A stretch of DNA of 64,000 nucleotides from DASRDR01 sp963812945 [NCBI: uncultured Candidatus Rokubacteria bacterium] (GTDB lineage Bacteria > Methylomirabilota > Methylomirabilia > Rokubacteriales): assembly GCA_963812945.1 (NCBI GenBank), contig CAWEXD010000008.1, positions 186,001-250,000 of the forward strand, in the 5' to 3' direction. This document shows, piece after piece, positions 1 through 64,000 of this stretch. The notes under the pieces are model-generated. The model worked only from the letters and a program-made list of their open reading frames with translations. It was not told the origin of the DNA and did no database searches. Every line of letters begins with the position of its first letter. Positions within the stretch are counted from its first letter, which is position 1. A program made the translations under genes and the position numbers.

Positions 1-175
1 CGGCCGCGCCGATCGCCTCGGGCATTGGCCAGGTGTGCGTCGCGCCGGTCGCGGGATCGAAGCGGTGGAGCGCGGGCGCGCGGATGTCGACCCAGTAGAG
101 CACCCGCTCGCGCGCGTCCCAGACCGGCCCTTCGCCGAGCCGGGCGCGCGCGTCGAGGACGCAGTTGGGGGTCAC
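1..175 (-). CDS. SMP-30/gluconolactonase-family protein, N-terminal part
   Basis: Partial gene; only the first 58 codons lie in the window and the rest runs off the left edge. The minus-strand translation contains LGEGPVWD followed by YWVDI and HRFDP, the usual opening of the SMP-30/gluconolactonase/regucalcin beta-propeller family, where the Glu of EGP is a metal ligand. Such enzymes hydrolyse sugar or other lactones. The GTG start at 173-175 follows the permease stop TAG after a single base, so translation is probably coupled and the gene is the last visible one of the operon. The family is clear; the substrate is not. Confidence 0.82.
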   Translation of the reverse strand, partial: MTPNCVLDARARLGEGPVWDARERVLYWVDIRAPALHRFDPATGATHTWPMPEAIGAA

Positions 176-176
176 C

Positions 177-1136
177 CTACGTGCGGAGGCGGGGGTCCAT
201 CGCGTCCCGAACGGCGTCGCCGAAGAGGTTCAGCCCGAAGACCGAGACCGCGATCGCCGCGCCGGGGAAGATCGCGAGCCAGGGCGCGTTCCGCATGTTC
301 TTCTGCGCCTCGTAGAGCATGTTGCCCCACGTCGGGCGGGGCGGCGCCTCGCCGAGCCCGAGGAACGAGAGCGCCGCCTCGGCGAGCAGCACCTCGGCGA
401 AGTAGAGGCTGCACTGCACGATCACCACCGAGAGGCAGTTCGGCACCACCGTCCGGAGGAGGAGACGCTGGATCGAGGTGCCGAGAGCGCGGGAGGCGGT
501 GACGTACTCCTGCGTCATGACGGACAGGGCGATGCCGCGGGTCATGCGCGCGATCCGTGGGAAATAGACCACCGCGAGCGCGATGACGATGCTCCGCCCC
601 CCCGTGCCCAGCGCGGCGCCCACCGCGACCGCGAGGAGCAGCGGCGGGAACGACATCAGGGCATCCAGCGCGCGCATCGTGAGCCCCGCGAGGCGGGCCG
701 GCGCCGCCGCGGCGAGGATGCCGACGAAGATTCCCGGCACCCCGGCCAGCAGGATGGTCAGGCCGCCGATCGTGAGGCTGAACGCCGCGCCGTGGACGAC
801 CCGGCTGAACACGTCCCGCCCGAGATGGTCCGTCCCGAACCAGAAGGCCGCCCCCGGCGGCGAGAAGCGCTTCGGCACGTTCATGCGGATCGGGTTCGTG
901 AGGGGCAAGTAGGGCGCCAGGAGGGCCATCGTCACCAGCCCGAGCACGATGGCAGCGCCGGCCACGGACAGCGGGTTCCGCCGCATCCACCGGCCCACCA
1001 ATCCTCGCCGCCCCCGCAGGGGTGGGAGTCCGATCGCCCGTGCCCCGACGGCCGGCTCCGCCACGGTCCCGCGGGCCACCATCGGATCGCGACGGTCGTC
1101 CTGGCGAACGGACGCGCGATCGTCCAGGGGCGTCAT
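177..1136 (-). CDS. Dpp/Opp-type ABC transporter permease (DppC-like)
   Basis: Inner-membrane permease of a peptide/nickel/opine-type importer, about 319 aa. It has a hydrophilic N-terminus, a first membrane span near residues 55-80, the FGTDHLGRDVFSR motif typical of DppC/OppC proteins, and later spans carrying the EAA-type loop (TASRALGTS) that contacts the ATPase. It starts 5 nt after the partner permease stop and was chosen as ATG 1136; an internal ATG near residue 19 is an alternative. Its gene partner is the DppB-like permease upstream, and the binding protein is at 4438-5994. The transporter ATPases are not in the window. Confidence 0.93.
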   Translation of the reverse strand: MTPLDDRASVRQDDRRDPMVARGTVAEPAVGARAIGLPPLRGRRGLVGRWMRRNPLSVAGAAIVLGLVTMALLAPYLPLTNPIRMNVPKRFSPPGAAFWFGTDHLGRDVFSRVVHGAAFSLTIGGLTILLAGVPGIFVGILAAAAPARLAGLTMRALDALMSFPPLLLAVAVGAALGTGGRSIVIALAVVYFPRIARMTRGIALSVMTQEYVTASRALGTSIQRLLLRTVVPNCLSVVIVQCSLYFAEVLLAEAALSFLGLGEAPPRPTWGNMLYEAQKNMRNAPWLAIFPGAAIAVSVFGLNLFGDAVRDAMDPRLRT

Positions 1137-1141
1137 GCGCG

Positions 1142-2095
1142 TCAGCTCGGTCTCAGCCGGGGATCGAGGTACGTGTAGACGATGTCGACCAGCAGGTTCA
1201 CGAGGACGTAGATGACGGCGACGTACAGGATGAGCCCCTGGATGACCGGGAGGTCGCGGTTGTACAGGGAGCGCACGACGAGCTGGCCCACGCCGGGGAG
1301 CACGAACACCGTCTCGATGACGGCGCTCCCGCCGAGCAGGATGCCCACGTTGATGCCGATCACGGTGACGATGGGGATCAGGGCATTGCGAAGCGCGTGG
1401 CGCATGAGGACGACGCGATCACGCAGTCCCTTCGCGCGCGCCGTTCGCACGTAGTCCTGGTTCAGGACCTCGAGCATGCTCGACCGGGTGAGGCGCGTGA
1501 GGAGCGCCGCCAGGTAGGTGCCCAGCGAGAGGCTGGGCAGGATCAGGAAGGGGATCGCCTTCCAGAAGCCGCGCGTGATGGGCTCGTAGCCGACGATGGG
1601 CAGGAGGTCGAGCCACAGCGCGAACAGGATGATCAGCATGAGCCCGAGCCAGAAGCTCGGGAGGGACAGGCTCACGAGGGTCAACAAACGCGCGGCGTGG
1701 TCGATCCACGAGTTCCTGAACGCGGCGGACAGGAGCCCGGCTGGCACGCCGATGGCGATCGAGAAGAGGAGCGCGAGGGTCACCAGGCTGAGGGTCGTCG
1801 GCATGCGCCACAGCAGCTCCTCCGAGACCCGCGTCTTGTTGTAGAGCGACTCGCCCAGGTTGCCTCGCGCGATCTGACCCACCCACTCGAGATAGCGGAC
1901 GTGGAGCGGACGATCCAGCCCGAGCTGGCGCCGGAGCTCCTCGACCGCCTGTGTGGTGCCCTCGCCGCCCATCATGACCAGGGCCGGGTCGCCGGGGATG
2001 ACGTGCACGAGCGCGAAGGACGCCATGCTGAGCGCGAGCAGCATGGGAACCAGGGCCAGCACGCGCACCAGGACGAGCTTGAGCAGCGGGTGCAT
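1142..2095 (-). CDS. Dpp/Opp-type ABC transporter permease (DppB-like)
   Basis: Inner-membrane permease, 317 aa, with an N-terminal span (residues about 8-30), the VIPGDPA motif common in DppB proteins, and five further spans. The EAA loop reads VRTARAKGL. It forms a heterodimer with the DppC-like protein encoded 5 nt downstream. It belongs to the same minus-strand operon as the substrate-binding protein but is separated from it by two ThDP-subunit genes and an esterase gene. That mixed order suggests that uptake and first degradation of one solute are co-expressed. Dipeptides, opines or other small solutes are all possible cargo. Confidence 0.93.
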   Translation of the reverse strand: MHPLLKLVLVRVLALVPMLLALSMASFALVHVIPGDPALVMMGGEGTTQAVEELRRQLGLDRPLHVRYLEWVGQIARGNLGESLYNKTRVSEELLWRMPTTLSLVTLALLFSIAIGVPAGLLSAAFRNSWIDHAARLLTLVSLSLPSFWLGLMLIILFALWLDLLPIVGYEPITRGFWKAIPFLILPSLSLGTYLAALLTRLTRSSMLEVLNQDYVRTARAKGLRDRVVLMRHALRNALIPIVTVIGINVGILLGGSAVIETVFVLPGVGQLVVRSLYNRDLPVIQGLILYVAVIYVLVNLLVDIVYTYLDPRLRPS

Positions 2096-2176
2096 GGCTA
2101 GAGCCGCGGCGCCGTCACGGCCCGGACGGCGGAGGGACCATGTGGCGGATGGTCGGCTGCCGGTTGCTGGCGATCC

Positions 2177-3115
2177 TCACGGGGCGGCGGCGAAGGCCTT
2201 CTGCAGCGAGCTCGCGATCTCGTCCAGCGCCGTCCGCGCCTTGTCGAGGATGCGTGTCATGCGGATGAACCCGTGGAACATCCCGGCGTAGCGGGTGACG
2301 GTGACGGGGACCCCGGCATCGCGGAGGCGGGCGGCGTAGGCTTCGCCCTCGTCGCGCAGCGGGTCGTACTCCGCGGTGATCACGAGCGCTGGCGGGAGCC
2401 CGGCGAGGCTCGGCGCCCGGAGAGGGGAGGCGAGGGGCTCGCGGCCCTGGGCCTCGCGGGCGAGGTAGTGGTCCCAGAACCACCGCATGCCCTCGCGGGT
2501 GAGCACGTAGCCGGTAGCGTTTTCGATGTAAGACCGGGTGTTTAGGTCGTGGTCGGTGACCGGGTAGATCAGCACCTGATGGACGAGGGCCGGCCCGCGG
2601 TGGTCGCGAGCCTGCAAGGTCATCACCGTGGCGAGGTTGGCGCCCGCGCTGTCACCTCCGACGGCGACGCGACGGGGATCGATCCCAAGCCGGCCGGCGT
2701 TCGCCACCACCCACGTGAGCGCGGCGTACGAGTCGTCGACCGCCACGGGATACTTGAACTCCGGCGCGAGCCGGTAGTCCACGCTGGCCACGACGCACCG
2801 CGCGGCGTTGGTCAGGGAGCGGCAGAGGCCGTCGTGGGTGTAGAGGTCGCCGATGACCCAGCCCCCGCCGTGATAGTAGACCAGCGCCGGATGCGGTCCC
2901 GGGCTACCGGGCGAGTACACCCGGACGGTGATCTCGCCGCCCGCCACGGGCACCCGGTGGTCGGCCACCGCGGCGACGCCCTCGAAGGGTCCGAGGGCGG
3001 CGGTGCGCGTCCGGATCGACTCGCGCGCCTCGTCGGGCGTCGAGTCCTCCACGGGCTTGAGGTTGAGCGCGGCCATCGCGTCGATGACACGTTGAGCCTG
3101 GGGATCGAGTGGCAT
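2177..3115 (-). CDS. Alpha/beta hydrolase, HSL-type esterase
   Basis: Carboxylesterase of the hormone-sensitive-lipase family, 312 aa. The oxyanion-hole motif YHGGGW lies near residue 81, the nucleophile elbow GDSAG gives Ser156, the acidic residue is in EYDPLRDEG and the catalytic His is in MFHGF, so the triad is complete. No signal peptide is evident, so it is probably cytoplasmic. The ATG at 3115 has an AGGAGG ribosome site 6 nt upstream. It sits inside the transporter operon between the ThDP subunits and the permeases, which suggests that it cleaves an ester bond in the imported compound or an intermediate. Confidence 0.92.
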   Translation of the reverse strand: MPLDPQAQRVIDAMAALNLKPVEDSTPDEARESIRTRTAALGPFEGVAAVADHRVPVAGGEITVRVYSPGSPGPHPALVYYHGGGWVIGDLYTHDGLCRSLTNAARCVVASVDYRLAPEFKYPVAVDDSYAALTWVVANAGRLGIDPRRVAVGGDSAGANLATVMTLQARDHRGPALVHQVLIYPVTDHDLNTRSYIENATGYVLTREGMRWFWDHYLAREAQGREPLASPLRAPSLAGLPPALVITAEYDPLRDEGEAYAARLRDAGVPVTVTRYAGMFHGFIRMTRILDKARTALDEIASSLQKAFAAAP

Positions 3116-3143
3116 TCGCGGCCTCCTGCGATGGGCTCAGTGC

Positions 3144-3740
3144 TCAGGCGTCCGCGCTCGCGTTCGCGCGGAGGCGCAAGAGCTTGGCCCGGGCGTCGTG
3201 GATCTGCTGGTGGAACGGGACCCGCTCCCGGACCATCATGGGGGTCTTCTCGGCGAGCCCCGTGTGGAGCTCGACGAGGACCGGCCCCTCGGCGCGAAGG
3301 ATCTCGGGCAGACGACGCTTGAAGGTGTCGAGGTCGTCGATGACGGTTGCCATCCGGTAGCCGGCGCCCTTGGCCATCATCACGAAATCGACCGACAGGC
3401 CGCCAGGGATGCCCTGGGCGCCCGACGTGTGGTACACGCCGTTCTTGAAGAGGAAGTGGACGAGGTTCCGGGGCGCGGCGCCCGCGATGGTGGCGAGGGA
3501 GCCGAGCTGCATGAGCAGGGAGCCGTCGCCGTCGAGCACGATCACGCGGCGGTCCGGACGGGCGAGCGCCATCCCGAGCCCGAGGGACGAGGCGCCTCCC
3601 ATGAACCCGACGCACGTCACGGACAGGTCGCCGGGGGCGATGCTGCGCCAGGCGGGTGCCGTGGTCATGGTCGGGACGACCATGGCGTCGCCGCGCTCGG
3701 CGGCGAGGGCGCGCAGGACATCCTCCGGCTTGTCGATCAT
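3144..3740 (-). CDS. ThDP-dependent decarboxylase, pyrophosphate-binding subunit
   Basis: A 198-aa protein equal to the C-terminal ThDP pyrophosphate domain of decarboxylases. The GDGS...N cofactor motif is present as DGDGSLLMQ followed some 25 residues later by KNGVYHTSG. Split small enzymes of this size are known for sulfopyruvate decarboxylase (ComE) and phosphonopyruvate-decarboxylase-like proteins. It follows the matching N-terminal-domain gene by 12 nt, so the two most likely form one enzyme. A 2-oxo acid is the likely substrate, but nothing in the sequence shows whether it carries a sulfonate, phosphonate or carbon group. Confidence 0.88.
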   Translation of the reverse strand: MIDKPEDVLRALAAERGDAMVVPTMTTAPAWRSIAPGDLSVTCVGFMGGASSLGLGMALARPDRRVIVLDGDGSLLMQLGSLATIAGAAPRNLVHFLFKNGVYHTSGAQGIPGGLSVDFVMMAKGAGYRMATVIDDLDTFKRRLPEILRAEGPVLVELHTGLAEKTPMMVRERVPFHQQIHDARAKLLRLRANASADA

Positions 3741-3752
3741 CGCCGCGCCACC

Positions 3753-4313
3753 TCAGGCGGTCTCCAGGCCGACCAGGACCGCGGCCGGCCCCCGGCGCGC
3801 GCGGCTCAGCCGGTAGTACTCGGGGATCAGGTGCACGTCGTCCGGCCCTTCGAGGCGCGCGTGCGGTACCCCGAAGGTGTCGAGCAAGGGCTCGCAGTAT
3901 CGCACCATCGAGTGCCGGGACTCCCGCGGGTCCTTGTCCTTCTCCCGGCTCAGGAGGCCGATCATGTAGAACATCGGCACCCGGCCGTCCATCGCCACGC
4001 CGCGGAGCGTGTTGACCGACGCGTAGAGCCCCGCGTGCTGGATCATGAGCACGACGGGCTCGCCGCCGATGTGGAGGCCCGCCGCGACGGCGGTCGCCTC
4101 GTCCTCCGTTGCGCAGGTGACGACGCGGATCGAGTCCTCCTTGTCGAGCGCGGCGAGGACGGTCTTCTGGTGCGTGTCCGGCACGCTGAGGATCCAGCCG
4201 AGGTGCGTGTGAACCGGCGGCTCGGCGACCTCGACGGCCAGCGCGGCCCGCGCCTCGCGGAAGGTGTCCTTCAGGGTGTCGATGATCAGCGGGGCCGGAA
4301 TGGACTCGGGCAT
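3753..4313 (-). CDS. ThDP-dependent decarboxylase, pyrimidine-binding subunit
   Basis: A 186-aa protein matching the N-terminal PYR domain of ThDP enzymes and similar in size to ComD-type subunits. The segment TCATEDEATAVAAGL carries the conserved Glu that activates the cofactor. It also has the GEPVVLMIQHAG strand seen in sulfopyruvate and phosphonopyruvate decarboxylase alpha subunits. The ATG at 4313 has GGAGG at good spacing. It is followed after 12 nt by the pyrophosphate-binding subunit, so the active site should form between the two chains. It is expressed with a solute transporter and an esterase, pointing to catabolism rather than coenzyme synthesis. Confidence 0.86.
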   Translation of the reverse strand: MPESIPAPLIIDTLKDTFREARAALAVEVAEPPVHTHLGWILSVPDTHQKTVLAALDKEDSIRVVTCATEDEATAVAAGLHIGGEPVVLMIQHAGLYASVNTLRGVAMDGRVPMFYMIGLLSREKDKDPRESRHSMVRYCEPLLDTFGVPHARLEGPDDVHLIPEYYRLSRARRGPAAVLVGLETA

Positions 4314-4437
4314 GGTGCCTCCGCGCCGGGTGGTCGCGCGCCGTCGACTGTGCTCGGGAGGTCAGGCCCCGAGCCGCGGCGACCGTTGCCCGATCGCCGC
4401 GAGCCCGGGACCCGCGTTCCGCCGTCGGTTCGCTTGG

Positions 4438-5994
4438 CTACTTCGACACACCCCACACGCGGGCGTAGCCCGCGCCCCAGTGGACCCATCCCTTGACGTT
4501 CTCCCGCCACGCCGCCACCTGGGGATAGGCGTTCGTCGGGTAGTAGGGGAGGTCGGTCCGCCGGAGCTGCTCGAGCTGGGCGTAGATCTTCGCGCGGTCC
4601 TCGGCTTTCAGTGCCTTGCGCCCTTCCTGGCAGAGCCGGTCGTACTCCGGGTTGTTGTAGCCGGCCTGGCTCGACTTGGACTCGTTCGACTGGCAGTAGT
4701 AGATGTCGGCGTCCGGTCGCGGCGTGAGGCCCGAGTAGAACAGCTCGAAGTCACCCTTGTTGAAGACCTCCTGAAGGGCCGCGGACTCGAGCGTCTTCAC
4801 CTCGACGTTCATGCCGGCCGCCTGGAGCTGGGCCTGGATCACGACCGCACCCTGGGCGATCCGGTCCGGCACCAGGTGAGCGGTGAGGACGACTTTCTCG
4901 CCCTTGTAGCCGGCCTCCTGCATGAGCTGCTTCGCTCGCTGCACGTTGGGCTTCGCGTAGGGATCCTGGTCGTGGACGGCGCCGTGGAAGGGCATGCCAG
5001 CCGGGAACCCAGCGGAGACCGGCTTGCCCTGCCCCCCGAACTGGGCCTTGTTGAGCTCCTCCTTGTCGATGGCGTACGCCACCGCCTGGCGGAGCTTCTG
5101 GTTCGTGAACAGGCCCTTCTTGAAGCCGAACCGGAGATCGTCGAACGCTGTGCCGGGCTTGACGGCGACCACCATGCCCCGCGTGCCCTTCATCCGTGGG
5201 ACGTCCTCGATGTTCAACTCGATGGCGATGTCGACGTCGCCCTTTTCGATGGCCGCCGCCCGCACCGAGCTGTCGGGGATCGGGATGAAGTCCACCGTCT
5301 CCATGATGGCGACCTTCTTCCCGGCCAGCCCGGAGGCGGGCCGCGAGTCGGCCACGTAGTCCTTGAACTTCTTCATCCGGAGGAAGGCGTCCTTCTTCCA
5401 CTCGACGAACTCGTAGGGGCCGGTGCCGACGGGCTTGGTGATGGCCCCGCCCTGCTTCTCGACCTCGCCCTCCGGGTAGATCACGACTGGGCAGATCACG
5501 TTGGCCAGGTTGGCGAGGAAGACTCCCGATGGAGCGTTGAGGCCAATGCGGACCGTCGAGGCGTCCGTCGCCTCGACGTCCTTCACCAGCCCCTTGAACT
5601 CCGCCGACCGGCAGCCCTGGTTTCGCATCCGGGTGAGCGTGTAGGCGACGTCCTTCGCGTCCATCACCTTGCCGTTGTGGAACTTGACGCCCTTCCGGAC
5701 CGTGATGGTGTAGGTGAGGCCATCGGGGCTGATCGTGTGCTTGTCGGCCAGCATCGGCTGGATCGACAGGTCCTCGCCGAGCGTGTACAGCATCTCGTAC
5801 ACGTTCAGGAGCGCGACCCGGCTGACGTAGTGCGTTGTCAGGTGGAGGTCGACGTTCGACGTGTCGCCATGTAGGGCCACTTTCAGCTGACCCGAGGCCG
5901 GCGGCGCGGCGACGAGGGTCGCCCCCAGAACGAGGGCCAGCGCCATTGCGCACCAGCCAGCGGTGCGGTGAAGACCGAATCGTGTCGCTCGCAT
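4438..5994 (-). CDS. ABC transporter substrate-binding protein, SBP_bac_5 family
   Basis: Periplasmic solute-binding protein for the Dpp/Opp-type permeases downstream, 518 aa. The start was placed at ATG 5994 because it has AGGAGG 10 nt upstream and begins a good signal peptide (basic MRATRFGLHR, a hydrophobic core, then a PPASGQ cleavage region). The frame stays open well upstream into the creatininase gene, but that extension is an artefact of base composition. The mature protein has family-5 motifs such as TYTITVRKGVKFHNG and the PVGTGPYEF segment. Cargo cannot be read from the sequence. Confidence 0.93.
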   Translation of the reverse strand: MRATRFGLHRTAGWCAMALALVLGATLVAAPPASGQLKVALHGDTSNVDLHLTTHYVSRVALLNVYEMLYTLGEDLSIQPMLADKHTISPDGLTYTITVRKGVKFHNGKVMDAKDVAYTLTRMRNQGCRSAEFKGLVKDVEATDASTVRIGLNAPSGVFLANLANVICPVVIYPEGEVEKQGGAITKPVGTGPYEFVEWKKDAFLRMKKFKDYVADSRPASGLAGKKVAIMETVDFIPIPDSSVRAAAIEKGDVDIAIELNIEDVPRMKGTRGMVVAVKPGTAFDDLRFGFKKGLFTNQKLRQAVAYAIDKEELNKAQFGGQGKPVSAGFPAGMPFHGAVHDQDPYAKPNVQRAKQLMQEAGYKGEKVVLTAHLVPDRIAQGAVVIQAQLQAAGMNVEVKTLESAALQEVFNKGDFELFYSGLTPRPDADIYYCQSNESKSSQAGYNNPEYDRLCQEGRKALKAEDRAKIYAQLEQLRRTDLPYYPTNAYPQVAAWRENVKGWVHWGAGYARVWGVSK

Positions 5995-6014
5995 CAGCGT
6001 CTCCCTCCTGGTTG

Positions 6015-6830
6015 TTACCACCGGATCTCCCGTTGCACCGGCAGCCGGTGCTGGTCCTGTCGTCCCTCGATGGGCCAGGCTCGGAACTCGTCGAGCCAGA
6101 CCAGCATCTCCTTCATGATGGCGTCGGCGATCTGGCGGCCCTTCTCGCGGCTCGCCTTCGTCGGGTCTCCGTGGACGCCCGTCTTGGTCCAGCGTCCCCA
6201 GAAGTCGTTGAAGCGGACGTTGGTCGTGCTGTCGGACGTCATGGTCCGGCCCACCCGGTCGGTGTCCGGGACGGCCTTGTCCATCTGGACGCGCTCGGCG
6301 GCGAAGTGGAGATAGAGCGAGGTCTCCCACTCGTCCGCGTGGGCGTACACGCCGCTCTCGAGCCCCTTCGTGCTCTCGTCGCGCCCCATGTTGTAGTAGC
6401 CGAAGGCGCAGCAGATGGCGGGCGTCTCGAGCACGACCCGGCGCGCGATCAGGTCGGCCATCGGCATGTTCGAGCCGTGCCCGTTGATCACCGCCATGCG
6501 GCGGAACCCGTGGTAGGCGACGCTCTTCAGCACGTCCGCGCAGAAGTCGATGAAGTGCTGGGGCTCGACATGGATCGTCCCCGGGAAGTCGAAGTGGTGC
6601 ATGTTGAGGCCGTAGGGGATGCCTGGGAGGACGAGCACCTTGTCGGGGGCCCGCCGTCCGAGCTCCCGGCACACGGACTCCACCAGGAACAGGTCGGTGT
6701 CGAGGGGGAGGTGCGCCCCGTGCTGCTCCGTCGAGCCGGTGGGGAGGAGCACCACCTTCCCGAGCTCGATGGCGTCGTTCATCTCGGGCCACGTCAGCTT
6801 GTTGTATTCGAAGATCTCGCGCGCCTTCAC
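6015..6830 (-). CDS. Creatininase-family amidohydrolase
   Basis: A 271-aa metal-dependent amidohydrolase of the creatininase/formamide-hydrolase family. The diagnostic motif GSTEQHGAHLPLDTD supplies metal ligands Glu35, His37 and Asp46; NGHGSN and HADEWETS supply the rest, with an Asp where creatininase usually has Gly. Family members open cyclic amides or cut amide bonds of small molecules. The start is GTG 6830 with AGGAGG upstream. It is the first gene of the minus-strand transporter operon, 20 nt before the binding protein, and diverges from the NagB-like gene. It could act on the imported compound; real creatinine is unproven. Confidence 0.9.
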   Translation of the reverse strand: MKAREIFEYNKLTWPEMNDAIELGKVVLLPTGSTEQHGAHLPLDTDLFLVESVCRELGRRAPDKVLVLPGIPYGLNMHHFDFPGTIHVEPQHFIDFCADVLKSVAYHGFRRMAVINGHGSNMPMADLIARRVVLETPAICCAFGYYNMGRDESTKGLESGVYAHADEWETSLYLHFAAERVQMDKAVPDTDRVGRTMTSDSTTNVRFNDFWGRWTKTGVHGDPTKASREKGRQIADAIMKEMLVWLDEFRAWPIEGRQDQHRLPVQREIRW

Positions 6831-6964
6831 CGGGCCTCCTGAGCGTCTGTGGACAGCTTCCGAGCTGCGAGCGGTCTCGCGATCGCGTCAACTCTAGCGA
6901 AGGGTCCAGACTCGGACAAGGGGGTAGCCGAAGGCGCCCTGGCCGCACGCAAGACACCGCTGGC

Positions 6965-6993
6965 TTGTCGTCCGGGCGGCACCGTGCTAGACG
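6965..6993 (+). promoter_or_regulatory. Promoter of the NagB-like gene
   Basis: TTGTCG at 6965-6970 and TAGACG at 6988-6993 are separated by 17 nt, and the -10 is preceded by TGC (extended -10). This would start RNA near 7000, about 20 nt before the GTG of the NagB-like gene. The same TGCTAGAC string occurs before the RRM gene and before the methyltransferase at the right edge. Prediction by eye. Confidence 0.5.
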
Positions 6994-7020
6994 GAAGCGA
7001 CTCCAACGGAAGGACGGGAC

Positions 7021-7884
7021 GTGGACCAGGACGCGCGCGCGCTCGATCCCCTGGCGGTGCCCGAGTCCGAGCTTGGCCGGGGCTCGCCGATCCCGCTCGT
7101 CGTCGTGCCGGATGCGGCGGCCCTCGTGGCCCGGTTCGCGGCGGATCTTCTCGCCGAGTACGTGGCCGCGCGTCGAGCGGGGCGCGCGAAGGTCGTTTTC
7201 ATCGTGCCGGTGGGTCCGGTCGGCCAGTTCGACCTCTTCGCGCGCGCGGCGAACGCCGAGCGGCTGAGCCTGCGCGACCTGGTCGTGATCAACATGGACG
7301 AGTACCTCCTGGCCGACGGGCGCGACTGGATCCCCGAAACCGACGCGCTCAGCTTTCGCCGGCACACGGCGGCGCACTTCTACGACCTCCTGGACCCGGC
7401 GCTGGCGCCCCCGCCGGAGCAGCGGATCGTCCCGCACCCGGCGGACCTCGGGGCGGTCCCGCGGGCGATCGCGCGGTGGGGGGGCGTCGACGTCTGCTTC
7501 GCCGGGGTCGGCGTGACCGGCCACCTCGCGTTCAACGAGCCGCCGGAGCCGGACGAGCGGGTGAGTCTGGAGAGGTTCCGCGAGCTTCCGACCCGCGTCG
7601 TTCGGCTCTCGCGAGAGACGCGCATCATCAACGCCGTGAACGCGGCGCGCGGCAACCTGGATCGGATCCCGGGACTCGCGGTGACCGTCGGCATGCGGGA
7701 GATCATGGAGAGCCGGCGGGTCCGGGTCTACATGAACCGGGAGTGGCAGTGCGCGATCGTGCGGAAGATGCTCCACGGGCCCGTGACGCCCGTCGTGCCG
7801 GCGTCCCTGCTGCAGGGACACCCGGACGTCCGGGTCACGATCGCGGCGCACGTGGCGCGCCTTCCCGAACCCGAGCTCAGATGA
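7021..7884 (+). CDS. NagB/RpiA-fold sugar-phosphate deaminase/isomerase-like protein
   Basis: A 287-aa protein of the glucosamine-6-phosphate deaminase fold. NMDEY at residues 91-95 matches the NagB motif with its catalytic Asp, and GVGVTGHLAFNEP at 162-174 matches the second motif, keeping His168 and Glu173. The position normally held by Asp (G-x-D-G-H) is Thr166, and the phosphate-loop motif GSTP reads VGPVGQF. This makes classical deamination of glucosamine-6-phosphate uncertain; another phosphosugar is possible. The GTG start at 7021 has GGAAGG upstream. The gene lies 35 nt before the decarboxylase gene, although that gene appears to have its own promoter. Confidence 0.8.
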   Translation: MDQDARALDPLAVPESELGRGSPIPLVVVPDAAALVARFAADLLAEYVAARRAGRAKVVFIVPVGPVGQFDLFARAANAERLSLRDLVVINMDEYLLADGRDWIPETDALSFRRHTAAHFYDLLDPALAPPPEQRIVPHPADLGAVPRAIARWGGVDVCFAGVGVTGHLAFNEPPEPDERVSLERFRELPTRVVRLSRETRIINAVNAARGNLDRIPGLAVTVGMREIMESRRVRVYMNREWQCAIVRKMLHGPVTPVVPASLLQGHPDVRVTIAAHVARLPEPELR

Positions 7885-7905
7885 GCGACCGACCCGATCA
7901 TGAGG

Positions 7906-7911
7906 TAGGAT
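7906..7911 (+). promoter_or_regulatory. -10-like hexamer just before the LysA-like gene
   Basis: TAGGAT lies 8 nt before the ATG of the decarboxylase gene and no ribosome-binding site fits between. If it is a -10 element, RNA would start at or within a few bases of the ATG, giving a leaderless mRNA. Confidence 0.4.
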
Positions 7912-7919
7912 GAGCGGCC

Positions 7920-9176
7920 ATGGACCATGCTCTGGCGCCCTCGCCGCCGTTCGTGACCGCCGAGCTCGCCGCCCGGGTCCGCGAGGGCTTCGGCACGCCC
8001 TGCTACGTCTACGACCGCGCCACCCTCGAGGCGGCGGCTCGCACGGCGCTGGCGTTCCCGGCGCCGTTCGGCTTCACGCTGCGCTACGCGATGAAGGCGA
8101 ACCCGTCCCGCGGGATCCTGCGGGTCTTCCGGGCGCTGGGGCTCCACATCGACGCGTCGAGCGACTTCGAGGTCGAGCGGGCCATCCAGGCGGGGTTCCT
8201 GCCGGAGGAGATCCAGCTCACCTCCCAGATGCCCTCCCGGCGTCTGGCCGAGCACGTCCGGCGCGGAGTCCTGTTCAACGCGTGCTCGCTTCATCAGCTC
8301 GAGAGCTTCGGGCAGGTCGCTCCGGGGAGCGAGGTGTCGGTGCGGATGAACCCGGGCCTCGGCACCGGCTCGACCAAGCGGACGAACACCGGGGGGCCCG
8401 CCTCGAGCTTCGGGATCTGGCACGAGTACCTCGACGAGGTCAAGGCGGTGGCGGAGCTGCACCGCTTGCGTCTCACGCGGCTCCACTCGCACGTGGGCTC
8501 GGGCACCGATTCGGAGGTGTGGAAGCGGTGCATCCGGATGACGCTCGAGCTCGCGGCGAAGCTCCCCGAGGTCCAGGCCGTCAACCTCGGCGGCGGATTC
8601 AAGGTGGGGCGCATGCCCGAGGAGCCGACGGTCGACCTCACCGACGTGGGCGCGCACGTACGCGAGGAGCTTCGCGCGTTCCAGGCCCGGGACGGCCGGG
8701 CCCTCCGCCTCGAGATCGAGCCCGGGACCTACCTCGTCGCGCGCGCCGGCGCGGTCGTGGCGACCTGTGTCGACGTGGTGGACACCGGGCGCGAAGGATT
8801 CCTCTTCGCGAAGCTCGACACCGGGATGACCGAGGTCACGCGGCCGTCGCTGTACGGCGCCCAGCATCCGATCGACGTCCTCGCCCAGGGGCGTGACGCG
8901 GCAGCGGTCGTCTTCGTGGGTCCGTGCTGCGAGTCGGGCGACATCCTCACCCCGGCGCCGGGCGACCCCGAGGCGCTCGGCCCGCGCTTCGTGCCGCGCC
9001 CGAGGATCGGCGACCTGGTCGTGGTCAGCGGCGCCGGGGCCTACTGCGCCGCGATGTCCACCATCAACTACAACTCGTACCCGCGGGCGCCCGAGGTCAT
9101 GCTGGAGCCGGACGGCACCCTGCGACCGCTCCGCCGCCGACAGGAGCCGGGAGACATCTGGGCCGACGAGGGCTGA
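7920..9176 (+). CDS. Diaminopimelate decarboxylase-type PLP enzyme
   Basis: A 418-aa fold-III PLP decarboxylase like LysA. The cofactor lysine is Lys59 in YAMKANPS, and the chain continues with HSHVGSGT, the glycine loop NLGGGFKVG, EPGTYLVARAG and the GPCCESGD segment whose Cys completes the substrate site across the dimer. The GAGAYCAAM motif near the C-terminus is typical of LysA. It would decarboxylate meso-diaminopimelate to lysine or a related amino acid (ornithine, arginine, carboxynorspermidine). It stands alone next to a NagB-like gene rather than with lysine genes, so a catabolic or polyamine role is possible. Confidence 0.85.
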   Translation: MDHALAPSPPFVTAELAARVREGFGTPCYVYDRATLEAAARTALAFPAPFGFTLRYAMKANPSRGILRVFRALGLHIDASSDFEVERAIQAGFLPEEIQLTSQMPSRRLAEHVRRGVLFNACSLHQLESFGQVAPGSEVSVRMNPGLGTGSTKRTNTGGPASSFGIWHEYLDEVKAVAELHRLRLTRLHSHVGSGTDSEVWKRCIRMTLELAAKLPEVQAVNLGGGFKVGRMPEEPTVDLTDVGAHVREELRAFQARDGRALRLEIEPGTYLVARAGAVVATCVDVVDTGREGFLFAKLDTGMTEVTRPSLYGAQHPIDVLAQGRDAAAVVFVGPCCESGDILTPAPGDPEALGPRFVPRPRIGDLVVVSGAGAYCAAMSTINYNSYPRAPEVMLEPDGTLRPLRRRQEPGDIWADEG

Positions 9177-9214
9177 CGGATCGGGCGGTCGTCACGCTCG
9201 CTGGTCTACCCTAG

Positions 9215-9271
9215 CTCCGCAGAAGTCGATCGGACGGCCTTCGGCCTGTGGCGGCCCGTGGCGGCCTGTGG
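9215..9271. repeat. Dispersed GC-rich repeat, copy 1
   Basis: The stretch beginning CTCCGCAGAAGTCGATCGG and continuing with GGCCTGTGGCGG units matches 51250-51310 almost base for base, apart from a small internal length difference. Here it fills the gap between the convergent decarboxylase and AraC-type genes. No inverted-repeat structure is obvious. Confidence 0.6.
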
Positions 9272-9273
9272 GC

Positions 9274-10287
9274 TCACCTCTTCGGCGCCCGACGGTAGTC
9301 CGAAGGCGTCGAGCCGGTCCACCGCTTGAACGCCCGGTTGAAGGCGCTGACCTCCGAGTAGCCCAGGAGGTAGGCGATCTCGGTCAGCGTGTGCTTCCGG
9401 TCCCTGAGGTAGCTGAGCGAGAAGCGCCGGCGCGTGTCGTCGACCAGGGCCTTGAACTCCACGCCGTACTCCTTCAGGCGCCTCTGGAGCGTGCGGGGGC
9501 CGATCTCGAGCTTTCGCGCCACCTGAGGGAGGGTCGGGTCGCCATCCCTCAGGAGCTCCCCGACGGTCCTTCGGACGGACGCCAGGACTTCACCCTCCCG
9601 CGGCATCTCCTTCAGGACTTGGTCGAGGTATCGTCGTAACACCGGGTAGAGCCGCTCGTCGGCGGCCGGCACCTGTCGCTCGACGAACTCGCGCTCCATC
9701 ACCAGGGCGTTGGTCGCGCAGTCGAACGAGACCGGGGCCCGGAAGATCCGGGCGTGCTCCGACGTCTGGCGCGGCGCCGGATGCGCGAACTGGACTTCCA
9801 CCGCGGCCCACTGGCTTCCCACCATCAATCGGATGAGGCTCAGCCCGAGCGCCATGCTGTATTCGTTGTTCTGGCGCGGGTCCGCGTCCCCCAGGTCGGC
9901 GAGCAGGTGGCGAGCGTATGCAAACCTGCCCTCGACGACGAACGACGTCGTGGCCGCTTCGTTGTGCACTCTCATGTAGCGGCCCGCGTTCCTGAGGGCG
10001 GCCGCGATCGTGGGTGAGTTCAGCACGACGTAGCTGAGGGGTCCCACGTTCTTGGGGTTGTAGCGCTCGCCGAAGTGCAACCCGAAGCAGTCGTCGCCGG
10101 TTGCGCGGGCCGCCTCTTCGAGGACCGCTGCGAAGTCGGAGCAGGCGATGAACGTGTCGGGCTTGGACAACGTCGAGCGATCCAGGCCACCCGCGCGCAG
10201 GATCCGCCCGGCGTCTCCCCCCGCGGATTCGATTGCCTCGACCAGTCCGGTCGTGGCGGCGACGGAGATCTGCGGTCTTGTGCCCAC
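9274..10287 (-). CDS. AraC-family transcriptional regulator
   Basis: A 337-aa regulator. The N-terminal 200 residues resemble the ligand-sensing domain of the OruR/ArgR-like AraC branch (LHFGERYNPKNVGPLSYVV). The C-terminal 100 residues form the double helix-turn-helix: LPQVARKLEIGPRTLQRRL is the first and LTEIAYLLGYSEVSAFNRAF the second, ending in the family signature WTGSTPSDYRR. The start is GTG 10287. Three TGTCA repeats in its own upstream region suggest autoregulation. It may also control the small genes to its right or the operon to its left; the signal molecule is unknown. Confidence 0.93.
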   Translation of the reverse strand: MGTRPQISVAATTGLVEAIESAGGDAGRILRAGGLDRSTLSKPDTFIACSDFAAVLEEAARATGDDCFGLHFGERYNPKNVGPLSYVVLNSPTIAAALRNAGRYMRVHNEAATTSFVVEGRFAYARHLLADLGDADPRQNNEYSMALGLSLIRLMVGSQWAAVEVQFAHPAPRQTSEHARIFRAPVSFDCATNALVMEREFVERQVPAADERLYPVLRRYLDQVLKEMPREGEVLASVRRTVGELLRDGDPTLPQVARKLEIGPRTLQRRLKEYGVEFKALVDDTRRRFSLSYLRDRKHTLTEIAYLLGYSEVSAFNRAFKRWTGSTPSDYRRAPKR

Positions 10288-10334
10288 GGGTCCTCGGTTC
10301 CCGCGTCCCGCTCAGGCTCCCGAAGTGGCGCAAG

Positions 10335-10360
10335 TGTCAAGCGGATGTCACCGAATGTCA
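10335..10360. promoter_or_regulatory. Phased TGTCA direct repeats upstream of the AraC-type gene
   Basis: TGTCA occurs at 10335, 10346 and 10356, spaced 11 and 10 bp, so all three face one side of the helix. The flanks are also alike (TGTCAAG, ATGTCACC, ATGTCAAG). They lie 48-73 bp before the regulator start. AraC-family proteins bind direct repeats, so this is a candidate operator. Confidence 0.45.
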
Positions 10361-10507
10361 AGACAGCTCCGCGCCAGAGGCCATAACGTTTCGCGTGGGA
10401 GGTGCGGATCGGGCAGACCGATGCCGCTACCGCCTGCTCCGGGAGGAACACGACCTGCGACCGAAGAACGTGCTCGAGACGGTGGTCATGCTCGGGCAGC
10501 CCGCTCC

Positions 10508-10771
10508 ATGACGACGACAGGAGGACGCTGCCCGACCTGTGGTCAGCGCGTCGAAGGGTCGAACTTCGCCTCGAGCGCGGACCCGGCCGAATCCGCGCGA
10601 TGGCGCGTCCAGTACTGGCGGAATCCAGTGCCGAAGAGGGACGCGGTGATGGAGGTCGGCGTCTTCACGCCCCAGGGGGATCTCCTGTACGCCGCGCCGC
10701 TCACGGAACGGAACGATCAGCTGGCCCAGGCGATCGTCGCCGCGATGAACGGAGCCCCGGCGGCCGGATGA
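10508..10771 (+). CDS. Small zinc-ribbon-like protein
   Basis: An 87-aa hypothetical protein starting MTTTGGRCPTCGQRVEG, with one CxxC pair near the N-terminus that could be half of a zinc ribbon. The middle (WRVQYWRNPVPKRD) and the end (FTPQGDLLYAAPL) have no family I recognise. A second CxxC is absent, so any metal site would need a dimer or other ligands. The ATG at 10508 was chosen because the longer open frame upstream overlaps the regulator's control region. It diverges from the AraC-type gene. Existence is fairly likely, function unknown. Confidence 0.55.
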   Translation: MTTTGGRCPTCGQRVEGSNFASSADPAESARWRVQYWRNPVPKRDAVMEVGVFTPQGDLLYAAPLTERNDQLAQAIVAAMNGAPAAG

Positions 10772-10855
10772 ATCCGGCCCCTGGCGCGTCCGGCGTCCCG
10801 GAGCTGAGCGTCAGCGTGGCCACCCGGCGCCCCACAAAGAGCCCCCCCCAAAGCC

Positions 10856-11116
10856 ATGGTCGGGTCTAGTCGGAACGTGATGCAGCGCCCGGGGTCACCG
10901 AGGCGGCGCGCCACGGTGGAACGGTGCTGGCAACGGAGGTTTGCCCCGGCGGGGCGGTGTCCCGCCGTGGGGCGCTACGGCAATCCCGAGTACCGCGTGG
11001 CGGTCAGCTACCCCGGGCTCGCCGCGATGGTGAGGTTCATCCGCGCGTCGCGCTGGTGCCTGGCACACAAGAACCCCGATGATCGGCTTCTGGAGCCGGA
11101 TGGTGAGTCGTGGTGA
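10856..11116 (+). CDS. Small Cys/His protein, paralogue A of a tandem pair
   Basis: An 86-aa protein of unknown function. Its core matches the next gene: RCW, then C ten residues later, the shared block GRYGNPEYR, RASRWCLxHK and DRLL.PD. The pattern C-x10-C...C-x2-H could bind a metal. The ATG at 10856 gives the full frame; GTG 10877 or ATG 10880 are alternatives and none has a strong ribosome site. Conservation between the two tandem copies in the same reading frame is the main evidence that it is a real gene. The basic N-terminus before the first Cys differs between the copies. Confidence 0.6.
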   Translation: MVGSSRNVMQRPGSPRRRATVERCWQRRFAPAGRCPAVGRYGNPEYRVAVSYPGLAAMVRFIRASRWCLAHKNPDDRLLEPDGESW

Positions 11117-11390
11117 AGAGCGCTCGCTCGCGCGGGGCGTCCTGATGGACCGTTGCTGGCACGGGAAGTTCACCGGGACGGGCCAATGTCCTGAGCTCGG
11201 GCGCTACGGGAATCCCGAGTACCGCCCCGACGGCTGCCGGTCCGGTCCGAACTGGTCCGTGAAGTTCATGCGCGCGTCGCGCTGGTGCCTGACCCACAAG
11301 CAGCCTGGTGACCGGCTCCTCGCGCCGGATCGCGGCGCCTTGGAGTCCGCAGAGGGCGGCACGCCGCCGGAGAAGAGCCTGACGCCGTAA
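11100..11390 (+). CDS. Small Cys/His protein, paralogue B of a tandem pair
   Basis: A 96-aa protein paralogous to the gene before it. Shared residues include RCW, the second Cys ten residues on, GRYGNPEYR, the RASRWCLTHK block with C-x2-H, and the DRLL.PD tail. ATG 11100 has GGAG just upstream and overlaps the first gene by 17 nt, which would couple translation; ATG 11145 avoids the overlap and is equally possible. The C-terminal 20 residues are low-complexity and not shared with copy A. Function unknown; a small metal- or nucleic-acid-binding protein is conceivable but not shown. Confidence 0.6.
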   Translation: MVSRGEERSLARGVLMDRCWHGKFTGTGQCPELGRYGNPEYRPDGCRSGPNWSVKFMRASRWCLTHKQPGDRLLAPDRGALESAEGGTPPEKSLTP

Positions 11391-11455
11391 GGGGATCGCA
11401 GCGAGTTCCGCGGCCCGCCGGGGCTCCGGGGCTATCATGACAGTCGAGAGACTCC

Positions 11456-13798
11456 ATGACGGACCTACCGGTCGTCCCGCTGATCGGGCTCGGGCTCCTC
11501 TTCTTCGCCAGCCCGCTCATCGTCCTCGTGCTGGTGCTGGCGCTCCTGAGTCTCCGGGGCCGCGTGCGCCGGCTCGAGGCCCGCCTGGCCGAGCTCGAGC
11601 AGCGAGCGGGATCTCCGGCGCCCGCCCCGGAGCCGGGCGCGCCGACCGCTCCCGCGTCCGAGTCTCCCGTGACGCCCCCCGTATCGGATTGGCCCAGCGC
11701 ACCGCGGGAGCCTGCATTCACCGTCTCCCCGATCGCCGCCGATGCGTCGGCCCCGGTCGCCGCCTCAGCCCCTCCCGAGCGGGATCCTGAGCCAGTGACC
11801 GCGGTCCCGCCCGGCGCCCCGGCGCCCCTCGCCACGGCCGGCGTCGGTCAGTGGGAGGGATGGCTCGGCGGAACCTGGCTGTCCCGCGTCGGCGGCATCC
11901 TGCTGGTGCTCGGTATCGGCTTCTTCCTCAAGCACGCCTTCGAGCACGAGTGGATCGGCCCGGCCGGGCGAGTCCTGGCCGGCCTCGCCGCCGGGATCGC
12001 CATGCTGGCGGGCGGCATTCGGCTCGCGGCCCGCGACGCGTACCGCGTGCCCGCGCAGAGCCTGATCGCCGTCGCGGCCGGTGTCCTCCATCTCTCGCTC
12101 TACGCTGCGCACACGCTCTACGCGCTCGTGGGGGCGCCGGCGACGTTCCTGGGGATGGCGATCGTGACGGCCATCGCCTTCGCGACCGCGCTCCGGCTCG
12201 ACTCCGGGGCGCTGGCGGCGCTGGCGACCGTGGGGGGCCTCCTGACGCCAGTCATCCTCGACACGGGTGTCGATCGCGCCACGACGCTCTTCATCTACCT
12301 CCTGATCCTCGATGCCGGCGTCCTCATTGCCGCGTCTCGGCGGGGATGGCCGTGGGTCGCCCTGCTCGCCTTTGCCGGAACCCAGGCGCTCTACTGGAGC
12401 TGGCTGGACGAATGGTACGCGGGGCAGCTCTCCGTCGCGCTCGGCTGGGCCACCGCCTTCTTCCTCGCCTTCGCGTCCTGGGCGCTCCGAGGCCCGCGGG
12501 TCCCTTCACCGGCGGGCACCGTGGAGCTCGCGCGGACACTGCTCGTCCTCGGCGCGCCGGCACTGTACTTCGCCGCCGCGCGGCGCGTCCTCGACGACCC
12601 GCCGGGCCGCCGGCTGGCGCTCGTCGCGCTGGTCCTCGCCGGCCTCTACCTCGTGGCGGCGCGCTGGGCGGCTCGGAGCGTGCGCGGGGGTCCACGCGCA
12701 GCCGTCTTCCACCGTGCCGTCGCGCTGGCGTTCTTCGTCTTGGCGCCCGCGGTGACGCTCGGCCGGCACGACCTGGTGATCGCGTGGAGCGTGCAGGGTC
12801 TGGTCCTGCTGTGCGGTGGCTTCGTGCTGGGCGAGCCGCGGCTTCGTGCGGCCGGACTGATCGTCAGCGCTCTCGCGTGGGGGCGATGGTTCGCCGCGCT
12901 CGGAGAGGACACCGGCCGGGCGGGGACGTTCATCCTCGCGCACCCCGCGCTGCCGGCCACGGTCTCCGTCGCCGTCACGGCCGCGCTCGGCGCTCTCGCC
13001 TACCGGGCGCGCGAGCGGGCCGAGACGCCGCCTGGCCGCTGGGAGCGTGTCGTGCGCCCGATCCTGCTCCTCGTCGCCGTCGGGAGCGTCGCGCTCCTGG
13101 TCACCGCGGAGCTCGGCCGCTTCCGGACGCTCGCCATCCCGCCCCCGTACGTCCCCGTCGTGCAGGCCGTCGTATGGATGCTGGCCGCCATGGCGCTCCT
13201 GGCCCTGGCCCGCGGCGACGGCACGCGCATCCTGCTCGGCGTCACGACGATCCTCTTGCTGGCGCTCGTCGCCGAGGCGCTGGGCGGGACGGACCGCTGG
13301 GCGCGGATCCAGCCGTCCCTCCGGAATCCCCTCTGGAACCCGCGCTTCCTGGCGGGCTGCCTTCTCGCCGTGGTCGTCTGGCTCTACGGGCAGGTGACTG
13401 GCTCGCTGCCGTACCTCGGGGAGCGGTCGCGCCACCGGCTCCTGGCGGTGGGCTCGGCCGGAGCGGCGCTCGTGCTCCTCTGGAACCTGAGCATCGAGGT
13501 CGTGCTGATGCCCCTGCCCGAGACGCGCTTCGACCCGGCGAAGCTCCGGATGGCGGCGCTCTCGGTGCTCTGGGCCCTCTACGCGTTCACCGCGATGGCG
13601 TGGGGGCTCTGGCGGGACCGGCCAGCCTTGCGGGCCGGGGCGATCGCGCTCTTCAGCGTCACGGCGCTGAAGGTGCTCGTCGTGGACCTCGCCGGCCTCG
13701 ACGCGCTCTACCGGATCCTGTCGGTCGTGGTCCTGGGGACGACGCTCTTGGTGGCGTCGTTCCTCTACGCGCGATCGCGGCGCGGGGTCAAGGCCTGA
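11456..13798 (+). CDS. DUF2339 polytopic membrane protein
   Basis: A 780-aa membrane protein of the DUF2339 (COG5373) family. It has an N-terminal span (residues about 8-28), a short coiled coil (RGRVRRLEARLAELEQR), a Pro/Ala-rich linker to about residue 125, the family hallmark WLGGTWLSRVGGILLVLG, and then roughly twenty hydrophobic segments to the C-terminus. Function is unknown for the whole family; cell-envelope roles have been suggested from its membrane nature only. It is a single gene; TATCAT at 11433-11438 could be its -10. It is convergent with the FAD enzyme, with stop codons about 12 nt apart. Confidence 0.88.
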   Translation: MTDLPVVPLIGLGLLFFASPLIVLVLVLALLSLRGRVRRLEARLAELEQRAGSPAPAPEPGAPTAPASESPVTPPVSDWPSAPREPAFTVSPIAADASAPVAASAPPERDPEPVTAVPPGAPAPLATAGVGQWEGWLGGTWLSRVGGILLVLGIGFFLKHAFEHEWIGPAGRVLAGLAAGIAMLAGGIRLAARDAYRVPAQSLIAVAAGVLHLSLYAAHTLYALVGAPATFLGMAIVTAIAFATALRLDSGALAALATVGGLLTPVILDTGVDRATTLFIYLLILDAGVLIAASRRGWPWVALLAFAGTQALYWSWLDEWYAGQLSVALGWATAFFLAFASWALRGPRVPSPAGTVELARTLLVLGAPALYFAAARRVLDDPPGRRLALVALVLAGLYLVAARWAARSVRGGPRAAVFHRAVALAFFVLAPAVTLGRHDLVIAWSVQGLVLLCGGFVLGEPRLRAAGLIVSALAWGRWFAALGEDTGRAGTFILAHPALPATVSVAVTAALGALAYRARERAETPPGRWERVVRPILLLVAVGSVALLVTAELGRFRTLAIPPPYVPVVQAVVWMLAAMALLALARGDGTRILLGVTTILLLALVAEALGGTDRWARIQPSLRNPLWNPRFLAGCLLAVVVWLYGQVTGSLPYLGERSRHRLLAVGSAGAALVLLWNLSIEVVLMPLPETRFDPAKLRMAALSVLWALYAFTAMAWGLWRDRPALRAGAIALFSVTALKVLVVDLAGLDALYRILSVVVLGTTLLVASFLYARSRRGVKA

Positions 13799-13810
13799 CG
13801 CCGGCGGGAT

Positions 13811-15370
13811 TCAGTCGCCGGCCGCCACGTCTCGGAGGAGATCCCTCAGGATCGCGCGGGCGGCGTTGTGCCCCGGAGCTCCGGTGACCTCGCCGCCGGG
13901 ATGGGTCCCCGCGCCGCAGAGGTAGAGGCCGGGGAGCGGCGTCCGGTAGTGGGCCCAGCCGGGCAGGGGCCGCCGCGCGAGGAGCTGAGCCGGGACCAGG
14001 TCCAGGTGCCGGATGTTGCCGTCGGTGAGGCCGATCCGGGCTTCGATGTCGGGCGGCGTCAGGAGCATCCAGTCCACCAGCGCGCGGCGGAAGTTGGGGG
14101 CGTAGGCGGTCAGGATGTCGATCATGCGCTCGCCCATCTCCCGGCGCCGCTCCTCCCACGAGCCCTCGGCGAGGCGAACGGGGGCCCAAAGCGCCCAGAC
14201 CGAGACGACGTGATGCCCGGCGGGGGCGAGCGTGTCGTCGTACACGGTCGGGATCTGCACCTCCATGAGCGGCGCGCGCGGCAGGCGCCCGGCCTGAGCG
14301 TCCTGCCAGGCGGCCACGAAGCCGTCGGTCGACGGGCAGATCTTCACCTGGGCGAGGTATCGGGGGTCGAAGCCCGAGCCGAGATACGAGGAAAAGTCCG
14401 GCAGCTCCCGGAGCGCCGCGTGGAACTTCAGGTAGGCCGCGCGGGTCGAGAGCGCCGCGACCTGCTCCCGGAACTCCCCGGGGAGGGCGTCCGGCGGGAC
14501 CAACCGGAGGAACGTGCGCTTCGGGTCGGCGTTCGAGACGACGGTGTCGGCCGCGATGTGGGCGCCATCGGCGAGGACAACGCCCGCGGCGCGGGCGTTC
14601 CGCACGTCGACCCGCGCCACGTCGGCGCCGGTCCGGATCGTCACGCCCGCCTCCGCGGCGGCGCGCGCCATCGCCTGCGTGATGCCGCCCATGCCGCCCT
14701 TGACGATGCCCACCGTGCCCGGGGCGGAGCGCAGGTTCACCTTGATGTAGGCATAGGCGAGCGCGCTGCCGGGCGCCCGCGCCTCGCCCATGTCCTGGGC
14801 GCTCAGCGCGTTGGCGCGCATCACGTCCGACTCGAAGTACTCGTGGACGAGATCCCACATCGGGCGGGTCAGGAGCGTCTCGAAGACCTCCTCGTCCGGC
14901 GTCCCGCGGACCTGCGCCGCGAGATCCGCGTAGGTCGGCGCAGGAGCGAGGAAATACGGGTGGAGGAGGGCGGCCGCCCGCTCCCAGAGAGCGACCCAGC
15001 GGGGATAGGCGGCAGCGTCGTGCTTCGAGTAGCGCTCGATCTCCGCCGCCGTGCGGGCGGTGTCGTCCCACACGGTGAGGTGGCGCCCGTCGGGAAAGGG
15101 GTGGAACCGGGCCGGCTCGAGGGGGAACACCTTGAAGCCGTGCCGCGGCAGATCGAGGTCGCGGATCACCGGCTCCTGGAGCAGGTGGCAGATGTAGGAG
15201 CAGGAGGAGAGGCGGTAGCCGGGGAACAGCTCCTCGGTCACGCACGCCCCGCCGACCATCGGCCGGCGCTCCAGCACCAGCACCCGGAGCCCGCCGCGGG
15301 CCAGGTAGGTGGCGGCGACCAGGCCGTTGTGCCCGCCGCCGACGACGACCGCGTCGAACCGTTCCGTCAT
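13811..15370 (-). CDS. Phytoene-dehydrogenase-like FAD-dependent oxidoreductase
   Basis: About 519 aa from ATG 15370 (MTERFDAVVVGGGHNGLVAA); an in-frame ATG at 15403 is possible, but the shorter start puts the FAD site at the usual place. GGGHNG is the dinucleotide-binding loop, followed by LERRPMVGGACVTEE, the flavin-contacting segment of the COG1233 family. The end has LYLCGAGTHPGGEVTGAPGHNAA, the second FAD motif of the family. These proteins resemble carotenoid desaturases and PYROXD2 but usually act on other or unknown substrates. No carotenoid genes are nearby, so pigment synthesis is unlikely. Probably cytoplasmic or membrane-associated. Confidence 0.88.
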   Translation of the reverse strand: MTERFDAVVVGGGHNGLVAATYLARGGLRVLVLERRPMVGGACVTEELFPGYRLSSCSYICHLLQEPVIRDLDLPRHGFKVFPLEPARFHPFPDGRHLTVWDDTARTAAEIERYSKHDAAAYPRWVALWERAAALLHPYFLAPAPTYADLAAQVRGTPDEEVFETLLTRPMWDLVHEYFESDVMRANALSAQDMGEARAPGSALAYAYIKVNLRSAPGTVGIVKGGMGGITQAMARAAAEAGVTIRTGADVARVDVRNARAAGVVLADGAHIAADTVVSNADPKRTFLRLVPPDALPGEFREQVAALSTRAAYLKFHAALRELPDFSSYLGSGFDPRYLAQVKICPSTDGFVAAWQDAQAGRLPRAPLMEVQIPTVYDDTLAPAGHHVVSVWALWAPVRLAEGSWEERRREMGERMIDILTAYAPNFRRALVDWMLLTPPDIEARIGLTDGNIRHLDLVPAQLLARRPLPGWAHYRTPLPGLYLCGAGTHPGGEVTGAPGHNAARAILRDLLRDVAAGD

Positions 15371-15518
15371 GGAGTCACCCCCCGGTCTCGAAGGCATCGT
15401 CACCGGGGCGCGGGCTGCCTGTCAATCGCGTACCGCTTGACCCGACTGGTGTCCGGTGATAGCCAGGGAGCCGCGTCCGGCTATCGGGCGCTCGAAGCGC
15501 ACCACGCGGAGGCCAGCC

Positions 15519-15710
15519 ATGCACGAGCAGGAGCGCGAGACGATGCGGAGGTTCCTGACGGCCGAGGTGACGCGCCGGTTCGGCGCCGAGCGGGCCGCGG
15601 CGCTGTCCCGTGACATCGACGCGCTCGCGGGCGACCTGGCCGAGGTCGCGCTCGCCGAGGTGCCCGACGAGACGGAGCCGGCGTTCTTCCTCCGCCTGAA
15701 CGACGCGTGA
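15519..15710 (+). CDS. AtzG-like small amidase partner (DUF4089-like)
   Basis: A 63-aa acidic protein beginning MHEQERETMRRFLTAEV and ending DETEPAFFLRLNDA. Its stop TGA overlaps the amidase ATG by one base, and it has GGAGG before the ATG. Small proteins of this size, with a helical body and an EPA.-type end, precede AtzE-like amidases and form a tight complex with them (AtzG in cyanuric-acid degradation). Size, position and the C-terminal motif support this; sequence identity to AtzG itself is low by eye. It most likely stabilises the amidase encoded immediately downstream. Confidence 0.65.
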   Translation: MHEQERETMRRFLTAEVTRRFGAERAAALSRDIDALAGDLAEVALAEVPDETEPAFFLRLNDA

Positions 15711-17062
15711 TGCCGGCGCCCTTCGAGCTGTCGGTCGTCGAGGGAGCGGCGGCGATCCGCGAGGGCCGGCTCTCCGCCGTTGCGCTCGTCGAGGCCTGCC
15801 TCGGCCGCATCGACGCCTGCGAGGCGGAGATCCGGGCGTGGGTGACGGTCGACGGACCGGGCGCCCTCGAGGCAGCCCGGCGGCTGGACGCCGAGGCGCG
15901 CGGGGGCCGGCTCCGCGGTCCGCTTCACGGCGTGCCGGTGGGGCTGAAGGACATCATCCACGCGGCGGGGCTCAAGACGACCGCGGGGGCGCGCGGCTTC
16001 GCCGACACGGTGCCGCGCGAGGACGCGGCGTGCGTGGCGCGGCTCCGGGCGGCGGGGGCGGTGATCCTGGGGAAGCTCGAGACGACCGAGTTCGCGTTCG
16101 GCGATCCGGCCGTGACGCGGAACCCCTGGCACCCCGCCCGCACGCCGGGCGGCTCGTCCGCGGGCTCGGCCGCGGCGGTCGCCGCGCGGATGGTCCCGGC
16201 GGCGCTCGGGTCTCAGACCGTCGGCTCGGTGCTTCGCCCGGCGGCCTTCTGCGGCGTCGTCGGTCTCAAGCCGACCTACGGGCGCGTCAGCCGCCGCGGC
16301 GTTCTCCCGCTGTCGTGGTCGCTCGACCACGTGGGCGTGTTCGCGCGGACGATTGCCGACGCCGCGCTCGTCGCCTCCGTCCTGGCCGGGCATGACCCAG
16401 CGGATCCGGGCTCGGCGGCCGAGCCGCCTCCCGATCTCGGAGCGGTGGTCGCCGGCGTGCCGGGAGAGGCCCCTCGGCTCGGCCTGATCGGCGAGCCCTT
16501 CCTCGGTCGGGCGACGGCGGAGGCCCGGGCCCACCTGGACGTCGTGGCCCGGACGCTCGCGGCGCGGGGCGCGCGCGTCGAGCCGGTCGCGCTGCCGGGG
16601 CTTCTGGCGTCGGTCGGCCCGGCCGTGATCGCGGTGTCCCGCGCCGAGCTGGCCGCGTTCCACGCGGACCGCCACCGGCGGCACGCCGACGCGTATCGCC
16701 CCCGCCTCCGGGCGGGGATCGAGCTCGGGCGGTGCATCCCGGCCGATCTCTACTTGCGGGCCCAGCGGATCCGGCGCCAGGCCCGGCTCGAGCTCGCGCC
16801 GCTCCTCGCCCGCTACGACGCGCTCGTCATGCCCTCGGCTCTCGGGCCCGCCCCCGACCGCAGCACGACCGGAGACCCGTGCTTCAACGGCCCGTGGACG
16901 GGGCTCGGCGTGCCCGCGGTGTCGGTGCCGACGGGCCTGGCGCCCGACGGCTTGCCGCTCGGCACCCAGCTGGTGGGGGCGCCGTTCCAGGAGGCGCGGC
17001 TCCTGGGCGCGGCCCGCTGGGTGGAGGCTCAGATGGGCTTCACGGGGGTCCCGAGGCTCTGA
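15710..17062 (+). CDS. Amidase-signature hydrolase (AtzE/GatA-like)
   Basis: A 450-aa amidase-signature enzyme. The Ser-cisSer-Lys triad is visible: Lys80 in VGLKDI, cis-Ser near 149 in GGSSAGSAAAV, and nucleophile Ser173 in SQTVGSVLRPAAFCG. The last motif resembles AtzE-type enzymes (QTxGS) more than GatA (DTGGS) and has Val171 where Gly is usual. It would hydrolyse a carbon-nitrogen bond in a small amide such as a biuret-like compound. The ATG at 15710 overlaps the stop of the AtzG-like gene. No GatB or GatC is present, so a tRNA role is unlikely. Confidence 0.88.
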   Translation: MPAPFELSVVEGAAAIREGRLSAVALVEACLGRIDACEAEIRAWVTVDGPGALEAARRLDAEARGGRLRGPLHGVPVGLKDIIHAAGLKTTAGARGFADTVPREDAACVARLRAAGAVILGKLETTEFAFGDPAVTRNPWHPARTPGGSSAGSAAAVAARMVPAALGSQTVGSVLRPAAFCGVVGLKPTYGRVSRRGVLPLSWSLDHVGVFARTIADAALVASVLAGHDPADPGSAAEPPPDLGAVVAGVPGEAPRLGLIGEPFLGRATAEARAHLDVVARTLAARGARVEPVALPGLLASVGPAVIAVSRAELAAFHADRHRRHADAYRPRLRAGIELGRCIPADLYLRAQRIRRQARLELAPLLARYDALVMPSALGPAPDRSTTGDPCFNGPWTGLGVPAVSVPTGLAPDGLPLGTQLVGAPFQEARLLGAARWVEAQMGFTGVPRL

Positions 17063-17143
17063 GTTGGCCCCCCGGCCCCCAAGGCCCGGCTCCCGGGGGA
17101 AGCGGTACGCCCCGGGGCTGCATCGACCGTGGGGGACGCGGCG

Positions 17144-17152
17144 TGCTAGACT
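17144..17152 (+). promoter_or_regulatory. Extended -10 upstream of the RRM gene
   Basis: TGCTAGACT forms an extended -10. RNA would start near 17160, leaving a leader of about 135 nt before the GTG start. A weak -35 (TCGACC) lies 18 nt upstream. A long leader is common for cold-inducible RNA-binding proteins, but no clear fold was seen in it. Confidence 0.4.
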
Positions 17153-17294
17153 TATCGTGATGAGCCGCGCCATTCGGGCGTGGCCCTCGCCTCCGATAGG
17201 CCGCTCTTCCGCATGTCAGGGGCGCAGCGAGCAGGTGCGGAAGAGTGTGATGGCTTCGGGCATCAGGCCCGGAGCCCCGATAGGAGGCGCCCCA

Positions 17295-17660
17295 GTGGCG
17301 ACCAAGCTGTTCGTCGGCGGCCTGTCCTATTCCACCACGTCCGAGAGCCTGCGCGAGTACTTCGCCCAGTGCGGCGCCGTGGAGTCTGCCACGGTGATCA
17401 CCGACCGGGCGACCGGTCAGTCGCGCGGCTTCGGCTTCGTCGAGATGGCGAACGAGGCCGATGCCCAGTCCGCGATCTCGAAGTTGAACGACAAGCCGTT
17501 CGAGGGACGGCGGCTCACCGTGAACGTTGCCAACCCCCAGGGCGCCGGTGGCGCGCGCTCCGGTGGCGGCTCCCGGCCCGGCGGGTCGCGGTCGGGCGGG
17601 GGCTTCGGCGGGGCCGGCGGCGGATACGGCGGCGGCCCGCGCCGCACGCCGCGCTGGTAA
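17295..17660 (+). CDS. Glycine-rich RNA-binding protein, single RRM
   Basis: A 121-aa protein with one RNA-recognition motif. RNP2 is LFVGGL (residues 5-10) and RNP1 is RGFGFVEM, the aromatic residues that stack on RNA being present. After residue 82 follows a Gly/Arg/Ser-rich tail of about 39 residues like that of cyanobacterial and plant cold-inducible Rbp proteins. GTG 17295 was chosen because TAGGAGG lies 8 nt before it and MATKLFVGGL is the standard start; the longer open frame upstream lacks similarity. It probably binds single-stranded RNA in the cytoplasm, perhaps in the cold, and is transcribed alone. Confidence 0.92.
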   Translation: MATKLFVGGLSYSTTSESLREYFAQCGAVESATVITDRATGQSRGFGFVEMANEADAQSAISKLNDKPFEGRRLTVNVANPQGAGGARSGGGSRPGGSRSGGGFGGAGGGYGGGPRRTPRW

Positions 17661-17682
17661 CGATCGGGTTTCGCGAATGACG

Positions 17683-17709
17683 CGGGGGCGGCCTGTCCGG
17701 CCGCCCCCG
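17683..17709. terminator. Hairpin after the RRM gene
   Basis: A perfect 11-bp stem (CGGGGGCGGCC and its complement) with loop TGTCC, 22 nt after the RRM stop. No T-run follows. It probably ends or stabilises the RRM transcript and could work in both directions between the convergent genes. Confidence 0.65.
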
Positions 17710-17719
17710 TGAAGACGAC

Positions 17720-17750
17720 GACGGCGCAGGGTGGTGAGCCCTGCGCCGTC
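17720..17750. terminator. Second hairpin between the convergent genes
   Basis: A perfect 12-bp stem (GACGGCGCAGGG and complement) with a 7-nt loop, 39 nt from the end of the TPR-protein gene. Together with the previous hairpin it forms a back-to-back terminator pair without U-tracts. Confidence 0.65.
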
Positions 17751-17789
17751 CGTGTCTAGGCCAGCTCGCCGGTCCTCCCGGCGCTCCCG

Positions 17790-19385
17790 TCAGGGCTTCG
17801 CCAGATATGCCTTGGCCTGCGCGACCTCCGGCCGCTCGGTGTCCGCCTTCCCGGTGAGCGTCACGACGTTCCCGTACTGAGCCCGCGCCTTCGCGTTGTC
17901 GCCGGCGAGCTCCGCCGCGCGCGCCGCCCCGTAGTAGCCGCGGAGGCGGTTGGGGTCCTTCTGCTGGGACGCTTCGAACTCGCGAAGCGCCTCGGCGGGC
18001 CGTCCGAGGTCGAGCAGGAGGTCGCCGAGGGCCTCGCGAGCCGGCACGACCGATCCCGGCGTGACCGGATGCTTCTCGGTCGCGTCTTCCCGGTCCGCGG
18101 CCGCGCGAACGAGCTGGAGGGCCTCGTCGTTGCGACCCTCTGCCCGGGCGATCCATCCCGCCACGACGAGCCGCTGGATGTCGACCTGGTCGGCCCAGTA
18201 CCCCGCCTTGGCGGCCTGCAGCGCGTCGCGCAGCGCCGCGAGCCGGGCCTGGTCGTCGCGGGCCTGCGCGAGATTGCCGCCACGCGCGGCGCCCAGGCCT
18301 CGGCCGAAGACGAGGATCGCCTCCGCCTGGGGGAAACGGGTCCACGGGAAATCCGCCGGGCGGAGCGCAAGGGAAGCGGCGTCGGCCCACTGGCCACGCT
18401 CCAGCGCGTAGCGCGACGGAATGGCCGCCAGCGCGAACGCCGTCGCGAAGTTCGCGACGTTCGGCTTCTCGACCGAAAGGATCTGGTCGAGGACGCCTCG
18501 CGCGGCCCGGTCCTGGCCGAGCTGGAGGTAGCCGTAGGCGAGGTAATCCCAGGCGTGGAAGCGGTCGAAGTCGTTGTCCGCGGCGGCGGCGGACGCGAGG
18601 TTCGATCGGATGGAGTCCTCCCAGTAGCCACGCCGGGTGAAGATGTGGGAGGGCATGTGCTGGGCGTGCGGCGCCGACGGAGCAATCGTCGCGTAGCGCC
18701 GGGCCGCGACGAGCCCCTTCTCGGCGATCGCCGGGTAGTCGTAGCTGTGGATCAGGTAATGCGCGGCGCCCGGGTGGTCGGGCTGCTCGCGGAACACCGC
18801 CTCGAGGATCCCGGCCGCCTTGAGCTGCTGGGCGTAGGTCTTGTCGGTCGCCACCGCGGTGGCGTTCAGCGCGAGCGCGTAGAAGATCGCGGCCTCGCGG
18901 TCCTGCGGGTAGCGCCCGGCCAGCTGCTCCATGGCCTTCTCGTAGGCCACGGCCCGCGTGCGGTGCTCGACCTTGTCATGGTCCTTGTAGAAAGTCTCGA
19001 TCGCCGCGATGTAGTCGAGCTCACGCTGGCTCTTCGCGCCGGCGGCCCGGGCGCGCCCGATGGCGGCGCTGCCGTCGGCCAGCATTTTCGGGGTGGGAGG
19101 CCAGCCGAAGGGATTCTCCAGGACCGCCATCGCCACGCCCCAGTGAGCGATCCCGCACGAGGGATCCTTTTGGGCGATCTCGTTGAAGGCCTTGACCGTC
19201 GCGCCCCACCAGAAGGAGTGCAGGAGCGCCATCGCCCGGCTGAGGTCCGCCTGGACCGCGGGGCTGCAGGTGTTCGCGAAGTTGACGCTGCCGAGCTTCT
19301 CGTGCCCCGCATGCTGGGCGAAGCTGGGCGCCACGGCCACGAGGCCGGTAAGGGTCAGGACGACGATCGTGGATCCAACACGCAT
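17790..19385 (-). CDS. Secreted TPR-repeat protein
   Basis: A 531-aa protein with an N-terminal signal peptide (MRVGSTIVVLTLTGLVAVAP, then SFAQ for cleavage), so it is exported. The mature chain is almost all helical repeat: HWGVAMAVLENPFGWPP, the conserved HAQHMPSHIFTRRGYWEDSI block, and canonical TPR units near the C-terminus (EALGDLLLDLGRPAEALREF). The family is widespread and unnamed; some members sit near copper or heme genes, but none is here. ATG 19385 was chosen over ATG 19391 because GGAGG then has proper spacing. The lone His-rich HAGHEK at the new N-terminus might bind metal. Confidence 0.85.
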   Translation of the reverse strand: MRVGSTIVVLTLTGLVAVAPSFAQHAGHEKLGSVNFANTCSPAVQADLSRAMALLHSFWWGATVKAFNEIAQKDPSCGIAHWGVAMAVLENPFGWPPTPKMLADGSAAIGRARAAGAKSQRELDYIAAIETFYKDHDKVEHRTRAVAYEKAMEQLAGRYPQDREAAIFYALALNATAVATDKTYAQQLKAAGILEAVFREQPDHPGAAHYLIHSYDYPAIAEKGLVAARRYATIAPSAPHAQHMPSHIFTRRGYWEDSIRSNLASAAAADNDFDRFHAWDYLAYGYLQLGQDRAARGVLDQILSVEKPNVANFATAFALAAIPSRYALERGQWADAASLALRPADFPWTRFPQAEAILVFGRGLGAARGGNLAQARDDQARLAALRDALQAAKAGYWADQVDIQRLVVAGWIARAEGRNDEALQLVRAAADREDATEKHPVTPGSVVPAREALGDLLLDLGRPAEALREFEASQQKDPNRLRGYYGAARAAELAGDNAKARAQYGNVVTLTGKADTERPEVAQAKAYLAKP

Positions 19386-19797
19386 GTCCATCCTCCGTTC
19401 CGGTCGAATACCTCGTCGGGACGCGGCTCTTGGCACTCGCGGCCCGTCGAACCACGGGACTCCGTATTGCCGAGCCTAGGCTCGGCGGTCGAGCCGGTCA
19501 ACCTCCTCTCGAGCGCCACGAATCTCCGGGGCTCCTCGGGGCGAAGGACCTCGGGCCGAGGGGCCTCGCCGGGGGCCGTCCTTCGCACGGGGCGGGTGAC
19601 GTTTCTCATCAGCGCGAAACCGAAGAAGGGCAGTTCCCGGGCCAAGATACAGCCCGGATGTCCCGGAAACGTGCGTCCCCACTGGCGTTTGGGCAGCGGC
19701 ATGGGCCTTGCGTCACCCTGCCGAGGCTGAAGGAAGCGATCCCCAGCGCGATGGGCGCGGCGACCGTCGGAGGCGCTGGCGCCCATGGAGGAGGCCT
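19386..19797. other. Divergent non-coding region with an 18-bp palindrome
   Basis: This 412-bp gap separates the TPR gene (minus) from the collagen-like gene (plus). At 19469-19486 there is a perfect, loopless 18-bp palindrome GCCGAGCCTAGGCTCGGC, 84 bp before the TPR start, which looks like a dimer operator. GCGAAGGAC near 19540 and its complement GTCCTTCGC near 19578 can pair around a GC-rich middle. I see no convincing gene here. Confidence 0.5.
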
Positions 19798-20415
19798 ATG
19801 GCCAGACTCACACCGGTTGTGGGGGCGTTGCTCTCCCGGGTAGGCGTCTTGCTCGCCATCGGAGTGGTGGCGGGCGTGCCCGGCAGTGCCAGCGCCGAGT
19901 ACGGTAATCCAACCGTCCTGCAGGTCTGCGTCAACAAGGACCGGCACGGCCATCTGTACGGGTATCCCCGCATCGTCCGCCACAACGAGAAGTGTGGCCG
20001 GAGCGAGGTCCGGCTCGCGTGGAGCTACGCCGGTCTCCCGGGTCCCGCGGGGCCACCCGGTCCCCCCGGCTCACAAGGTCCTGCCGGGCCCCCAGGGCCA
20101 GAGGGCCCGCCGGGCGAGGGCGGCGGCCAAGAGAACGGGGCGATTCGCGGCAAGGTTCTCTCTTGCCTAGTTCCAGGGCCCGATCCGGGCACGTACGGGC
20201 CGGTTGCGGGCTCGTTCGTATCCATTGCCGGCCAATCGTTCGCCGCGTTCACAAACGACACCGGTGAGTTCGAGCTGAGCCACGTGCCCCCCGGAGTCTA
20301 CGAGCTGGTCCTTGGGATTCTGCAGATCACGGAGGTGGCGATCGTGTCTGGCGTCGTAGTCGAGGCGGGCGAGACGACAACCGTTGACCCGACGACCGTC
20401 TGTTTCTCGGAGTGA
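19798..20415 (+). CDS. Secreted protein with collagen-like repeat
   Basis: A 205-aa exported protein. The signal peptide has a hydrophobic core and ends GSASA before EYGNPTVLQV. After an N-terminal domain with two Cys comes a run of ten Gly-X-Y triplets (residues 79-108, e.g. GPAGPPGPPG), then a carboxypeptidase-regulatory-like beta domain (NDTGEFELSHVPPGVYELVLG). Gly-X-Y runs in bacteria form collagen-like trimers on the cell surface or on exosporium-like structures. ATG 19798 has GGAGGAGG upstream. The proline content fits a triple helix. Function unknown; adhesion or envelope display is likely. Confidence 0.82.
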   Translation: MARLTPVVGALLSRVGVLLAIGVVAGVPGSASAEYGNPTVLQVCVNKDRHGHLYGYPRIVRHNEKCGRSEVRLAWSYAGLPGPAGPPGPPGSQGPAGPPGPEGPPGEGGGQENGAIRGKVLSCLVPGPDPGTYGPVAGSFVSIAGQSFAAFTNDTGEFELSHVPPGVYELVLGILQITEVAIVSGVVVEAGETTTVDPTTVCFSE

Positions 20416-20428
20416 CTTCAGTTCCCGG

Positions 20429-20457
20429 CGCCTGCCCGGTCCTGATCCGGGCGGGCG
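20429..20457. terminator. Hairpin after the collagen-like gene
   Basis: An 11-bp stem with one G-T pair and loop TCCTGAT, starting 13 nt after the stop codon. No T-run follows. It also lies in the spacer beyond the end of the convergent DUF169-UroD gene. Confidence 0.6.
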
Positions 20458-20550
20458 GCCGGTCAGTCAGCCGTCCTTGTGAGACGCACCGCGCCGGCGC
20501 CGGCCACGGTCGAGCCCGGCGCGCGTCGTCTCACCGCACCGTCCACCGCG

Positions 20551-22398
20551 TCAGCCCATGACCCGCTCGTAGCGTCCGTAGTCCCGCGCGGCGTCCATGA
20601 ACCACTGGACGACCTCCGGGCTGGATCGCGGCGGGATCTCGCAGGACGTCGACAGGATGAAGCCGGAGTGGCGGGCGGCCGCGTCGACACAGCGCCGCAC
20701 CTCCGCCTCGATCTCGGCCCGGGAGGCCCGCTCGAAGAGCGTGGCGTCGACGTTGCCGATCGCCACCGCGCGCCCGTGGGACACGTCCATGAACCGGGTG
20801 AGCTGGTCCACGTGGAGCGTGGGGTCGGACTGCTGGTCGAGGTCGAAGGAGACCGTCGTGAACCCGCACCCGATCAGGTCCTCGTAGATCGGGTAGGTCG
20901 TCCCGCAGATGTGGGTCGTGAGGCCGACCTTCTTCGCCTTGAAGTGGTCCACCAGCTCCTTGTGGTAGGGAGCGATGAACTCCCGGTAGTTGTCCGGTGA
21001 GATCAGGCTGATCGAGGCGGTGGGCTCGGAGAACGACAGCCCGATCTTCGTCTTGACGATCGCGTCGCCCCAGCGCTTGCAGTACTCCGTCGCGAACCGC
21101 ATGAGGTCGTGGATGAACTGCGGGTCCTCGAAGGTGTCGAGCAGCATGACCTCGGGGTTCCGCATGAGCATCGCGATCGTCCACGGCCCGACCGCGACGG
21201 CGCCGACCGCCGTCGGGAACTTGGCCGCGACCAGGCCCTCGCAGAGCTCGAGGAACCCCGGGAGCCGCCCGTCCTTCAGGGGGTCGGGGATCGCGAGGCG
21301 CGCGAGCGCGGCCTTGTCCTCCTGGAGGACGTGGGTCTCGATGGACGGGACGACGTAGTCGGAGTACTTCACCCCACAGCCGGTGGCCTCGGCCTCCTTG
21401 GCCAGATCGTTGTAGGCAAGCACCACGTCGGGCTGGTAGCGGTCGTAGTAGTTCAGCATGGCCTTGATGGCCTTGGACGGCGTCGTGCAGTACTCCTCGA
21501 TGGAGAGGCCGTCGAGGGTGCCGGCGAAGGAGGCGACGATCGGGTAGACCGGCACGCGGTCGGTGAAGCTCCGCTTGTAGGCGGCCACCACGTGGTCACG
21601 GCCGGAGTAGCTGGCCTTGCCGCGCTCCGCGTCCCACAGGCGATTGACCTCCATGTACTTCGGAGGGAGCTTCGCCTCGTACTCCATGAACTGCGTGATG
21701 GGGTAGCGGATGCCGCCGCGATGCGTCCCCTCGAGGCCCTCGATGATCTCCGGCATCCGCGCCCACGGGATCGCGAAGGCCATCTCGTGGTCCTGGGTCT
21801 GGCCGAAGATGCGGTCCCCGGAGCAGGGCAGGATGACCTGGGGCTGCCCGGTCTGCATCGTGGTCACGATGATGTCGGCGCAGACGATGCGCCCCTGAAA
21901 GGACGACGCCAGGCGGCCGCCGGTCTTCCAGAGCGCCGCCTGGGTGAGCCGCATCACCTGGGCCGGGTTCGCGTACACCACCACGACGTCCGGCTCGAAC
22001 GTCGCGCGCTCGAGCGGGGCGACCAGGAGGGCCTGGTACTCGCCGGGGGCGAACTTGTCGACCGCCGCCTCTGAGCGGGCGCCCGCCTCCTTGGTCTCGG
22101 TGTACATGCCCTCGCAGAGCGTGCCCGAGTTGTAGAGGTGGGTCGGCCGGTCGAAGCCGAGGGCGGTGATGCCGAGCGAGCAGATGCTGTCGTCGCGCGT
22201 CAGCGCGATCGTCCAGCCGTACCGGCGGGACATGTCGATGACCTGGCAGTTCATCGAGAGCTTGCCGAAGTCCCGCGCTGGTCGTCGGGCCCGCTCCGGA
22301 ATGGGCTCGCCAGGTCGCAGCATGCGGATCGCCACCGGGAAGGTCTGCGGCCGGACGTAGGTCTGGAGCGCCTGCTCCGCGGTTTTCACGTCCACCAT
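20551..22398 (-). CDS. DUF169-uroporphyrinogen-decarboxylase-like (MtaA-type) fusion
   Basis: A 615-aa two-domain protein. Residues 1 to about 235 are a DUF169 domain: a run of spaced Cys (MNCQVID, DSICSLG, RIVCADI, ILPCSGDR) and the family motif FEPDVVVVYANP. From about residue 250 to the end is a UroD-fold domain. It carries His496-x-Cys498 (THICGTT) and Cys586 (LSTSCEIPP), the zinc-ligand pattern of MtaA/CmuA cobamide methyltransferases rather than of true heme decarboxylases. ATG 22398 has GGAG 6-7 nt before it. It likely moves a methyl group to or from a corrinoid or thiol; the fused DUF169 half is of unknown role. Confidence 0.85.
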   Translation of the reverse strand: MVDVKTAEQALQTYVRPQTFPVAIRMLRPGEPIPERARRPARDFGKLSMNCQVIDMSRRYGWTIALTRDDSICSLGITALGFDRPTHLYNSGTLCEGMYTETKEAGARSEAAVDKFAPGEYQALLVAPLERATFEPDVVVVYANPAQVMRLTQAALWKTGGRLASSFQGRIVCADIIVTTMQTGQPQVILPCSGDRIFGQTQDHEMAFAIPWARMPEIIEGLEGTHRGGIRYPITQFMEYEAKLPPKYMEVNRLWDAERGKASYSGRDHVVAAYKRSFTDRVPVYPIVASFAGTLDGLSIEEYCTTPSKAIKAMLNYYDRYQPDVVLAYNDLAKEAEATGCGVKYSDYVVPSIETHVLQEDKAALARLAIPDPLKDGRLPGFLELCEGLVAAKFPTAVGAVAVGPWTIAMLMRNPEVMLLDTFEDPQFIHDLMRFATEYCKRWGDAIVKTKIGLSFSEPTASISLISPDNYREFIAPYHKELVDHFKAKKVGLTTHICGTTYPIYEDLIGCGFTTVSFDLDQQSDPTLHVDQLTRFMDVSHGRAVAIGNVDATLFERASRAEIEAEVRRCVDAAARHSGFILSTSCEIPPRSSPEVVQWFMDAARDYGRYERVMG

Positions 22399-22546
22399 GC
22401 GATCTCCTTCAGGTCCTTGGCACGTCCTTGACACGTCGTCGGTCCGAGCCTACCCGGCGGGTGTGACCGTGTCAACAAACGCACCCTCTTGCGCGCGCCG
22501 AGCCGCGCGGGGATGCTGGGCCGCGAGAGGTCGCGCGGCGGAGGCG

Positions 22547-23173
22547 ATGGCGAGGGCTACGGGCCGGTCGGTGGCGGGTCTAGTCGCGGGGTCGGCCAGC
22601 TGGCGGCTCGTCCTCGCGGTCGTCATGGTGTGGCTCGCGCTCGGCGCTCCCCCGGCCGAGGCCGAGGGCGACTCGCCGCCGCTCGGAGGACCCGCCCCGA
22701 ACTTCGCCCTGACCACGCAGCAGAACGACCGCCTCTGGCTCACCCACCTCCGTGGTCGGGCGGTCGTGCTCGCCTTCGGGTGCACCGCCTGCGGCGCCTG
22801 CCGCGACCTCCTGCCGCGGCTGGAGGAGCTCGCGCGAGGTCTGGGGGACGCCCCCGGGCGCCGCGTGTTCTTTCTCATGGTGACCGTGGACCCCGCCCGC
22901 GATACCCAGACGGCCCTCCGAGAGTTTGGCCGGACCCGCGGGCTCCGCGCGCCGGCCTGGCTCTTGCTGACCGAGGACCGGCCGGGGCAGACCGAGGCTG
23001 TCGCGCGCCGCTACGGCGTGACGGTTCGGCGGGCGGGCGAGGAGGTCGCCGCCGACTGCGCGGTGACCCTGATCGACGGGGACGGCCGGATCCGTGCCCG
23101 CCACGACGTCGGATCCCTGAGTGCGCTCGACCGCGAGCTGAGAGTCGTCCTCGGCCTCCCGGCGTCCCCCTGA
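22547..23173 (+). CDS. SCO1/thioredoxin-fold protein, membrane-anchored or exported
   Basis: About 208 aa with an N-terminal hydrophobic segment (LVLAVVMVWLALGAPPAEA) that serves as signal peptide or anchor. The rest is a thioredoxin-fold domain like SCO1/SenC and AhpC/TSA proteins: PAPNFALTTQQND, LRGRAVVLAFGCTAC, and MVTVDPARDT, which is typical of SCO proteins. The active motif is Cys79-x2-Cys82-x2-Cys85 instead of the SCO CxxxC. SCO proteins deliver copper to cytochrome oxidase; none of its genes are near. The start is uncertain (ATG 22547 has GGAGG but close spacing; GTG codons downstream are possible). Confidence 0.75.
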   Translation: MARATGRSVAGLVAGSASWRLVLAVVMVWLALGAPPAEAEGDSPPLGGPAPNFALTTQQNDRLWLTHLRGRAVVLAFGCTACGACRDLLPRLEELARGLGDAPGRRVFFLMVTVDPARDTQTALREFGRTRGLRAPAWLLLTEDRPGQTEAVARRYGVTVRRAGEEVAADCAVTLIDGDGRIRARHDVGSLSALDRELRVVLGLPASP

Positions 23174-23205
23174 CCCGGCGCCCCTCGCGCCGGCTCGGCC
23201 TCGAA

Positions 23206-23214
23206 TGCTACGAT
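23206..23214 (+). promoter_or_regulatory. Extended -10-like TGCTACGAT before a small gene
   Basis: TACGAT at 23209-23214 is preceded by TGC and lies 8 nt before ATG 23223. The spacing would give a leaderless or nearly leaderless mRNA, as proposed for several other genes in the window. Confidence 0.4.
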
Positions 23215-23222
23215 GAGGCGGC

Positions 23223-23546
23223 ATGTGGCGGCGGGTTCCGCTCCTCGTGCTCCTCTACGTGACGCTCGACTTCGCGAACCCCCTCATGCCCGGGGCCGTG
23301 CGCTTCGAGGCGGGGGCGGTCGAGTCCGTCCAGGCCGACCGGACCGGGCGAGCCGCGAGACCGGTGGCTGCTCTCGCGCGCCTCGTCGCGGTGGTCCCGA
23401 CGTGGAGCGTCCTTCCCGTGGAGGCCGCGCTCGGTCGACCGGCTCCGGTGTCGCCGCCGGCCGCCGCCCGCCTCGTGCGCCGCACCGTCTGCCGAGCGTC
23501 TCCTCGGCGCGGTACCCCGCCGCGGTCTGGATCCGAAGACCACTAG
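23223..23546 (+). CDS. Conserved-looking small membrane or exported protein
   Basis: A 107-aa protein beginning MWRRVPLLVLLYVTLDFAN, a short hydrophobic segment, followed by PLMPGAVRFEAGAVESVQA. The N-terminal part reads like a real conserved protein, while the C-terminal third is Arg/Pro-rich and could be read-through of a frame that should end sooner. It has a promoter-like hexamer just upstream and sits 49 nt after the SCO-like gene. No family is known to me. A cleavable signal or single anchor is possible; the topology is not clear. Confidence 0.55.
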   Translation: MWRRVPLLVLLYVTLDFANPLMPGAVRFEAGAVESVQADRTGRAARPVAALARLVAVVPTWSVLPVEAALGRPAPVSPPAAARLVRRTVCRASPRRGTPPRSGSEDH

Positions 23547-23677
23547 CTTCCCTCTCGGAGCGCCCCCAAGGTCGCGCCGCGGCACGACCGCGGTGCCGAT
23601 GTCGCTCATTTCGGGAAGGAGCGCTGATCCGTCGTAGATGGACGGGGGGCGCGGCCGCACCCGCCAGGGAGGGGACC

Positions 23678-24019
23678 ATGGGCAAGGTCGGGCGGTTCGT
23701 CACCGATCCGAAGGCCGGGGCATACTGCCAGATCGTCCTCGACAGCGGCGAGAAGATTCTAGTGAATCACGACAAGGGCGACCTCAAGGGCGGCCGGCTG
23801 ACGATCCACACCGTCAAGTGGCTGGGATTGGGCTCGAGCGAGATGCTGCTCGCCCTCGATCTCGACCTGCCCGCCGGGCAGCAGGCGCTCGCGCGACTCA
23901 CCGGGGGCGCTTCCGAGGGGAGTAGCCGAGCCACCCCGATCGGAGCGCTCGTGGAGTACGTGAAGGACTGCCGCTCGGTCGACGACGTGCGGTCCCGATG
24001 CGCTAGCCTCGGCGCCTAG
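23678..24019 (+). CDS. Small conserved hypothetical protein
   Basis: A 113-aa soluble protein, MGKVGRFVTDPKAGAYCQI..., with a beta-rich first half (IVLDSGEKILVNHDKG, RLTIHTVKWLGLGSSEMLL) and an Ala/Gly-rich middle before a helical tail. ATG 23678 has AGGGAGGGG about 8 nt upstream, the best ribosome site in this stretch, which supports this start over the longer open frame. I recognise no domain. It lies between a small membrane-protein gene and the convergent trehalose-phosphate synthase gene; nothing in the context reveals a role. Confidence 0.7.
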   Translation: MGKVGRFVTDPKAGAYCQIVLDSGEKILVNHDKGDLKGGRLTIHTVKWLGLGSSEMLLALDLDLPAGQQALARLTGGASEGSSRATPIGALVEYVKDCRSVDDVRSRCASLGA

Positions 24020-24091
24020 GTCTGCCCGCCCGATTGGGCGGCGCATGGAGCGTGGGCGCTGTCCGGGATGCCGCCGAGAGGCGGCGCCTGG

Positions 24092-26335
24092 TCAGACCTC
24101 GCTGCCGGCGTTGGCACGGTCGCCCTGGGCGGGCAGTCGGGCCAACTCGCCCAGGAGGCGGCCGGCCCAGCGGTAGATGTTGTACTCCCGCACGGTTTGG
24201 CGCATGCGGCCCATGCGGCCACGCCGCTCGCCCGGCGGCATCTCGACCGCCTGCCGGATCGCTTCTGCCATCTCGTCGATGTCGTAGGGGTTGACGAGGA
24301 GCGCGTCCGCCAGCTCCCGCGCCGCCCCGGTGAACCGGCTCAGGATCAGCACGCCGTCGTCGTCGTCCCGCACCGACACGAACTCCTTGGCGACGAGGTT
24401 CATTCCGTCGTGGAGAGACGTCACCATGCAGAAGTCCGCCCACCGGTAGAAGGGCCAGACGTCACGATGGTCGTGGTGACCCTTGAGGAGGACGATCGGG
24501 CGCCAGCTGCCGGTTCCGAGCTCACCGTTGATCTGCCCCGCGAGCTGGTCGAGCTCCTCCTCGAGGGCCCGGTACCGCGTGATCCGGCTCCGGCTCGGCG
24601 CCGCGAGCTGGACGAACGTGAGCCGCCCGCGGTAGTCGGGGTGCTGGGTGAAGAAGCGCCGGATCGCCGCGAACCGCTCCGGGAGCCCCTTCGTGTAGTC
24701 GATGCGCTCCACGCCGACACCCAAGAACTCGACGTCGATGCCCAGTTCCTGAAGCAGAGCGACCCGGCTCGAGGCCGGAGGCTCGTCCACGAACCGCGGG
24801 GCCACGCTGATCGGGAACGGCTTCACCAGGGTGACGTGCTGGTTTCGCGCCACCGAGAAGTGGTCCCAGTCGATGCGGGCCTCGACGACCCGGTCCACCG
24901 TCTCCAGGAAGTTGTTGCAGTGGAACTGGGTGTGGAAGCCGACCAGATCGGCGCCGAGCATGCCGTCCAGGATCTCCGTTTGCCAGGGACAGATCCCGAA
25001 CGCCTCCGGATTCGGCCACGGGATGTGCCAGAAGATGGCGACGTGGGCGTCGGGGCGCTTCTCCTTGATGAAGCGGGGCAGCAGGGCGAAGTGGTAGTCC
25101 TGGATCAGGATCGCCGGGTTGTCGGTGTCGGCGATCACCTCGAGCACCGCATCCGCGAACTTCGCGTTGACGGCCGCGTACTGACGCCAGTCCTCGGGCC
25201 GGAAGATGGGCCGCGCATGGACGATGTGGCAGAGCGGCCACATCCCCTCGTTGGCGAACCCGTAATAGTAGCCGGATTCCTCCTCCTCGGAGAGCCAGAT
25301 GCGCTTCAGCGCGTACCGGGGCGCGTCCGGCGGGAGCTGGACCATTGCCCGCTCGTCGACCACCTCACGATCGGCATCCCCGCTGCCGTGCGCGATCCAG
25401 ACGCCGCCGCAGGCCCGCATCACGGGCTCCATCGCCGTGACGACACCGCTGGCCGGCGTCAGGGGCACGACGCGGCGGCCGCGCCACACGTGGCTCACCG
25501 GCTCGCGATTGGAGACGACCACCAGCGGCCGGTCGCCGAGCCGGACGCGGGCGAACTGGGCGAGGCGCTCCTCGGTCCACACCGCGTCCCCGCGGAGCCG
25601 GAGGCGCGCCTCCTCGGCGATAGCCGAGCGCGCCTTGGCCAGGCTCCGCCCCAGATCGCTCACCTCGGTGGCGAGCGGGCCGAAGAGCTGGGTGTCCGGC
25701 ATCGGTGGCGGCGGCCCGGGCTGGCCCGCGCGGAGCTGCCGCGCCCACGCCGCCAGCCGGTCCAGCGGGTGCGTCACGCTCCGGCGCACGACCAGGAAGG
25801 TGACGAGACTGAGCAGGGCGACCAGCACGGCGAAGCGGAGCGCGTGCATCCGCGCGAGGTCCCCCAGCTCGCGGTCGATGTGGGTGGCGTCCTGGAGGAT
25901 GACCAGGACGCCGCGAGCCCGCTGGTCCGTGACGAGCGGGACGGCGTAGTAGTAGGTCTCGCGCCCCCCGAGCGACTGGAGGCCCTGCTTGGGCGCCACG
26001 TCCGCGAGAGCCAGCGGAACGGCGGGCAGAGGAGCCTCCAGGCTCTCGGCCCACTGGGAGGTGGCGGCCACGAGAGATCCGGAGCGATCGAACACGGCCA
26101 CTCCGCGGCCGGCGGCCCCGAAGCGCTGGACGAGGCGATCGATCTGTGCGCGCGAGCCCCGGTCGATCAGAGGCTCGACGGCCTCCTTGAGCCCCTCGCC
26201 GAGGAGCCAGGAGCGCCGCTCGAGCTCCGTCGTCAAGCGTGTGCGCTCCCGCGCGACCGAGGCATAGGCGAACGCCCCGAGGACGACGATGATCGGGAGC
26301 CAAATGGCTACCAACAGCCGCAGTGTGAACCGCAT
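24092..26335 (-). CDS. Membrane-anchored trehalose-6-phosphate synthase (HAMP-like/GT20 fusion)
   Basis: A 747-aa protein. Residues 1-30 and about 164-185 are membrane spans enclosing an extracytoplasmic sensor-like region ([17 protein letters not shown]). A HAMP-like linker ([15 protein letters not shown]) follows. From about residue 270 to the end is a complete GT20 domain: SNREPV at 275, [41 protein letters not shown] and [11 protein letters not shown]. These include the OtsA residues that bind UDP-glucose and glucose-6-phosphate, so activity is expected: trehalose-6-phosphate formation on the inner membrane face. No phosphatase domain or gene is seen here. ATG 26335 lacks a ribosome site but lies 8 nt after TATACT. 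Confidence 0.9.
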
Positions 26336-26343
26336 TCGAGGCA

Positions 26344-26349
26344 AGTATA
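26344..26349 (-). promoter_or_regulatory. -10 hexamer TATACT before the trehalose-phosphate synthase
   Basis: On the minus strand TATACT is followed by 8 nt and then the ATG at 26335. No Shine-Dalgarno sequence fits in the gap. This predicts a leaderless mRNA starting at or next to the ATG. Confidence 0.5.
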
Positions 26350-26453
26350 CCCGGAACGACGAACCGATAGGGCCGGGGCCGGATGCGATCGGAGGGGGCC
26401 GCGCCTGGCTAGCCACGGGTGCCCGCGTGCCGCCGGCCGGCGTGCGGGCGGGC

Positions 26454-26483
26454 TTGGTCGCCACAGGGGGCCGGTCCTATAAT
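26454..26483 (+). promoter_or_regulatory. Sigma-70-type promoter of the kinase/regulator operon
   Basis: TTGGTC at 26454-26459 and a perfect TATAAT at 26478-26483, with an 18-bp spacer. RNA would start near 26490, about 35 nt before the small membrane-protein gene and upstream of the kinase and response regulator genes. Confidence 0.6.
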
Positions 26484-26524
26484 CCCCCCACCTTGCGATC
26501 TCGCCGGTGGGCAGGGAACGCTCA

Positions 26525-26719
26525 ATGAAGAGCAAGGACCTCCTGGTCGCGCTGTTCGCGCTCGCGGTCGTGCTCCTGTCCTGGCCCTTCCTGACAGTGG
26601 TCAACGGGCCCGCGACCGTCCTCGGGATCCCCCTGCTCGTGCTCTACCTCTTCGCCGTGTGGGCCGGCATCATCGCGGTCCTCTTCTGGCTGACCGGCGG
26701 GCGGGACACGGGCTGGTGA
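26525..26719 (+). CDS. Small two-span membrane protein
   Basis: A 64-aa protein, MKSKDLLVALFALAVVLLSW and then PATVLGIPLLVLYLFAVWAGI, giving two predicted membrane spans and a short polar end. It is the first gene after a good promoter and precedes the symporter-fused kinase by 28 nt. Small membrane proteins next to SSS-type kinases are often seen and may modulate or assemble with them, but that is inference. It is not the same as the DUF4212 subunit at 31364. ATG 26525 was chosen over a frame start at 26507 because the hydrophobic region begins sooner and GGGAACG lies upstream. Confidence 0.75.
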   Translation: MKSKDLLVALFALAVVLLSWPFLTVVNGPATVLGIPLLVLYLFAVWAGIIAVLFWLTGGRDTGW

Positions 26720-26747
26720 AGGCAGGCCGGACAGGGGGGCGGCCTCG

Positions 26748-29744
26748 GTGAGCTGGCTGGACTACGGCCCTCTCCTGTCGATCGTCGTCGGCTACCTGCT
26801 GTTCCTCTTCGGGGTGGCCTACTGGGCCGAGCGGAGTCGCCGCCTCCGGCACCCCAGGCTCCAGATGCTGACCTACGTGCTGACCGCGTCGGTGTACTGC
26901 ACGGCGTGGACCTTCTACGGCAGCGTGGGGCTGGCGGCGAACCGGGGGCTCGAGTTTCTCACGATCTATCTCGGGCCGGCCTTGATCGCGCTTCTCTGGC
27001 CGTTGCTCCTGCGCCGTCTGGTGCGGGTCGCCAAGGAGCAGCGGATCACGTCCATCTCCGACTTCATCTCGAGCCGGTACGGCAAGTCCGCCCCCCTGGG
27101 CGCCCTCGTGGCCGGGCTGGTCGTCGTAGGCCTGATCCCGTACATCGCGCTGCAGCTCCAGGCCGTGTCTCAGTCGTTCAAGCTGATCCTGCACCAGGAG
27201 ACGATCCTGGAGCTCTTCGACCCGACGCTGCTGGTCGCCATCGTGCTCGGAGTCTTCGGGATCCTGTTCGGCGCGCGGAACCCCGACTTCACGCAGGCCC
27301 AGCGGGGGCTGCTGACGGCCGTCGCCGTCGAGTCGGTAGTGAAGCTTCTCGCGTTCCTGACGGCGGGGGCCTGGGTCACGTGGGCCCTGTTCGGCGGGAT
27401 CGGCGACATTTTCGCCCGGGCCGTCGCCGACCCCGAGATCCGCCGTCTCCTCACGCTCGGCGAGGCGCCGACGGCGTCGTTCACGCGCTGGACGGCGCTG
27501 CTGGTCATCTCGATGATGGCGGTGATGTTCCTGCCGCGGCAGTTCCACGTGCTGGTCGTCCAGAACCAAGACGAACGCCACGTCGCCGCGGCGTCCTGGA
27601 TGTTTCCCCTCTATCTCTTCCTGATCAACCTGTTCGTGCTGCCGATCGCCATCGCGGGACTCCTCCTCCTCCCGCGGGACCAGGCCGATCACTTCGTCCT
27701 GCTCTTGCCTCTTGCCGCCGAGAACCCGGCGCTGTCGATCCTCGTGTTCCTCGGCGGGTTCTCCGCCGCCACCGCCATGATCGTCGTCGACTCGCTCGCC
27801 CTGTCGAAGATGCTCACCAACGACATCGTGGTGCCGATCCTGCTCCGGAACCGGAGTCGCGACCTCTACCGGGCGAGCTTGCGCTCGATGCGGCTGTGCA
27901 TTCTCCTGGTCGTGTTCCTCGGCTACGGCTGGGCGGCGCTGGCGGGCGGGCGCTTTCTCCTGGTCGAGATGGGGCTCTTGTCGTTCGTGGCGGTCACGCA
28001 GTGCGCGCCAGCGATCCTGCTGGGCCTGGTGTGGCCACGCGCCAATCGGCGCGGCGCCTTCGCCGGCATCTCCGCCGGGTTCGGCCTCTGGTTCTACACT
28101 CTCATCATCCCCGTCCTGGTCAAGGAAGGGGTGCTCGGCCCGACGATCCTCGAGGCTGGTCCCTTCGGCCAGGCCTGGCTCCGTCCGACCCAGCTCTTCG
28201 GGCTGGCCGGGCTCGATTCCGTGAGCCACGGGCTCTTCTGGTCACTTCTCACGAACCTGACCGCGTACGCGCTGGTCTCGCTCGCCACCCGCCAGGATGC
28301 CGAGGAGCGGCTCCAGGCGGCGGCGTTCACCGGGCGCTTTCCGGGGGCTCCGACCATGCCGGTGGGGGCCATCCTCACGCCTCGTGACATCGATCGCCTC
28401 GTCCACCACTACGTGGGCGGCCCGGATGCGGCGATCATCACCGGCGAGATCCTCGGGACCAAGGCACCCGACGAATTGACGCCCCCCGAGCTCCTCGAGC
28501 TGCGGATCCGGCTCGAGAAGCGGCTGGCCGCCTCGCTCGGCGCGGCGGCGGCGCGCTACATCGTGGAGGACCGGTTCACGCTGTCGAAGGGAGAGGCCGA
28601 GCGACTCGTGGAGTCGTTCCAGGAGCTGCGGCACTCGCTCCGGACGACCGAGGAGGAGGCGCGACGCATCGAGCGCCTGTTGGCCAGCGTGGTGCGGAGC
28701 GTGGACGACTGCATCGTCACGACGGACATCGGCGGGCACCTGGTGACGGTGAACCCGGCGGGGGAGCGTCTCTTCGGGGCATCCCAGGCGGAGCTGGCCG
28801 GCGCGCCGTGGTGGGATCTCCTGGCCGCCGGACCGGGAGTGTCGGGGGGCCGGGCCAGCGGGGCGTTCCAGGGTGTCTACGCGTGGAAGGGAGACGTCCG
28901 GGCGCGAACGCGCGCGGGTCGGGAGTTCCCGGCCCACCTCGCCGTCACCCCCATCTTCGATCCCGGCGGCCAGGTGCTGGGGACGGTCGGCGTGCTGCGC
29001 GACCTGACCGAGCAACACGACCTGCAGCGGCGGCTCATCCACCAGGAGACCCTGGCGTCGCTCGGCCAGATGGCGGCCGGGGTGGCGCACGAGATTCGCA
29101 ACCCGCTCGGCGGGATCAAGATGGCCATGGCCGTGCTGGCGAAGCACAACGGCGACACGCTCTCCCGGGAGATGACGGAGAGCATGCGAACCGGGGTCGC
29201 GGAGATCGAGTCGATCGTGAGCCACCTGCTGGACTACACTCGCGAGACGCGCCTCGACCGGCAGCCGTTCGACGTCGAGCGGATCGTTCGGGAGGTCGTG
29301 CAGGCACTGGGCTCGGACGCGCGGGCGCGCGGCGTCACACTCTCCTGCTCGCAGACGTTTCCGAGCGGCGTCATCGGGCTGGTGGACGGCCCTCGGGTCC
29401 GTCAGGTTCTGACGAACCTCGTGCGCAACGCGATCGAGGCGGCCGACCGGCGTCCCGGCGGGCGCGTGGAGGTGACGTGCCACGGACGGGACAGTGCGAT
29501 CCTGTTCGACGTGGTCGACAACGGGATCGGGATGACGTCGGAGGAGCGCGAGCGGATGTTCCTCCCGTTCTTCACGACGAAGCCGACCGGTACCGGGCTC
29601 GGCCTGGCGATCGTGAAGAAGATCGTGGACCTGCACGGAGGCGAGATCGACGTAGCCTCGGAGCCGGGCCGGGGGACCCGAGTGGCGATCACCCTGCCCA
29701 TGGGAGCGCTGGATGAAGCGGCGAGTGCTGATCGTCGAGGATGA
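26748..29744 (+). CDS. Sodium/solute-symporter-fused sensor histidine kinase (CbrA-like)
   Basis: A 998-aa membrane kinase. Residues 1 to about 520 are an SSS-family transporter domain with about 13 spans (SISDFISSRYGKS; the FSAATAMIVVDSLALSKML segment). A cytoplasmic linker leads to a PAS domain (about 650-765; TTDIGGHLVTVNPAGERLFGAS), then HisKA with phospho-acceptor His781 (GVAHEIRNPLGG) and HATPase with NLVRNAIEAAD, DNGIGM and GTGLGLAI. This is the layout of CbrA and CrbS, which link solute transport to gene control. GTG 26748 is the start. Its last 32 nt overlap the response-regulator gene, which is surely its partner. Confidence 0.93.
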   Translation: MSWLDYGPLLSIVVGYLLFLFGVAYWAERSRRLRHPRLQMLTYVLTASVYCTAWTFYGSVGLAANRGLEFLTIYLGPALIALLWPLLLRRLVRVAKEQRITSISDFISSRYGKSAPLGALVAGLVVVGLIPYIALQLQAVSQSFKLILHQETILELFDPTLLVAIVLGVFGILFGARNPDFTQAQRGLLTAVAVESVVKLLAFLTAGAWVTWALFGGIGDIFARAVADPEIRRLLTLGEAPTASFTRWTALLVISMMAVMFLPRQFHVLVVQNQDERHVAAASWMFPLYLFLINLFVLPIAIAGLLLLPRDQADHFVLLLPLAAENPALSILVFLGGFSAATAMIVVDSLALSKMLTNDIVVPILLRNRSRDLYRASLRSMRLCILLVVFLGYGWAALAGGRFLLVEMGLLSFVAVTQCAPAILLGLVWPRANRRGAFAGISAGFGLWFYTLIIPVLVKEGVLGPTILEAGPFGQAWLRPTQLFGLAGLDSVSHGLFWSLLTNLTAYALVSLATRQDAEERLQAAAFTGRFPGAPTMPVGAILTPRDIDRLVHHYVGGPDAAIITGEILGTKAPDELTPPELLELRIRLEKRLAASLGAAAARYIVEDRFTLSKGEAERLVESFQELRHSLRTTEEEARRIERLLASVVRSVDDCIVTTDIGGHLVTVNPAGERLFGASQAELAGAPWWDLLAAGPGVSGGRASGAFQGVYAWKGDVRARTRAGREFPAHLAVTPIFDPGGQVLGTVGVLRDLTEQHDLQRRLIHQETLASLGQMAAGVAHEIRNPLGGIKMAMAVLAKHNGDTLSREMTESMRTGVAEIESIVSHLLDYTRETRLDRQPFDVERIVREVVQALGSDARARGVTLSCSQTFPSGVIGLVDGPRVRQVLTNLVRNAIEAADRRPGGRVEVTCHGRDSAILFDVVDNGIGMTSEERERMFLPFFTTKPTGTGLGLAIVKKIVDLHGGEIDVASEPGRGTRVAITLPMGALDEAASADRRG

Positions 29745-31116
29745 CGACGTCTTCCTGCGCCCGCTCCGGCGCGCCCTCGAGCTCGGGGGCTTCGATGTCC
29801 TGACCGCGGGCAGCGGTGAGGAGGCCCTCGATCTCCTCAAGCGGGAGGACGTCGATCTGGTGCTGACCGACCAGCGCCTCCCGGGGATGAATGGAGTCGA
29901 GGTGGTCCGGCGCCTGAAGGGGGACCACCCCGAGATCGGCGTCGTCGTCATGACGGCCTACGGCACCATCGGCGCCGCGGTGGAGGCCACGAGGCTCGGC
30001 GCGGAGGACTATCTGGTCAAGCCATTCGAGCCTGACGAGATCCTGCTGGTCCTTCGTCGGGCGCTCGAGTTCCGGGAGCTCCGCGACCAGCGCCGGCAGT
30101 CGCTGCGCCGCAACCAGGAGCGCTTCACGCTGACGAACCTGGTTGCGCGGAGCCCCAAGATGCTGGAGATCCTTGCGCTCCTGCGGGAGGTCGCGCAGAT
30201 CGATACCACCGTGCTGATCCACGGCGAGACAGGGGTGGGCAAGGAGCTCCTGGCCAGAACGCTCCACTTCGCGGGACCGCGGCGGGACAAGCCGTTCGTG
30301 GCCGTGAACTGTGCCGCGATCCCCGAGGAGCTGTTCGAGTCGGAGCTGTTCGGATACCGGCGGGGCGCGTTCACCGGGGCGACCGAGCCGCGACGCGGCC
30401 ACTTCCAGATGGCGAGCGGCGGCACGCTCCTCCTCGACGAGATCGGGGAGATGCCGCTCGGGCTCCAGTCGAAGCTCCTGCGGGCCATCGAGGAGAAAAG
30501 GATCACGCCGATCGGCGCCGAACGACCGGTCGACATCGACGTGCGGTTCATCGCCACGACGAACCAGGAGCTCCGCGAGGTCGCCGAGCGTGGGGGATTC
30601 CGCCGCGACCTCTTCTACCGCCTCGCGGTGTTCCCCATCCGCGTCCCACCGCTCCGCGAGCGGGTCGAGGACATTCCCGCGCTCGCCCCGCACTTCCTGG
30701 CCGAGAGTGCCCGGCGGTGCAAGAAGACCATCCGGGGCTTCGCTCCTTCCGCGCTCGAGGCGCTGCTCCGGTACCCCTGGCCCGGGAACGTGCGGGAGCT
30801 CGAGAACGTCGTGGAGCGCGCGGTCATCGTCACCCGCGAGGACGTGATCGCGGACGTGACCCCGTTCCTGGCCCCGGGCGGCGCGGACCGGGCGGTCGTC
30901 GATCTGACCCTGCCCTTCCGGGAAGCCAAGGCCCGCGTGGTCGAGGAGTTCGAACGAGCCTACGTGGCCGGCGTCCTCGGCCTCCACGGGGGAAAGCTCT
31001 CCGCCGCAGCCCGCCACGCGGACATGGACAACAAGAACCTCTGGGAGAAGATGGTGCGCTACGGCCTCAGGTCGCGCGCCGCCGCCGGCGAGCCGCCGCC
31101 CGACACCCCGGCCTGA
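29713..31116 (+). CDS. NtrC-type sigma-54 response regulator
   Basis: A 467-aa regulator with three domains. The receiver domain has the acidic pocket Asp10/11/12, the phosphorylated Asp53 and Lys103 in LVKPFEPDE. The AAA+ domain has Walker A GETGVGKE and the sigma-54-contact loop GAFTGA (218-223), which is intact, followed by GTLLLDEIGEM. A Fis-like helix-turn-helix ends the protein (LSAAARHADMDNKNLWEKM). It therefore activates sigma-54 promoters after phosphorylation by the overlapping symporter-kinase. The nearest such promoter lies 130 bp downstream, before the symporter operon, and is its obvious target. Confidence 0.95.
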   Translation: MKRRVLIVEDDDVFLRPLRRALELGGFDVLTAGSGEEALDLLKREDVDLVLTDQRLPGMNGVEVVRRLKGDHPEIGVVVMTAYGTIGAAVEATRLGAEDYLVKPFEPDEILLVLRRALEFRELRDQRRQSLRRNQERFTLTNLVARSPKMLEILALLREVAQIDTTVLIHGETGVGKELLARTLHFAGPRRDKPFVAVNCAAIPEELFESELFGYRRGAFTGATEPRRGHFQMASGGTLLLDEIGEMPLGLQSKLLRAIEEKRITPIGAERPVDIDVRFIATTNQELREVAERGGFRRDLFYRLAVFPIRVPPLRERVEDIPALAPHFLAESARRCKKTIRGFAPSALEALLRYPWPGNVRELENVVERAVIVTREDVIADVTPFLAPGGADRAVVDLTLPFREAKARVVEEFERAYVAGVLGLHGGKLSAAARHADMDNKNLWEKMVRYGLRSRAAAGEPPPDTPA

Positions 31117-31151
31117 CCGCCCCTCCCGGCCCGCGCGCCCCCGCGAACCAG

Positions 31152-31184
31152 GGTCCCGGTACCGCGATGTGTGGTACCGGGACC
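31152..31184. promoter_or_regulatory. Perfect 12-bp inverted repeat, enhancer or terminator
   Basis: GGTCCCGGTACC and its exact complement are separated by 9 nt. The centre lies about 107 bp before the expected sigma-54 transcription start, a usual distance for an NtrC-type enhancer. It is also 36 nt past the regulator stop codon and could instead be that transcript's terminator hairpin (no T-run). Confidence 0.5.
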
Positions 31185-31247
31185 ATGCTGCAGCCGGGTG
31201 GTGTGTCGGAATCATCAATCATTCCAGATAGTTTTGGCCTGACCCCG

Positions 31248-31264
31248 TTGGCATTCCGGATGCA
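31248..31264 (+). promoter_or_regulatory. Sigma-54 (-24/-12) promoter of the symporter operon
   Basis: TTGGCATTCCGGATGCA places GG at 31250-31251 and GC at 31262-31263, with exactly 10 bp between, the fixed spacing of sigma-54 promoters; the -24 box TTGGCA matches well and the -12 box ATGCA fairly (consensus TTGCA). RNA would start near 31275, about 90 nt before the DUF4212 gene. The neighbouring NtrC-type regulator fits as the activator. Confidence 0.65.
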
Positions 31265-31363
31265 CAGGCCAACGCCCGGGTCTGTGCGTCCGACGCGCGA
31301 CGATCGTGTCCCCAAGCCCCTGGGACCGTCCCGTGGCCAGGGTCGGTGTGGAGGAGGAGACGG

Positions 31364-31636
31364 ATGGCCGCTCCGAGGGAAATCGACCAGAAGACGCGTG
31401 ACGCGTACTGGGAGGAGACGTCCCGGTTCACCTGGCTGATCCTCGTCCTGTGGTTCGTTTCCTGGGTCGGCCCGCTCGTCTTGCACAGCTGGCTCAACTC
31501 GATCGTGATCTTCGGCTTCCCGATGTCGTTCTGGTTCGCCGGCCAGGGCTCGCTGGCGTTCTTCATCTTCCTGATCGTCTGGTACGCGGTCCACATGAAC
31601 AAGCTGGACCGCAAGTACGGACTGCAGGAGGACTAG
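31364..31636 (+). CDS. DUF4212 symporter small subunit
   Basis: A 90-aa protein with two membrane spans (FTWLILVLWFVSWVGPLVL and SLAFFIFLIVWYAVHMNKLD) and the charged ends usual for DUF4212. These proteins are always encoded just before an SSS-family carrier of the VC_2705 type and are thought to be its small subunit. ATG 31364 has GGAGGAGG upstream, the best ribosome site of the locus. The stop is only 4 nt before the symporter start, so translation is coupled. Expression should be driven by the sigma-54 promoter upstream. Confidence 0.92.
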   Translation: MAAPREIDQKTRDAYWEETSRFTWLILVLWFVSWVGPLVLHSWLNSIVIFGFPMSFWFAGQGSLAFFIFLIVWYAVHMNKLDRKYGLQED

Positions 31637-31640
31637 CGCC

Positions 31641-33410
31641 ATGTCCTGGGGAAAGATCTTCGGCATCTACACCGGCTCGTTCATCCTCTTCACGGTTCTC
31701 CTGGCAATCGCCGAGTACATGCAGCTCATCCCGAACCGGGGCATCGCCTACACCTACCTGGTCGTCACCATCGGGGTGTACGCGCTCATCGGCGTCCTGA
31801 GCCGCACGGCCAAGCCGGACCAGTACTACGTGGCGGGGCGCGGCGTCCCGGCGTTCTTCAACGGCATGGCGACCGGGGCCGACTGGATGAGCGCCGCGTC
31901 GTTCATCTCGATGGCCGGCGCGCTGTACGCCACGGGGTACGACGGTCTCGCCTACGTCTCGGGCTGGACCGGGGGATACGTCCTCTTAGCGATCTACCTG
32001 GCGCCGTTCCTCCGGAAGTTTGGCGCCTACACGATCCCTGACTTCCTCGCGCTTCGATACGGCGGCAACGCAGCCCGCGTGACCGGGCTCGTCATGGCCA
32101 TCGGCGCCTCGTTCACGTACCTGATCGCCCAGATCACCGGGGTCGGGATCATCATGGGGCGCTTCCTCGGGATGGACTTCAACGTCGGGGCCTTCGTGGG
32201 TCTCGCCGGGATCCTGGTCTGCTCCATGCTCGGCGGGATGCGGGCGGTGACCTGGACGCAGGTCGCCCAGTACATCATCCTCATCCTGGCCTACATCACG
32301 CCGGTGGCGATGCTCTCGTTCAAGCACTTCTCCGTGCCGTTCCCGCAGTTCACGTATGGGACGGTGCTCCAGGACATCACGAACATCGAGCGCACCCTGC
32401 AGGCGACCGGCGAGGTCAAGAAGCTCTGGGTGGACATGGCGCCGGGTGGCATGCTGAACTGGTTCGCCCTCTGCTTCTGCATGATGGTGGGGACCGCAGG
32501 ACTGCCGCACATCCTGATGCGCTACTACACGACGCCGTCGGTGAAGCAGGCCCGGGACTCGGTTGGCTGGTCGCTGTTCTTCATCTTCCTGCTGTACTTC
32601 ACCGCGCCCGCCTACGGCGCCTTCGCCAAGTGGACGGTGCTCAAGGAGGTCGTGGGCAAGAAGATCGCGGAACTGCCAGTGTGGGTCAGCCGGTGGGGCG
32701 ACACCATCGACGGCGTGGCGAAGAACCAGCTGGGGCTTTTCGACATCGTCGACAAGAACAAGGACGGGATCCTACAACTCGGTGACTTCGTCATCAAGTC
32801 GACGGACTTCGTCGTGCTGGCGACGCCCGAGATCGCCGGTCTCCCGTTCGTGATCACGGGCCTCGTCATGGCGGGCGGCCTGGCGGCGGCGCTGTCCACG
32901 GCCGACGGGCTCCTCCTGACCATCTCGAACGCCCTGTCCCACGACCTCTACTACAAGATCCTCAACCCGCAGGCGTCGGTCGTGAAGCGGCTGACCACTG
33001 CGCGCATCCTGCTCGTGGTGGCCGCGCTCGCCGGCGCCTGGGTCGCGACGTTCCGCATCAACATCATCGTCGCCGTCGTCGCCTACGCCTTCGCACTGGC
33101 CGGCTCGGGGTTCTTCCCCGCGCTGGTCATGGGCATCTTCTGGAAGCGGGCGAACAAGCAGGGGGCCATCGCCGGCATGATCGCCGGATTCCTGACGGCG
33201 CTGATCCTGATCGTGATCGGGCGGAACTGGGGGATCTATCTCCTCGGCGTCCGCGAGGTGGGCGCCGGCGTGTTCGGTGTCCCGGTCGGGTTCATCGTGA
33301 TCTATCTCGTCTCGAAGATGTACCCGCCGCCCGATCGGCAGACCATGGACCTGGTCGAGAGCGTCCGCTACCCGAAGGGCACCACGCTCAAGCTCGAAGG
33401 CATCGAGTAG
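31641..33410 (+). CDS. Sodium:solute symporter (SSS family, VC_2705 type)
   Basis: A 589-aa inner-membrane carrier with about 13 spans. Family features include YYVAGRGVPAFFNGMATGADWMSAASFISMAG split over two helices, the SSS signature region near YTIPDFLALRYGG, and ALSTADGLLLTISNALSHD in the eighth core helix, which holds sodium-site Ser/Thr residues. A soluble insert (residues about 330-390, WVSRWGDTIDGVAKNQLG) is typical of this branch. Relatives carry acetate, other short organic acids or amino acids. With its DUF4212 subunit and the kinase-regulator pair it forms a transport-sensing module; the exact cargo is not visible. Confidence 0.93.
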   Translation: MSWGKIFGIYTGSFILFTVLLAIAEYMQLIPNRGIAYTYLVVTIGVYALIGVLSRTAKPDQYYVAGRGVPAFFNGMATGADWMSAASFISMAGALYATGYDGLAYVSGWTGGYVLLAIYLAPFLRKFGAYTIPDFLALRYGGNAARVTGLVMAIGASFTYLIAQITGVGIIMGRFLGMDFNVGAFVGLAGILVCSMLGGMRAVTWTQVAQYIILILAYITPVAMLSFKHFSVPFPQFTYGTVLQDITNIERTLQATGEVKKLWVDMAPGGMLNWFALCFCMMVGTAGLPHILMRYYTTPSVKQARDSVGWSLFFIFLLYFTAPAYGAFAKWTVLKEVVGKKIAELPVWVSRWGDTIDGVAKNQLGLFDIVDKNKDGILQLGDFVIKSTDFVVLATPEIAGLPFVITGLVMAGGLAAALSTADGLLLTISNALSHDLYYKILNPQASVVKRLTTARILLVVAALAGAWVATFRINIIVAVVAYAFALAGSGFFPALVMGIFWKRANKQGAIAGMIAGFLTALILIVIGRNWGIYLLGVREVGAGVFGVPVGFIVIYLVSKMYPPPDRQTMDLVESVRYPKGTTLKLEGIE

Positions 33411-33433
33411 CGCGCATCGCGCGTATCCGAACG

Positions 33434-33467
33434 GCGCGCCCGTCGGGGATTTCCCCGGCGGGCGCGC
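33434..33467. terminator. Hairpin after the symporter gene
   Basis: A 15-bp stem (GCGCGCCCGTCGGGG with its complement, one G-T pair) and loop ATTT, 23 nt after the symporter stop. No T-run follows. It probably ends the DUF4212-symporter transcript. Confidence 0.7.
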
Positions 33468-33491
33468 GGCGGTCATGCGACACTTCCCGCC

Positions 33492-33758
33492 ATGGGCGTC
33501 GCCCTCCAGACGGCGAACTTCCTCCTGGCGACCGCCCAGTGGCTCATCCTGGGTCGCCTCGTCCTGCGGCTCTTCATCCGGAACCCGCAGAACGCCGTCT
33601 GGCAGATGTTCCTGATCGCGACCGACCCGCCGTACCGCGTGAGCCGCATCCTCACCGGCGGCCGCGTGCCCGAAAACTGGATCTGGCTCGTCTCCCTGCT
33701 CTGGCTCATGGTCGCCCGGATCGTGCTGACCCGCCTTGCCGCCTCGCTTCGGCCGTAG
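33492..33758 (+). CDS. Small membrane protein, YggT-like
   Basis: An 88-aa protein with two hydrophobic segments (FLLATAQWLILGRLVLRLF and WIWLVSLLWLMVARIVL). The loop QMFLIATDPPYRVSRILTGG recalls the PI/R-rich loop of YggT-family proteins, where two such units form the full protein; here only one unit is present. The start has no strong ribosome site. It lies just after the symporter terminator, so it may be separately expressed. Function unknown; YggT relatives have been tied to osmotic stress. Confidence 0.6.
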   Translation: MGVALQTANFLLATAQWLILGRLVLRLFIRNPQNAVWQMFLIATDPPYRVSRILTGGRVPENWIWLVSLLWLMVARIVLTRLAASLRP

Positions 33759-33840
33759 TCACGGCGATCCCGGTCTGCCTCGCGCGAACCCCTGGGTTCC
33801 GGGGACGCCTGGCGGGTAGCATGGGGGCGAGGTCTGACGC

Positions 33841-34527
33841 ATGCCTCATCGTTTCCGATCGGCCGAGGCAACCCTCGGGCCGGGCCTAGGCTGGCTCCGG
33901 CGCATCTTGATCCTGGTCCTGGGTGTGAACGTCGTGCTGGCCTGGATGGCGATCCAGGCGTCGTTCGCCCTCGCGCACGCGGTGTGGCTCCTCGCGGCCG
34001 GGCAACTCCTGTCTCCGGCCGAGCCCAGCCGCATCGCGGGCCAGATCGTCGTCTTGAGGATCGTCCAGGCCGTCGGGTGGCTCGGGGCCGCCGGACTGTT
34101 TCTGGCCTGGATCCACCGCGCCCACCGCACGCTCGAGATCCTCGGCGTGCCCGGCGCCCGTTCTCCGCGTGACAGCGTCAGGGACCTCCTCGTCCCCGGG
34201 GCCAACGTCGCCCGGATCCCGCGGGTCGTGGCCTCGCTCTGGCGGGCTAGCGCGGGGGACCGAACTCCGTCCGCGGTGACGACCTGGGTGGCCTGGTGGT
34301 GGAGCCTGTGCCTGGCCACGGTCATCCTGGATCTGTCCACCCTCCCGCCCGGTCGGTGGCTTTTGGCGCGGCTCGGGCTCGGGGGAGGGCTGCCGGCGTC
34401 CGTGCTCGGCGAGTGCCTCCGGATCGCCGCGGCGGTCCTGACCATCGTGGTCGTGATGCGGATTGGCCGGCACCAGCGCGATCGGTGGGAGGCCTGGACC
34501 TCCCCCGCCGGGGTGACGGGTGCCTGA
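33841..34527 (+). CDS. DUF4328-type membrane protein
   Basis: A 228-aa protein with four or more membrane spans: ILILVLGVNVVLAWMAIQAS, IVQAVGWLGAAGLFLAWIHRA, VTTWVAWWWSLCLATVILDL and a last span near residue 200. The conserved segment AWIHRAHRTLEILGV with the following VPGANVARIPRVV is characteristic of DUF4328 (W-x-R-A then P-N). No function is known for the family. Its stop overlaps the CBS-domain gene start by 8 nt, so the two are co-translated. TAGCAT at 33817-33822 might be a -10 for this pair. Confidence 0.78.
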   Translation: MPHRFRSAEATLGPGLGWLRRILILVLGVNVVLAWMAIQASFALAHAVWLLAAGQLLSPAEPSRIAGQIVVLRIVQAVGWLGAAGLFLAWIHRAHRTLEILGVPGARSPRDSVRDLLVPGANVARIPRVVASLWRASAGDRTPSAVTTWVAWWWSLCLATVILDLSTLPPGRWLLARLGLGGGLPASVLGECLRIAAAVLTIVVVMRIGRHQRDRWEAWTSPAGVTGA

Positions 34528-36016
34528 GCGGCCATCGGCACCCTCGGCGGTTGACCGGCCGCCGGCCGGCGCGCTTTTCGTGACGCCTGTCCGGGACTTC
34601 GTGAAGGAGCCGCCGGTGACCTGCGCGCGCGACACGACGGTCACCGAGGTCGCCCGTCTCATGTCCCGGCGGGGCGCCGGGTCGGCCGTGGTGACGGACG
34701 ACGACGGTCTCCCGGTCGGCATCGTGACCGACCGGGATCTTCGCCGGAAGGTTGTGGCGGAGGCGCGGGACCCGGAGACCACCTCCGCCACCCAGATCAT
34801 GTCGTCACCGGTCGTCACGGTGGCTCCGGACGCGTTCGCCTTCGAGGCGCTCGTCGAGATGACCCGGCGTGACATTCACCATCTCCCGCTCGTCAAGGGC
34901 GGGCGGCTCGTGGGTGTTGTGGCGAGCGACGACCTCCTCTTCGTTCAGACCCCTCACCCGGTGATGCTCGTGCGGGAGATCGGTCGCGCCGAGACCGTGG
35001 CCCAACTCCGTGACGCCGCCGTTCGCGTGACCGGGCTGGTCCGGCGCCTGGTGGCGGAGGGAGGTACCGCCTACGACGTGGCCCGGCTCGTGACCGAGCT
35101 GAACGACCGGCTGGTGCTGCGCTCGCTCACGCTGGTCACCGCGTCGCTGGCGGCCGAAGGCCACGAGCGGCCTCCCGGCGCCCTCTGCTGGCTCGCCTTC
35201 GGGAGCGAGGGCCGCCGAGAGCAGACGCTCAGGACCGATCAGGACAACGGCCTCGTCTACGCGGACGCGGCCGGAGAGGACCAGGCGGCCGCCGCGTTCT
35301 ACCGTCGGCTGGGCGAGCGCATGACGGACGCCCTCGTCGAGGTGGGTTTCCCACCCTGCCCAGGTAACGTCATGGCCTCGAACCCGAAGTGGTGCCAGCC
35401 GCTGTCTGTCTGGGTTCGCTACTTCGGCCAATGGATGACGGAGACGACTCCCGAGCACGTGCTTGCCGCGTCGATCTTCTTCGATCTGCGGCCGCTGGGC
35501 GGAGAGGTCGACCTCGGCGGGCGTCTCGCCGATCTCATCCGGGAGACGGCGCCGAAGGAGGCGCTCTTCCTCCGGCGGATGGCCCAGGACGTCGTTGACG
35601 ACCCGCTGCCCGTCGGTCTGTTCGGCCGACTCGTCGTCGAGCGCGCCGGTCCGCGGCGGGGTTCCGTCGATCTCAAGCAGGGAGGCAGCCGACAGCTCGT
35701 GGGCGCCGGGCGACTTCACGCCCTGGCCCAGGGTCTCGGCGAGACCAACACCGTCGATCGCTTCCGCGCCAGCGCCGCGGGCGGGATGCACACGGAGACC
35801 GAGATCCGCGACATCGTCGCCGCGTACCAGCATCTCCTGCGGCTCAGGCTGGTGCACCAGCTCGACCAGTTGGATCGCGGGCAAGAGGTCGACAACCACG
35901 TGCGCGTGGACCAGTTGTGGCGCGCCGATGCCGTGCTGCTCCGCGACGCGCTCCGCATCGTCGCCGAGGTGCAGCGGCGCGTCCGCCACCACTACGGCAC
36001 CCACCTGCTCGGATGA
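34520..36016 (+). CDS. CBS-domain/DUF294 nucleotidyltransferase-like protein
   Basis: A 498-aa cytoplasmic protein. Two CBS domains fill residues about 20-140 (MSRRGAGSAVVTDDDGLPVG and THE HHLPLVKGGRLVG-type second unit), which bind adenine nucleotides. A DUF294 nucleotidyltransferase domain follows with GSEGRREQ (228-235) and the metal pair Asp240/Asp242 in RTDQDNG. A C-terminal helical DUF294_C domain completes it. It resembles GlnD-type nucleotidyltransferases that modify a protein partner. Such genes are typically found beside SSS symporters and an exonuclease gene, as here, so a role in controlling transport or its kinase is likely. GTG start. Confidence 0.9.
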   Translation: MPERPSAPSAVDRPPAGALFVTPVRDFVKEPPVTCARDTTVTEVARLMSRRGAGSAVVTDDDGLPVGIVTDRDLRRKVVAEARDPETTSATQIMSSPVVTVAPDAFAFEALVEMTRRDIHHLPLVKGGRLVGVVASDDLLFVQTPHPVMLVREIGRAETVAQLRDAAVRVTGLVRRLVAEGGTAYDVARLVTELNDRLVLRSLTLVTASLAAEGHERPPGALCWLAFGSEGRREQTLRTDQDNGLVYADAAGEDQAAAAFYRRLGERMTDALVEVGFPPCPGNVMASNPKWCQPLSVWVRYFGQWMTETTPEHVLAASIFFDLRPLGGEVDLGGRLADLIRETAPKEALFLRRMAQDVVDDPLPVGLFGRLVVERAGPRRGSVDLKQGGSRQLVGAGRLHALAQGLGETNTVDRFRASAAGGMHTETEIRDIVAAYQHLLRLRLVHQLDQLDRGQEVDNHVRVDQLWRADAVLLRDALRIVAEVQRRVRHHYGTHLLG

Positions 36017-36107
36017 GCGGGCACGAACGACCCGCCGGCGGGGCGTGCGGTGTCTCGCCCGGGGTCGCAGCTGGTGTCGGGACGGTCCCCGCCCCGGGGT
36101 GCCGCCG

Positions 36108-36755
36108 ATGAGGTGGGTGGTCTCCAAGTGGCTGCAATGGCATGAGTGGCGGGCCGCCGCGCCCGAGGACCGCCGGCCGCTCGGCACGCTGCTCGACGAC
36201 TTCGTGGCTCTCGATCTCGAGACGACGGGGCTCGACGCGGGCCGCGACGCTGCCGTGGCGGTGGCGGTCGTGCCCTTCCGGGGCGGTGAGCCCATCGGTG
36301 GCTACGAGACGCTTGTCAACCCCGGGCGTCCCATCCCGGTCGCCTCGACGCGGATCCACGGGATCACGGACGAGATGGTCGCGGCAGCTCCGCCGTTCGG
36401 AGAGCTTCTGGACGAGATCGAGGCCGTGTGCGGCCAGCACGTGATCGTGGGTCATGGGGTTGCCTTCGACCTTGCGATCGTGGAGCGAGCCCGGCGAGCG
36501 CATCGCCGCCCGCCGCTCCCGAACACGGCGCTCTGCACGATGCGACTCGCCGCGGCGCTCCACCCGGGCTGGGCCGACGTGACCCTGGAGGCGCTCGCCG
36601 CGCGGCTCGGGGTGCCGGTCGTGGGGCGCCACACGGCCCGGGGTGACGCGCTGGTCGCCGGAGCGATGATGCTCGGCCTACTGCCCCAGCTGGCCCGCCG
36701 CGGACATCGCACCCTAGCCGACGCCGTCTGGTTCCAGCGCAGCGTGCTGCTATAG
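36108..36755 (+). CDS. DEDDh 3'-5' exonuclease (DnaQ/PolIII epsilon-like)
   Basis: A 215-aa exonuclease-fold protein. ExoI is ALDLETTGLD with Asp36 and Glu38, ExoII is VGHGVAFDLAIV, and ExoIII is GRHTARGDALVAG with the catalytic His and Asp, so all metal and catalytic residues are present. It degrades single-stranded DNA or RNA from the 3' end. It is not the replicative epsilon subunit: the DnaE-binding tail is missing. ATG 36108 was chosen because the longer open frame overlaps the CBS gene. The same exonuclease commonly follows CBS-DUF294 genes, for an unknown reason. Confidence 0.88.
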   Translation: MRWVVSKWLQWHEWRAAAPEDRRPLGTLLDDFVALDLETTGLDAGRDAAVAVAVVPFRGGEPIGGYETLVNPGRPIPVASTRIHGITDEMVAAAPPFGELLDEIEAVCGQHVIVGHGVAFDLAIVERARRAHRRPPLPNTALCTMRLAAALHPGWADVTLEALAARLGVPVVGRHTARGDALVAGAMMLGLLPQLARRGHRTLADAVWFQRSVLL

Positions 36756-36777
36756 GATGAGCGCCAAGGAGACGACG

Positions 36778-37797
36778 ATGCCGACCGGGTTCGATGCGGG
36801 GGCGTACCTCCCGCGCGAGGTGTACGAAGGGATTACCGCGATCCGCGTCCGCCAGCCGGGCTTCGCCGACGGCGAGGCCGACCGGCGTGCGCGGCGGCGT
36901 GCCACGGCGCCCGACGGCAAGCTCGTCATCCTGGCGGTCGACGATCCTGGCCGTGCGAGCCTCGGCTGGCCGGACGATCCGATGGCGATGGGGGGCCGGC
37001 ACGAATGCCTGGCCCGCATCCTCCGCGTGCTGAGCCATGCCGGGGTCGACGGGGTGATGTCGACGCCCGATGTCGTCGAGGACCTCCTGATCCTGGCCGG
37101 GCTCATCCGCGAGCGCGGCGGGCAGAGCCCGCTCGACGAGCGCCTTCTCATCGGCAGCATGAACCGTGGCGGGCCCCCGGGGACTGTCTCGGAGATGGAC
37201 GATCGCCTCACCGCCTTTGCGCCTCGCCGGATGGCGGTGCTCGGCCTGGACGGCGGGAAGCTCACGGTGCGGATCGACCCCACCGGCTCTCTGGCGACGA
37301 TCGCCAACATCGAAAGTTGCGCCCGGGCGGTGAGTGACTTGGCCGAGGCGAGCCTCCTCGTGTTCCTCGAGCCGCTTCCGGTCTTGCGCGAGAACGGCGC
37401 CGACGCGGCCGTCCGCACACCGCGGGCGCTCGCGGAGGCCGTGAGCGCGGCGTCCGCCATCGGCGCGAGCTCGCTCTACACGTGGCTCGTGCTCCCCGCG
37501 TGCCCCGACTTCGCCGAGGTCGCCCGGGCCACGACGCTGCCGCTGGTGATCCGGAGCGGCGAGGCGGCCGGCGACCCGCGGCCGGTGCTCACGATGCTGG
37601 AGGACTTCCGGCGCGGCCTGGCGGCGGGGCCGAACGTCCGGGGCGCCGTGATCGGTTCGGGCGTGCTCTATCCCGGCGCCGACGATCCGCGTGCCGTCGC
37701 GGCCGCGGTGACGGCGATCGTCCGTGACGGGGCGAGTGTCGAGGAGGCGCTTGCCGCGATGGAGGCCGAGCGCGGGAAGGATCCCGAGCTCGTCTGA
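36778..37797 (+). CDS. Cgl0159-like TIM-barrel aldolase-family protein
   Basis: A 339-aa protein from ATG 36778 (AAGGAG 7-8 nt upstream; an in-frame ATG at 36757 is possible). It fits the Cgl0159 (beta/alpha)8 family: LVILAVDDPGRASLGWPDDPMAM is split by conserved Asp/Pro residues; other matches are GVDGVMSTPDVVEDLL, IGSMNRGG, LDGGKLTVRID and the TWLVLPACPDF strand with Trp-Leu. Relatives are encoded with myo-inositol catabolism genes and resemble class I aldolases. TATAGG at 36751-36756 with TGC before it may be the promoter. It precedes a DapA-like gene, so the two may handle one sugar acid or inositol-like compound. Confidence 0.8.
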   Translation: MPTGFDAGAYLPREVYEGITAIRVRQPGFADGEADRRARRRATAPDGKLVILAVDDPGRASLGWPDDPMAMGGRHECLARILRVLSHAGVDGVMSTPDVVEDLLILAGLIRERGGQSPLDERLLIGSMNRGGPPGTVSEMDDRLTAFAPRRMAVLGLDGGKLTVRIDPTGSLATIANIESCARAVSDLAEASLLVFLEPLPVLRENGADAAVRTPRALAEAVSAASAIGASSLYTWLVLPACPDFAEVARATTLPLVIRSGEAAGDPRPVLTMLEDFRRGLAAGPNVRGAVIGSGVLYPGADDPRAVAAAVTAIVRDGASVEEALAAMEAERGKDPELV

Positions 37798-37838
37798 CGA
37801 CAGAGCGCCCGCGGCCGGCCGCGGGCAGGGAGAGGCCG

Positions 37839-38762
37839 ATGCGCGAGCCGCTTCGCTTCGAGGGTGTCATGCCCGCCAACCTGTTGCCCTTTCGCGGGGA
37901 CCTGTCCATCGACGAGTCCGTCTACCGCCGGCACCTCCGCTGGCTCGCCGACACGCGGGGGGTGACGGGGCTCGTCGTCAATGGCCATGCCGCGGAGGTG
38001 GCCTCGCTGGACCGTGACGAGCGCCGGCACGCCCTCGCCATCGCGCTCGACGAGGTCGCGGGGAGGGTGCCGGTGGTGGCGGGCGTCTACACGGACGGGA
38101 CGGCGGAGGCCGTGCGGCTCGCGCGGGACGCTCGGACGGAAGGGGCGGCGGGCATCCTGCTGTTCCCGCCAACCCTGTTCATGTGGGGGGCGCAGGCGAA
38201 GCCCGACATGGTGATCCGCCACGTGAGCGAGGTCGCCGCGGGGGCCGACATCCCGATCATCGTCTTCGAGTATCCGCCGGCGTCGGGCATCGGCTACGCG
38301 CCGGAGACCCTGGCGCGCCTCTGCGAGATCCCGCAGGTGGCCGGGGTCAAGGACTGGTCGAACGACGTCGTCGCGTTCGAGCGGAACCTGCGGGCGATCC
38401 GGGCCACGGGACGGCCGGTGGCGGTGCTGTCGTCGTTCACGATGTCGCTGATGGCGAGCTTCCTCCTGGGCGCCGACGGCGCCATCTCGGGGATGGGCAG
38501 CGTCGTGGCGGACCTCCAGGCGGACCTCTACGACGCGTGCCGGAAGGGCGACCTCGAGGCGGCGCGGGGGATCAACGATCGCCTCGATCCCCTGGTGCGT
38601 GTCTTCTACGCGCCCCCGTTCGTGGACATGCACAACCGGATGAAGGAGGCGCTGGTCATCCTCGGCCGCATTCCGGCCGCCCACGTCCGGCCTCCGCTCA
38701 CCCCGATCCCGGAGCGGGAGCGCGAAGCCATCCGCGCCGCGTTGGCTGGGGTCAGATTTTGA
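37839..38762 (+). CDS. DapA/NanA-family lyase
   Basis: A 307-aa TIM-barrel lyase of the dihydrodipicolinate synthase/N-acetylneuraminate lyase family. The Schiff-base lysine is Lys171 in VAGVKDWSN. The strand that normally holds the proton-relay Tyr (YNVP) reads VFEYPP, with Phe143 in the Tyr position, and the carboxylate-binding G-T-T is replaced by G-H-A-A. It is therefore not a DapA and acts on another 2-oxo acid aldol. ATG 37839 follows GGGAGAGG. The last four residues (GVRF) and the stop codon come from the inverted-repeat element that follows, so the natural C-terminus has been altered. Confidence 0.85.
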   Translation: MREPLRFEGVMPANLLPFRGDLSIDESVYRRHLRWLADTRGVTGLVVNGHAAEVASLDRDERRHALAIALDEVAGRVPVVAGVYTDGTAEAVRLARDARTEGAAGILLFPPTLFMWGAQAKPDMVIRHVSEVAAGADIPIIVFEYPPASGIGYAPETLARLCEIPQVAGVKDWSNDVVAFERNLRAIRATGRPVAVLSSFTMSLMASFLLGADGAISGMGSVVADLQADLYDACRKGDLEAARGINDRLDPLVRVFYAPPFVDMHNRMKEALVILGRIPAAHVRPPLTPIPEREREAIRAALAGVRF

Positions 38763-38820
38763 CTTCCGGACAATTCACTTGGCGCCGCGCGGAAGTGTCC
38801 CGAAGTCAAAGTCTGACCCC
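38748..38820. repeat. Inverted-repeat element (GGGGTCAG family), copy 1
   Basis: Two 25-nt arms, left beginning GGGGTCAGATTTTGACTTCC and right ending CAAAGTCTGACCCC, match in 23 of 25 positions around a 23-nt centre. The element supplies the last codons of both convergent neighbours. The same arms occur at 56870-56988. The form is that of a REP/MITE-type non-autonomous element. It could also serve as a bidirectional terminator here. Confidence 0.85.
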
Positions 38821-39530
38821 ATGACCAGCGCGGTGGGGCGCCAGGCGGCGAGGCGGAGCGCCTCGGCGGCGTCGGGGACGACGCCCAGGTAGCAGTCCAG
38901 TCCCACGTCGCGGCAGGCGGCCACGTCGGGCTCGAGGACGAGCCCCGCGTCCAGGTAGAGCGCGGTGAGGACGCCCGGCGGCGCGAGAGCGTTCGGGGCG
39001 ATGAGCCGCCCGGTGACGCAGGCGCCGAGCCCGAGGTCCCCGTCGATCGCCCGGCAGCGGAGCAGGGCATGGTGGTCGTAGGAGACGACCAGCGCCCGGT
39101 CGGCCGCCCCGTACAGGTGGAGCAGCCCCAGCGCGCGCTCCTCGATGCCCGGGTAGACGTCCGAGCCGGCTCCGAGCGCCACCACGAATCCCAGCCGGTC
39201 GCGAAAGCGCTCGAGCACCTCCGGGAGCGTCTGGATCCGCTGCCCGCGAAACCGCCAGCCGAACCACCGGCCGGCGTCGAGACGCTTGAGCTCCCGGACC
39301 GTTCGCTCGCGCACGCGCCCCCGGCCGTTCGTCGTCCGCTCGAGGCGGGCGTCGGCGACGACGACGAGCTGCTCGTCCGCGGATTCGTGGACGTCGAGCC
39401 AGAGGGCGTCGGCGCCCGCGGCGACCGCCGCCTCGTAGGCCGGGATCGTGTGCTCGGGCGCGACCGCGGCCGCTCCACGGTGGGCGACGACGATCGGCCG
39501 GGAGGGGGCCGGGTGGCTCGTCGTTGTCAC
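38775..39530 (-). CDS. Glycerophosphodiester phosphodiesterase-like protein, catalytic residues altered
   Basis: A 251-aa protein of the GDPD TIM-barrel family. HRGAAAVAPEHTIPAYEAA (from residue 17) and DARLERTTNGRGRV are clear family motifs. However, the first metal Glu of the ExD pair is Trp44 (WLD) and the second catalytic His of the HD pair is Ala59 (VVVAD); the ELK motif is also missing. Activity is doubtful, so this may be a pseudoenzyme or have a changed reaction. The last 14 residues (GSDFDFGTLPRGAK) are encoded by the inverted repeat. GTG 39530 is the start, 29 bp from the divergent acyltransferase. Confidence 0.8.
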   Translation of the reverse strand: MTTTSHPAPSRPIVVAHRGAAAVAPEHTIPAYEAAVAAGADALWLDVHESADEQLVVVADARLERTTNGRGRVRERTVRELKRLDAGRWFGWRFRGQRIQTLPEVLERFRDRLGFVVALGAGSDVYPGIEERALGLLHLYGAADRALVVSYDHHALLRCRAIDGDLGLGACVTGRLIAPNALAPPGVLTALYLDAGLVLEPDVAACRDVGLDCYLGVVPDAAEALRLAAWRPTALVMGSDFDFGTLPRGAK

Positions 39531-39559
39531 GGCCGGAGCGGGCGTGTCACGATGAGCCC

Positions 39560-40186
39560 GTGCGTCCGGTCCCCTTCTGGTTCCTCGAGGCGTGCCGGCC
39601 CGGGGTGTGGGCGGCGGCGCGGGCGCTCCTCCGCATCCGCTTCGAGGGCGTCGAGCACGTGCCCGAGACCGGCGCGGTCGTGATGGCGCCGAACCACGTC
39701 TCGTTCATGGATCCGATCCTGGTGACGATCCCCGTTCACCGCGCGCTCCACTACATGGCGCTCGAGCCGTTCTTCCGGGTGCGCGGGCTCGGCGCGCTCA
39801 TGCGCTGGGCTCGCGCGTTCCCGGTCCAGGAGGGCGAGCCCGACGGGCCCGCGGTTCGCCGGGCGCTCCGGCTCCTGCGTCAGGGCGAGCCGCTCGTGAT
39901 CTTTCCCGAGGGCGGGCGCTCGCCCGACGGGCGGCTCCAGCCGTTCCGTCCCGGCGCATTCCGGCTCGCCCTGGCCACGGGAGCGCCGGTGGTGCCCGTC
40001 ACGATCGTGGGCGCGTTCGAGGCCTGGCCGGTCGGGCGCCGTCTCCCGCGTCCAGGCCGGGTCACCATCACCTACCATCGAGCGCTCGACGGATCGGCCG
40101 TCGCGGCCGTCGCGGACCGGAAGGCGCGGCCCGAGGCCTTGATGGAGCTGGTGCGCGACCGGGTCGCCTCCGGGCTCCCGGCCTGA
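39560..40186 (+). CDS. 1-acylglycerol-3-phosphate O-acyltransferase (PlsC family)
   Basis: A 208-aa acyltransferase. NHVSFMDP is the NHx4D catalytic motif with one substitution spacing kept (His, Asp), EPFFRV and FPEGGRSPDGRLQPFRPG are the phosphate-binding blocks, and VPVTIVGA the last conserved strand. It adds a second fatty acyl chain to lysophosphatidate, making phosphatidate, at the inner membrane surface. GTG 39560 (MRPVPFWFLE) was chosen since the frame upstream overlaps the start of the divergent GDPD-like gene. No partner gene indicates a special role; a lipid-modifying acyltransferase is also possible. Confidence 0.85.
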   Translation: MRPVPFWFLEACRPGVWAAARALLRIRFEGVEHVPETGAVVMAPNHVSFMDPILVTIPVHRALHYMALEPFFRVRGLGALMRWARAFPVQEGEPDGPAVRRALRLLRQGEPLVIFPEGGRSPDGRLQPFRPGAFRLALATGAPVVPVTIVGAFEAWPVGRRLPRPGRVTITYHRALDGSAVAAVADRKARPEALMELVRDRVASGLPA

Positions 40187-40226
40187 CCGCGCGGCCCGGC
40201 TCCCTCCCGGATACACGGGGCGGGCA

Positions 40227-40901
40227 CTACTGCGGAAACTTGGCGCGGAGCCCCAGGATGTCGACCGTCGTGTGCCCGGCGGCGAGGGCCTTCTTGACCT
40301 GCTCCTCGCGCTCGTGGATCAGGCGGATGCGCTCCGCGACGGCCAGAGCCTGCTCGCGCGGAATCACCACGACGCCGTCGTCGTCACCCGCCACGAGATC
40401 CCCGGGGCGGACGAGCACGCCGCCGCACTGGATCGGCACCTGGACCGGACCGAGGGTCTCCTTGACCGGTCCCCGTGCCGTCGCGCCGCTCGCGAACACC
40501 GGGAGACCCTGGGCGGCGAGGGCGGCCGAGTCCCGCACGAGCCCCTGGAGCACGATGCCGGCCACGCCACGCAGGCGCGCGGCGTACACGAGGATGTCCC
40601 CCAGCATTGCGGTGTCGCGCCCCGAGCCTGCATCGATCACGAGCACGTCCCCGTGCGCCGCCAGCTCCACGGCCCGGTGGATCGTGAGGTTGTCCGCGGG
40701 CCAGCAGCGCAGCGTGAACGCGGGCCCGAAGCACTGCATGCCGGCCGCGACCGGCCGGATCGCCGGATCCATGTTGCCCCAGCGGCCGAGGGCGTCCGAC
40801 AGCATGGCTGTGGGCGCCGACGTGAGCACCTTCACCACTTCCGGATCCAGGACGGGCGGCGCCGCGGTCGGCGAGGGAGTCGGCTCGCTCACGAGGGCCA
40901 C
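40227..40901 (-). CDS. RraA-family aldolase/decarboxylase-like protein
   Basis: A 224-aa protein of the RraA/HMG-aldolase family. Features are TAMLSDALGRWGNMDPAI at the start, FTLRCWPADNLTIHRAV, the GDVLVIDAGSG active-site loop, and GLVRDSAALAAQGLPVF followed by the PGDLVAGDDDGVVVIPRE block. The Arg and Asp in GLVRD and the Asp in VAGDDDG match the pyruvate/metal-binding residues of HMG aldolase. It likely splits 4-hydroxy-4-methyl-2-oxoglutarate or a similar oxo acid; a role in RNase E control is improbable with the active site intact. GTG 40901 start; expressed alone. Confidence 0.88.
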   Translation of the reverse strand: MALVSEPTPSPTAAPPVLDPEVVKVLTSAPTAMLSDALGRWGNMDPAIRPVAAGMQCFGPAFTLRCWPADNLTIHRAVELAAHGDVLVIDAGSGRDTAMLGDILVYAARLRGVAGIVLQGLVRDSAALAAQGLPVFASGATARGPVKETLGPVQVPIQCGGVLVRPGDLVAGDDDGVVVIPREQALAVAERIRLIHEREEQVKKALAAGHTTVDILGLRAKFPQ

Positions 40902-40954
40902 CCTAGCGGATCGCGCTCAGACCTGTCAACGCGCGCTCCGGGCCGGGCGAGGGC

Positions 40955-43705
40955 TCAGTCCGCGTAGACGGTCAACTCGTGGACGGACCAGTCGTGGACG
41001 GGGTCGCCTCGCGTCAGGGTGAGCCGAAGCGCGCGGAGCACGGTCGGCGCGAAGTCGAGTCTCACCGATTCGACCCCGTCCCGGAGGAGCGCGATTCCCC
41101 CCCAGCGGAGGCCACCCTCGGTGGAGATGCGCGCGGCGAGCGGTCGCCAGACGGCGCCGTCCATCGAGCCTTCGAGCGTCACCGAGCGCGGCCAGTCCGA
41201 CGGCGTGCGCGTCCACACGCGCACGGCGCGCACGGGCGCGGTCGTGCGGAGATCAACCCGGAGCCAGTCGCCCGGGGTCTGTGGCCGGCCGGTCGCCCAC
41301 CGTGTGGAGCGGTCGCCATCGAGAGCCAGGCGCGCCTGCTCCGGGTGGAGTGAAGCAGTCAGCGCGACGTGGCCGGGTGCGAGAGACGCGCCCGGCTGCT
41401 CGGCGAGCGCCAGAGGCCGGAGCAGCACGAGCTCCCCGACTGCCTCGCGCACGACAGGCCGACCGAGCGCCTGCACGACTCGCACGACCCCCTCCGCGTC
41501 CACCGGCTCGAGGAGGGCGCCGGCGCCCGGCGTCCAGTCGACCGGCGCGGTCAGATCGGCCCGCGGCCCCACCCAGCCGGCCGCGTCCAGATTCAGGTTG
41601 GCCGGCACGACGCGCATGCCAGGGTCCGCGAGCGCCACGGCGCTTCCCCAGCCGTGATCGGCGTACAGCCGCCGGACGCCCGCGCTCCGCACTGCCCGGG
41701 CAATCTCTGCACCGTCGCGCCACGCGGCCGGCTGCAGTGGCGCGGACGGCTCCTGCCCGTAGACGAACAGCTCCGTAATCGTCCACGGCCAGCGCGCCTC
41801 GAGGCCGGTCTGGGTGATGCGCAGATAGCGGGCGGAGGTCGGCGCGAATCGGAGCTCGACCCGTCCGCTCCGGACCCGACCCATGGGTCGGCCAGCCGAC
41901 CAGTAGAGTGGGCCCACGTAGCTCGGAACCTCGAGCAGTCGACGCCAGTCCGAACGGTCGGTCGCGGCCTCGAGCGTGAGGCCGGCCGGCACCTCCTCGT
42001 AGACACGCGGCAGCCAGCGCACCATCGCGACCGGTCGCACGGCACCGAGATCGACCTCGACCCATTCGCCACCCCGCATCGAACCACCGGTGCGCCACGC
42101 GGTCCCCGCATCGCGATCGAGGATCCAGGCTGTTCGGGCCCCGTTCTCGCTGGCGGTGACCCGGAGCGTGTCGGGGTCGAGCTCGCGCAGCGGCACGCGC
42201 GTGGCGGCGAAGTTCGCGAAGACTCCCCCGAGGGGTGGGTAAGGGCGATACTCGAAGCGTGGGCCGAGAGCCCCCAGGCTTTGCCGGAGAGCGGTCCCGG
42301 ACCCACTGACCCACCATCCCATGGTGGTGGGCGGTGCGGCGTCGACCGCCCGGGCGTGCCGGGGAATCGTTTCCGCGTAGTGGTTCGACACGATCACGCG
42401 TTCGGCGGACACAAAGGTCAGATCGCGCCGCTCGGTACCCGATTGGTACAGCCGGATGACGCCATCCCGGACCAGCGCCTCGGCGACGCTGCGTTGCACG
42501 GCGGCCGGCGCCAGCTCCAGGAGGATCGGAGCCGGCAATGGAGGGTTGCCGCGAAGCAAACCACGGGCGATTCCGGCGCAGTGGGTCGTGATCAGGATGG
42601 CTCCCAGCAGGACGCCCATGCCGCGCCCGGGCAACGCGGCGAGTCCCGCGGCGGCGACCGCCGGCAGGGCGGTCCAGATGGGGGTGAGGTAGAAGACTCC
42701 TGGCCACAGGAGGTCCCCGTACCGTGACGCGACCACGGCCCCCAGGTTCACCGCGATCACACAGCCGAGCGCGGCCAGGTCAGCTTGCTGACGCCGGTCG
42801 GCCCGGCTTGCGTTCACTGCGACGAAGGCGAGCCCGACGTAGACCACGGTCAAGACGGAAGTCAGCACGTCGAGACCCGGGTTGAGCTCGAGGGGCACGC
42901 CGAGCAGGACCGGCCAGGCTCGGGCAAGACTGGACAGGTGTGCCAGCGCACCTTCGACCCCGACTCGTACGTCGAGCGGCGGGACCGGCGACCCCCGGCG
43001 CAGCGTGAACGCGTAGAGGAGATGTGGAAGGGCGCCGAGAACGAAGCCGAGCAGCGGCAGGACGATCTCAGCCCGGCTACGGGGTCGGTACCGGCCAAGC
43101 GCAAGCCGCAGGATCACGGCCGGCAGATAGACGATCGTCAGGAAATTCGTCCAGTAGCCGAGACCCATGACGAGCCCCAGCACCCCGAGTCGTCGCGCGG
43201 CTGTCGAGGAGGAGGCCTCGGGAATGCGACGCGCGAGGAGCAATGCGAGGGTCCCCAGGACCAGCGCCAGGTGGTAGTGGAGCCGGGCCTCCTGCGCCCA
43301 CCAGAGCGCAAAATCGGGCGGCACGGCGAACCACAGGGCCGCGAAGCCCGCTGCGCGCGGGCCCCAGGCCTCCCAGGTCAGGCGCACCACCAGCCCCACC
43401 CACGCGATGGACAGCAGGAGACTGACCAGTTCCAGGGTGGAGGGGGCGACGCCGAGGAGCGCGTACGCCACGCTGGCGAGATACACGTCGGCGGCGGTGC
43501 CCATGAAAGACTGCCCGGCAAAATAGACTGGGAACTCCCCGTGGAAGGCTGAGAGACCGTTCACTCCGATGGCCGCCTCGTCCACGCTCACACCGGACCC
43601 ACGGAGGAGGAGCGCGAGGCGCACGGTGGCGGCGAGGGCGAGCACGAGCCACACCGAGCGGACACACGCCGCGCGGCCCGGTCCCCACGATGCCGCGTCG
43701 ATCAC
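40955..43705 (-). CDS. Glycosyltransferase-39-like membrane protein with two discoidin-like domains
   Basis: A 916-aa protein. The first 430 residues have about eleven membrane spans and look like a GT-C or PMT-type glycosyltransferase (VSVDEAAIGVNGLSAFHG in the first loop, with the usual acidic residue). From about 505 to 650 and from about 778 to 916 are two beta-sandwich regions resembling F5/8 type C domains, each with a WEV/WLRVDLG-type strand and a closing LRITQTG or LRLTLTRGD strand. Between them lies a linker domain. The outward-facing domains could bind glycans. Probable role is building or holding a surface polysaccharide; the sugar donor is unknown. GTG start. Confidence 0.78.
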   Translation of the reverse strand: MIDAASWGPGRAACVRSVWLVLALAATVRLALLLRGSGVSVDEAAIGVNGLSAFHGEFPVYFAGQSFMGTAADVYLASVAYALLGVAPSTLELVSLLLSIAWVGLVVRLTWEAWGPRAAGFAALWFAVPPDFALWWAQEARLHYHLALVLGTLALLLARRIPEASSSTAARRLGVLGLVMGLGYWTNFLTIVYLPAVILRLALGRYRPRSRAEIVLPLLGFVLGALPHLLYAFTLRRGSPVPPLDVRVGVEGALAHLSSLARAWPVLLGVPLELNPGLDVLTSVLTVVYVGLAFVAVNASRADRRQQADLAALGCVIAVNLGAVVASRYGDLLWPGVFYLTPIWTALPAVAAAGLAALPGRGMGVLLGAILITTHCAGIARGLLRGNPPLPAPILLELAPAAVQRSVAEALVRDGVIRLYQSGTERRDLTFVSAERVIVSNHYAETIPRHARAVDAAPPTTMGWWVSGSGTALRQSLGALGPRFEYRPYPPLGGVFANFAATRVPLRELDPDTLRVTASENGARTAWILDRDAGTAWRTGGSMRGGEWVEVDLGAVRPVAMVRWLPRVYEEVPAGLTLEAATDRSDWRRLLEVPSYVGPLYWSAGRPMGRVRSGRVELRFAPTSARYLRITQTGLEARWPWTITELFVYGQEPSAPLQPAAWRDGAEIARAVRSAGVRRLYADHGWGSAVALADPGMRVVPANLNLDAAGWVGPRADLTAPVDWTPGAGALLEPVDAEGVVRVVQALGRPVVREAVGELVLLRPLALAEQPGASLAPGHVALTASLHPEQARLALDGDRSTRWATGRPQTPGDWLRVDLRTTAPVRAVRVWTRTPSDWPRSVTLEGSMDGAVWRPLAARISTEGGLRWGGIALLRDGVESVRLDFAPTVLRALRLTLTRGDPVHDWSVHELTVYAD

Positions 43706-43781
43706 GGGCCCAATTTAGACCATTCGCTCGCGTACGATCAGCACGTCGCGCACCGGTCTCGGCGGGAGAGCCGACAGCGCC

Positions 43782-43979
43782 TCAGCGGTGCCGGAACCAC
43801 GCACGCCCGGCGTTCAGCGCGACGATCCAGGCGACCCCGCCGCCCACGAGCCAGAGGATCGACAGCACGAGGTCCCGCGTCAGCTCCCCTCGCTCGAAGT
43901 GCGGCCAGACCCACCAGAGCCCGAACAGGAGGGCGCCCAGCCAGACGGCCATGAGCACCCCCCACAGGAAGGCAAGCAT
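43782..43979 (-). CDS. Small two-span membrane protein
   Basis: A 65-aa protein, MLAFLWGVLMAVWLGALLFG then a polar loop (PHFERGELTRD) and a second span LSILWLVGGGVAWIVAL. It follows the Nramp-like transporter gene by 52 nt, but a perfect 14-bp hairpin lies in between, so co-expression may be limited. No family is recognised. Its composition and clear two-helix pattern favour a real gene; it could be a small subunit or unrelated. Confidence 0.6.
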   Translation of the reverse strand: MLAFLWGVLMAVWLGALLFGLWWVWPHFERGELTRDLVLSILWLVGGGVAWIVALNAGRAWFRHR

Positions 43980-43992
43980 CGGGACGGTCAGC

Positions 43993-44023
43993 GCGGGTGG
44001 CCGCGGGTCCCGCGGCCACCCGC
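43993..44023. terminator. Hairpin after the Nramp-like gene
   Basis: A perfect 14-bp stem (GCGGGTGGCCGCGG and its complement) with a 3-nt loop, 8 nt beyond the transporter stop at 44032. No U-run follows on the minus strand. It is the strongest hairpin in the window. Confidence 0.7.
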
Positions 44024-44031
44024 CGGAGGGA

Positions 44032-45561
44032 TCACGGGCACAAGAGCTTCGCCTGCTTGCAGGCCTCGACGGGCAGCACGGTGACCGCCCAGTAGCCGAC
44101 CCCGCCGAACCCGGTAACGACCGTGATCCAGAGGAGCGCCGTGTTCAGCCGGCTGACCTTGAAGCCGTCGGGCAGCCGCCGGTTGTTGATCAGCCAGATC
44201 TGCCACGCTCCGATCGACCGGTAGACCAGGGCCGAGATAGCCACCCCGATCCACAGGATGAACGGCTGGGCGACGGTGATCAGGTAGAAGCCGGCCAGGA
44301 CGGCTGCCGTGACGACGATGAAGTAGTAGAAACGGTACGGTCGTCGCGTCTTCCCCCCCTTGGTGACCGCGATCGCGTCGCAGGTCGTCCGCCCGATGAA
44401 CGTGTCGTAGAAGGGGAACTGGGCGTCGTAGAGCGTCACCATGATGAAGAGGAGCATCAGCCAGCCTGCCATCGGCCCCATGACGCCCTGGGCGATGGTG
44501 GCCATCTGGATCGGCACCATGACGCCGCTCGGGACCTTGCCGGTCTTCAGGAAGTCTTCGTGGAGATACGCGAGCCCCGCGACCGAGTAGAGATAGGTCA
44601 TGATGACCCCGCCGATGATGGCCCACCAGAGGATCAGGCTGTAGCCGCCCAGCTTGACCCACTGGTCCATCTTGCGGCGCTCCTCCGGGTCGTTCGTGTT
44701 CCAGCGGATCTCCTCGGCGGTGATCTTCTCGGGAGGCCGGAGCACGCCGGTGACGCGGCCGGCATGGCGACCCATTCCGAAGCCCGCCTCGATGACCCAG
44801 AAGCTCACCCACATGAGGCTCCCGCCCGGCTGGTTGAACAGCGCCAGCGCGAGGGTCTTTTCGAGTTGCTGCGGGTAGCCCTCCCGGAGGAACGTCACGC
44901 CGAGGTACCCCATCAGGACCTGCCAGTAGTGGTGGGGCTTGGCCGCGATCAGGGTGATGACGAGGACCAGGAAGATGTTGGCGAACATGATCACCGTGAA
45001 GAACTTCGCCATGAACCCGTACGTGCGGTCGGAGAAGTAGAAAACGACCAGCACGGCGAGCAGCGCGATGACCGACCAGATGTAACTCGCCGGCAAGCCC
45101 CAGGCCTGGAGCGCCTTCGGCGTCGAGATGCCGGTGAAGCGCTCGGCCGCCACGACAGCCCCGCCCATCCAGGCCGGCCAGGCCCAGGTCAGGATCGCCG
45201 CGATCGCCCAGAACCACGGCCAGAAGTTCCGCGGCGCGAGGTCAGCCGTCGCCGCGAAGAACGAGCGGCCGGTGCAGACGCTGTACTTGATGCACTCGTA
45301 GACGAGGGCCGTCTCCAGCACGACGGAGACCGTCATGAGCCAGTGCATGTGGAGCGTGCCGCGCGCGGCGACGTTCGGCAGGAGGTAGGCCTCGCCGCCG
45401 CCGATCGAGATGCCGAAGTTGATCGCCTGCGGGCCGAGCGCGGCCAGCATGCCCGCGAGGGTCAGGGGGAAGGGATTGGGGACCTTGTGGAAGCCCCCGG
45501 CGTGTCCGGCGCCCACGCCCGCTGGCATGGGAGAGGTCGCGGTCGCGACTCGGTCGGCCAT
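44032..45561 (-). CDS. Nramp-like (LeuT-fold) transporter
   Basis: A 509-aa membrane protein with about 12 spans, from ATG 45561 with GGAGG 5 nt upstream. The opening LGPQAINFGISIGGGEAYLLPN (in two parts, residues 42-63) aligns with Nramp helix 1, and later helices match distant Nramp-related proteins. The metal-binding D-P-G-N of true Nramp transporters is replaced by G-G-G-E, and no M-P-H motif is seen in helix 6. It may therefore carry a non-metal solute or a metal by other ligands. A relationship with other LeuT-fold carriers is possible. It ends at a strong hairpin. Confidence 0.65.
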   Translation of the reverse strand: MADRVATATSPMPAGVGAGHAGGFHKVPNPFPLTLAGMLAALGPQAINFGISIGGGEAYLLPNVAARGTLHMHWLMTVSVVLETALVYECIKYSVCTGRSFFAATADLAPRNFWPWFWAIAAILTWAWPAWMGGAVVAAERFTGISTPKALQAWGLPASYIWSVIALLAVLVVFYFSDRTYGFMAKFFTVIMFANIFLVLVITLIAAKPHHYWQVLMGYLGVTFLREGYPQQLEKTLALALFNQPGGSLMWVSFWVIEAGFGMGRHAGRVTGVLRPPEKITAEEIRWNTNDPEERRKMDQWVKLGGYSLILWWAIIGGVIMTYLYSVAGLAYLHEDFLKTGKVPSGVMVPIQMATIAQGVMGPMAGWLMLLFIMVTLYDAQFPFYDTFIGRTTCDAIAVTKGGKTRRPYRFYYFIVVTAAVLAGFYLITVAQPFILWIGVAISALVYRSIGAWQIWLINNRRLPDGFKVSRLNTALLWITVVTGFGGVGYWAVTVLPVEACKQAKLLCP

Positions 45562-45870
45562 GACACCCTCCTTCTCGGGAGTGTCCCGGAGAGGAGCGAC
45601 ATGTCCCGGGCGCCCCCCGGCGACCGGCCCTGGGAGTGACGACGGGTCGCGAGGGGGCGGTTCGTCGCGCGGCGCCCGGCATCGTGGCGGCCCGCGGGCA
45701 CGGCGCCGTCCGGGCCGACCCTGGCGGTCAGCGCCGCGACAGGAGGATTGTCCGGAGACAGCGTTCGGGAGCATATCGCCCTCCCGAGAGCCGGACGGAT
45801 CCACGACGGTCGGCGGGAGTATTCGCCACCCGGCGGCGGGCTGTCAAGAGCCCGCCGCCACCAAGCAGGC
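45562..45870. other. Non-coding gap before the Nramp-like gene, with a hairpin
   Basis: About 309 bp. A perfect 11-bp stem (GGCGGCGGGCT and complement, loop GTCAAG) at 45832-45859 lies 12 nt past the stop of the asparaginase gene and probably ends that transcript. The rest should hold the transporter promoter, but no clear -35/-10 pair was found on the minus strand. No gene is supported here. Confidence 0.55.
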
Positions 45871-46803
45871 CTAGAAGGGAAGCACCGGGCCCGGGGCGGT
45901 GGGGACCCACCAGCCCACCGGCATGAACACCGTCGAGTGCGCGTGCGCGAGGCGGCCGCGCCAGTCCATGAGGATCAGACCGCCGCTCCCGTGCCCCTCC
46001 TCGCGGACGATGTCGAGGGCCACCTCCGCCGCCAGCTGCGGGTCGTCGAGCTCCTTCAGCATGTCCAGCACCGTCTTGGCGAGCACCGTGCGGATGAACG
46101 CCTCGCCGTGCCCCGTCGTCGACACCCCGCCCAGCCGGCTGTCCGCGTAGGTGCCGGCGCCGATCAGGGCGGAGTCCCCGACCCGCCCGGGGCGCTTGCC
46201 CGTGTAGCCTCCGGTCGACGTGCCGGCCGCGATCCGGCCGCGGACGTCGATCGCCACGGCTCCCACCGTGCCGCCCACGGTCTTCCCCACGGGCCCGCCC
46301 GGTGTTCCGGAGACCCCCGGGACCGGTGTGACGCCGCCGTCCCGGCGCGCCGCCAGATGCTCGGCCAGGCGCCGGCGCTGCGGCTCGGTCACGAGCGCGT
46401 CCGAGGAGCAGAGCGGCACTCCCTGCTCGCGGGCGAAGTCGAGCGCGCCGTCGCCGACGAGCAGCACGTGCCGGCCGTCGTGCAGGATCCGGCGCGCGAG
46501 GCCGATGGGGCTCAGGACGCCGCTCACGGCCCCCACGGCGCCGGCCTGGAGGTCGTCGCCCTCCATGATCGAGGCGTCGCACTCGACCGTGCCCCGCTCC
46601 GTCAAGGCCGAGCCGTGCCCGGCGTTGAAGCGCGGATGCTCCTCCATGGCCCGGATGGTGGCCTCCACCGCGTCGAGCGCCGAGCCACCGTCCCGGAGGA
46701 CCGCCTGTCCCCGGCCGAGGGCCCCCTCGAGGGCCGCCCGGTACGTGGGCTTGTCGTCCGGGTCGCCTCCGGCACCGCCGTGGGCGATGAGCGCGGGAAC
46801 CAT
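45871..46803 (-). CDS. Isoaspartyl peptidase/L-asparaginase (plant-type Ntn hydrolase)
   Basis: A 310-aa Ntn-hydrolase precursor. The autocleavage site gives Thr179 in GGTVGAVAID as the new N-terminal nucleophile, followed by RGRIAAGTSTGGYTGKRPGR with the Thr and Arg residues that hold the substrate carboxylates, and GAGTYADSR. ALIAHGGAGG opens the alpha chain. It hydrolyses beta-aspartyl dipeptides and asparagine in the cytoplasm, removing damaged isoaspartyl peptides. ATG 46803 was chosen since TATGAT lies 7 nt before it and the longer frames run into the divergent glycosylase gene. Confidence 0.9.
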   Translation of the reverse strand: MVPALIAHGGAGGDPDDKPTYRAALEGALGRGQAVLRDGGSALDAVEATIRAMEEHPRFNAGHGSALTERGTVECDASIMEGDDLQAGAVGAVSGVLSPIGLARRILHDGRHVLLVGDGALDFAREQGVPLCSSDALVTEPQRRRLAEHLAARRDGGVTPVPGVSGTPGGPVGKTVGGTVGAVAIDVRGRIAAGTSTGGYTGKRPGRVGDSALIGAGTYADSRLGGVSTTGHGEAFIRTVLAKTVLDMLKELDDPQLAAEVALDIVREEGHGSGGLILMDWRGRLAHAHSTVFMPVGWWVPTAPGPVLPF

Positions 46804-46825
46804 CGGCCCTATCATAACGGGGGAC
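46804..46825. promoter_or_regulatory. 22-bp divergent promoter
   Basis: The gap between the two start codons contains CTATCATAAC. Read on plus, TATCAT (46810-46815) lies 10 nt before the glycosylase ATG; read on minus, TATGAT (46816-46811) lies 7 nt before the asparaginase ATG. The two -10 elements overlap by five bases, so both mRNAs would be leaderless or almost so. Confidence 0.5.
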
Positions 46826-47569
46826 ATGGATCTCCGGACGCTTCAAGAGCGCATCGTGACGTGCCGGCGCTGCCCGCGCCTCGTGCGGCACCGGGAGGCC
46901 GTCGCCGCGCCGCCGCCCCGGCGCTTTCTCGGGGAGTCGTACTGGGCGCGTCCCGTCCCGAGCCTCGGGACGGCATCGGCGCGGCTCCTCCTCGTCGGCC
47001 TGGCCCCCGCCGCTCACGGAGGGAACCGCACGGGCCGCATGTTCACCGGCGACGCCGCGGGCGGAAGCGGCGAGTGGCTGGCGCGGACCCTTCACCTCCA
47101 CGGCTTCGCGACGCAGCCGACGTCCCGGCACCGGGGGGACGGGTTTCGGCTGGTGGACGCGTACATCACCGCCGCAATCCACTGCGCGCCGCCGGACAAC
47201 CGGCCGACGCCGGCCGAGCTCGACCGCTGCGCCGGCTATCTCCACGACGAGCTCCGTCTCCTGCGGCGCGTCCGGGTCGTGGTGGGGCTCGGGCGGATCG
47301 GGTTCGAGGCGTACCTCTCTGCGGCGGCGGCGGTCGGGTGGCCGGTGCCGAGACCCCGCCCGCGCTTCGCCCACGGGGCGAGCGTCGAGCTGCCCTGGGG
47401 GGTGACGCTCCTCGCGACCTACCATCCCAGCCGTCAGAACACGCAGACCGGGCGCCTCTCGTGGCCCATGTTCGATGCGGTGTTCGCGGAAGCCCGGCGA
47501 CGTCTGTCCGAGGCGCCCATGGCCCGGCGGCGCTCGGCGCCACCGCCCGGACCCGCCCGACCCGGCTGA
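46826..47569 (+). CDS. Type 5 uracil-DNA glycosylase (UdgB)
   Basis: A 247-aa DNA-repair enzyme. Cys13 and Cys16 (TCRRCPRL) plus Cys in HCAPPDNRP and in ELDRCAGYL give the four ligands of the iron-sulfur cluster of family 4/5 UDGs. Motif A is GLAPAAHGGNRTGRMFTGDAAG in two halves, with Ala instead of the catalytic Asp/Asn, which is the hallmark of family 5. Motif C is TYHPSRQNTQTGRLS. It removes uracil and other deaminated bases from double-stranded DNA. The start has no classic ribosome site. The C-terminal 20 residues are Arg/Pro-rich and probably disordered. Confidence 0.92.
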   Translation: MDLRTLQERIVTCRRCPRLVRHREAVAAPPPRRFLGESYWARPVPSLGTASARLLLVGLAPAAHGGNRTGRMFTGDAAGGSGEWLARTLHLHGFATQPTSRHRGDGFRLVDAYITAAIHCAPPDNRPTPAELDRCAGYLHDELRLLRRVRVVVGLGRIGFEAYLSAAAAVGWPVPRPRPRFAHGASVELPWGVTLLATYHPSRQNTQTGRLSWPMFDAVFAEARRRLSEAPMARRRSAPPPGPARPG

Positions 47570-47573
47570 GCCT

Positions 47574-48467
47574 TCAGCCCGTCCGGACGCGGCCCGTCAG
47601 GGCGAGCCACAGCCCGCCGAGGATGAGCGCCCCGCCCCCGGCCGTGAACGCGGTCGCCGGCTCACCCAGCCAGGTGACGCCGAGGAGGGCGCCGACGAGG
47701 GGCTGCACGTTGAGGAAGATGGCCGCGCGCGCGGCGGTCACCCGCTCGAGCGCCCAGTTCCAGACGAGGTATCCCAGCCCCGTGATGACCACGGCGAGGT
47801 AGAGCCCCGCGGCCACGGCGGCGGCGCTCCAGACCGGGCGCCGACCGGCTAGCCACTCGACGAGCACGAGCGGCGCGGTCGTCGCCACGCCCCAGAGGAG
47901 CGACCAGGCGGTGACCCGGACGCTCGAGTGCCGCGCGAGGACGGCCCGCCCGATCAGCGAGTAGGCCGCGTAGCCGACCCCGGAGAGGAGGAGCAGGAGG
48001 TCTCCTCGCCAGCGAGGAACGAGCGCCACCGTCACGCCCGGAATGCCGTTGACCACCACGATGGTCGCCCCGAGGAGCGCCAGCAGCGTGCCCCAGGCTT
48101 CCCGGCGCGTCAGCCGCTCCCCGAGCACGAGGGGTGACAGCGCCACCATGGTCACGGGCTCGACCGCGATGAGGAGCGCGCCGTTCGTGGCGGTCGACCA
48201 GGCGAGCCCCCAGTGGGACGCCGCCGTCGCGAGCGTGAACCCGACGAAGCCCATCCAGAAGAGCGCCCAGCGGTCGGCCCGGGAGACGCGGGACCTGCGC
48301 GGGCCCGGCCGCACCAGACCGACCGGTGCCAGGATGAGCCACCCGATGGCGAGGCGCCCGAAGGCGAGCGTGACCGGACCCAGGTCGTCCACCGCCAGCC
48401 GCACGGCGACGTACGAGGTCCCGAACACCGCGTTCGCGGTGAGCAGAACGAGGTCGGCCGGCGTCAC
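47574..48467 (-). CDS. EamA/DMT-family transporter
   Basis: A 297-aa inner-membrane protein with ten predicted spans arranged as two EamA repeats. The first begins LTANAVFGTSYVAVRLAV and the second with the LLLLSGVGYAAYSLIGRAV segment, each containing the usual Gly/Ala-rich helix packing residues. DMT carriers mostly export amino acids or other metabolites, and the direction cannot be told from sequence. GTG 48467 is the start. It is convergent with the glycosylase gene (4-nt gap) and precedes no obvious partner. Confidence 0.88.
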   Translation of the reverse strand: MTPADLVLLTANAVFGTSYVAVRLAVDDLGPVTLAFGRLAIGWLILAPVGLVRPGPRRSRVSRADRWALFWMGFVGFTLATAASHWGLAWSTATNGALLIAVEPVTMVALSPLVLGERLTRREAWGTLLALLGATIVVVNGIPGVTVALVPRWRGDLLLLLSGVGYAAYSLIGRAVLARHSSVRVTAWSLLWGVATTAPLVLVEWLAGRRPVWSAAAVAAGLYLAVVITGLGYLVWNWALERVTAARAAIFLNVQPLVGALLGVTWLGEPATAFTAGGGALILGGLWLALTGRVRTG

Positions 48468-48485
48468 GCGGACGTCAGGGCGACG

Positions 48486-48980
48486 TCAGAGATAGGCGAG
48501 CAGCCGCCCGCAGGAGACGACGCCGATCCAGAGCAGGAGCGACGCGACGGCCGACACGCGCGCCATCGCGGGCGCCGGCGTCGAGCGGTCCCAGGTCCCG
48601 ATCGACCGGAACGTCCAGCGATGAAAGGCCCAGGCGTTGAGCCCGGCCAGGACGATCAGGGAGAGCTTCACCCAGAAGGCGGGGTTCGCGATCCACTCGG
48701 TGGCGTGCGCCGCGAACATGCCGAACCCGGAGGGCACGACGAGGAGGAGCCCGGCGCGCGACCACGGGAGAAGATGGCGCGCCAGGTCCGACACCGGGAT
48801 GCGCGGCGAGAACCCGAGGAGCCGGAGGTCGAACATCACGGCGGCGCCGACGAGCAGGACGAATCCCAGGATGTGCGTGATCTCGACGATCGGGTAGAGC
48901 CAGAGCCAGTGGCGCATCGCGGCCGCGAAGCCGCTGGACTCGAGCCAGACCAGCCAGGCCGGGCCCTCCGGCGGGTGCAC
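48486..48980 (-). CDS. DUF6644-type membrane protein
   Basis: A 164-aa protein with four membrane spans. AWLVWLESSGFAAAMRHWLW leads into PIVEITHILGFVLLVGAAVM, with a Glu and His in the second helix, then FDLRLLGF and a third helix near residue 85. This arrangement, including the E-x-x-H pair, matches the DUF6644 family, which lies near DUF6152 secreted proteins in many genomes, exactly as here. The E/H pair could bind heme or a metal, but no function is known. GTG start. The next gene, DUF6152, lies upstream on the same strand by 28 nt. Confidence 0.8.
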   Translation of the reverse strand: MHPPEGPAWLVWLESSGFAAAMRHWLWLYPIVEITHILGFVLLVGAAVMFDLRLLGFSPRIPVSDLARHLLPWSRAGLLLVVPSGFGMFAAHATEWIANPAFWVKLSLIVLAGLNAWAFHRWTFRSIGTWDRSTPAPAMARVSAVASLLLWIGVVSCGRLLAYL

Positions 48981-49008
48981 TAGCGCGACCGATCCGATGG
49001 CGGGCGCG

Positions 49009-49380
49009 TCACCGCAGCTGGATCGTCTTGCCGTCGATGGCGATCCACTCCGCCCGCATCTCGTCCGGATCGGTCCGGCTGGGATAGCCCATGACTGTCG
49101 CCGCGACTCCCGACTTGAGCGTCGCTGCCGGCAGTCCGCGGTTCTCCATCCGGGACGGCGGCGCCAGCGTCACCACCCACTCCTTCTCAGGCGTGGCGAG
49201 ACGCACGTAGCCGTGCGGATGCTCGTAGCCGGACACCTTGATCGTCCCGGCGAGGGTCAGGGGCTTGCTGGCGTCGTAGCCGCTCCACCCATGATGGGCG
49301 AGCGCGGCGGTGGCGCAGATCAGCGCGAGAGCCAGCCCCGCGACGGCCGGCATCCTGTCTCGGGTCTTCCGTCGAAGCAT
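49009..49380 (-). CDS. DUF6152 secreted protein
   Basis: A 123-aa exported protein. Signal peptide: MLRRKTRDRMPAVAGLALA and a hydrophobic stretch ending ATAALA, followed by HHGWSGYDASKP, the family hallmark at the mature N-terminus. The His-His pair directly at the cleavage site could bind copper or another metal. The rest is a small beta-barrel (TIKVSGYEHPHGYVRL; WVVTLAPPSRMENRGL). ATG 49380 has GGAGGTGACC upstream. It is followed by the DUF6644 membrane gene; the two probably act together in the envelope on an unknown task. Confidence 0.85.
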   Translation of the reverse strand: MLRRKTRDRMPAVAGLALALICATAALAHHGWSGYDASKPLTLAGTIKVSGYEHPHGYVRLATPEKEWVVTLAPPSRMENRGLPAATLKSGVAATVMGYPSRTDPDEMRAEWIAIDGKTIQLR

Positions 49381-49445
49381 GGTCACCTCCGCAGCAGGAA
49401 CGTCTCCCGCTATTGAACCACGGTGCCACCGGCTCCGCCACCGCG

Positions 49446-51215
49446 TCACCACAACGGCCCCCGGCGGATCACGAGCGGCACGGGTCCCGGCCGACGCATG
49501 GCCGCTCGGGCCGCTGCCGTCGCCGTCGGGTCGACGGTCATGCTCTGGGGATCGATGACCACCCCGTAGTCCTGTCGAGCGCCTTCGAGCGAGACGTAGT
49601 CCTCCACGACGTCCCGGAGCACCGCCCGGGGATCGCGCTCCCAGGGCGGGCCGTAGCCGCCGGCGCCGGACTGCTGGAACGAGACGACGTCGCCGTACTC
49701 GATGGTGTCCGAGGCCTTCGAGTGGACGCGGCGCTCGGACGGGGTGCCCGGGTTCACCAGCGTGACCCCGGGCTTCCCGGGCTGCCCGCCGAAGAGACCC
49801 CACGGCCCGAAGCGATGACGCTCCGTGTTGTTCGTGAGCCGGCCGCCCCGGAGGAAGAAGCGGAGATCCCGCCGGATGCCGGTCCCGCCGCGATGGCGCC
49901 CCGCCCCGGCGGAATCCCGGATCAGCTCGAAGCACTCGATGAGGACCGGCTGATTGGCCTCCTGGGACTCCACGGGGATATTGGACGCGTTGAACGCCAT
50001 CGACATGGCCTCGCAGCCGTCCCGGCCGGAGCGGGCCGCGGTCCCGGAGAGGATCAGCTCGTACACCACCGTGCGGCGGTTCCGCCGGGGATCGAAGCCC
50101 CCGCACGTCGGGTTCGCGAAGTGCGAGCCGGCCGCGGTGACGCGGTCGGGCAGCGCGGGCGCCAGCGCCCCGATCACCGCGTCGAAGATCCGGTAGCAGA
50201 ACACGGCCCGCGGCCCCCCGCCCGCCGGCGGGCGGGGGTTGAGGAACGAGCCGAGGGGGGCCTCGATCCGGACGGGCCGGAAGGCCCCGTCGTTCTGCGG
50301 GCCGTACGGGTCGGTGAGGCACTTCATGGCCGCATAGCAGTACGACCGCGTGTAGTTGATGTACGAGTTCATCCCCGACTCGGTCTGCGGCCCCGTACCG
50401 TCGAAGTCGATCGCAACATCGTCGCCGCGGACGGTGACCGTGACGGCGAGCCGCATCGGCTCGGTGCCCGGCCCGCAGTCGTCCATGTGGTCCTCGAACG
50501 AGTACACGCCGTCCGGGATCGCCCGGATGGCGTCGCGAACCTTGACCTCCGTCCGGTCCATGATCTCGGCCATCGCCGCCTGGACGGTCTCGTGACCGTA
50601 CCGGCGCGCGAGCTCGACCATCCGCAGCTCGCCCACGCGGAGCGAGTTCCGCTGGGCGCGGAGGTCGCCCAGCATCGACTCCGCCATCCGCGTGTTCGCC
50701 AGCACGATGGCGAGGATGTCCTCCTGCTCCTCGCCGCCCTTCCACGGCCTGACTGGGGGAACGTGCAGGCCCTCCTGGAAGTAGTCGAAGACGCCCTCGA
50801 CGGCCTGGCTCCCGGGCCGCATGCCTCCCACGTCGGTGTGATGGAGGATGTTGGCGGCGAAGCCGATGAGCCGGCCGTCCTCGGTGAACGCGGGCTGGAT
50901 CATGAAGAAGTCGGGGAAATGCCCGGAGCCGAGGAACGGGCTGTTGAAGAGCACCACGTCGCCGGGCCGGAGCCTGTCACCCGGGAACGCCTCGATGGCG
51001 TGCTTGGCGGCGAACGACATCGCGCCCATGTGGCCGGGGCTGTAGGGTCCCTGGGCGACCATCCGGCCCGCGGGGTCGAAGAGGCACACCGAGAAGTCCT
51101 GGCCCTCGCGCGCCTGCTGGGAATGCGCCGTCCGGTGCACGGTCGTGCCCACCTCCACCGTGATCGACTGGAGCGCGCCCCAGATGACGCCGAGGGTGAT
51201 GGGATCCACGCTCAC
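49446..51215 (-). CDS. Hydantoinase B/oxoprolinase subunit (HyuB-like)
   Basis: A 589-aa subunit of the HyuA/HyuB family of ATP-dependent amidohydrolases and carboxylases. It shows EVGTTVHRTAHSQQAREGQDFSV, GHMGAMSFAAKHAI, the metal-site motif NSPFLGSGHFPDFFMIQP in parts, ILHHTDVGG and NPRPPAGGGPRAVF. HyuB and HyuA act together on cyclic amides such as hydantoins or 5-oxoproline; related pairs carboxylate acetone or acetophenone. No gamma subunit is seen, favouring a hydrolase. GTG 51215 is the start. A dispersed repeat fills the 97-bp gap to hyuA-like upstream, so the usual tight coupling is broken. Confidence 0.93.
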   Translation of the reverse strand: MSVDPITLGVIWGALQSITVEVGTTVHRTAHSQQAREGQDFSVCLFDPAGRMVAQGPYSPGHMGAMSFAAKHAIEAFPGDRLRPGDVVLFNSPFLGSGHFPDFFMIQPAFTEDGRLIGFAANILHHTDVGGMRPGSQAVEGVFDYFQEGLHVPPVRPWKGGEEQEDILAIVLANTRMAESMLGDLRAQRNSLRVGELRMVELARRYGHETVQAAMAEIMDRTEVKVRDAIRAIPDGVYSFEDHMDDCGPGTEPMRLAVTVTVRGDDVAIDFDGTGPQTESGMNSYINYTRSYCYAAMKCLTDPYGPQNDGAFRPVRIEAPLGSFLNPRPPAGGGPRAVFCYRIFDAVIGALAPALPDRVTAAGSHFANPTCGGFDPRRNRRTVVYELILSGTAARSGRDGCEAMSMAFNASNIPVESQEANQPVLIECFELIRDSAGAGRHRGGTGIRRDLRFFLRGGRLTNNTERHRFGPWGLFGGQPGKPGVTLVNPGTPSERRVHSKASDTIEYGDVVSFQQSGAGGYGPPWERDPRAVLRDVVEDYVSLEGARQDYGVVIDPQSMTVDPTATAAARAAMRRPGPVPLVIRRGPLW

Positions 51216-51224
51216 TACGGTACC

Positions 51225-51310
51225 CTCCGACGGCCTGCGGCCTGTGGCGCTCCGCGCGAGTCGATCGGACGGCCTTCATCGGACGGCCTGCGGCCTGTGG
51301 CGGCCTGTGG
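51225..51310. repeat. Dispersed GC-rich repeat, copy 2
   Basis: Contains CTCCGCGCGAGTCGATCGG and GGACGGCCTGCGGCCTGTGG units repeated within itself (51229-51248 and 51281-51300). Positions 51250-51310 correspond to 9215-9271. It separates hyuA-like and hyuB-like and may have inserted into a once tighter operon. Confidence 0.6.
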
Positions 51311-51312
51311 GG

Positions 51313-53382
51313 TCATGCGACGCTCACGATGAGGTTCGCCCACGGGTCGACTTCGGCAGTCGTCCCCGGCGGCAGGACGGTCGTCGACTCGGGCTCCTCC
51401 ACCACGGCAGGTCCCTCGAGCCGCGCCCCGACGGGCAGGCGGCGTCGGTCGTACACCGGGCACCGGGCGTAGCCGCGCGTTTCGGGGAAGTACACGGGGC
51501 GGTCCGGCTTGCGGGCGTCCGTGACGTCACGGGTGCCCGGACGGTGCTCGGGAAGCCGCACCTCGGGCCCGGTGCCCGTCGCGGTGACCGCCACGGTCAC
51601 GAGCTCGAGGGCGGCCTTGGCGTCCGAGTATCCGTAGCGCTGGGCGTAGACGCGGTCGAACGCCGCGCGAAGCGCGGCCGCCGTACGGCCGTCGACCGGC
51701 CCGTCGGGGATCGGGACGGTCAGCTCGTAACCCTGGCCCACGTACCGCATGTCGGCGGTCCGTCCGAGCGAGATCGTTCCGGCCGCGCCGGCCTCCCGGA
51801 CGACGGCCGCGGCCTGGTCCGCCATCTCGCCCAGGATCCGGGCGAGATGCTCGGCGTCCAGCGCGTCGAGCCGCGTGACGCAGGAGCGCGAGAGATCGAA
51901 CTTGACCTCGGCCGCGAGGAGCCCGATGGCGGAGGTCACGCCCGCGGCCGCCGGGAGGATCGCGCGCGGAATGCCCAGCGCCTGGGCCAGCCGGCACCCG
52001 TGAACCGGGCCCGAGCCGCCGAACGCGACGAGGGCGAGCCCGCGCGGGTCGTACCCGCGCTCGATCGACACCACGCGGGTGGCCAGCTCCATGTTGGTCG
52101 TCACGATCTGGTGGATGCCCCACGCCGCTTCCGGGACCGCGAGGCCGAGAGGTCGCGCGACGCGCGCCTCGATGCCCTGGCGCGCCCCCTCGACGTCGAG
52201 GCGCATGCGGCCGCCGAGGAAGTACTCGGGGTTGAGGTAGCCGAGCACGAGGTTCGCGTCGGTGACGGTCGGCTCGGTCCCGCCGAGGCCGTAGCAGATG
52301 GGCCCGGGGGCGGCGCTCGCCGAGTCGGGCCCGACCTGGATCACGCCCATCTCCGCCCGGGCGATCGAGCCGCCGCCGGCGCCGATCTCCACGAGGTCGA
52401 TGGCCTGGATGTTCATCGGGATCCCGCTGCCCGGCTGGAGCCGGATACGGTGCAGCTCGAACTCGCGGATCGTCTGGGGGACGCCGCCGGCGATCAGCGA
52501 GAGCTTCGCGGTCGTGCCGCCCATGTCGAAGGCCACCAGGTCGGCGTGTCCCGTGAGCCGGCCGTACACCGCCGCCATGAGCGCGCCGGCGGCCGGGCCG
52601 GACTCGATCATCCGCACGGGGAAGCGGGCCATCGTCTCCGCGGAGGCGATCCCGCCGCCGGACTGCATGACGAAGAGCCGCCCGCTGTAGCCGAGTCGCC
52701 GGAGCGCCGCCTCGAGATGCTCGAGATAGTCGCGCACCGCGGTCATCACGTACGCGTTGACGACCGTTGTTGAGGTCCGCTCGTACTCGCGGATGACGGG
52801 GGAGACCTCGGACGAGAGGCTCACCGCGACGTGCGGCGCCTCCTCGCGGACGATCTCCGCCGCGCGCCGCTCGTGCGCCGGGTTGACGTAGGCGTGCAGG
52901 AAGCAGATCCCGAGCGAGGCCACCCCGCTCCGGGCCAGGTCACGGACCGTCTCGCGCAGGCCGGCCTCGTCGAGCGGGACGAGCACCTCGCCGTCGAAGG
53001 CGACGCGCTCGGCGACCTCCCGGATCCGGGAGCGCGGGACGAGCGGGGCCGGCTTCTCGACGAAGAGGTCGTAGAGCTGGTAGCGCTTCTCCCGGCCGAT
53101 GACGAGGACATCGCGGAAGCCTCGGGTCGTGAGGAGCGCGACGCCTTGGCCCTTGCGCTCGATGACCACGTTCGAGCCGAGCGTGGTCCCGTGGATCGCC
53201 TGGGCGAGGTCGGCCCAGCCGAGGCCCGCGTGCGCGACCAGCTCGCGGAGCCCCTCCACGCAGGCCCGCGCCGGCTCGTCCGGCGTGGTCAGGCGCTTTC
53301 CGGTGAGCAGCCGGCCGTCGTCGGCCTGGAGGGCGAAGTCGGTGAAGGTTCCGCCGACGTCGAAGCCGACGCGGAAGCGCAT
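51313..53382 (-). CDS. Hydantoinase A/oxoprolinase subunit (HyuA-like)
   Basis: A 689-aa ATP-binding subunit of the ASKHA fold. DVGGTFTDFAL at the start is phosphate loop 1, VAFDMGGTTAKLSLI is the second phosphate loop, and AFGGSGPVHGCRLAQALGI forms the adenosine motif. IHGTTLGSNVVIERKG and the REYERTSTTVVNAYV block are family signatures. It activates the cyclic amide with ATP, with the HyuB-like chain completing hydrolysis. ATG 53382 has no ribosome site but lies 10 nt after TATACT, so a leaderless mRNA is likely. It diverges from the YfhO-like gene. Confidence 0.94.
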   Translation of the reverse strand: MRFRVGFDVGGTFTDFALQADDGRLLTGKRLTTPDEPARACVEGLRELVAHAGLGWADLAQAIHGTTLGSNVVIERKGQGVALLTTRGFRDVLVIGREKRYQLYDLFVEKPAPLVPRSRIREVAERVAFDGEVLVPLDEAGLRETVRDLARSGVASLGICFLHAYVNPAHERRAAEIVREEAPHVAVSLSSEVSPVIREYERTSTTVVNAYVMTAVRDYLEHLEAALRRLGYSGRLFVMQSGGGIASAETMARFPVRMIESGPAAGALMAAVYGRLTGHADLVAFDMGGTTAKLSLIAGGVPQTIREFELHRIRLQPGSGIPMNIQAIDLVEIGAGGGSIARAEMGVIQVGPDSASAAPGPICYGLGGTEPTVTDANLVLGYLNPEYFLGGRMRLDVEGARQGIEARVARPLGLAVPEAAWGIHQIVTTNMELATRVVSIERGYDPRGLALVAFGGSGPVHGCRLAQALGIPRAILPAAAGVTSAIGLLAAEVKFDLSRSCVTRLDALDAEHLARILGEMADQAAAVVREAGAAGTISLGRTADMRYVGQGYELTVPIPDGPVDGRTAAALRAAFDRVYAQRYGYSDAKAALELVTVAVTATGTGPEVRLPEHRPGTRDVTDARKPDRPVYFPETRGYARCPVYDRRRLPVGARLEGPAVVEEPESTTVLPPGTTAEVDPWANLIVSVA

Positions 53383-53392
53383 GCCAGGGGAC

Positions 53393-53400
53393 AGTATACT
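53393..53400. promoter_or_regulatory. Symmetric -10 element AGTATACT between hyuA-like and yfhO-like
   Basis: AGTATACT reads the same on both strands. On minus, TATACT lies 10 nt before the hyuA-like ATG. On plus, TATACT lies 70 nt before the YfhO-like ATG. No good -35 was found for either side. Confidence 0.45.
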
Positions 53401-53470
53401 CGCGGCCGCGGCGGCCGAGTCAGGAGGAGAGACGCGTGCCGGCCGCCGTCATGCCCTACACTGGAGACCG

Positions 53471-56158
53471 ATGAGCGACCGACCTGGACGCTGGGCGGCG
53501 CTTCGGCGCTGGCTGCCGGACGCCGGCGCCATCGCGGCCGTGGCCGCCCTCGTGGTCGTCAAGTGCTGGAGCCTCGTCCGGCCCTGGGAGCGCGAGTACC
53601 GGGCCGGGGACTTCGCCCTCACCATCGAGCCGCACTTCTACCACTGGCTGAAGCGCGGGGTGGTGCTCCTCTGGGACCCGACCGTCGGCACCGGGTCCTG
53701 GCTCCTGGCCGGTGGCACCCACCCGCGATTCCCGGTCATCTCGATCCTCCACCTCTTCTATCCGCTGAACCTGGTGTGGCTCGGGCTCGCCGAGCGGGGC
53801 GGGATGATCAGCTACGAGGCGTTCCTCGGCCTCCACCTCTTCCACTACGGCCTCGCGGCCGCCTTCACGTACTGGTACGCGCGGGTCCTTGGTCTCGACC
53901 GCTTCCCGGCGACCGTGTCGTCGATCGCCTTCGTGTTCTCGGGCTTCATGCTGGCGCACTTCAGCCACTTCACCTTCATCGGCACCGTCGTGTGGCTGCC
54001 GGCGATCCTCGGCTCGGTCGTGCGCGCCGACCAGACGGAGCGTCTCCGGTGGGGGGCGCTCGGCGGGACGGCCCTCGGCGTCGCGATCCTGGCGGGCGCC
54101 CCGCAGTTCGGGCTCTACAGCGCGCTCACCGTGAGCGGGCTCGCTGTCCTGCTCGTCGGCCGGCGCCTCGCCGCGGGGCGCCCATGGGGCCGACTCGCCC
54201 GGGCGTGCCTGCTCGTCCCGGTGGTGGCGTTCGGCATCGCCGCCGTGCAGCTCTTGCCCTCGTGGGCCGTGGCGACCGGCTCCCATCGAGCCGGCCTCGG
54301 TTTCGACTGGAAGACCCAGGGGTCGCTCCCCCTCAGCTTCCTCTTCCAGCTGGGGCTGCCGGGCGCTCTCCGCCCGGTGACCTCGTGGCTCAACGACGAG
54401 ACTTTCTTCTACCCGGGGATCCTTCCGATCGTTCTTGCCGGGTTCGCGCTGACCCTCCGCTGGGACTGGCGCGTCGGGTTCCACGCCGTCCTCGGGCTGG
54501 TCGCTCTCCTGATGGCCTTCGGGGGCCACTTCACGTTCTACCGCGTCGTCTTCGACCTGGTCCCGGGCTTCGCGCTCTTCCGGATCCCGGCGCGGATCAT
54601 GGTGCTCTTCAACCTCGCGGTGGCGATCCTGGCGGGCGTGGGGGCGCACGCTCTCCTCGGGCGACGCGAGCTCCGCGGCCTGGGACGCTTCGTCCGCTGG
54701 ACCGTGGGACTGGTCGCGGCGGTGGCGCCCGCCATCTACCTGCTCCACCTCTGGAGCCCCGAGCGGACCGTCGCCAAGGCGGTGGAGACCCTCGTCGGCC
54801 AGTACGTGCTCCTCCTGCTCGTCCTGATCCTGGTCCTGGCGGTGGTCGCCTGGCAGGCCCGTGGCGAGTCGCCGGGTCTCGTCCGCGGCGCCGTCATGGC
54901 GGCGCTCGCCCTCGACCTCGTCTTCGGGTCCATGCCCATCATCGGCAGCCCTGGTCACCCCGACCGCGAGGCGGGTGAACGCGACCTCGCCCAGTTCCTC
55001 GGGTCGCGGCCCGACCCCGTGCGAGTGAGCCTGGTCGCGCGCCTCGACCCGCGCACGATCTATCGCCACGGGCTCTCGGTGGTGGACGGCGAGAGCACGT
55101 TCGCCCCGTCGCGGTTCCTGGATCTCTACTTCCTCGGCCAGGAGAACCCGCGGCTCCTGGACCTCATGAACGTCCGGTACTTCGTCAACGCGCGACACCG
55201 GCCCCTCCCGGAGCGGACGGACGACCTCATGCTGCCGCCCGGGGCGGTGCGCCGCCTCACGCTTCCGGCGCCGCGCGTCGTCCGCACGGTCGAGGTCGAC
55301 AGCCGCCTCATCGCCGGGCGCGAGGTTCCCGACGGGACCGCGGTCGCGGTCATCCACGCCGTGAACGCCGCCGGCGTGACGCACGTGCTCACGATCCGGG
55401 CCGGCCACGAGACCGCGGAGTGGACGATGGACCGGGCGGGGGAGCCCGTGGCGCACCGGAAGCCGCCCGTGGCGCGCTCGTGGGTCCAGCCGGAGGAGGC
55501 CTACCAGGGGCACACGTACCGGGCCGCCTTCACGCTCCCTGCCGGTTTCGAGCTCGCCCAGCTGGTCTTCGAGCGGGTAGGGACCGACAGCTGGCTCGAG
55601 ATCGAGGAGGTCCGCCTCGACGGGAAGGCGCCGGCGCCCGGGACGCCGTACCGGCTGATCCGCCCCGATCTCTACGAGAACGACGCCGCGCTTCCCCGGG
55701 CCTTCCTGGTGGGCCGGGCCCGGCGCGTGGCCCGCTCGAGCATGCTGGACGAACTCAAGCACCTGGACCCGACCGAGGAGGCGCTCCTGCGGGATCACCT
55801 CCCACCGGGCGGCCTGACGCGCTCGCCGCTCGCGGGCCCGCTCCCCCCGGTGCGCGTCGCCGAGTACGCGCCGCATCGCGTGCGGCTCGAGACGACCGTC
55901 GCCGAGCCCGCGCTCCTGATCCTGAGCGACACGCACGATCGCGGCTGGCGGGCGTGGGACAACGGGCGCCCGGTCCCGGTCCTCCGAGCGAACCACGCGC
56001 TCCGCGCCGTGTATCTCGAGCCCGGGAGCCACGTCGTGGAGTTCCGCTACCGCCAGCCCGCCTTCTGGGTGGGGCTCGCCATCACGGGCGTGACGGTGCT
56101 CGCGCTTCTCGGGGGCGGCGTCGTGGCCTGGCGCCGCCGGGTGCGGCCGCCGGGCTAG
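53471..56158 (+). CDS. YfhO-like polytopic membrane protein
   Basis: An 895-aa membrane protein of the YfhO (GT-C-like) type. The first 470 residues hold about eleven spans; loop 1 includes REYRAGDFALTIEPHFYHWLK with acidic residues as in GT-C glycosyltransferases, followed by the conserved ISYEAFLGLHLFHYGLA helix. The rest is a large extracytoplasmic beta-rich region (residues about 480-855, e.g. LLDLMNVRYFVNAR, a YfhO hallmark) before one final span. YfhO proteins glycosylate teichoic-type polymers or lipids; the acceptor here is unknown. ATG 53471. Its stop overlaps the LivF-like stop codon by 4 nt, convergent. Confidence 0.85.
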   Translation: MSDRPGRWAALRRWLPDAGAIAAVAALVVVKCWSLVRPWEREYRAGDFALTIEPHFYHWLKRGVVLLWDPTVGTGSWLLAGGTHPRFPVISILHLFYPLNLVWLGLAERGGMISYEAFLGLHLFHYGLAAAFTYWYARVLGLDRFPATVSSIAFVFSGFMLAHFSHFTFIGTVVWLPAILGSVVRADQTERLRWGALGGTALGVAILAGAPQFGLYSALTVSGLAVLLVGRRLAAGRPWGRLARACLLVPVVAFGIAAVQLLPSWAVATGSHRAGLGFDWKTQGSLPLSFLFQLGLPGALRPVTSWLNDETFFYPGILPIVLAGFALTLRWDWRVGFHAVLGLVALLMAFGGHFTFYRVVFDLVPGFALFRIPARIMVLFNLAVAILAGVGAHALLGRRELRGLGRFVRWTVGLVAAVAPAIYLLHLWSPERTVAKAVETLVGQYVLLLLVLILVLAVVAWQARGESPGLVRGAVMAALALDLVFGSMPIIGSPGHPDREAGERDLAQFLGSRPDPVRVSLVARLDPRTIYRHGLSVVDGESTFAPSRFLDLYFLGQENPRLLDLMNVRYFVNARHRPLPERTDDLMLPPGAVRRLTLPAPRVVRTVEVDSRLIAGREVPDGTAVAVIHAVNAAGVTHVLTIRAGHETAEWTMDRAGEPVAHRKPPVARSWVQPEEAYQGHTYRAAFTLPAGFELAQLVFERVGTDSWLEIEEVRLDGKAPAPGTPYRLIRPDLYENDAALPRAFLVGRARRVARSSMLDELKHLDPTEEALLRDHLPPGGLTRSPLAGPLPPVRVAEYAPHRVRLETTVAEPALLILSDTHDRGWRAWDNGRPVPVLRANHALRAVYLEPGSHVVEFRYRQPAFWVGLAITGVTVLALLGGGVVAWRRRVRPPG

Positions 56159-56868
56159 CGAGCCACGCCGAGGTACTGGCGCTTGACCTCCTCGTTCGCA
56201 CCGAGCGCGGCCGGGGTGCCCTCGTACACGACCTGGCCCTTGTTCATCACGTAGACGCGGTCAGCGACCTCCAGCGCGAGGTGGTAATTCTGCTCGACGA
56301 GGAGGATCGGCAGGCGCTCGCCCTTGAGCCGCACGAGGATGCGGCCGATCTCGCGGACGACGAGCGGCGCGAGCCCCTCCGACGGCTCGTCGAGGAGCAG
56401 CATGCGGCCGTTGGTGAGGAGCGCCCGGCCGACCGCGAGCATCTGCTGCTCCCCGCCTGACAGCGTGCCGCCCGCCTGGCCCTGGCGCTCCCGGAGGCGC
56501 GGGAAGAGATCGAAGACCCGCTCGAGCGTCCAGCCACCCGACGGGCCGGGCGATCGGGGAGACCGGGCGCCGAGGAGGAGATTCTCTCGCACCGTGAGCG
56601 GCGCGAAGATGCGGCGCCCTTGCGGCACCAGCCCGAGGCCGCGGCGCGCGATGCGATGGGCCGGCCAGCGATGGATCGCCTCCCCTTCGAGCAGGACCCG
56701 TCCCGCCCGGGGTGGCGTGAACCCCATGATGCTGCTGATGAGCGTCGTCTTGCCTGCGCCGTTCCGGCCGAGCAGGGCGACCGCCTCGCCGGGGCCGACG
56801 GAGAGCGACACGCCGTGGAGGACATGGCTCTCGCCGTAGTAGGTATGGATCCCGTCGACGTCCAGCAT
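56155..56868 (-). CDS. Liv-type ABC transporter ATPase (LivF-like)
   Basis: A 237-aa ATPase for a branched-chain-amino-acid-type importer. Walker A is LGRNGAGKTTL, the Q-loop is in MGF, the signature is LSGGEQQMLAVGRAL, Walker B is MLLLDEPSEGLAP and the H-loop is in LLVEQN (Glu-Gln-Asn in place of His, normal for LivF). ATG 56868 follows directly on an inverted-repeat element and has no ribosome site; an upstream GTG/ATG inside the repeat would add 17 repeat-derived residues. The gene is last in the livK-H-M-G-F order, so translation may be weakened by the insertion. Confidence 0.9.
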   Translation of the reverse strand: MLDVDGIHTYYGESHVLHGVSLSVGPGEAVALLGRNGAGKTTLISSIMGFTPPRAGRVLLEGEAIHRWPAHRIARRGLGLVPQGRRIFAPLTVRENLLLGARSPRSPGPSGGWTLERVFDLFPRLRERQGQAGGTLSGGEQQMLAVGRALLTNGRMLLLDEPSEGLAPLVVREIGRILVRLKGERLPILLVEQNYHLALEVADRVYVMNKGQVVYEGTPAALGANEEVKRQYLGVAR

Positions 56869-56869
56869 C

Positions 56870-56988
56870 GGGGTCAGACTTTGACTTCGGGACAGTTCGG
56901 CTTTGGCGGTCCGCATCACCGCCGTGACCCGATCATCGGAGCGCCGCCCGGCGGCGAGGGGATTGTCCGGAAGTCAAAGTCTGACCCC
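56870..56988. repeat. Inverted-repeat element (GGGGTCAG family), copy 2
   Basis: The 25-nt arms differ from each other at one position and match those at 38748-38820, but the centre is 69 nt instead of 23. It fills the space between livG-like and livF-like, touching the livF-like start codon and ending 1 nt before the livG-like stop. Arms conserved with variable centre fit a transposase-moved, non-autonomous element. Confidence 0.88.
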
Positions 56989-56989
56989 A

Positions 56990-57733
56990 TCACTCGCTGC
57001 CCAGGTAGACCTCGTAGACGCGCGGATCCACTCGCACCTCGTCCGGGGTGCCCTCGGCCAGGATCTCCCCGTAGTGGAGCACCGTGATCCGGTCGGCGAG
57101 GGTGAAGACGACGTCCATGTCGTGCTCGATGATCAGGAGGGTGATCTCACGAGGCAGGCCGGCGAGGAGCGCGGTCATGCGCTGCGTCTCCTCGGGGGAC
57201 ATGCCGGCGGTGGGCTCGTCGAGGAGGAGCAGCTTCGGGCGTGTGGCGAGCGCGATCCCGATCTCGAGCTGGCGCTGCTCTCCGTACGAGAGCGTCGCGG
57301 CCGGGGCGTCGAGCCGGTCGGTGAGCCCGACGGCCTCCGCCGTCGATCGCGCGCGCTCCAGCGGCACCCAGCGGCGTCCGACGGAGCCGAGCAGGTCGTA
57401 GCTCCCGGGCGCGCCGGCGGCGGCGGCGAGACGGAGGTTCTCCAGCACCGCCAGGCGCGGGAAGACGTTCGTGCGCTGGAACGAGCGCGAGATCCCCCGC
57501 CGGGCCACCGCGTCGGTCGAAAGCGCCCCGATCGAGGCGCCCTCGAAGAGGATGCGCCCGGCCGTCGGGGCGAGGTGGCCCGTGATCAGGTTGAACAGGG
57601 TGGTCTTGCCGGCGCCGTTCGGGCCGATGATCGCGCGCCGCTCGCGCGGGGCCACCCTCAGGGTCACGCCGTTGACCGCGGTCAGCGCGCCGAAGGTCCG
57701 CCGGAGCCCCTCCAGCGCGAGCGCCGCCGGCAT
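56990..57733 (-). CDS. Liv-type ABC transporter ATPase (LivG-like)
   Basis: A 247-aa ATPase. Walker A is IGPNGAGKTTLFNLITG, the LivG-specific Q-loop stretch is ISRSFQRTNVFPRL, the signature reads LSYGEQRQLEIGIAL, Walker B is LLLLDEPTAGMSPEE and the switch His is in IIEHDMD. ATG 57733 is 2 nt from the LivM stop, so the pair is translationally coupled. It would pair with the LivF-like protein to energise the two permeases. The final stop falls just outside the inverted repeat; the C-terminus (VYEVYLGSE) looks normal, so it was not altered. Confidence 0.93.
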   Translation of the reverse strand: MPAALALEGLRRTFGALTAVNGVTLRVAPRERRAIIGPNGAGKTTLFNLITGHLAPTAGRILFEGASIGALSTDAVARRGISRSFQRTNVFPRLAVLENLRLAAAAGAPGSYDLLGSVGRRWVPLERARSTAEAVGLTDRLDAPAATLSYGEQRQLEIGIALATRPKLLLLDEPTAGMSPEETQRMTALLAGLPREITLLIIEHDMDVVFTLADRITVLHYGEILAEGTPDEVRVDPRVYEVYLGSE

Positions 57734-57735
57734 GG

Positions 57736-58683
57736 TCACGCGCGGAGCCCGATGCGCCCGCGGAGGGCGCCCACGATCCCGCCGGGGGCGAACAGCACGA
57801 AGAGGACGAAGGTCACGCCGAGGATCAGCATCCAGCGCTCGGTGTAGGTCGACACGAGGCTCTGGAGCAGGATGAAGGCGGCGGCGCCGAGCATCGCGCC
57901 GCCGAGCGTGCCCGTTCCTCCGATGATGACCATGAGAAGCGCCTCGCCGGACGTGGTCCAGAAGAAGGCGCTGGGCGTGATCGAGCCGCTGAACTGCGCA
58001 TACAGCGACCCGGCCAGACCGGCCAGCATTCCCGCCAGGACGAAGGCGAGGAGCTTGTAGCGCCGGACGGGGTAGCCGACCGCTTCCATGCGCCCCTCGT
58101 TCTCGTGAATCCCGGCCAGCACGTGCCCGAACGGCGAGCGCACGACCCGCCAGAGGAACAGGGCGGCGCCGGCGGCCAGCGCCACGACGTAGAGGTGGAA
58201 CGCCCAGCCCTCGCCCGTCGGCACGCCGAGGAGCGCGGGCCGTGGGACGCCGTTGATCCCGTCCTCGGCGCCGAGCCACCCCGCCTGGAACGCGTACGCG
58301 TGGAACATCTGGGAGAACGCCAGCGTCAGCATGATGAAGTAGACGCCGCTCACCCGGATGGAGAAGTAGCCGACGACGAGCGCGGCAAGCGCCCCGGCAG
58401 CCGCGGGGAGCAGCAGCGCGCCCAGAGGTCCCCCCACGTGGCCGCTTCCCTCCGTGAGCGCGAGCGCGGCGACGTAGCCGCCGACACCGAAGAAGGCGGA
58501 GTGGCCGAACGACACCATGCCGGTGTAGCCCATCAGGAGATCGAGGCTCATCGCGTAGATCCCCCAGATCAGGATCTCCTGGAGCAGCTTGACCGGGTAC
58601 CGGCCGAGCACGGCCGGGAACGCGAGGACGGCGAGCAGGAGGACCGTGAGTCCCAGCCAGCGAAAACCGCGCGTCTTCGTCAC
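57736..58683 (-). CDS. Liv-type ABC transporter permease (LivM-like)
   Basis: A 315-aa permease with about nine spans: a leader span, the family motif LDLLMGYTGMVSFGHSAFFGVGGYV, and later IHENEGRMEAVGYPVRRYKL, the cytoplasmic loop that contacts the ATPase. FVLFAPGGIVGALRGR is the usual C-terminal end. It forms the channel with the LivH-like protein. GTG 58683 is the start, 58 nt after the LivH stop. Substrates of this family range from branched amino acids to amides, urea and aromatic acids, so the Liv name reflects architecture only. Confidence 0.93.
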   Translation of the reverse strand: MTKTRGFRWLGLTVLLLAVLAFPAVLGRYPVKLLQEILIWGIYAMSLDLLMGYTGMVSFGHSAFFGVGGYVAALALTEGSGHVGGPLGALLLPAAAGALAALVVGYFSIRVSGVYFIMLTLAFSQMFHAYAFQAGWLGAEDGINGVPRPALLGVPTGEGWAFHLYVVALAAGAALFLWRVVRSPFGHVLAGIHENEGRMEAVGYPVRRYKLLAFVLAGMLAGLAGSLYAQFSGSITPSAFFWTTSGEALLMVIIGGTGTLGGAMLGAAAFILLQSLVSTYTERWMLILGVTFVLFVLFAPGGIVGALRGRIGLRA

Positions 58684-58741
58684 GCCGCCAAGGCTCGCGA
58701 GGCTCGCGCCGCGTCCGGCCGCCGGAACGCTGCGGCCGTCC

Positions 58742-59614
58742 TCATCTGAGGGGCCTGCCGAACAGGCCGTGCGGCCGGAGAAGCACGATGAGCGCCATCA
58801 CGACGTAGATGATCAGCATCGAGAAGCCGGGCAGCCAGACCTTCCCGAAGGTCTCGGCCTGGCCGATGATGAGGCTCCCCACGAGCGAGCCCTTCAAGGA
58901 CCCCAGGCCGCCCACGACGACCACGATCAGAGCAGGGATGAGGATGCTCACCCCCATGGACGGATACGCCGACTGGATCGGCCCGGCGATGACGCCGGAG
59001 AGCCCGCCGAGCGCCGCGCCGAAGGCAAACACCCAGGTGAACACGCGGCCGATGTCGATCCCGAGCCCTCCGGTCATCTCGGCGTCGTAGACGCCGGCGC
59101 GAATGACCGCGCCCAGTCGCGTCTTCTCGATCAGGAGCCAGAGCGCGAGCGCCACCAGGAGGCAGAACACGATGACGAACAGGCGGTACGTCGGGAAGGT
59201 GAGCCCGCCGAGCCGCACCCGGCCGGAGAAGACCTCGGGCGGCGAGATCGAGCGGATGCGGCCGCCCCAGCCCCACTTGACCAGGTCCTCGAAGACGTAG
59301 ATCAGGCCGAAGGTCAGGAGCACCTGGTCGAGCGGAGAGCGGCGATAGAGCGGTCGGAGGAGCCCGCGCTCGACGAGCGCGCCGATCAAGCCGACCGCGA
59401 GCGGCGCGGCCAGCGCCGCCACCCAGAAGTTGCCGGTCACGGCCAGGGTGGCGAGACCGGCGTAGGCCCCGAGCATGTAGAACGATCCGTGGGCGAGGTT
59501 CACGACGTCGAGCATGCCGAAGATCAGCGTCAGCCCGACGGACAGGAGGAAGAGCAGGGCGCCGTATGCCAGACCGTTCAGGGCCTGGCCGAGGATGTCC
59601 GCGAGGAAGGGCAC
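58742..59614 (-). CDS. Liv-type ABC transporter permease (LivH-like)
   Basis: A 290-aa permease with about eight spans. LNGLAYGALLFLLSVGLTLIFGMLD and VVNLAHGSFYMLGAYAG are split across the first helices and are diagnostic of LivH. The ATPase-contact loop contains RAGVYDAEMTGGLGIDI with the conserved Glu, and GGLGSLKGSLVGSLIIGQAE follows. GTG 59614 is the start. It lies 48 nt after the binding-protein gene and before LivM, the standard order for the family. Confidence 0.93.
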   Translation of the reverse strand: MPFLADILGQALNGLAYGALLFLLSVGLTLIFGMLDVVNLAHGSFYMLGAYAGLATLAVTGNFWVAALAAPLAVGLIGALVERGLLRPLYRRSPLDQVLLTFGLIYVFEDLVKWGWGGRIRSISPPEVFSGRVRLGGLTFPTYRLFVIVFCLLVALALWLLIEKTRLGAVIRAGVYDAEMTGGLGIDIGRVFTWVFAFGAALGGLSGVIAGPIQSAYPSMGVSILIPALIVVVVGGLGSLKGSLVGSLIIGQAETFGKVWLPGFSMLIIYVVMALIVLLRPHGLFGRPLR

Positions 59615-59662
59615 GGGACGGGCGGAGGCCGGGGCGCGAGTCCCCGGCCTCCGGTGGCCTCG

Positions 59663-60886
59663 TCAGGCCGGGAGCGTGCAGCCCGTGCCCGGGTCGCGCA
59701 CGTCGGCGACCTTGTCGATGGGCACGTTGGCAAGACCGCCGGCGGCTTCACGCACCTCGCGGACGTAGATGAACGGCTGGATCACGTTGTGGGACTTCTG
59801 GTCGAACCGGAAGCGCCCGCGCGGGCTGTCGAACTCCGTCGCCGCGATGGCGGCGACGAGCTTGTCCTTGTCCTGCGTGTTGCCGTTCACGGCCTTGAGC
59901 GCCCGCAGGATGACCTCGGCGGTGTCGTAGCCCTGGCACGCGAACCCGTCGGGCGTCTTGCCGCCGAACTTCTCCCGGAACTCCTTGACGAACCGCTGGT
60001 TCACCGGGTTGTCGAGCTGGGGCGTGTAGAAGTGCCCGGTGATGGTCCCCAGCGCCGCCTTGCCCTGGGCGGGCAGCACGTCGGGCTCCGTGAGGAAGCC
60101 CGCCCCGGTGAGCTTGATGCCAGGCTTCAGGCCGAACTCGTCGTACTGCTTGACGAAGTTCACGGCGTCCGTGCCGGAGAAGAACGCGAACACCGCCTTG
60201 GCGCCGGACTGCTTGATCTTCGTGAGGTACGGGGCGTAGTCGGTCTCCCCGAGCTTCGGGTAGTCCTCGGCGACGACCTTCCCGCCGGCCGGCAGGAAGG
60301 TCTCCCGGAACGCCTCCATCATGTCTTTTCCCGCTTGGTAGTTCGGCGCGATCTGGAAGACCTCCTTCGACACCTTCGCGGCGACCCAGCCGCCCATCGG
60401 CTGACAGGGCTGCCAGTTGGAGAAGGACGTGCGGAAGATCCACTTCGAGCAGCGGGCGCGGCTGATGGCGTCGGCCCCCGCGTTCGACACGAGCAGGATG
60501 GTCTTCGAGTTGTGGACCTTGTCGCGCATGGCCATGAGGATGCCGCTGTGGACCGGCCCGGTGAGGATGTCCACCTTGTCGGAGTCGATCAGCTTCTCCG
60601 TCTTCCGCACCCCGACCGGCACGGCCATCTCGTCGTCTTCCTTGACCATCTCGATCTTGCGGCCGGCGACCGTCCAGTTCTCCCGGGCGAAGACGAGCTC
60701 CATCGCCTGGGTGATGCTGTTGCCGAGCTCGGCGTACACCCCGGAGTAGGGGAGGACGACGCCGACCTTGATCGGTCCGCCCTGGGCGCGGGCGCGGATG
60801 ACCCAGGGGCCGGCGGCCACCCCGGCTGCGGTCCCGGCCCCGATCACGGTGCCCCGGAGGAACGTCCGTCGCGTCAGCTGATCCAT
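59663..60886 (-). CDS. Liv-type substrate-binding protein with Tat signal
   Basis: A 407-aa periplasmic binding protein of the type-1 fold (Peripla_BP_6). The N-terminus has a Tat signal: LTRRTFLRGTVIG with the twin Arg, a weak hydrophobic core and ARAQ for cleavage, so it is exported folded, perhaps holding a cofactor or ligand. Mature part: IKVGVVLPYSGVYAELG, SNAGADAIS, and FACQGYDTAEVILRALK. ATG 60886 has GGGGGAG 5 nt upstream. It leads the operon. The aromatic-acid CoA ligase gene beyond it hints that the cargo could be an aromatic or organic acid, but that is inference only. Confidence 0.93.
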   Translation of the reverse strand: MDQLTRRTFLRGTVIGAGTAAGVAAGPWVIRARAQGGPIKVGVVLPYSGVYAELGNSITQAMELVFARENWTVAGRKIEMVKEDDEMAVPVGVRKTEKLIDSDKVDILTGPVHSGILMAMRDKVHNSKTILLVSNAGADAISRARCSKWIFRTSFSNWQPCQPMGGWVAAKVSKEVFQIAPNYQAGKDMMEAFRETFLPAGGKVVAEDYPKLGETDYAPYLTKIKQSGAKAVFAFFSGTDAVNFVKQYDEFGLKPGIKLTGAGFLTEPDVLPAQGKAALGTITGHFYTPQLDNPVNQRFVKEFREKFGGKTPDGFACQGYDTAEVILRALKAVNGNTQDKDKLVAAIAATEFDSPRGRFRFDQKSHNVIQPFIYVREVREAAGGLANVPIDKVADVRDPGTGCTLPA

Positions 60887-61279
60887 AGGTTCTCCCCCTC
60901 ACGCTCCCGAGATTGCGGGTTCAAGGAATCCGGGTCCGGCGCAAGCAGACGCTCGGCGCCCCGTCCGGCGAAGCGGTGCTTAGAGCCTACACCGAACGGC
61001 ACGCCGCCGGGAACCCCGCCGAATACCCCACGCCTCTGATGCGAATGACCCGGACCGATGCCCGCGCAGCGGAGCTCGATGGGGACAGGTGGTCGGGCTC
61101 GGGAGCACGTGCCGAGGGACTGCCGGACGTCACGAAGCCCCCGCGACCGGACGCGCAGCCATGTCGGCAGCCGCCGGCCAGGTCGTGACGAGCATCACGA
61201 CCGGGCTCGGCGCCACACCGCTTGAGACCGGGGAGCCCCGCGCGGCCCGCGTCGCGCGCCTCGCGGGGGGCTCGCCCCG
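60887..61279. other. Non-coding gap upstream of the Liv operon
   Basis: This 393-bp stretch lies between the binding-protein start and the next minus-strand gene end. It should hold the Liv promoter, but I see no convincing -10/-35 pair. An open plus-strand frame at 60913-61188 lacks a ribosome site, a family match or normal gene-like amino-acid use and is not called. Confidence 0.5.
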
Positions 61280-61555
61280 TTACTTCTTCTTCCGCTTCGC
61301 CAGGATTCCTTCGAGCTTCTTCGCCTGCTCCGTCTCGGTCTTGAGCGCTTCCTGGCTTTCCTTGAGCTTGGCCTCGGCCGCCTGGATCCTGGTCGCGAGC
61401 TGCCCTTCCCGCTCGCTGGACTTCCGGGCCTGCTCGAGCTGAGCCTTCGCCGCCGCGACGTCCTTGGCGGCCTGCGACGACCCCGCGCCCCAGGTGAAGT
61501 AGCCGATGCCGAGGCCGATGATGGCGGCGACGATCCCGATCACGACGGCTTGCAT
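61280..61555 (-). CDS. Single-span coiled-coil protein, paralogue A
   Basis: A 91-aa protein with one N-terminal membrane span (VVIGIVAAIIGLGIGYFTWG) and then a long helical coiled coil rich in Ala, Lys, Glu and Gln (AAKAQLEQARKSSERE and so on) ending in a Lys-rich tail ILAKRKKK. It closely resembles the next gene in layout: IG-G-GY-x-WGA at the membrane border, coil and basic end. It may be an inner-membrane scaffold or spacer with its coil in the cytoplasm or periplasm. No known family recognised. ATG 61555. Confidence 0.75.
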   Translation of the reverse strand: MQAVVIGIVAAIIGLGIGYFTWGAGSSQAAKDVAAAKAQLEQARKSSEREGQLATRIQAAEAKLKESQEALKTETEQAKKLEGILAKRKKK

Positions 61556-61589
61556 GGCGCCTCCCGTTGATCCCTCGCGCGTTCGGTGG

Positions 61590-61871
61590 TCACTTCTTGC
61601 CCTTGGAGACCTGGGCCTGCATCTGCTCGCGCCTCGCCTTCTCCTTGGCGAGGTCGTCGGTCACCTGCTTCAGCTGGGCCTCCATCTGCGCGAGCTTGTC
61701 CGACAGCTCCTTCTCGCGCGATGCGGCCTTCTGGGCCTCGGTGAGCCGCGTCTTGAGCTGGTCGAGCTCGCCCTGGAGGGACTTCGTCTGGGCGCCCCAC
61801 ATGAGGTAGCCGACGAGAAGCCCGATGAGGATCGCCACGATGCCGACGATCGTGACCTTCTTGCCGTCCAT
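61590..61871 (-). CDS. Single-span coiled-coil protein, paralogue B
   Basis: A 93-aa protein, MDGKKVTIVGIVAILIGLL and VGYLMWGAQTKS, then a coiled coil (LDQLKTRLTEAQKAASREK...) and a basic end (QAQVSKGKK). The shared IG-x2-x-GY-x-WGA and coil mark it as a paralogue of the preceding gene product. ATG 61871 has GGAGG 4 nt upstream; the GTG just before it is less likely. The two genes lie 34 nt apart and are surely co-expressed, following the CoA-ligase gene by about 45 nt. They might pair with each other through the coils. Confidence 0.75.
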   Translation of the reverse strand: MDGKKVTIVGIVAILIGLLVGYLMWGAQTKSLQGELDQLKTRLTEAQKAASREKELSDKLAQMEAQLKQVTDDLAKEKARREQMQAQVSKGKK

Positions 61872-61916
61872 CACGCCTCCTTCCCGGGCCGTCGGGGCCC
61901 GCTGCCGGGAGAGCCT

Positions 61917-63596
61917 CTACGTGAGCCGCGGGTCCGGGCCCGCAGCTCGGGGAACGGGGGTCAGGGCCTCTGCCGCGTGCCCTGCCTCCTGCTGCCGGAG
62001 CTCCACCCGGCGGATCTTGCCCGTCTCCGTGCGCGGAAGCGCCGGGACGAACGCGACTTGCCGGGGGTACTTGTAGGGAGCGAGCTCCTTCTTGACGTGG
62101 TCCTGGAGCTCCTTGACCAGGGCGTCCGTGGCCGCGAAGCCGTGGCGGAGGACGACGAACGCCTTCGGCACGAAACCGCGCATCGCGTCCGGCGTCGCGA
62201 CCACCGCCGACTCGGCGACGGCCGGATGCTCGTCGAGCACGTGCTCGACCTCCGGCCCCGGAATCTTGTAGCCACCCGTCACGATCATGTCGTCGGAGCG
62301 GCACTGGTACGTGAAGTAGCCGTCGTCGTCGTGGACGTAGACGTCTCCGGTCACGTTCCAGCCCCCGAACCTCACGTACTCGGCCTGCCGCTCCGGCTTG
62401 CGCCAGTACTTGCAGCCGGTCGGACCCTTGATGGCGATGAGTCCCGGCGTGCCCCGGGGCACCTCGCGACCCTCCTCGTCCACCACGCGGCAGTCGTAGC
62501 CCGGGACCGGCATGCCGGTCGAGCCCGGTCGCACCCGGCCCGGCAGAGACGAGACGAAGATGTGGAACATCTCGGTCGAGCCGATCCCGTCGAGACATTC
62601 CCGGCCGGTCGTCTCGACCCACTCCTCGTAGGTCGCGGCCGGCAGGGGTTCGGCCGCCGAGACGCAGAGCCGGAGGCTCCCGAGGTCGAACCGCCGCGCC
62701 ATGTCCGCCACGCCCAGCATCAGCCGGTACGACGTCGGAGCGCAGAACGCGACGGTCACCCGCTGGCGCTCGAACGCCTCGAGCATCCGCTCCGGGTCGA
62801 ACGGCCCGGAGAGGACCGTCGCGGCGCCGAACCTGAACGGGAACACGAGGAGGCCGCCCGTACCGAACGTGAAGGCGAGAGTCGGGTGACCGCCGAACCG
62901 GTCCTCCTCGACGGGGCGGAGGACGTACCGGGCATAGGAGTCGGCCGACCCGAGGATGTCCGCGTGCTGATGAGCGCACCCCTTGGGTACCCCGGTCGAG
63001 CCCGACGTGTAGGCGATCATCGCGACGTCGTCGGCCCGGGTGTCCGCCGTTCCGAAGCGCTCCGGCTGCCCGTCCAGCAACGCGGCCCACGCCGTGTCCC
63101 CGTGCTTCGTCTCGCCGGCGACGATGAGCTGCTCGAGCACCGGCGCGGCGGGGCGCGCGCGCTCCAACTCCTCGCGAAGGCTGCCCCAGACCACGGCGGC
63201 GCGGGTCCCGGCGTCCTGGGCGATGTAGGCGAGCTCCCGCGCCCGGAGGAGGGGCATCGTCGACACCGTGACGACGCCGAGCTTCTGGCAGGCGAGCCAG
63301 GTGACGATGAACTCGGGACAGTTCGGCATTCGCAGGAGGACTCGGTCGCCCCGGTCGATGCCGGCGGCCCGGAGGCCGTTGGCCAGCCGGTTCACCTGCT
63401 TCTGCAGCTCGCCGTAGGTGACGACCTGGTCCTGGTAGTGGATCGCCGGCCGGCCCGCGCGCCCGCCGTCGGCGTTGGCGTCGAGGAGCTCCGTCGCCAC
63501 GTTGAGCCGCACAGGGTAGCGCGTCTCCGGGAGCGTGAACACCCGCTCCGGCCAGAGCGCCCTTGGCGGGAGACCTTCCTCGATCGCGACCGGCAC
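61917..63596 (-). CDS. AMP-forming acyl-CoA ligase, benzoate-CoA ligase-like
   Basis: A 559-aa ANL-superfamily enzyme. Core motifs: A3 YTSGSTGVPKGC, A5 GIGSTEMFHIF, A8 VHDDDGYFTYQCRSDDMIV in parts with the hinge, and the final catalytic Lys in TETGKIRRVEL (A10). GSTEMFHIF and the preceding FRFGAATVL region resemble benzoate-CoA and 2-aminobenzoate-CoA ligases more than acetyl-CoA synthetase. It activates an aromatic or related acid with ATP and CoA. GTG 63596 was chosen because AGGAGG lies 7 nt upstream, while the longer frame lacks a site. It probably starts the operon leading to the coiled-coil genes. Confidence 0.85.
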   Translation of the reverse strand: MPVAIEEGLPPRALWPERVFTLPETRYPVRLNVATELLDANADGGRAGRPAIHYQDQVVTYGELQKQVNRLANGLRAAGIDRGDRVLLRMPNCPEFIVTWLACQKLGVVTVSTMPLLRARELAYIAQDAGTRAAVVWGSLREELERARPAAPVLEQLIVAGETKHGDTAWAALLDGQPERFGTADTRADDVAMIAYTSGSTGVPKGCAHQHADILGSADSYARYVLRPVEEDRFGGHPTLAFTFGTGGLLVFPFRFGAATVLSGPFDPERMLEAFERQRVTVAFCAPTSYRLMLGVADMARRFDLGSLRLCVSAAEPLPAATYEEWVETTGRECLDGIGSTEMFHIFVSSLPGRVRPGSTGMPVPGYDCRVVDEEGREVPRGTPGLIAIKGPTGCKYWRKPERQAEYVRFGGWNVTGDVYVHDDDGYFTYQCRSDDMIVTGGYKIPGPEVEHVLDEHPAVAESAVVATPDAMRGFVPKAFVVLRHGFAATDALVKELQDHVKKELAPYKYPRQVAFVPALPRTETGKIRRVELRQQEAGHAAEALTPVPRAAGPDPRLT

Positions 63597-63729
63597 AGAG
63601 GCCCTCCTGGGTCCGTTTCCAGACACCCGCGCGGCGACATGGTAGCCAACTTCACGTTGGCGAACAACCCGTCCCGTGACTGCCTGTGCCCGATGCCGGC
63701 CGCCCGCGCGGAGACCTCCGCGGGTGGCA

Positions 63730-63738
63730 TGCTAGACT
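63730..63738 (+). promoter_or_regulatory. Extended -10 before the methyltransferase gene
   Basis: TGCTAGACT gives TAGACT as -10, starting RNA near 63745, about 19 nt before the ATG, leaving room for the GAGGAGG ribosome site. The same motif occurs at 17144-17152 and, as TGCTAGACG, at 6985-6993. Confidence 0.5.
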
Positions 63739-63763
63739 GGCCGCCGCTTCGAGGAGGCTTCGG

Positions 63764-64000
63764 ATGGCCACCAAGTTCGGGGCGCGCGATGTGGCGCGGC
63801 TCGAGACTCTCTACAAGGCGCCCGCGATCGCCGCCCAGCGTGTGCGGACGCGCGCCGTCCTCGCCGTCCGGCCCGGCGAGCGGGGCCTCGACGTCGGGTG
63901 CGGCCCGGCGTTCCTCGCGTGCGAGCTGGCCCGCGAGGTGGGGTCCGCCGGGCGGATCGTCGGGATCGACGAGAGCCTCGAGATGCTGGAAGCCGCGCGA
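63764..64000 (+). CDS. Class I SAM-dependent methyltransferase, N-terminal part
   Basis: Partial; the first 79 codons are in the window. MATKFGARDVARLETLYKAP leads to GLDVGCGPAFLACELAREVG, the glycine-rich motif I that binds S-adenosylmethionine, and IVGIDESLEML, motif II with the acidic residue for the ribose. Proteins of this start and spacing are commonly annotated as UbiE/COQ5-like or arsenite-like methyltransferases, but the substrate domain is beyond the edge. ATG 63764 has GAGGAGG 8-9 nt upstream. It diverges from the CoA-ligase gene. Confidence 0.85.
   Translation, partial: MATKFGARDVARLETLYKAPAIAAQRVRTRAVLAVRPGERGLDVGCGPAFLACELAREVGSAGRIVGIDESLEMLEAAR

Follow-up and report, generated by a model that had tools for sequence, protein, structure and literature searches.

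A trehalose-6-phosphate synthase domain joined to a membrane Cache–HAMP-like module recurs across bacterial phyla

Introduction

Trehalose-6-phosphate (T6P) synthases such as E. coli OtsA, mycobacterial OtsA and Tps1 have the GT20 fold and a set of active-site positions in common, and E. coli OtsA, with 474 aa, is a soluble enzyme. GT20 is also found fused to another domain in the bifunctional synthase/phosphatases (TPSP), which carry a C-terminal OtsB domain. On the sensory side, WalK-type kinases and HAMP receptors are built in the order membrane span, extracellular PDC/Cache domain, membrane span and HAMP, with a kinase, cyclase or chemoreceptor as output. To our knowledge, HAMP-linked sensors are known for signalling outputs (kinases, cyclases, chemoreceptors and GGDEF/EAL domains) and not for enzymes of sugar metabolism.

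In Thermoproteus tenax, the TPSP-GT-MSC operon links a T6P synthase, fused there to its phosphatase, with a GT4-family protein and a mechanosensitive channel; the GT4-family protein is reported to activate the synthase/phosphatase, and a stress model involving the channel was proposed. The operon was stated to be unique to the Thermoproteales, and the part of that report we draw on describes no sensor (PMC3634074).

Here we analyse a gene with the GT20 fold and active-site positions of OtsA in which, unlike in an ordinary OtsA, the GT20 domain comes after a stretch of some 270 residues that carries a membrane sensor, a departure that a sequence-only reading of this DNA had already noticed. The protein has a length similar to that of TPSP but no OtsB, and it follows the domain order of WalK-type kinases and HAMP receptors, but its output is a metabolic glycosyltransferase and its HAMP part is weak in sequence. 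The parts are known; the combination is new as far as the open PMC literature shows, since a search confined to open-access PMC articles found no description of a sensor-GT20 fusion.

Results

The fusion gene occupies 24092..26335 on the (-) strand of the window, by which we mean the whole 64-kb stretch of DNA analysed. It begins with an ATG, opens with the motif MRFTLRL and encodes 747 aa plus a stop. The sequence-only reading had given exactly these coordinates and this order of parts, and profiles, fold comparison and alignment all confirm a sensor, a HAMP-like linker and a complete GT20 domain in one frame. In the ORF list, a longer frame extends to a GTG at 26464; proteins of the relatives, whose starts a script set at the codon closest to where the match begins, open with a similar N-terminal motif at the equivalent place, which supports the ATG without proving it.

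Exactly two hydrophobic spans fall within the first 262 aa in 73 of 77 aligned proteins, an alignment that omits loci L018, L073, L080 and L081. In the window protein, hydropathy places them at residues 7-25 (TM1; 26261..26317, (-)) and 160-178 (TM2; 25802..25858, (-)), within helices 2-59 and 151-202 of the structural model. Profile and Foldseek matches define a single-Cache/PDC-like sensor domain between them, at about residues 28-158 (25862..26254, (-)), which is expected to lie outside the membrane. It is followed, after TM2, by a HAMP-like linker at about residues 183-239 (25619..25789, (-)), recognized from a weak Pfam HAMP match, profile matches, helices and conservation, and by a conserved connecting helix and linker at about residues 240-270 (25526..25618, (-)).

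Pfam returned only weak HAMP and GAF-like matches for the window N-terminus, and the HAMP matches (13.3 and 14.8 bits) stayed below the cut-off of 25. A profile was built from 75 N-termini, from which L056 and L069 were also omitted and whose other members are 27-49% identical to the window sequence. Residues 40-161 of this profile matched the WalK extracellular domain, with a best E of 3.7e-5, and the part covering TM2 and the HAMP-like linker matched residues 196-265 of methyl-accepting chemotaxis protein I modestly (E 0.005) and the AF1503 HAMP weakly (E 0.06). Single members gave matches at E<=0.1 to SMP_2 (30/75), sCache_3_2 (18/75) and Pfam HAMP (17/75). The AlphaFold model of the N-terminus (mean pLDDT 89) found the integrative WalK model 9a5d as its top Foldseek match (261 columns, E 2.2e-11). 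WalK crystal structures came next (E 3.5e-7), and sporulation kinase D, DctB and CitA were also among the matches; the WalK extracellular domain aligned with a TM-score of 0.73 on the target.

A PDC fold between two membrane helices is thus seen by both structure and profile, and TM2 leads into two helices with a HAMP-like profile, given the modest profile matches, the WalK fold and model helices 151-202 and 215-252, which cover this region. Together, the matches to WalK and to HAMP receptors identify the N-terminus as a TM-Cache-TM-HAMP-like module. The two spans around a sensor-like loop in the sequence-only reading accordingly turn out to enclose a single-Cache (PDC), WalK-like domain. That reading had also suggested a domain search of the first 270 residues, which came out in part: profile and fold recover the Cache domain and back the HAMP-like linker, and HAMP itself stays under the Pfam cut-off in the window protein. 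P190 and E224 of the linker are each kept in 74 of 75 sequences; W197 and R202 (70/75 each) and W253 (71/71) are conserved as well, in an N-terminal alignment with zero invariant columns.

The remainder of the protein is a GT20 T6P synthase domain (residues 272-735; 24131..25522, (-)), supported by Pfam, by PDB sequence and fold matches and by its active-site positions. The Pfam GT20 model (PF00982) matched residues 271-732 (residues 314-775 of the ORF) with E 5e-115 and 385.4 bits against a cut-off of 32.5, spanning profile positions 3-472 of 473. By sequence the domain matched T6P synthases in the PDB, and the best Foldseek matches were the mycobacterial, Candida and E. coli enzymes. Identity to E. 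coli OtsA is 146 of 456 aligned residues. At 17 of 18 donor and acceptor positions, on what we take to be the E. coli OtsA active-site list (one number, Trp40, is off and falls on Gly in E. coli), the residue is identical, and 16 of the 18 columns are invariant across 80 sensor rows, which upholds the earlier statement that the key catalytic motifs are kept. In the active-site part of the full-length model, residues 363-365 and 367-373 are of low confidence (pLDDT <50).

Among the curated NCBIfam models, the combined OtsA/OtsB model scored highest (472.4 bits), ahead of the OtsA equivalog TIGR02400 (419.8 bits; cut-off 564.85) and the GgpS model TIGR02398 (286 bits; cut-off 569), with no cut-off reached. 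GgpS was rejected as the best model, the OtsA-type models scoring far higher. An assignment as a TPSP/OtsB fusion was also rejected: only 13 residues follow the GT20 match, and there is no match to a C-terminal OtsB domain.

A contig scan with the fusion protein yielded at least 544 relatives, from which the best 80 were taken in a ranking that favours full-length matches. In 74 of these 80 loci, drawn from at least six phyla, the match starts at residue 1-6, and in every one of the 80 it extends to residue 733 or further. The records bear the titles Rokubacteria, Methylomirabilota, Acidobacteria, Nitrospirae, Elusimicrobia, Omnitrophota and others, so the search for the same fusion elsewhere that the sequence-only reading had called for gave a positive answer. 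GT20-only searches, each taking 30 loci per phylum, best first and one per genome, with classes set by profile, found a sensor match in 14/30 loci from Acidobacteria (the phylum of L024), 19/30 from Nitrospirae (L025) and 29/30 from Omnitrophota (L071), two of the last over the HAMP part only; a Pfam-family query of Rokubacteria (L003) gave 22/30. The non-sensor loci were TPSP, plain, exchanger-fused, cut or unclassified, and further Omnitrophota matches, left unclassified, mostly had open frames near 500 aa. Open-frame length was dropped as a proxy for the sensor in favour of profile classification because TPSP proteins have similar lengths. The fusion is a standing form of a broad branch and no oddity private to the window genome. 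In the Nitrospirae search, loci L158-L171 are sensor-GT20 proteins with strongly diverged sensors (60-72 bits) that fall within the sensor branch and perhaps respond to another signal.

In a tree of 121 GT20 domains, 80 sensor rows and an Aminobacter protein with a single N-terminal span formed one branch (SH-aLRT 97); the tree is a quick one, without bootstrap and with several long outgroup branches. It includes 28 of the scan's best 80 loci. Excluded are L083-L094, L101 and L133, together with 31 near-duplicate sensor loci, rows truncated at the 5' end that gave no profile match, and domain matches shorter than 380 residues. The frame preceding GT20 in L101 is 500 aa long and had no Pfam match at E 0.01. 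The GT20 domain of the Aminobacter relative is 53% identical over window ORF residues 296-777, and its single span indicates that the sensor can be lost; on the sequences compared, the branch fits one fusion and one loss. The window GT20 lies on a branch away from E. coli OtsA, with Rokubacteria as its nearest rows.

To place the fusion in its gene context, we counted neighbours within 3.5 kb, on both sides and both strands, at the 70 loci with at least 2.5 kb of downstream sequence. OtsB was near 45, DUF5752 near 44, a TreT-like gene near 45 and MscS near 6 of them, and 12 had none of the four. For representatives of the neighbours, Pfam supported the assignments TreT, OtsB and MscS with DUF5752, and NCBIfam that of TreS; the TreT-like representative lies above the Pfam TreT cut-off and below the NCBIfam TreT equivalog cut-off. 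DUF5752, which matched PDB 4cso (deposited as OrfY, a transcription factor, and presumably the Thermoproteus tenax protein) with E 2.6e-23, occurs either by itself or forming the C-terminus of an MscS-like channel, and its usual neighbour is the TreT-like gene (for example, L003:11150-11911 and L012:11072-12448). A reading of the MscS channel as a core partner in 44 loci proved wrong, as the cluster had been joined mainly by the DUF5752 domain, and was dropped on the separate profile counts. OtsB frames of 680-752 aa were likewise dropped as candidate OtsB fusions; in L003 they are just long frames in G+C-rich DNA.

In 12 of 12 genomes, hand-picked and several of them already known to carry OtsB, the fusion was the sole GT20 match and OtsB lay within 2.2 kb of it. 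Wider searches found genomes with several GT20 matches (three in G076 and G221, two in G244 and G308), so the fusion is not always the only synthase. Ten selected draft genomes, for which completeness is not given, were searched for OtsB; five (L010, L011, L014, L040 and L066) had no match and the other five did. Among eight selected genomes without OtsB at the locus, five drafts had no OtsB match anywhere. The Rokubacteria loci L010, L011 and L014 have none of OtsB, DUF5752, TreT or MscS as neighbours, as is also the case for the window copy.

Trehalose genes also surround relatives without a fused sensor. OtsB is nearby in 14 of 15 hand-picked unfused relatives (only in part in L220), and DUF5752 occurs with TreT in 6 of the 15 (in pieces in L228). 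Given these shared neighbours, the operon may predate the fusion.

A second theme among the relatives is osmotic. Seven of the 15 unfused relatives (L224, L225 and L230-L234) have an MscS-like gene on the same strand no further than 1 kb upstream, and 6 of 54 sensor loci have one within 2.5 kb (Fisher p 0.005). This p value is uncorrected for kinship, the 15 unfused genes were hand-picked, a single phylum search supplied five of the seven, and at L229 the sequence extends only about 1 kb to one side. Five genomes of the Acidobacteria search each hold a GT20 gene in one frame behind a Na+/H+ exchanger domain (L145/L235, L146/L236, L148/L237, L150/L238 and L239), with 10-11 hydrophobic spans and both Pfam domains over their cut-offs in 5/5. 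Four of these exchanger-GT20 genes and two plain genes form a branch that is separate from the sensor branch and from the plain genes closest to it; for the plain members of the exchanger branch, L144 and L147, inspection by eye of the ORF lists of these short loci showed no obvious exchanger gene. Four sensor-type genes (L018, L063, L072 and L081) are preceded, at a distance of 3-147 bases, by an Na+/H+ exchanger encoded as a gene of its own.

Discussion

We think it probable, if by no means assured, that the protein is a membrane-anchored T6P synthase with its own sensor, which adjusts trehalose synthesis post-translationally to an envelope, osmotic or ionic cue. The single-Cache domain, held between two membrane helices on what would be the outer side of the cytoplasmic membrane, would read that cue. 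Its state would pass through the HAMP-like linker and the following helix to the cytoplasmic GT20 domain and set its activity, whichever the direction of regulation, and GT20 would make T6P from NDP-glucose and glucose-6-phosphate. The most likely role of such an enzyme would be the fast post-translational tuning of trehalose synthesis. The sequence-only reading had suggested that an external signal, for example osmolarity, controls the enzyme; the support for this is circumstantial, and it comes from gene neighbours and from other fusions in the wider family (MscS, exchanger, OtsB and TreT-like), which point to osmotic or ionic control.

The main competing explanation, which we consider unlikely but worth keeping in view, is that the N-terminus serves only to hold a constitutively active T6P synthase at the membrane, beside other membrane or trehalose proteins, and that its Cache and HAMP-like parts are non-signalling remnants. 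The Aminobacter relative, which keeps GT20 with only one span, would fit this, as would the wider family, in which other members are joined to membrane proteins of quite another kind or have them as neighbours. However, sensor, TM2, HAMP-like linker and connector are recognizable across several phyla, and the conservation of P190, E224, W197, R202 and W253 counts against a bare anchor because an anchor would not need these residues. A more radical alternative would remove the N-terminus from the protein altogether: many long spurious frames arise in G+C-rich DNA, and an internal start near residue 255 would leave a soluble GT20 as the functional enzyme. The sequence-only reading had named such a start, or a lack of homologues with the N-terminal spans, as what would overturn it. 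We rejected the internal start and give it almost no credence: 76 other aligned proteins have a single unbroken frame of 735-779 aa, spans are present in many homologues, profile and fold matches extend through the N-terminus, and the differences between the window and L003 over residues 1-262 (108/79/123 at codon positions 1/2/3) show a coding pattern for the N-terminal frame.

The product is a separate question. GT20 might make something else, for example glucosylglycerol phosphate, or T6P might be the end product or a signal in genomes without OtsB, in keeping with a window domain that scores below the curated OtsA cut-off and with the absence of OtsB from the 64-kb window and from five of the ten selected draft genomes. 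We judge this improbable, as the OtsA-type models clearly outscore GgpS, the residues compared at the acceptor and donor sites are conserved and OtsB lies within 3.5 kb in nearly two-thirds of the relatives counted (45/70).

Returning to the reading of a sensor-controlled T6P synthase, a broader version of it can be put forward only tentatively, with the balance tilted somewhat against it. The fusion would belong to a widespread sensor-enzyme family in which an extracellular state acts through a HAMP-type switch on a biosynthetic glycosyltransferase, giving control of trehalose without transcription, and in which one osmotic membrane module can replace another: the Cache-HAMP sensor in this fusion, a cation/proton exchanger in the related branch and a separate mechanosensitive channel beside unfused relatives. 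Some bacterial loci in our set (for example, L225, L231, L232 and L234) show a linkage comparable to that of the T. tenax operon and so qualify the statement, in the part of the report cited, that it is found only in Thermoproteales (PMC3634074).

The recurrence of the fusion in several groups of mostly uncultured bacteria suggests a stress protection that possibly works without first switching on genes. If the sensor does govern the synthase, several little-studied phyla could adapt the level of a protective sugar rapidly, with no need for gene expression, and the path from osmotic sensing to solute synthesis would be testable in one purified protein. The exchanger-GT20 fusion would let this idea be approached independently from another side.

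Around the window copy itself, the 64-kb window contains no match to OtsB, DUF5752, a TreT-like protein or MscS, and an Rfam search of positions 20000-31500 gave no match. Divergent to the fusion gene, at 26748-31116 (+), lie a kinase and then an NtrC-type sigma-54 regulator; the N-terminus of the kinase resembles a sodium:solute symporter, at 22 bits just under the Pfam cut-off of 22.8, and is followed by PAS, HisKA and HATPase domains. At L009, a HAMP kinase and an NtrC-type regulator are encoded close downstream of the fusion gene. On the other side of the window gene, a frame at 20551-22434 (-) joins DUF169 to a uroporphyrinogen-decarboxylase-like domain.
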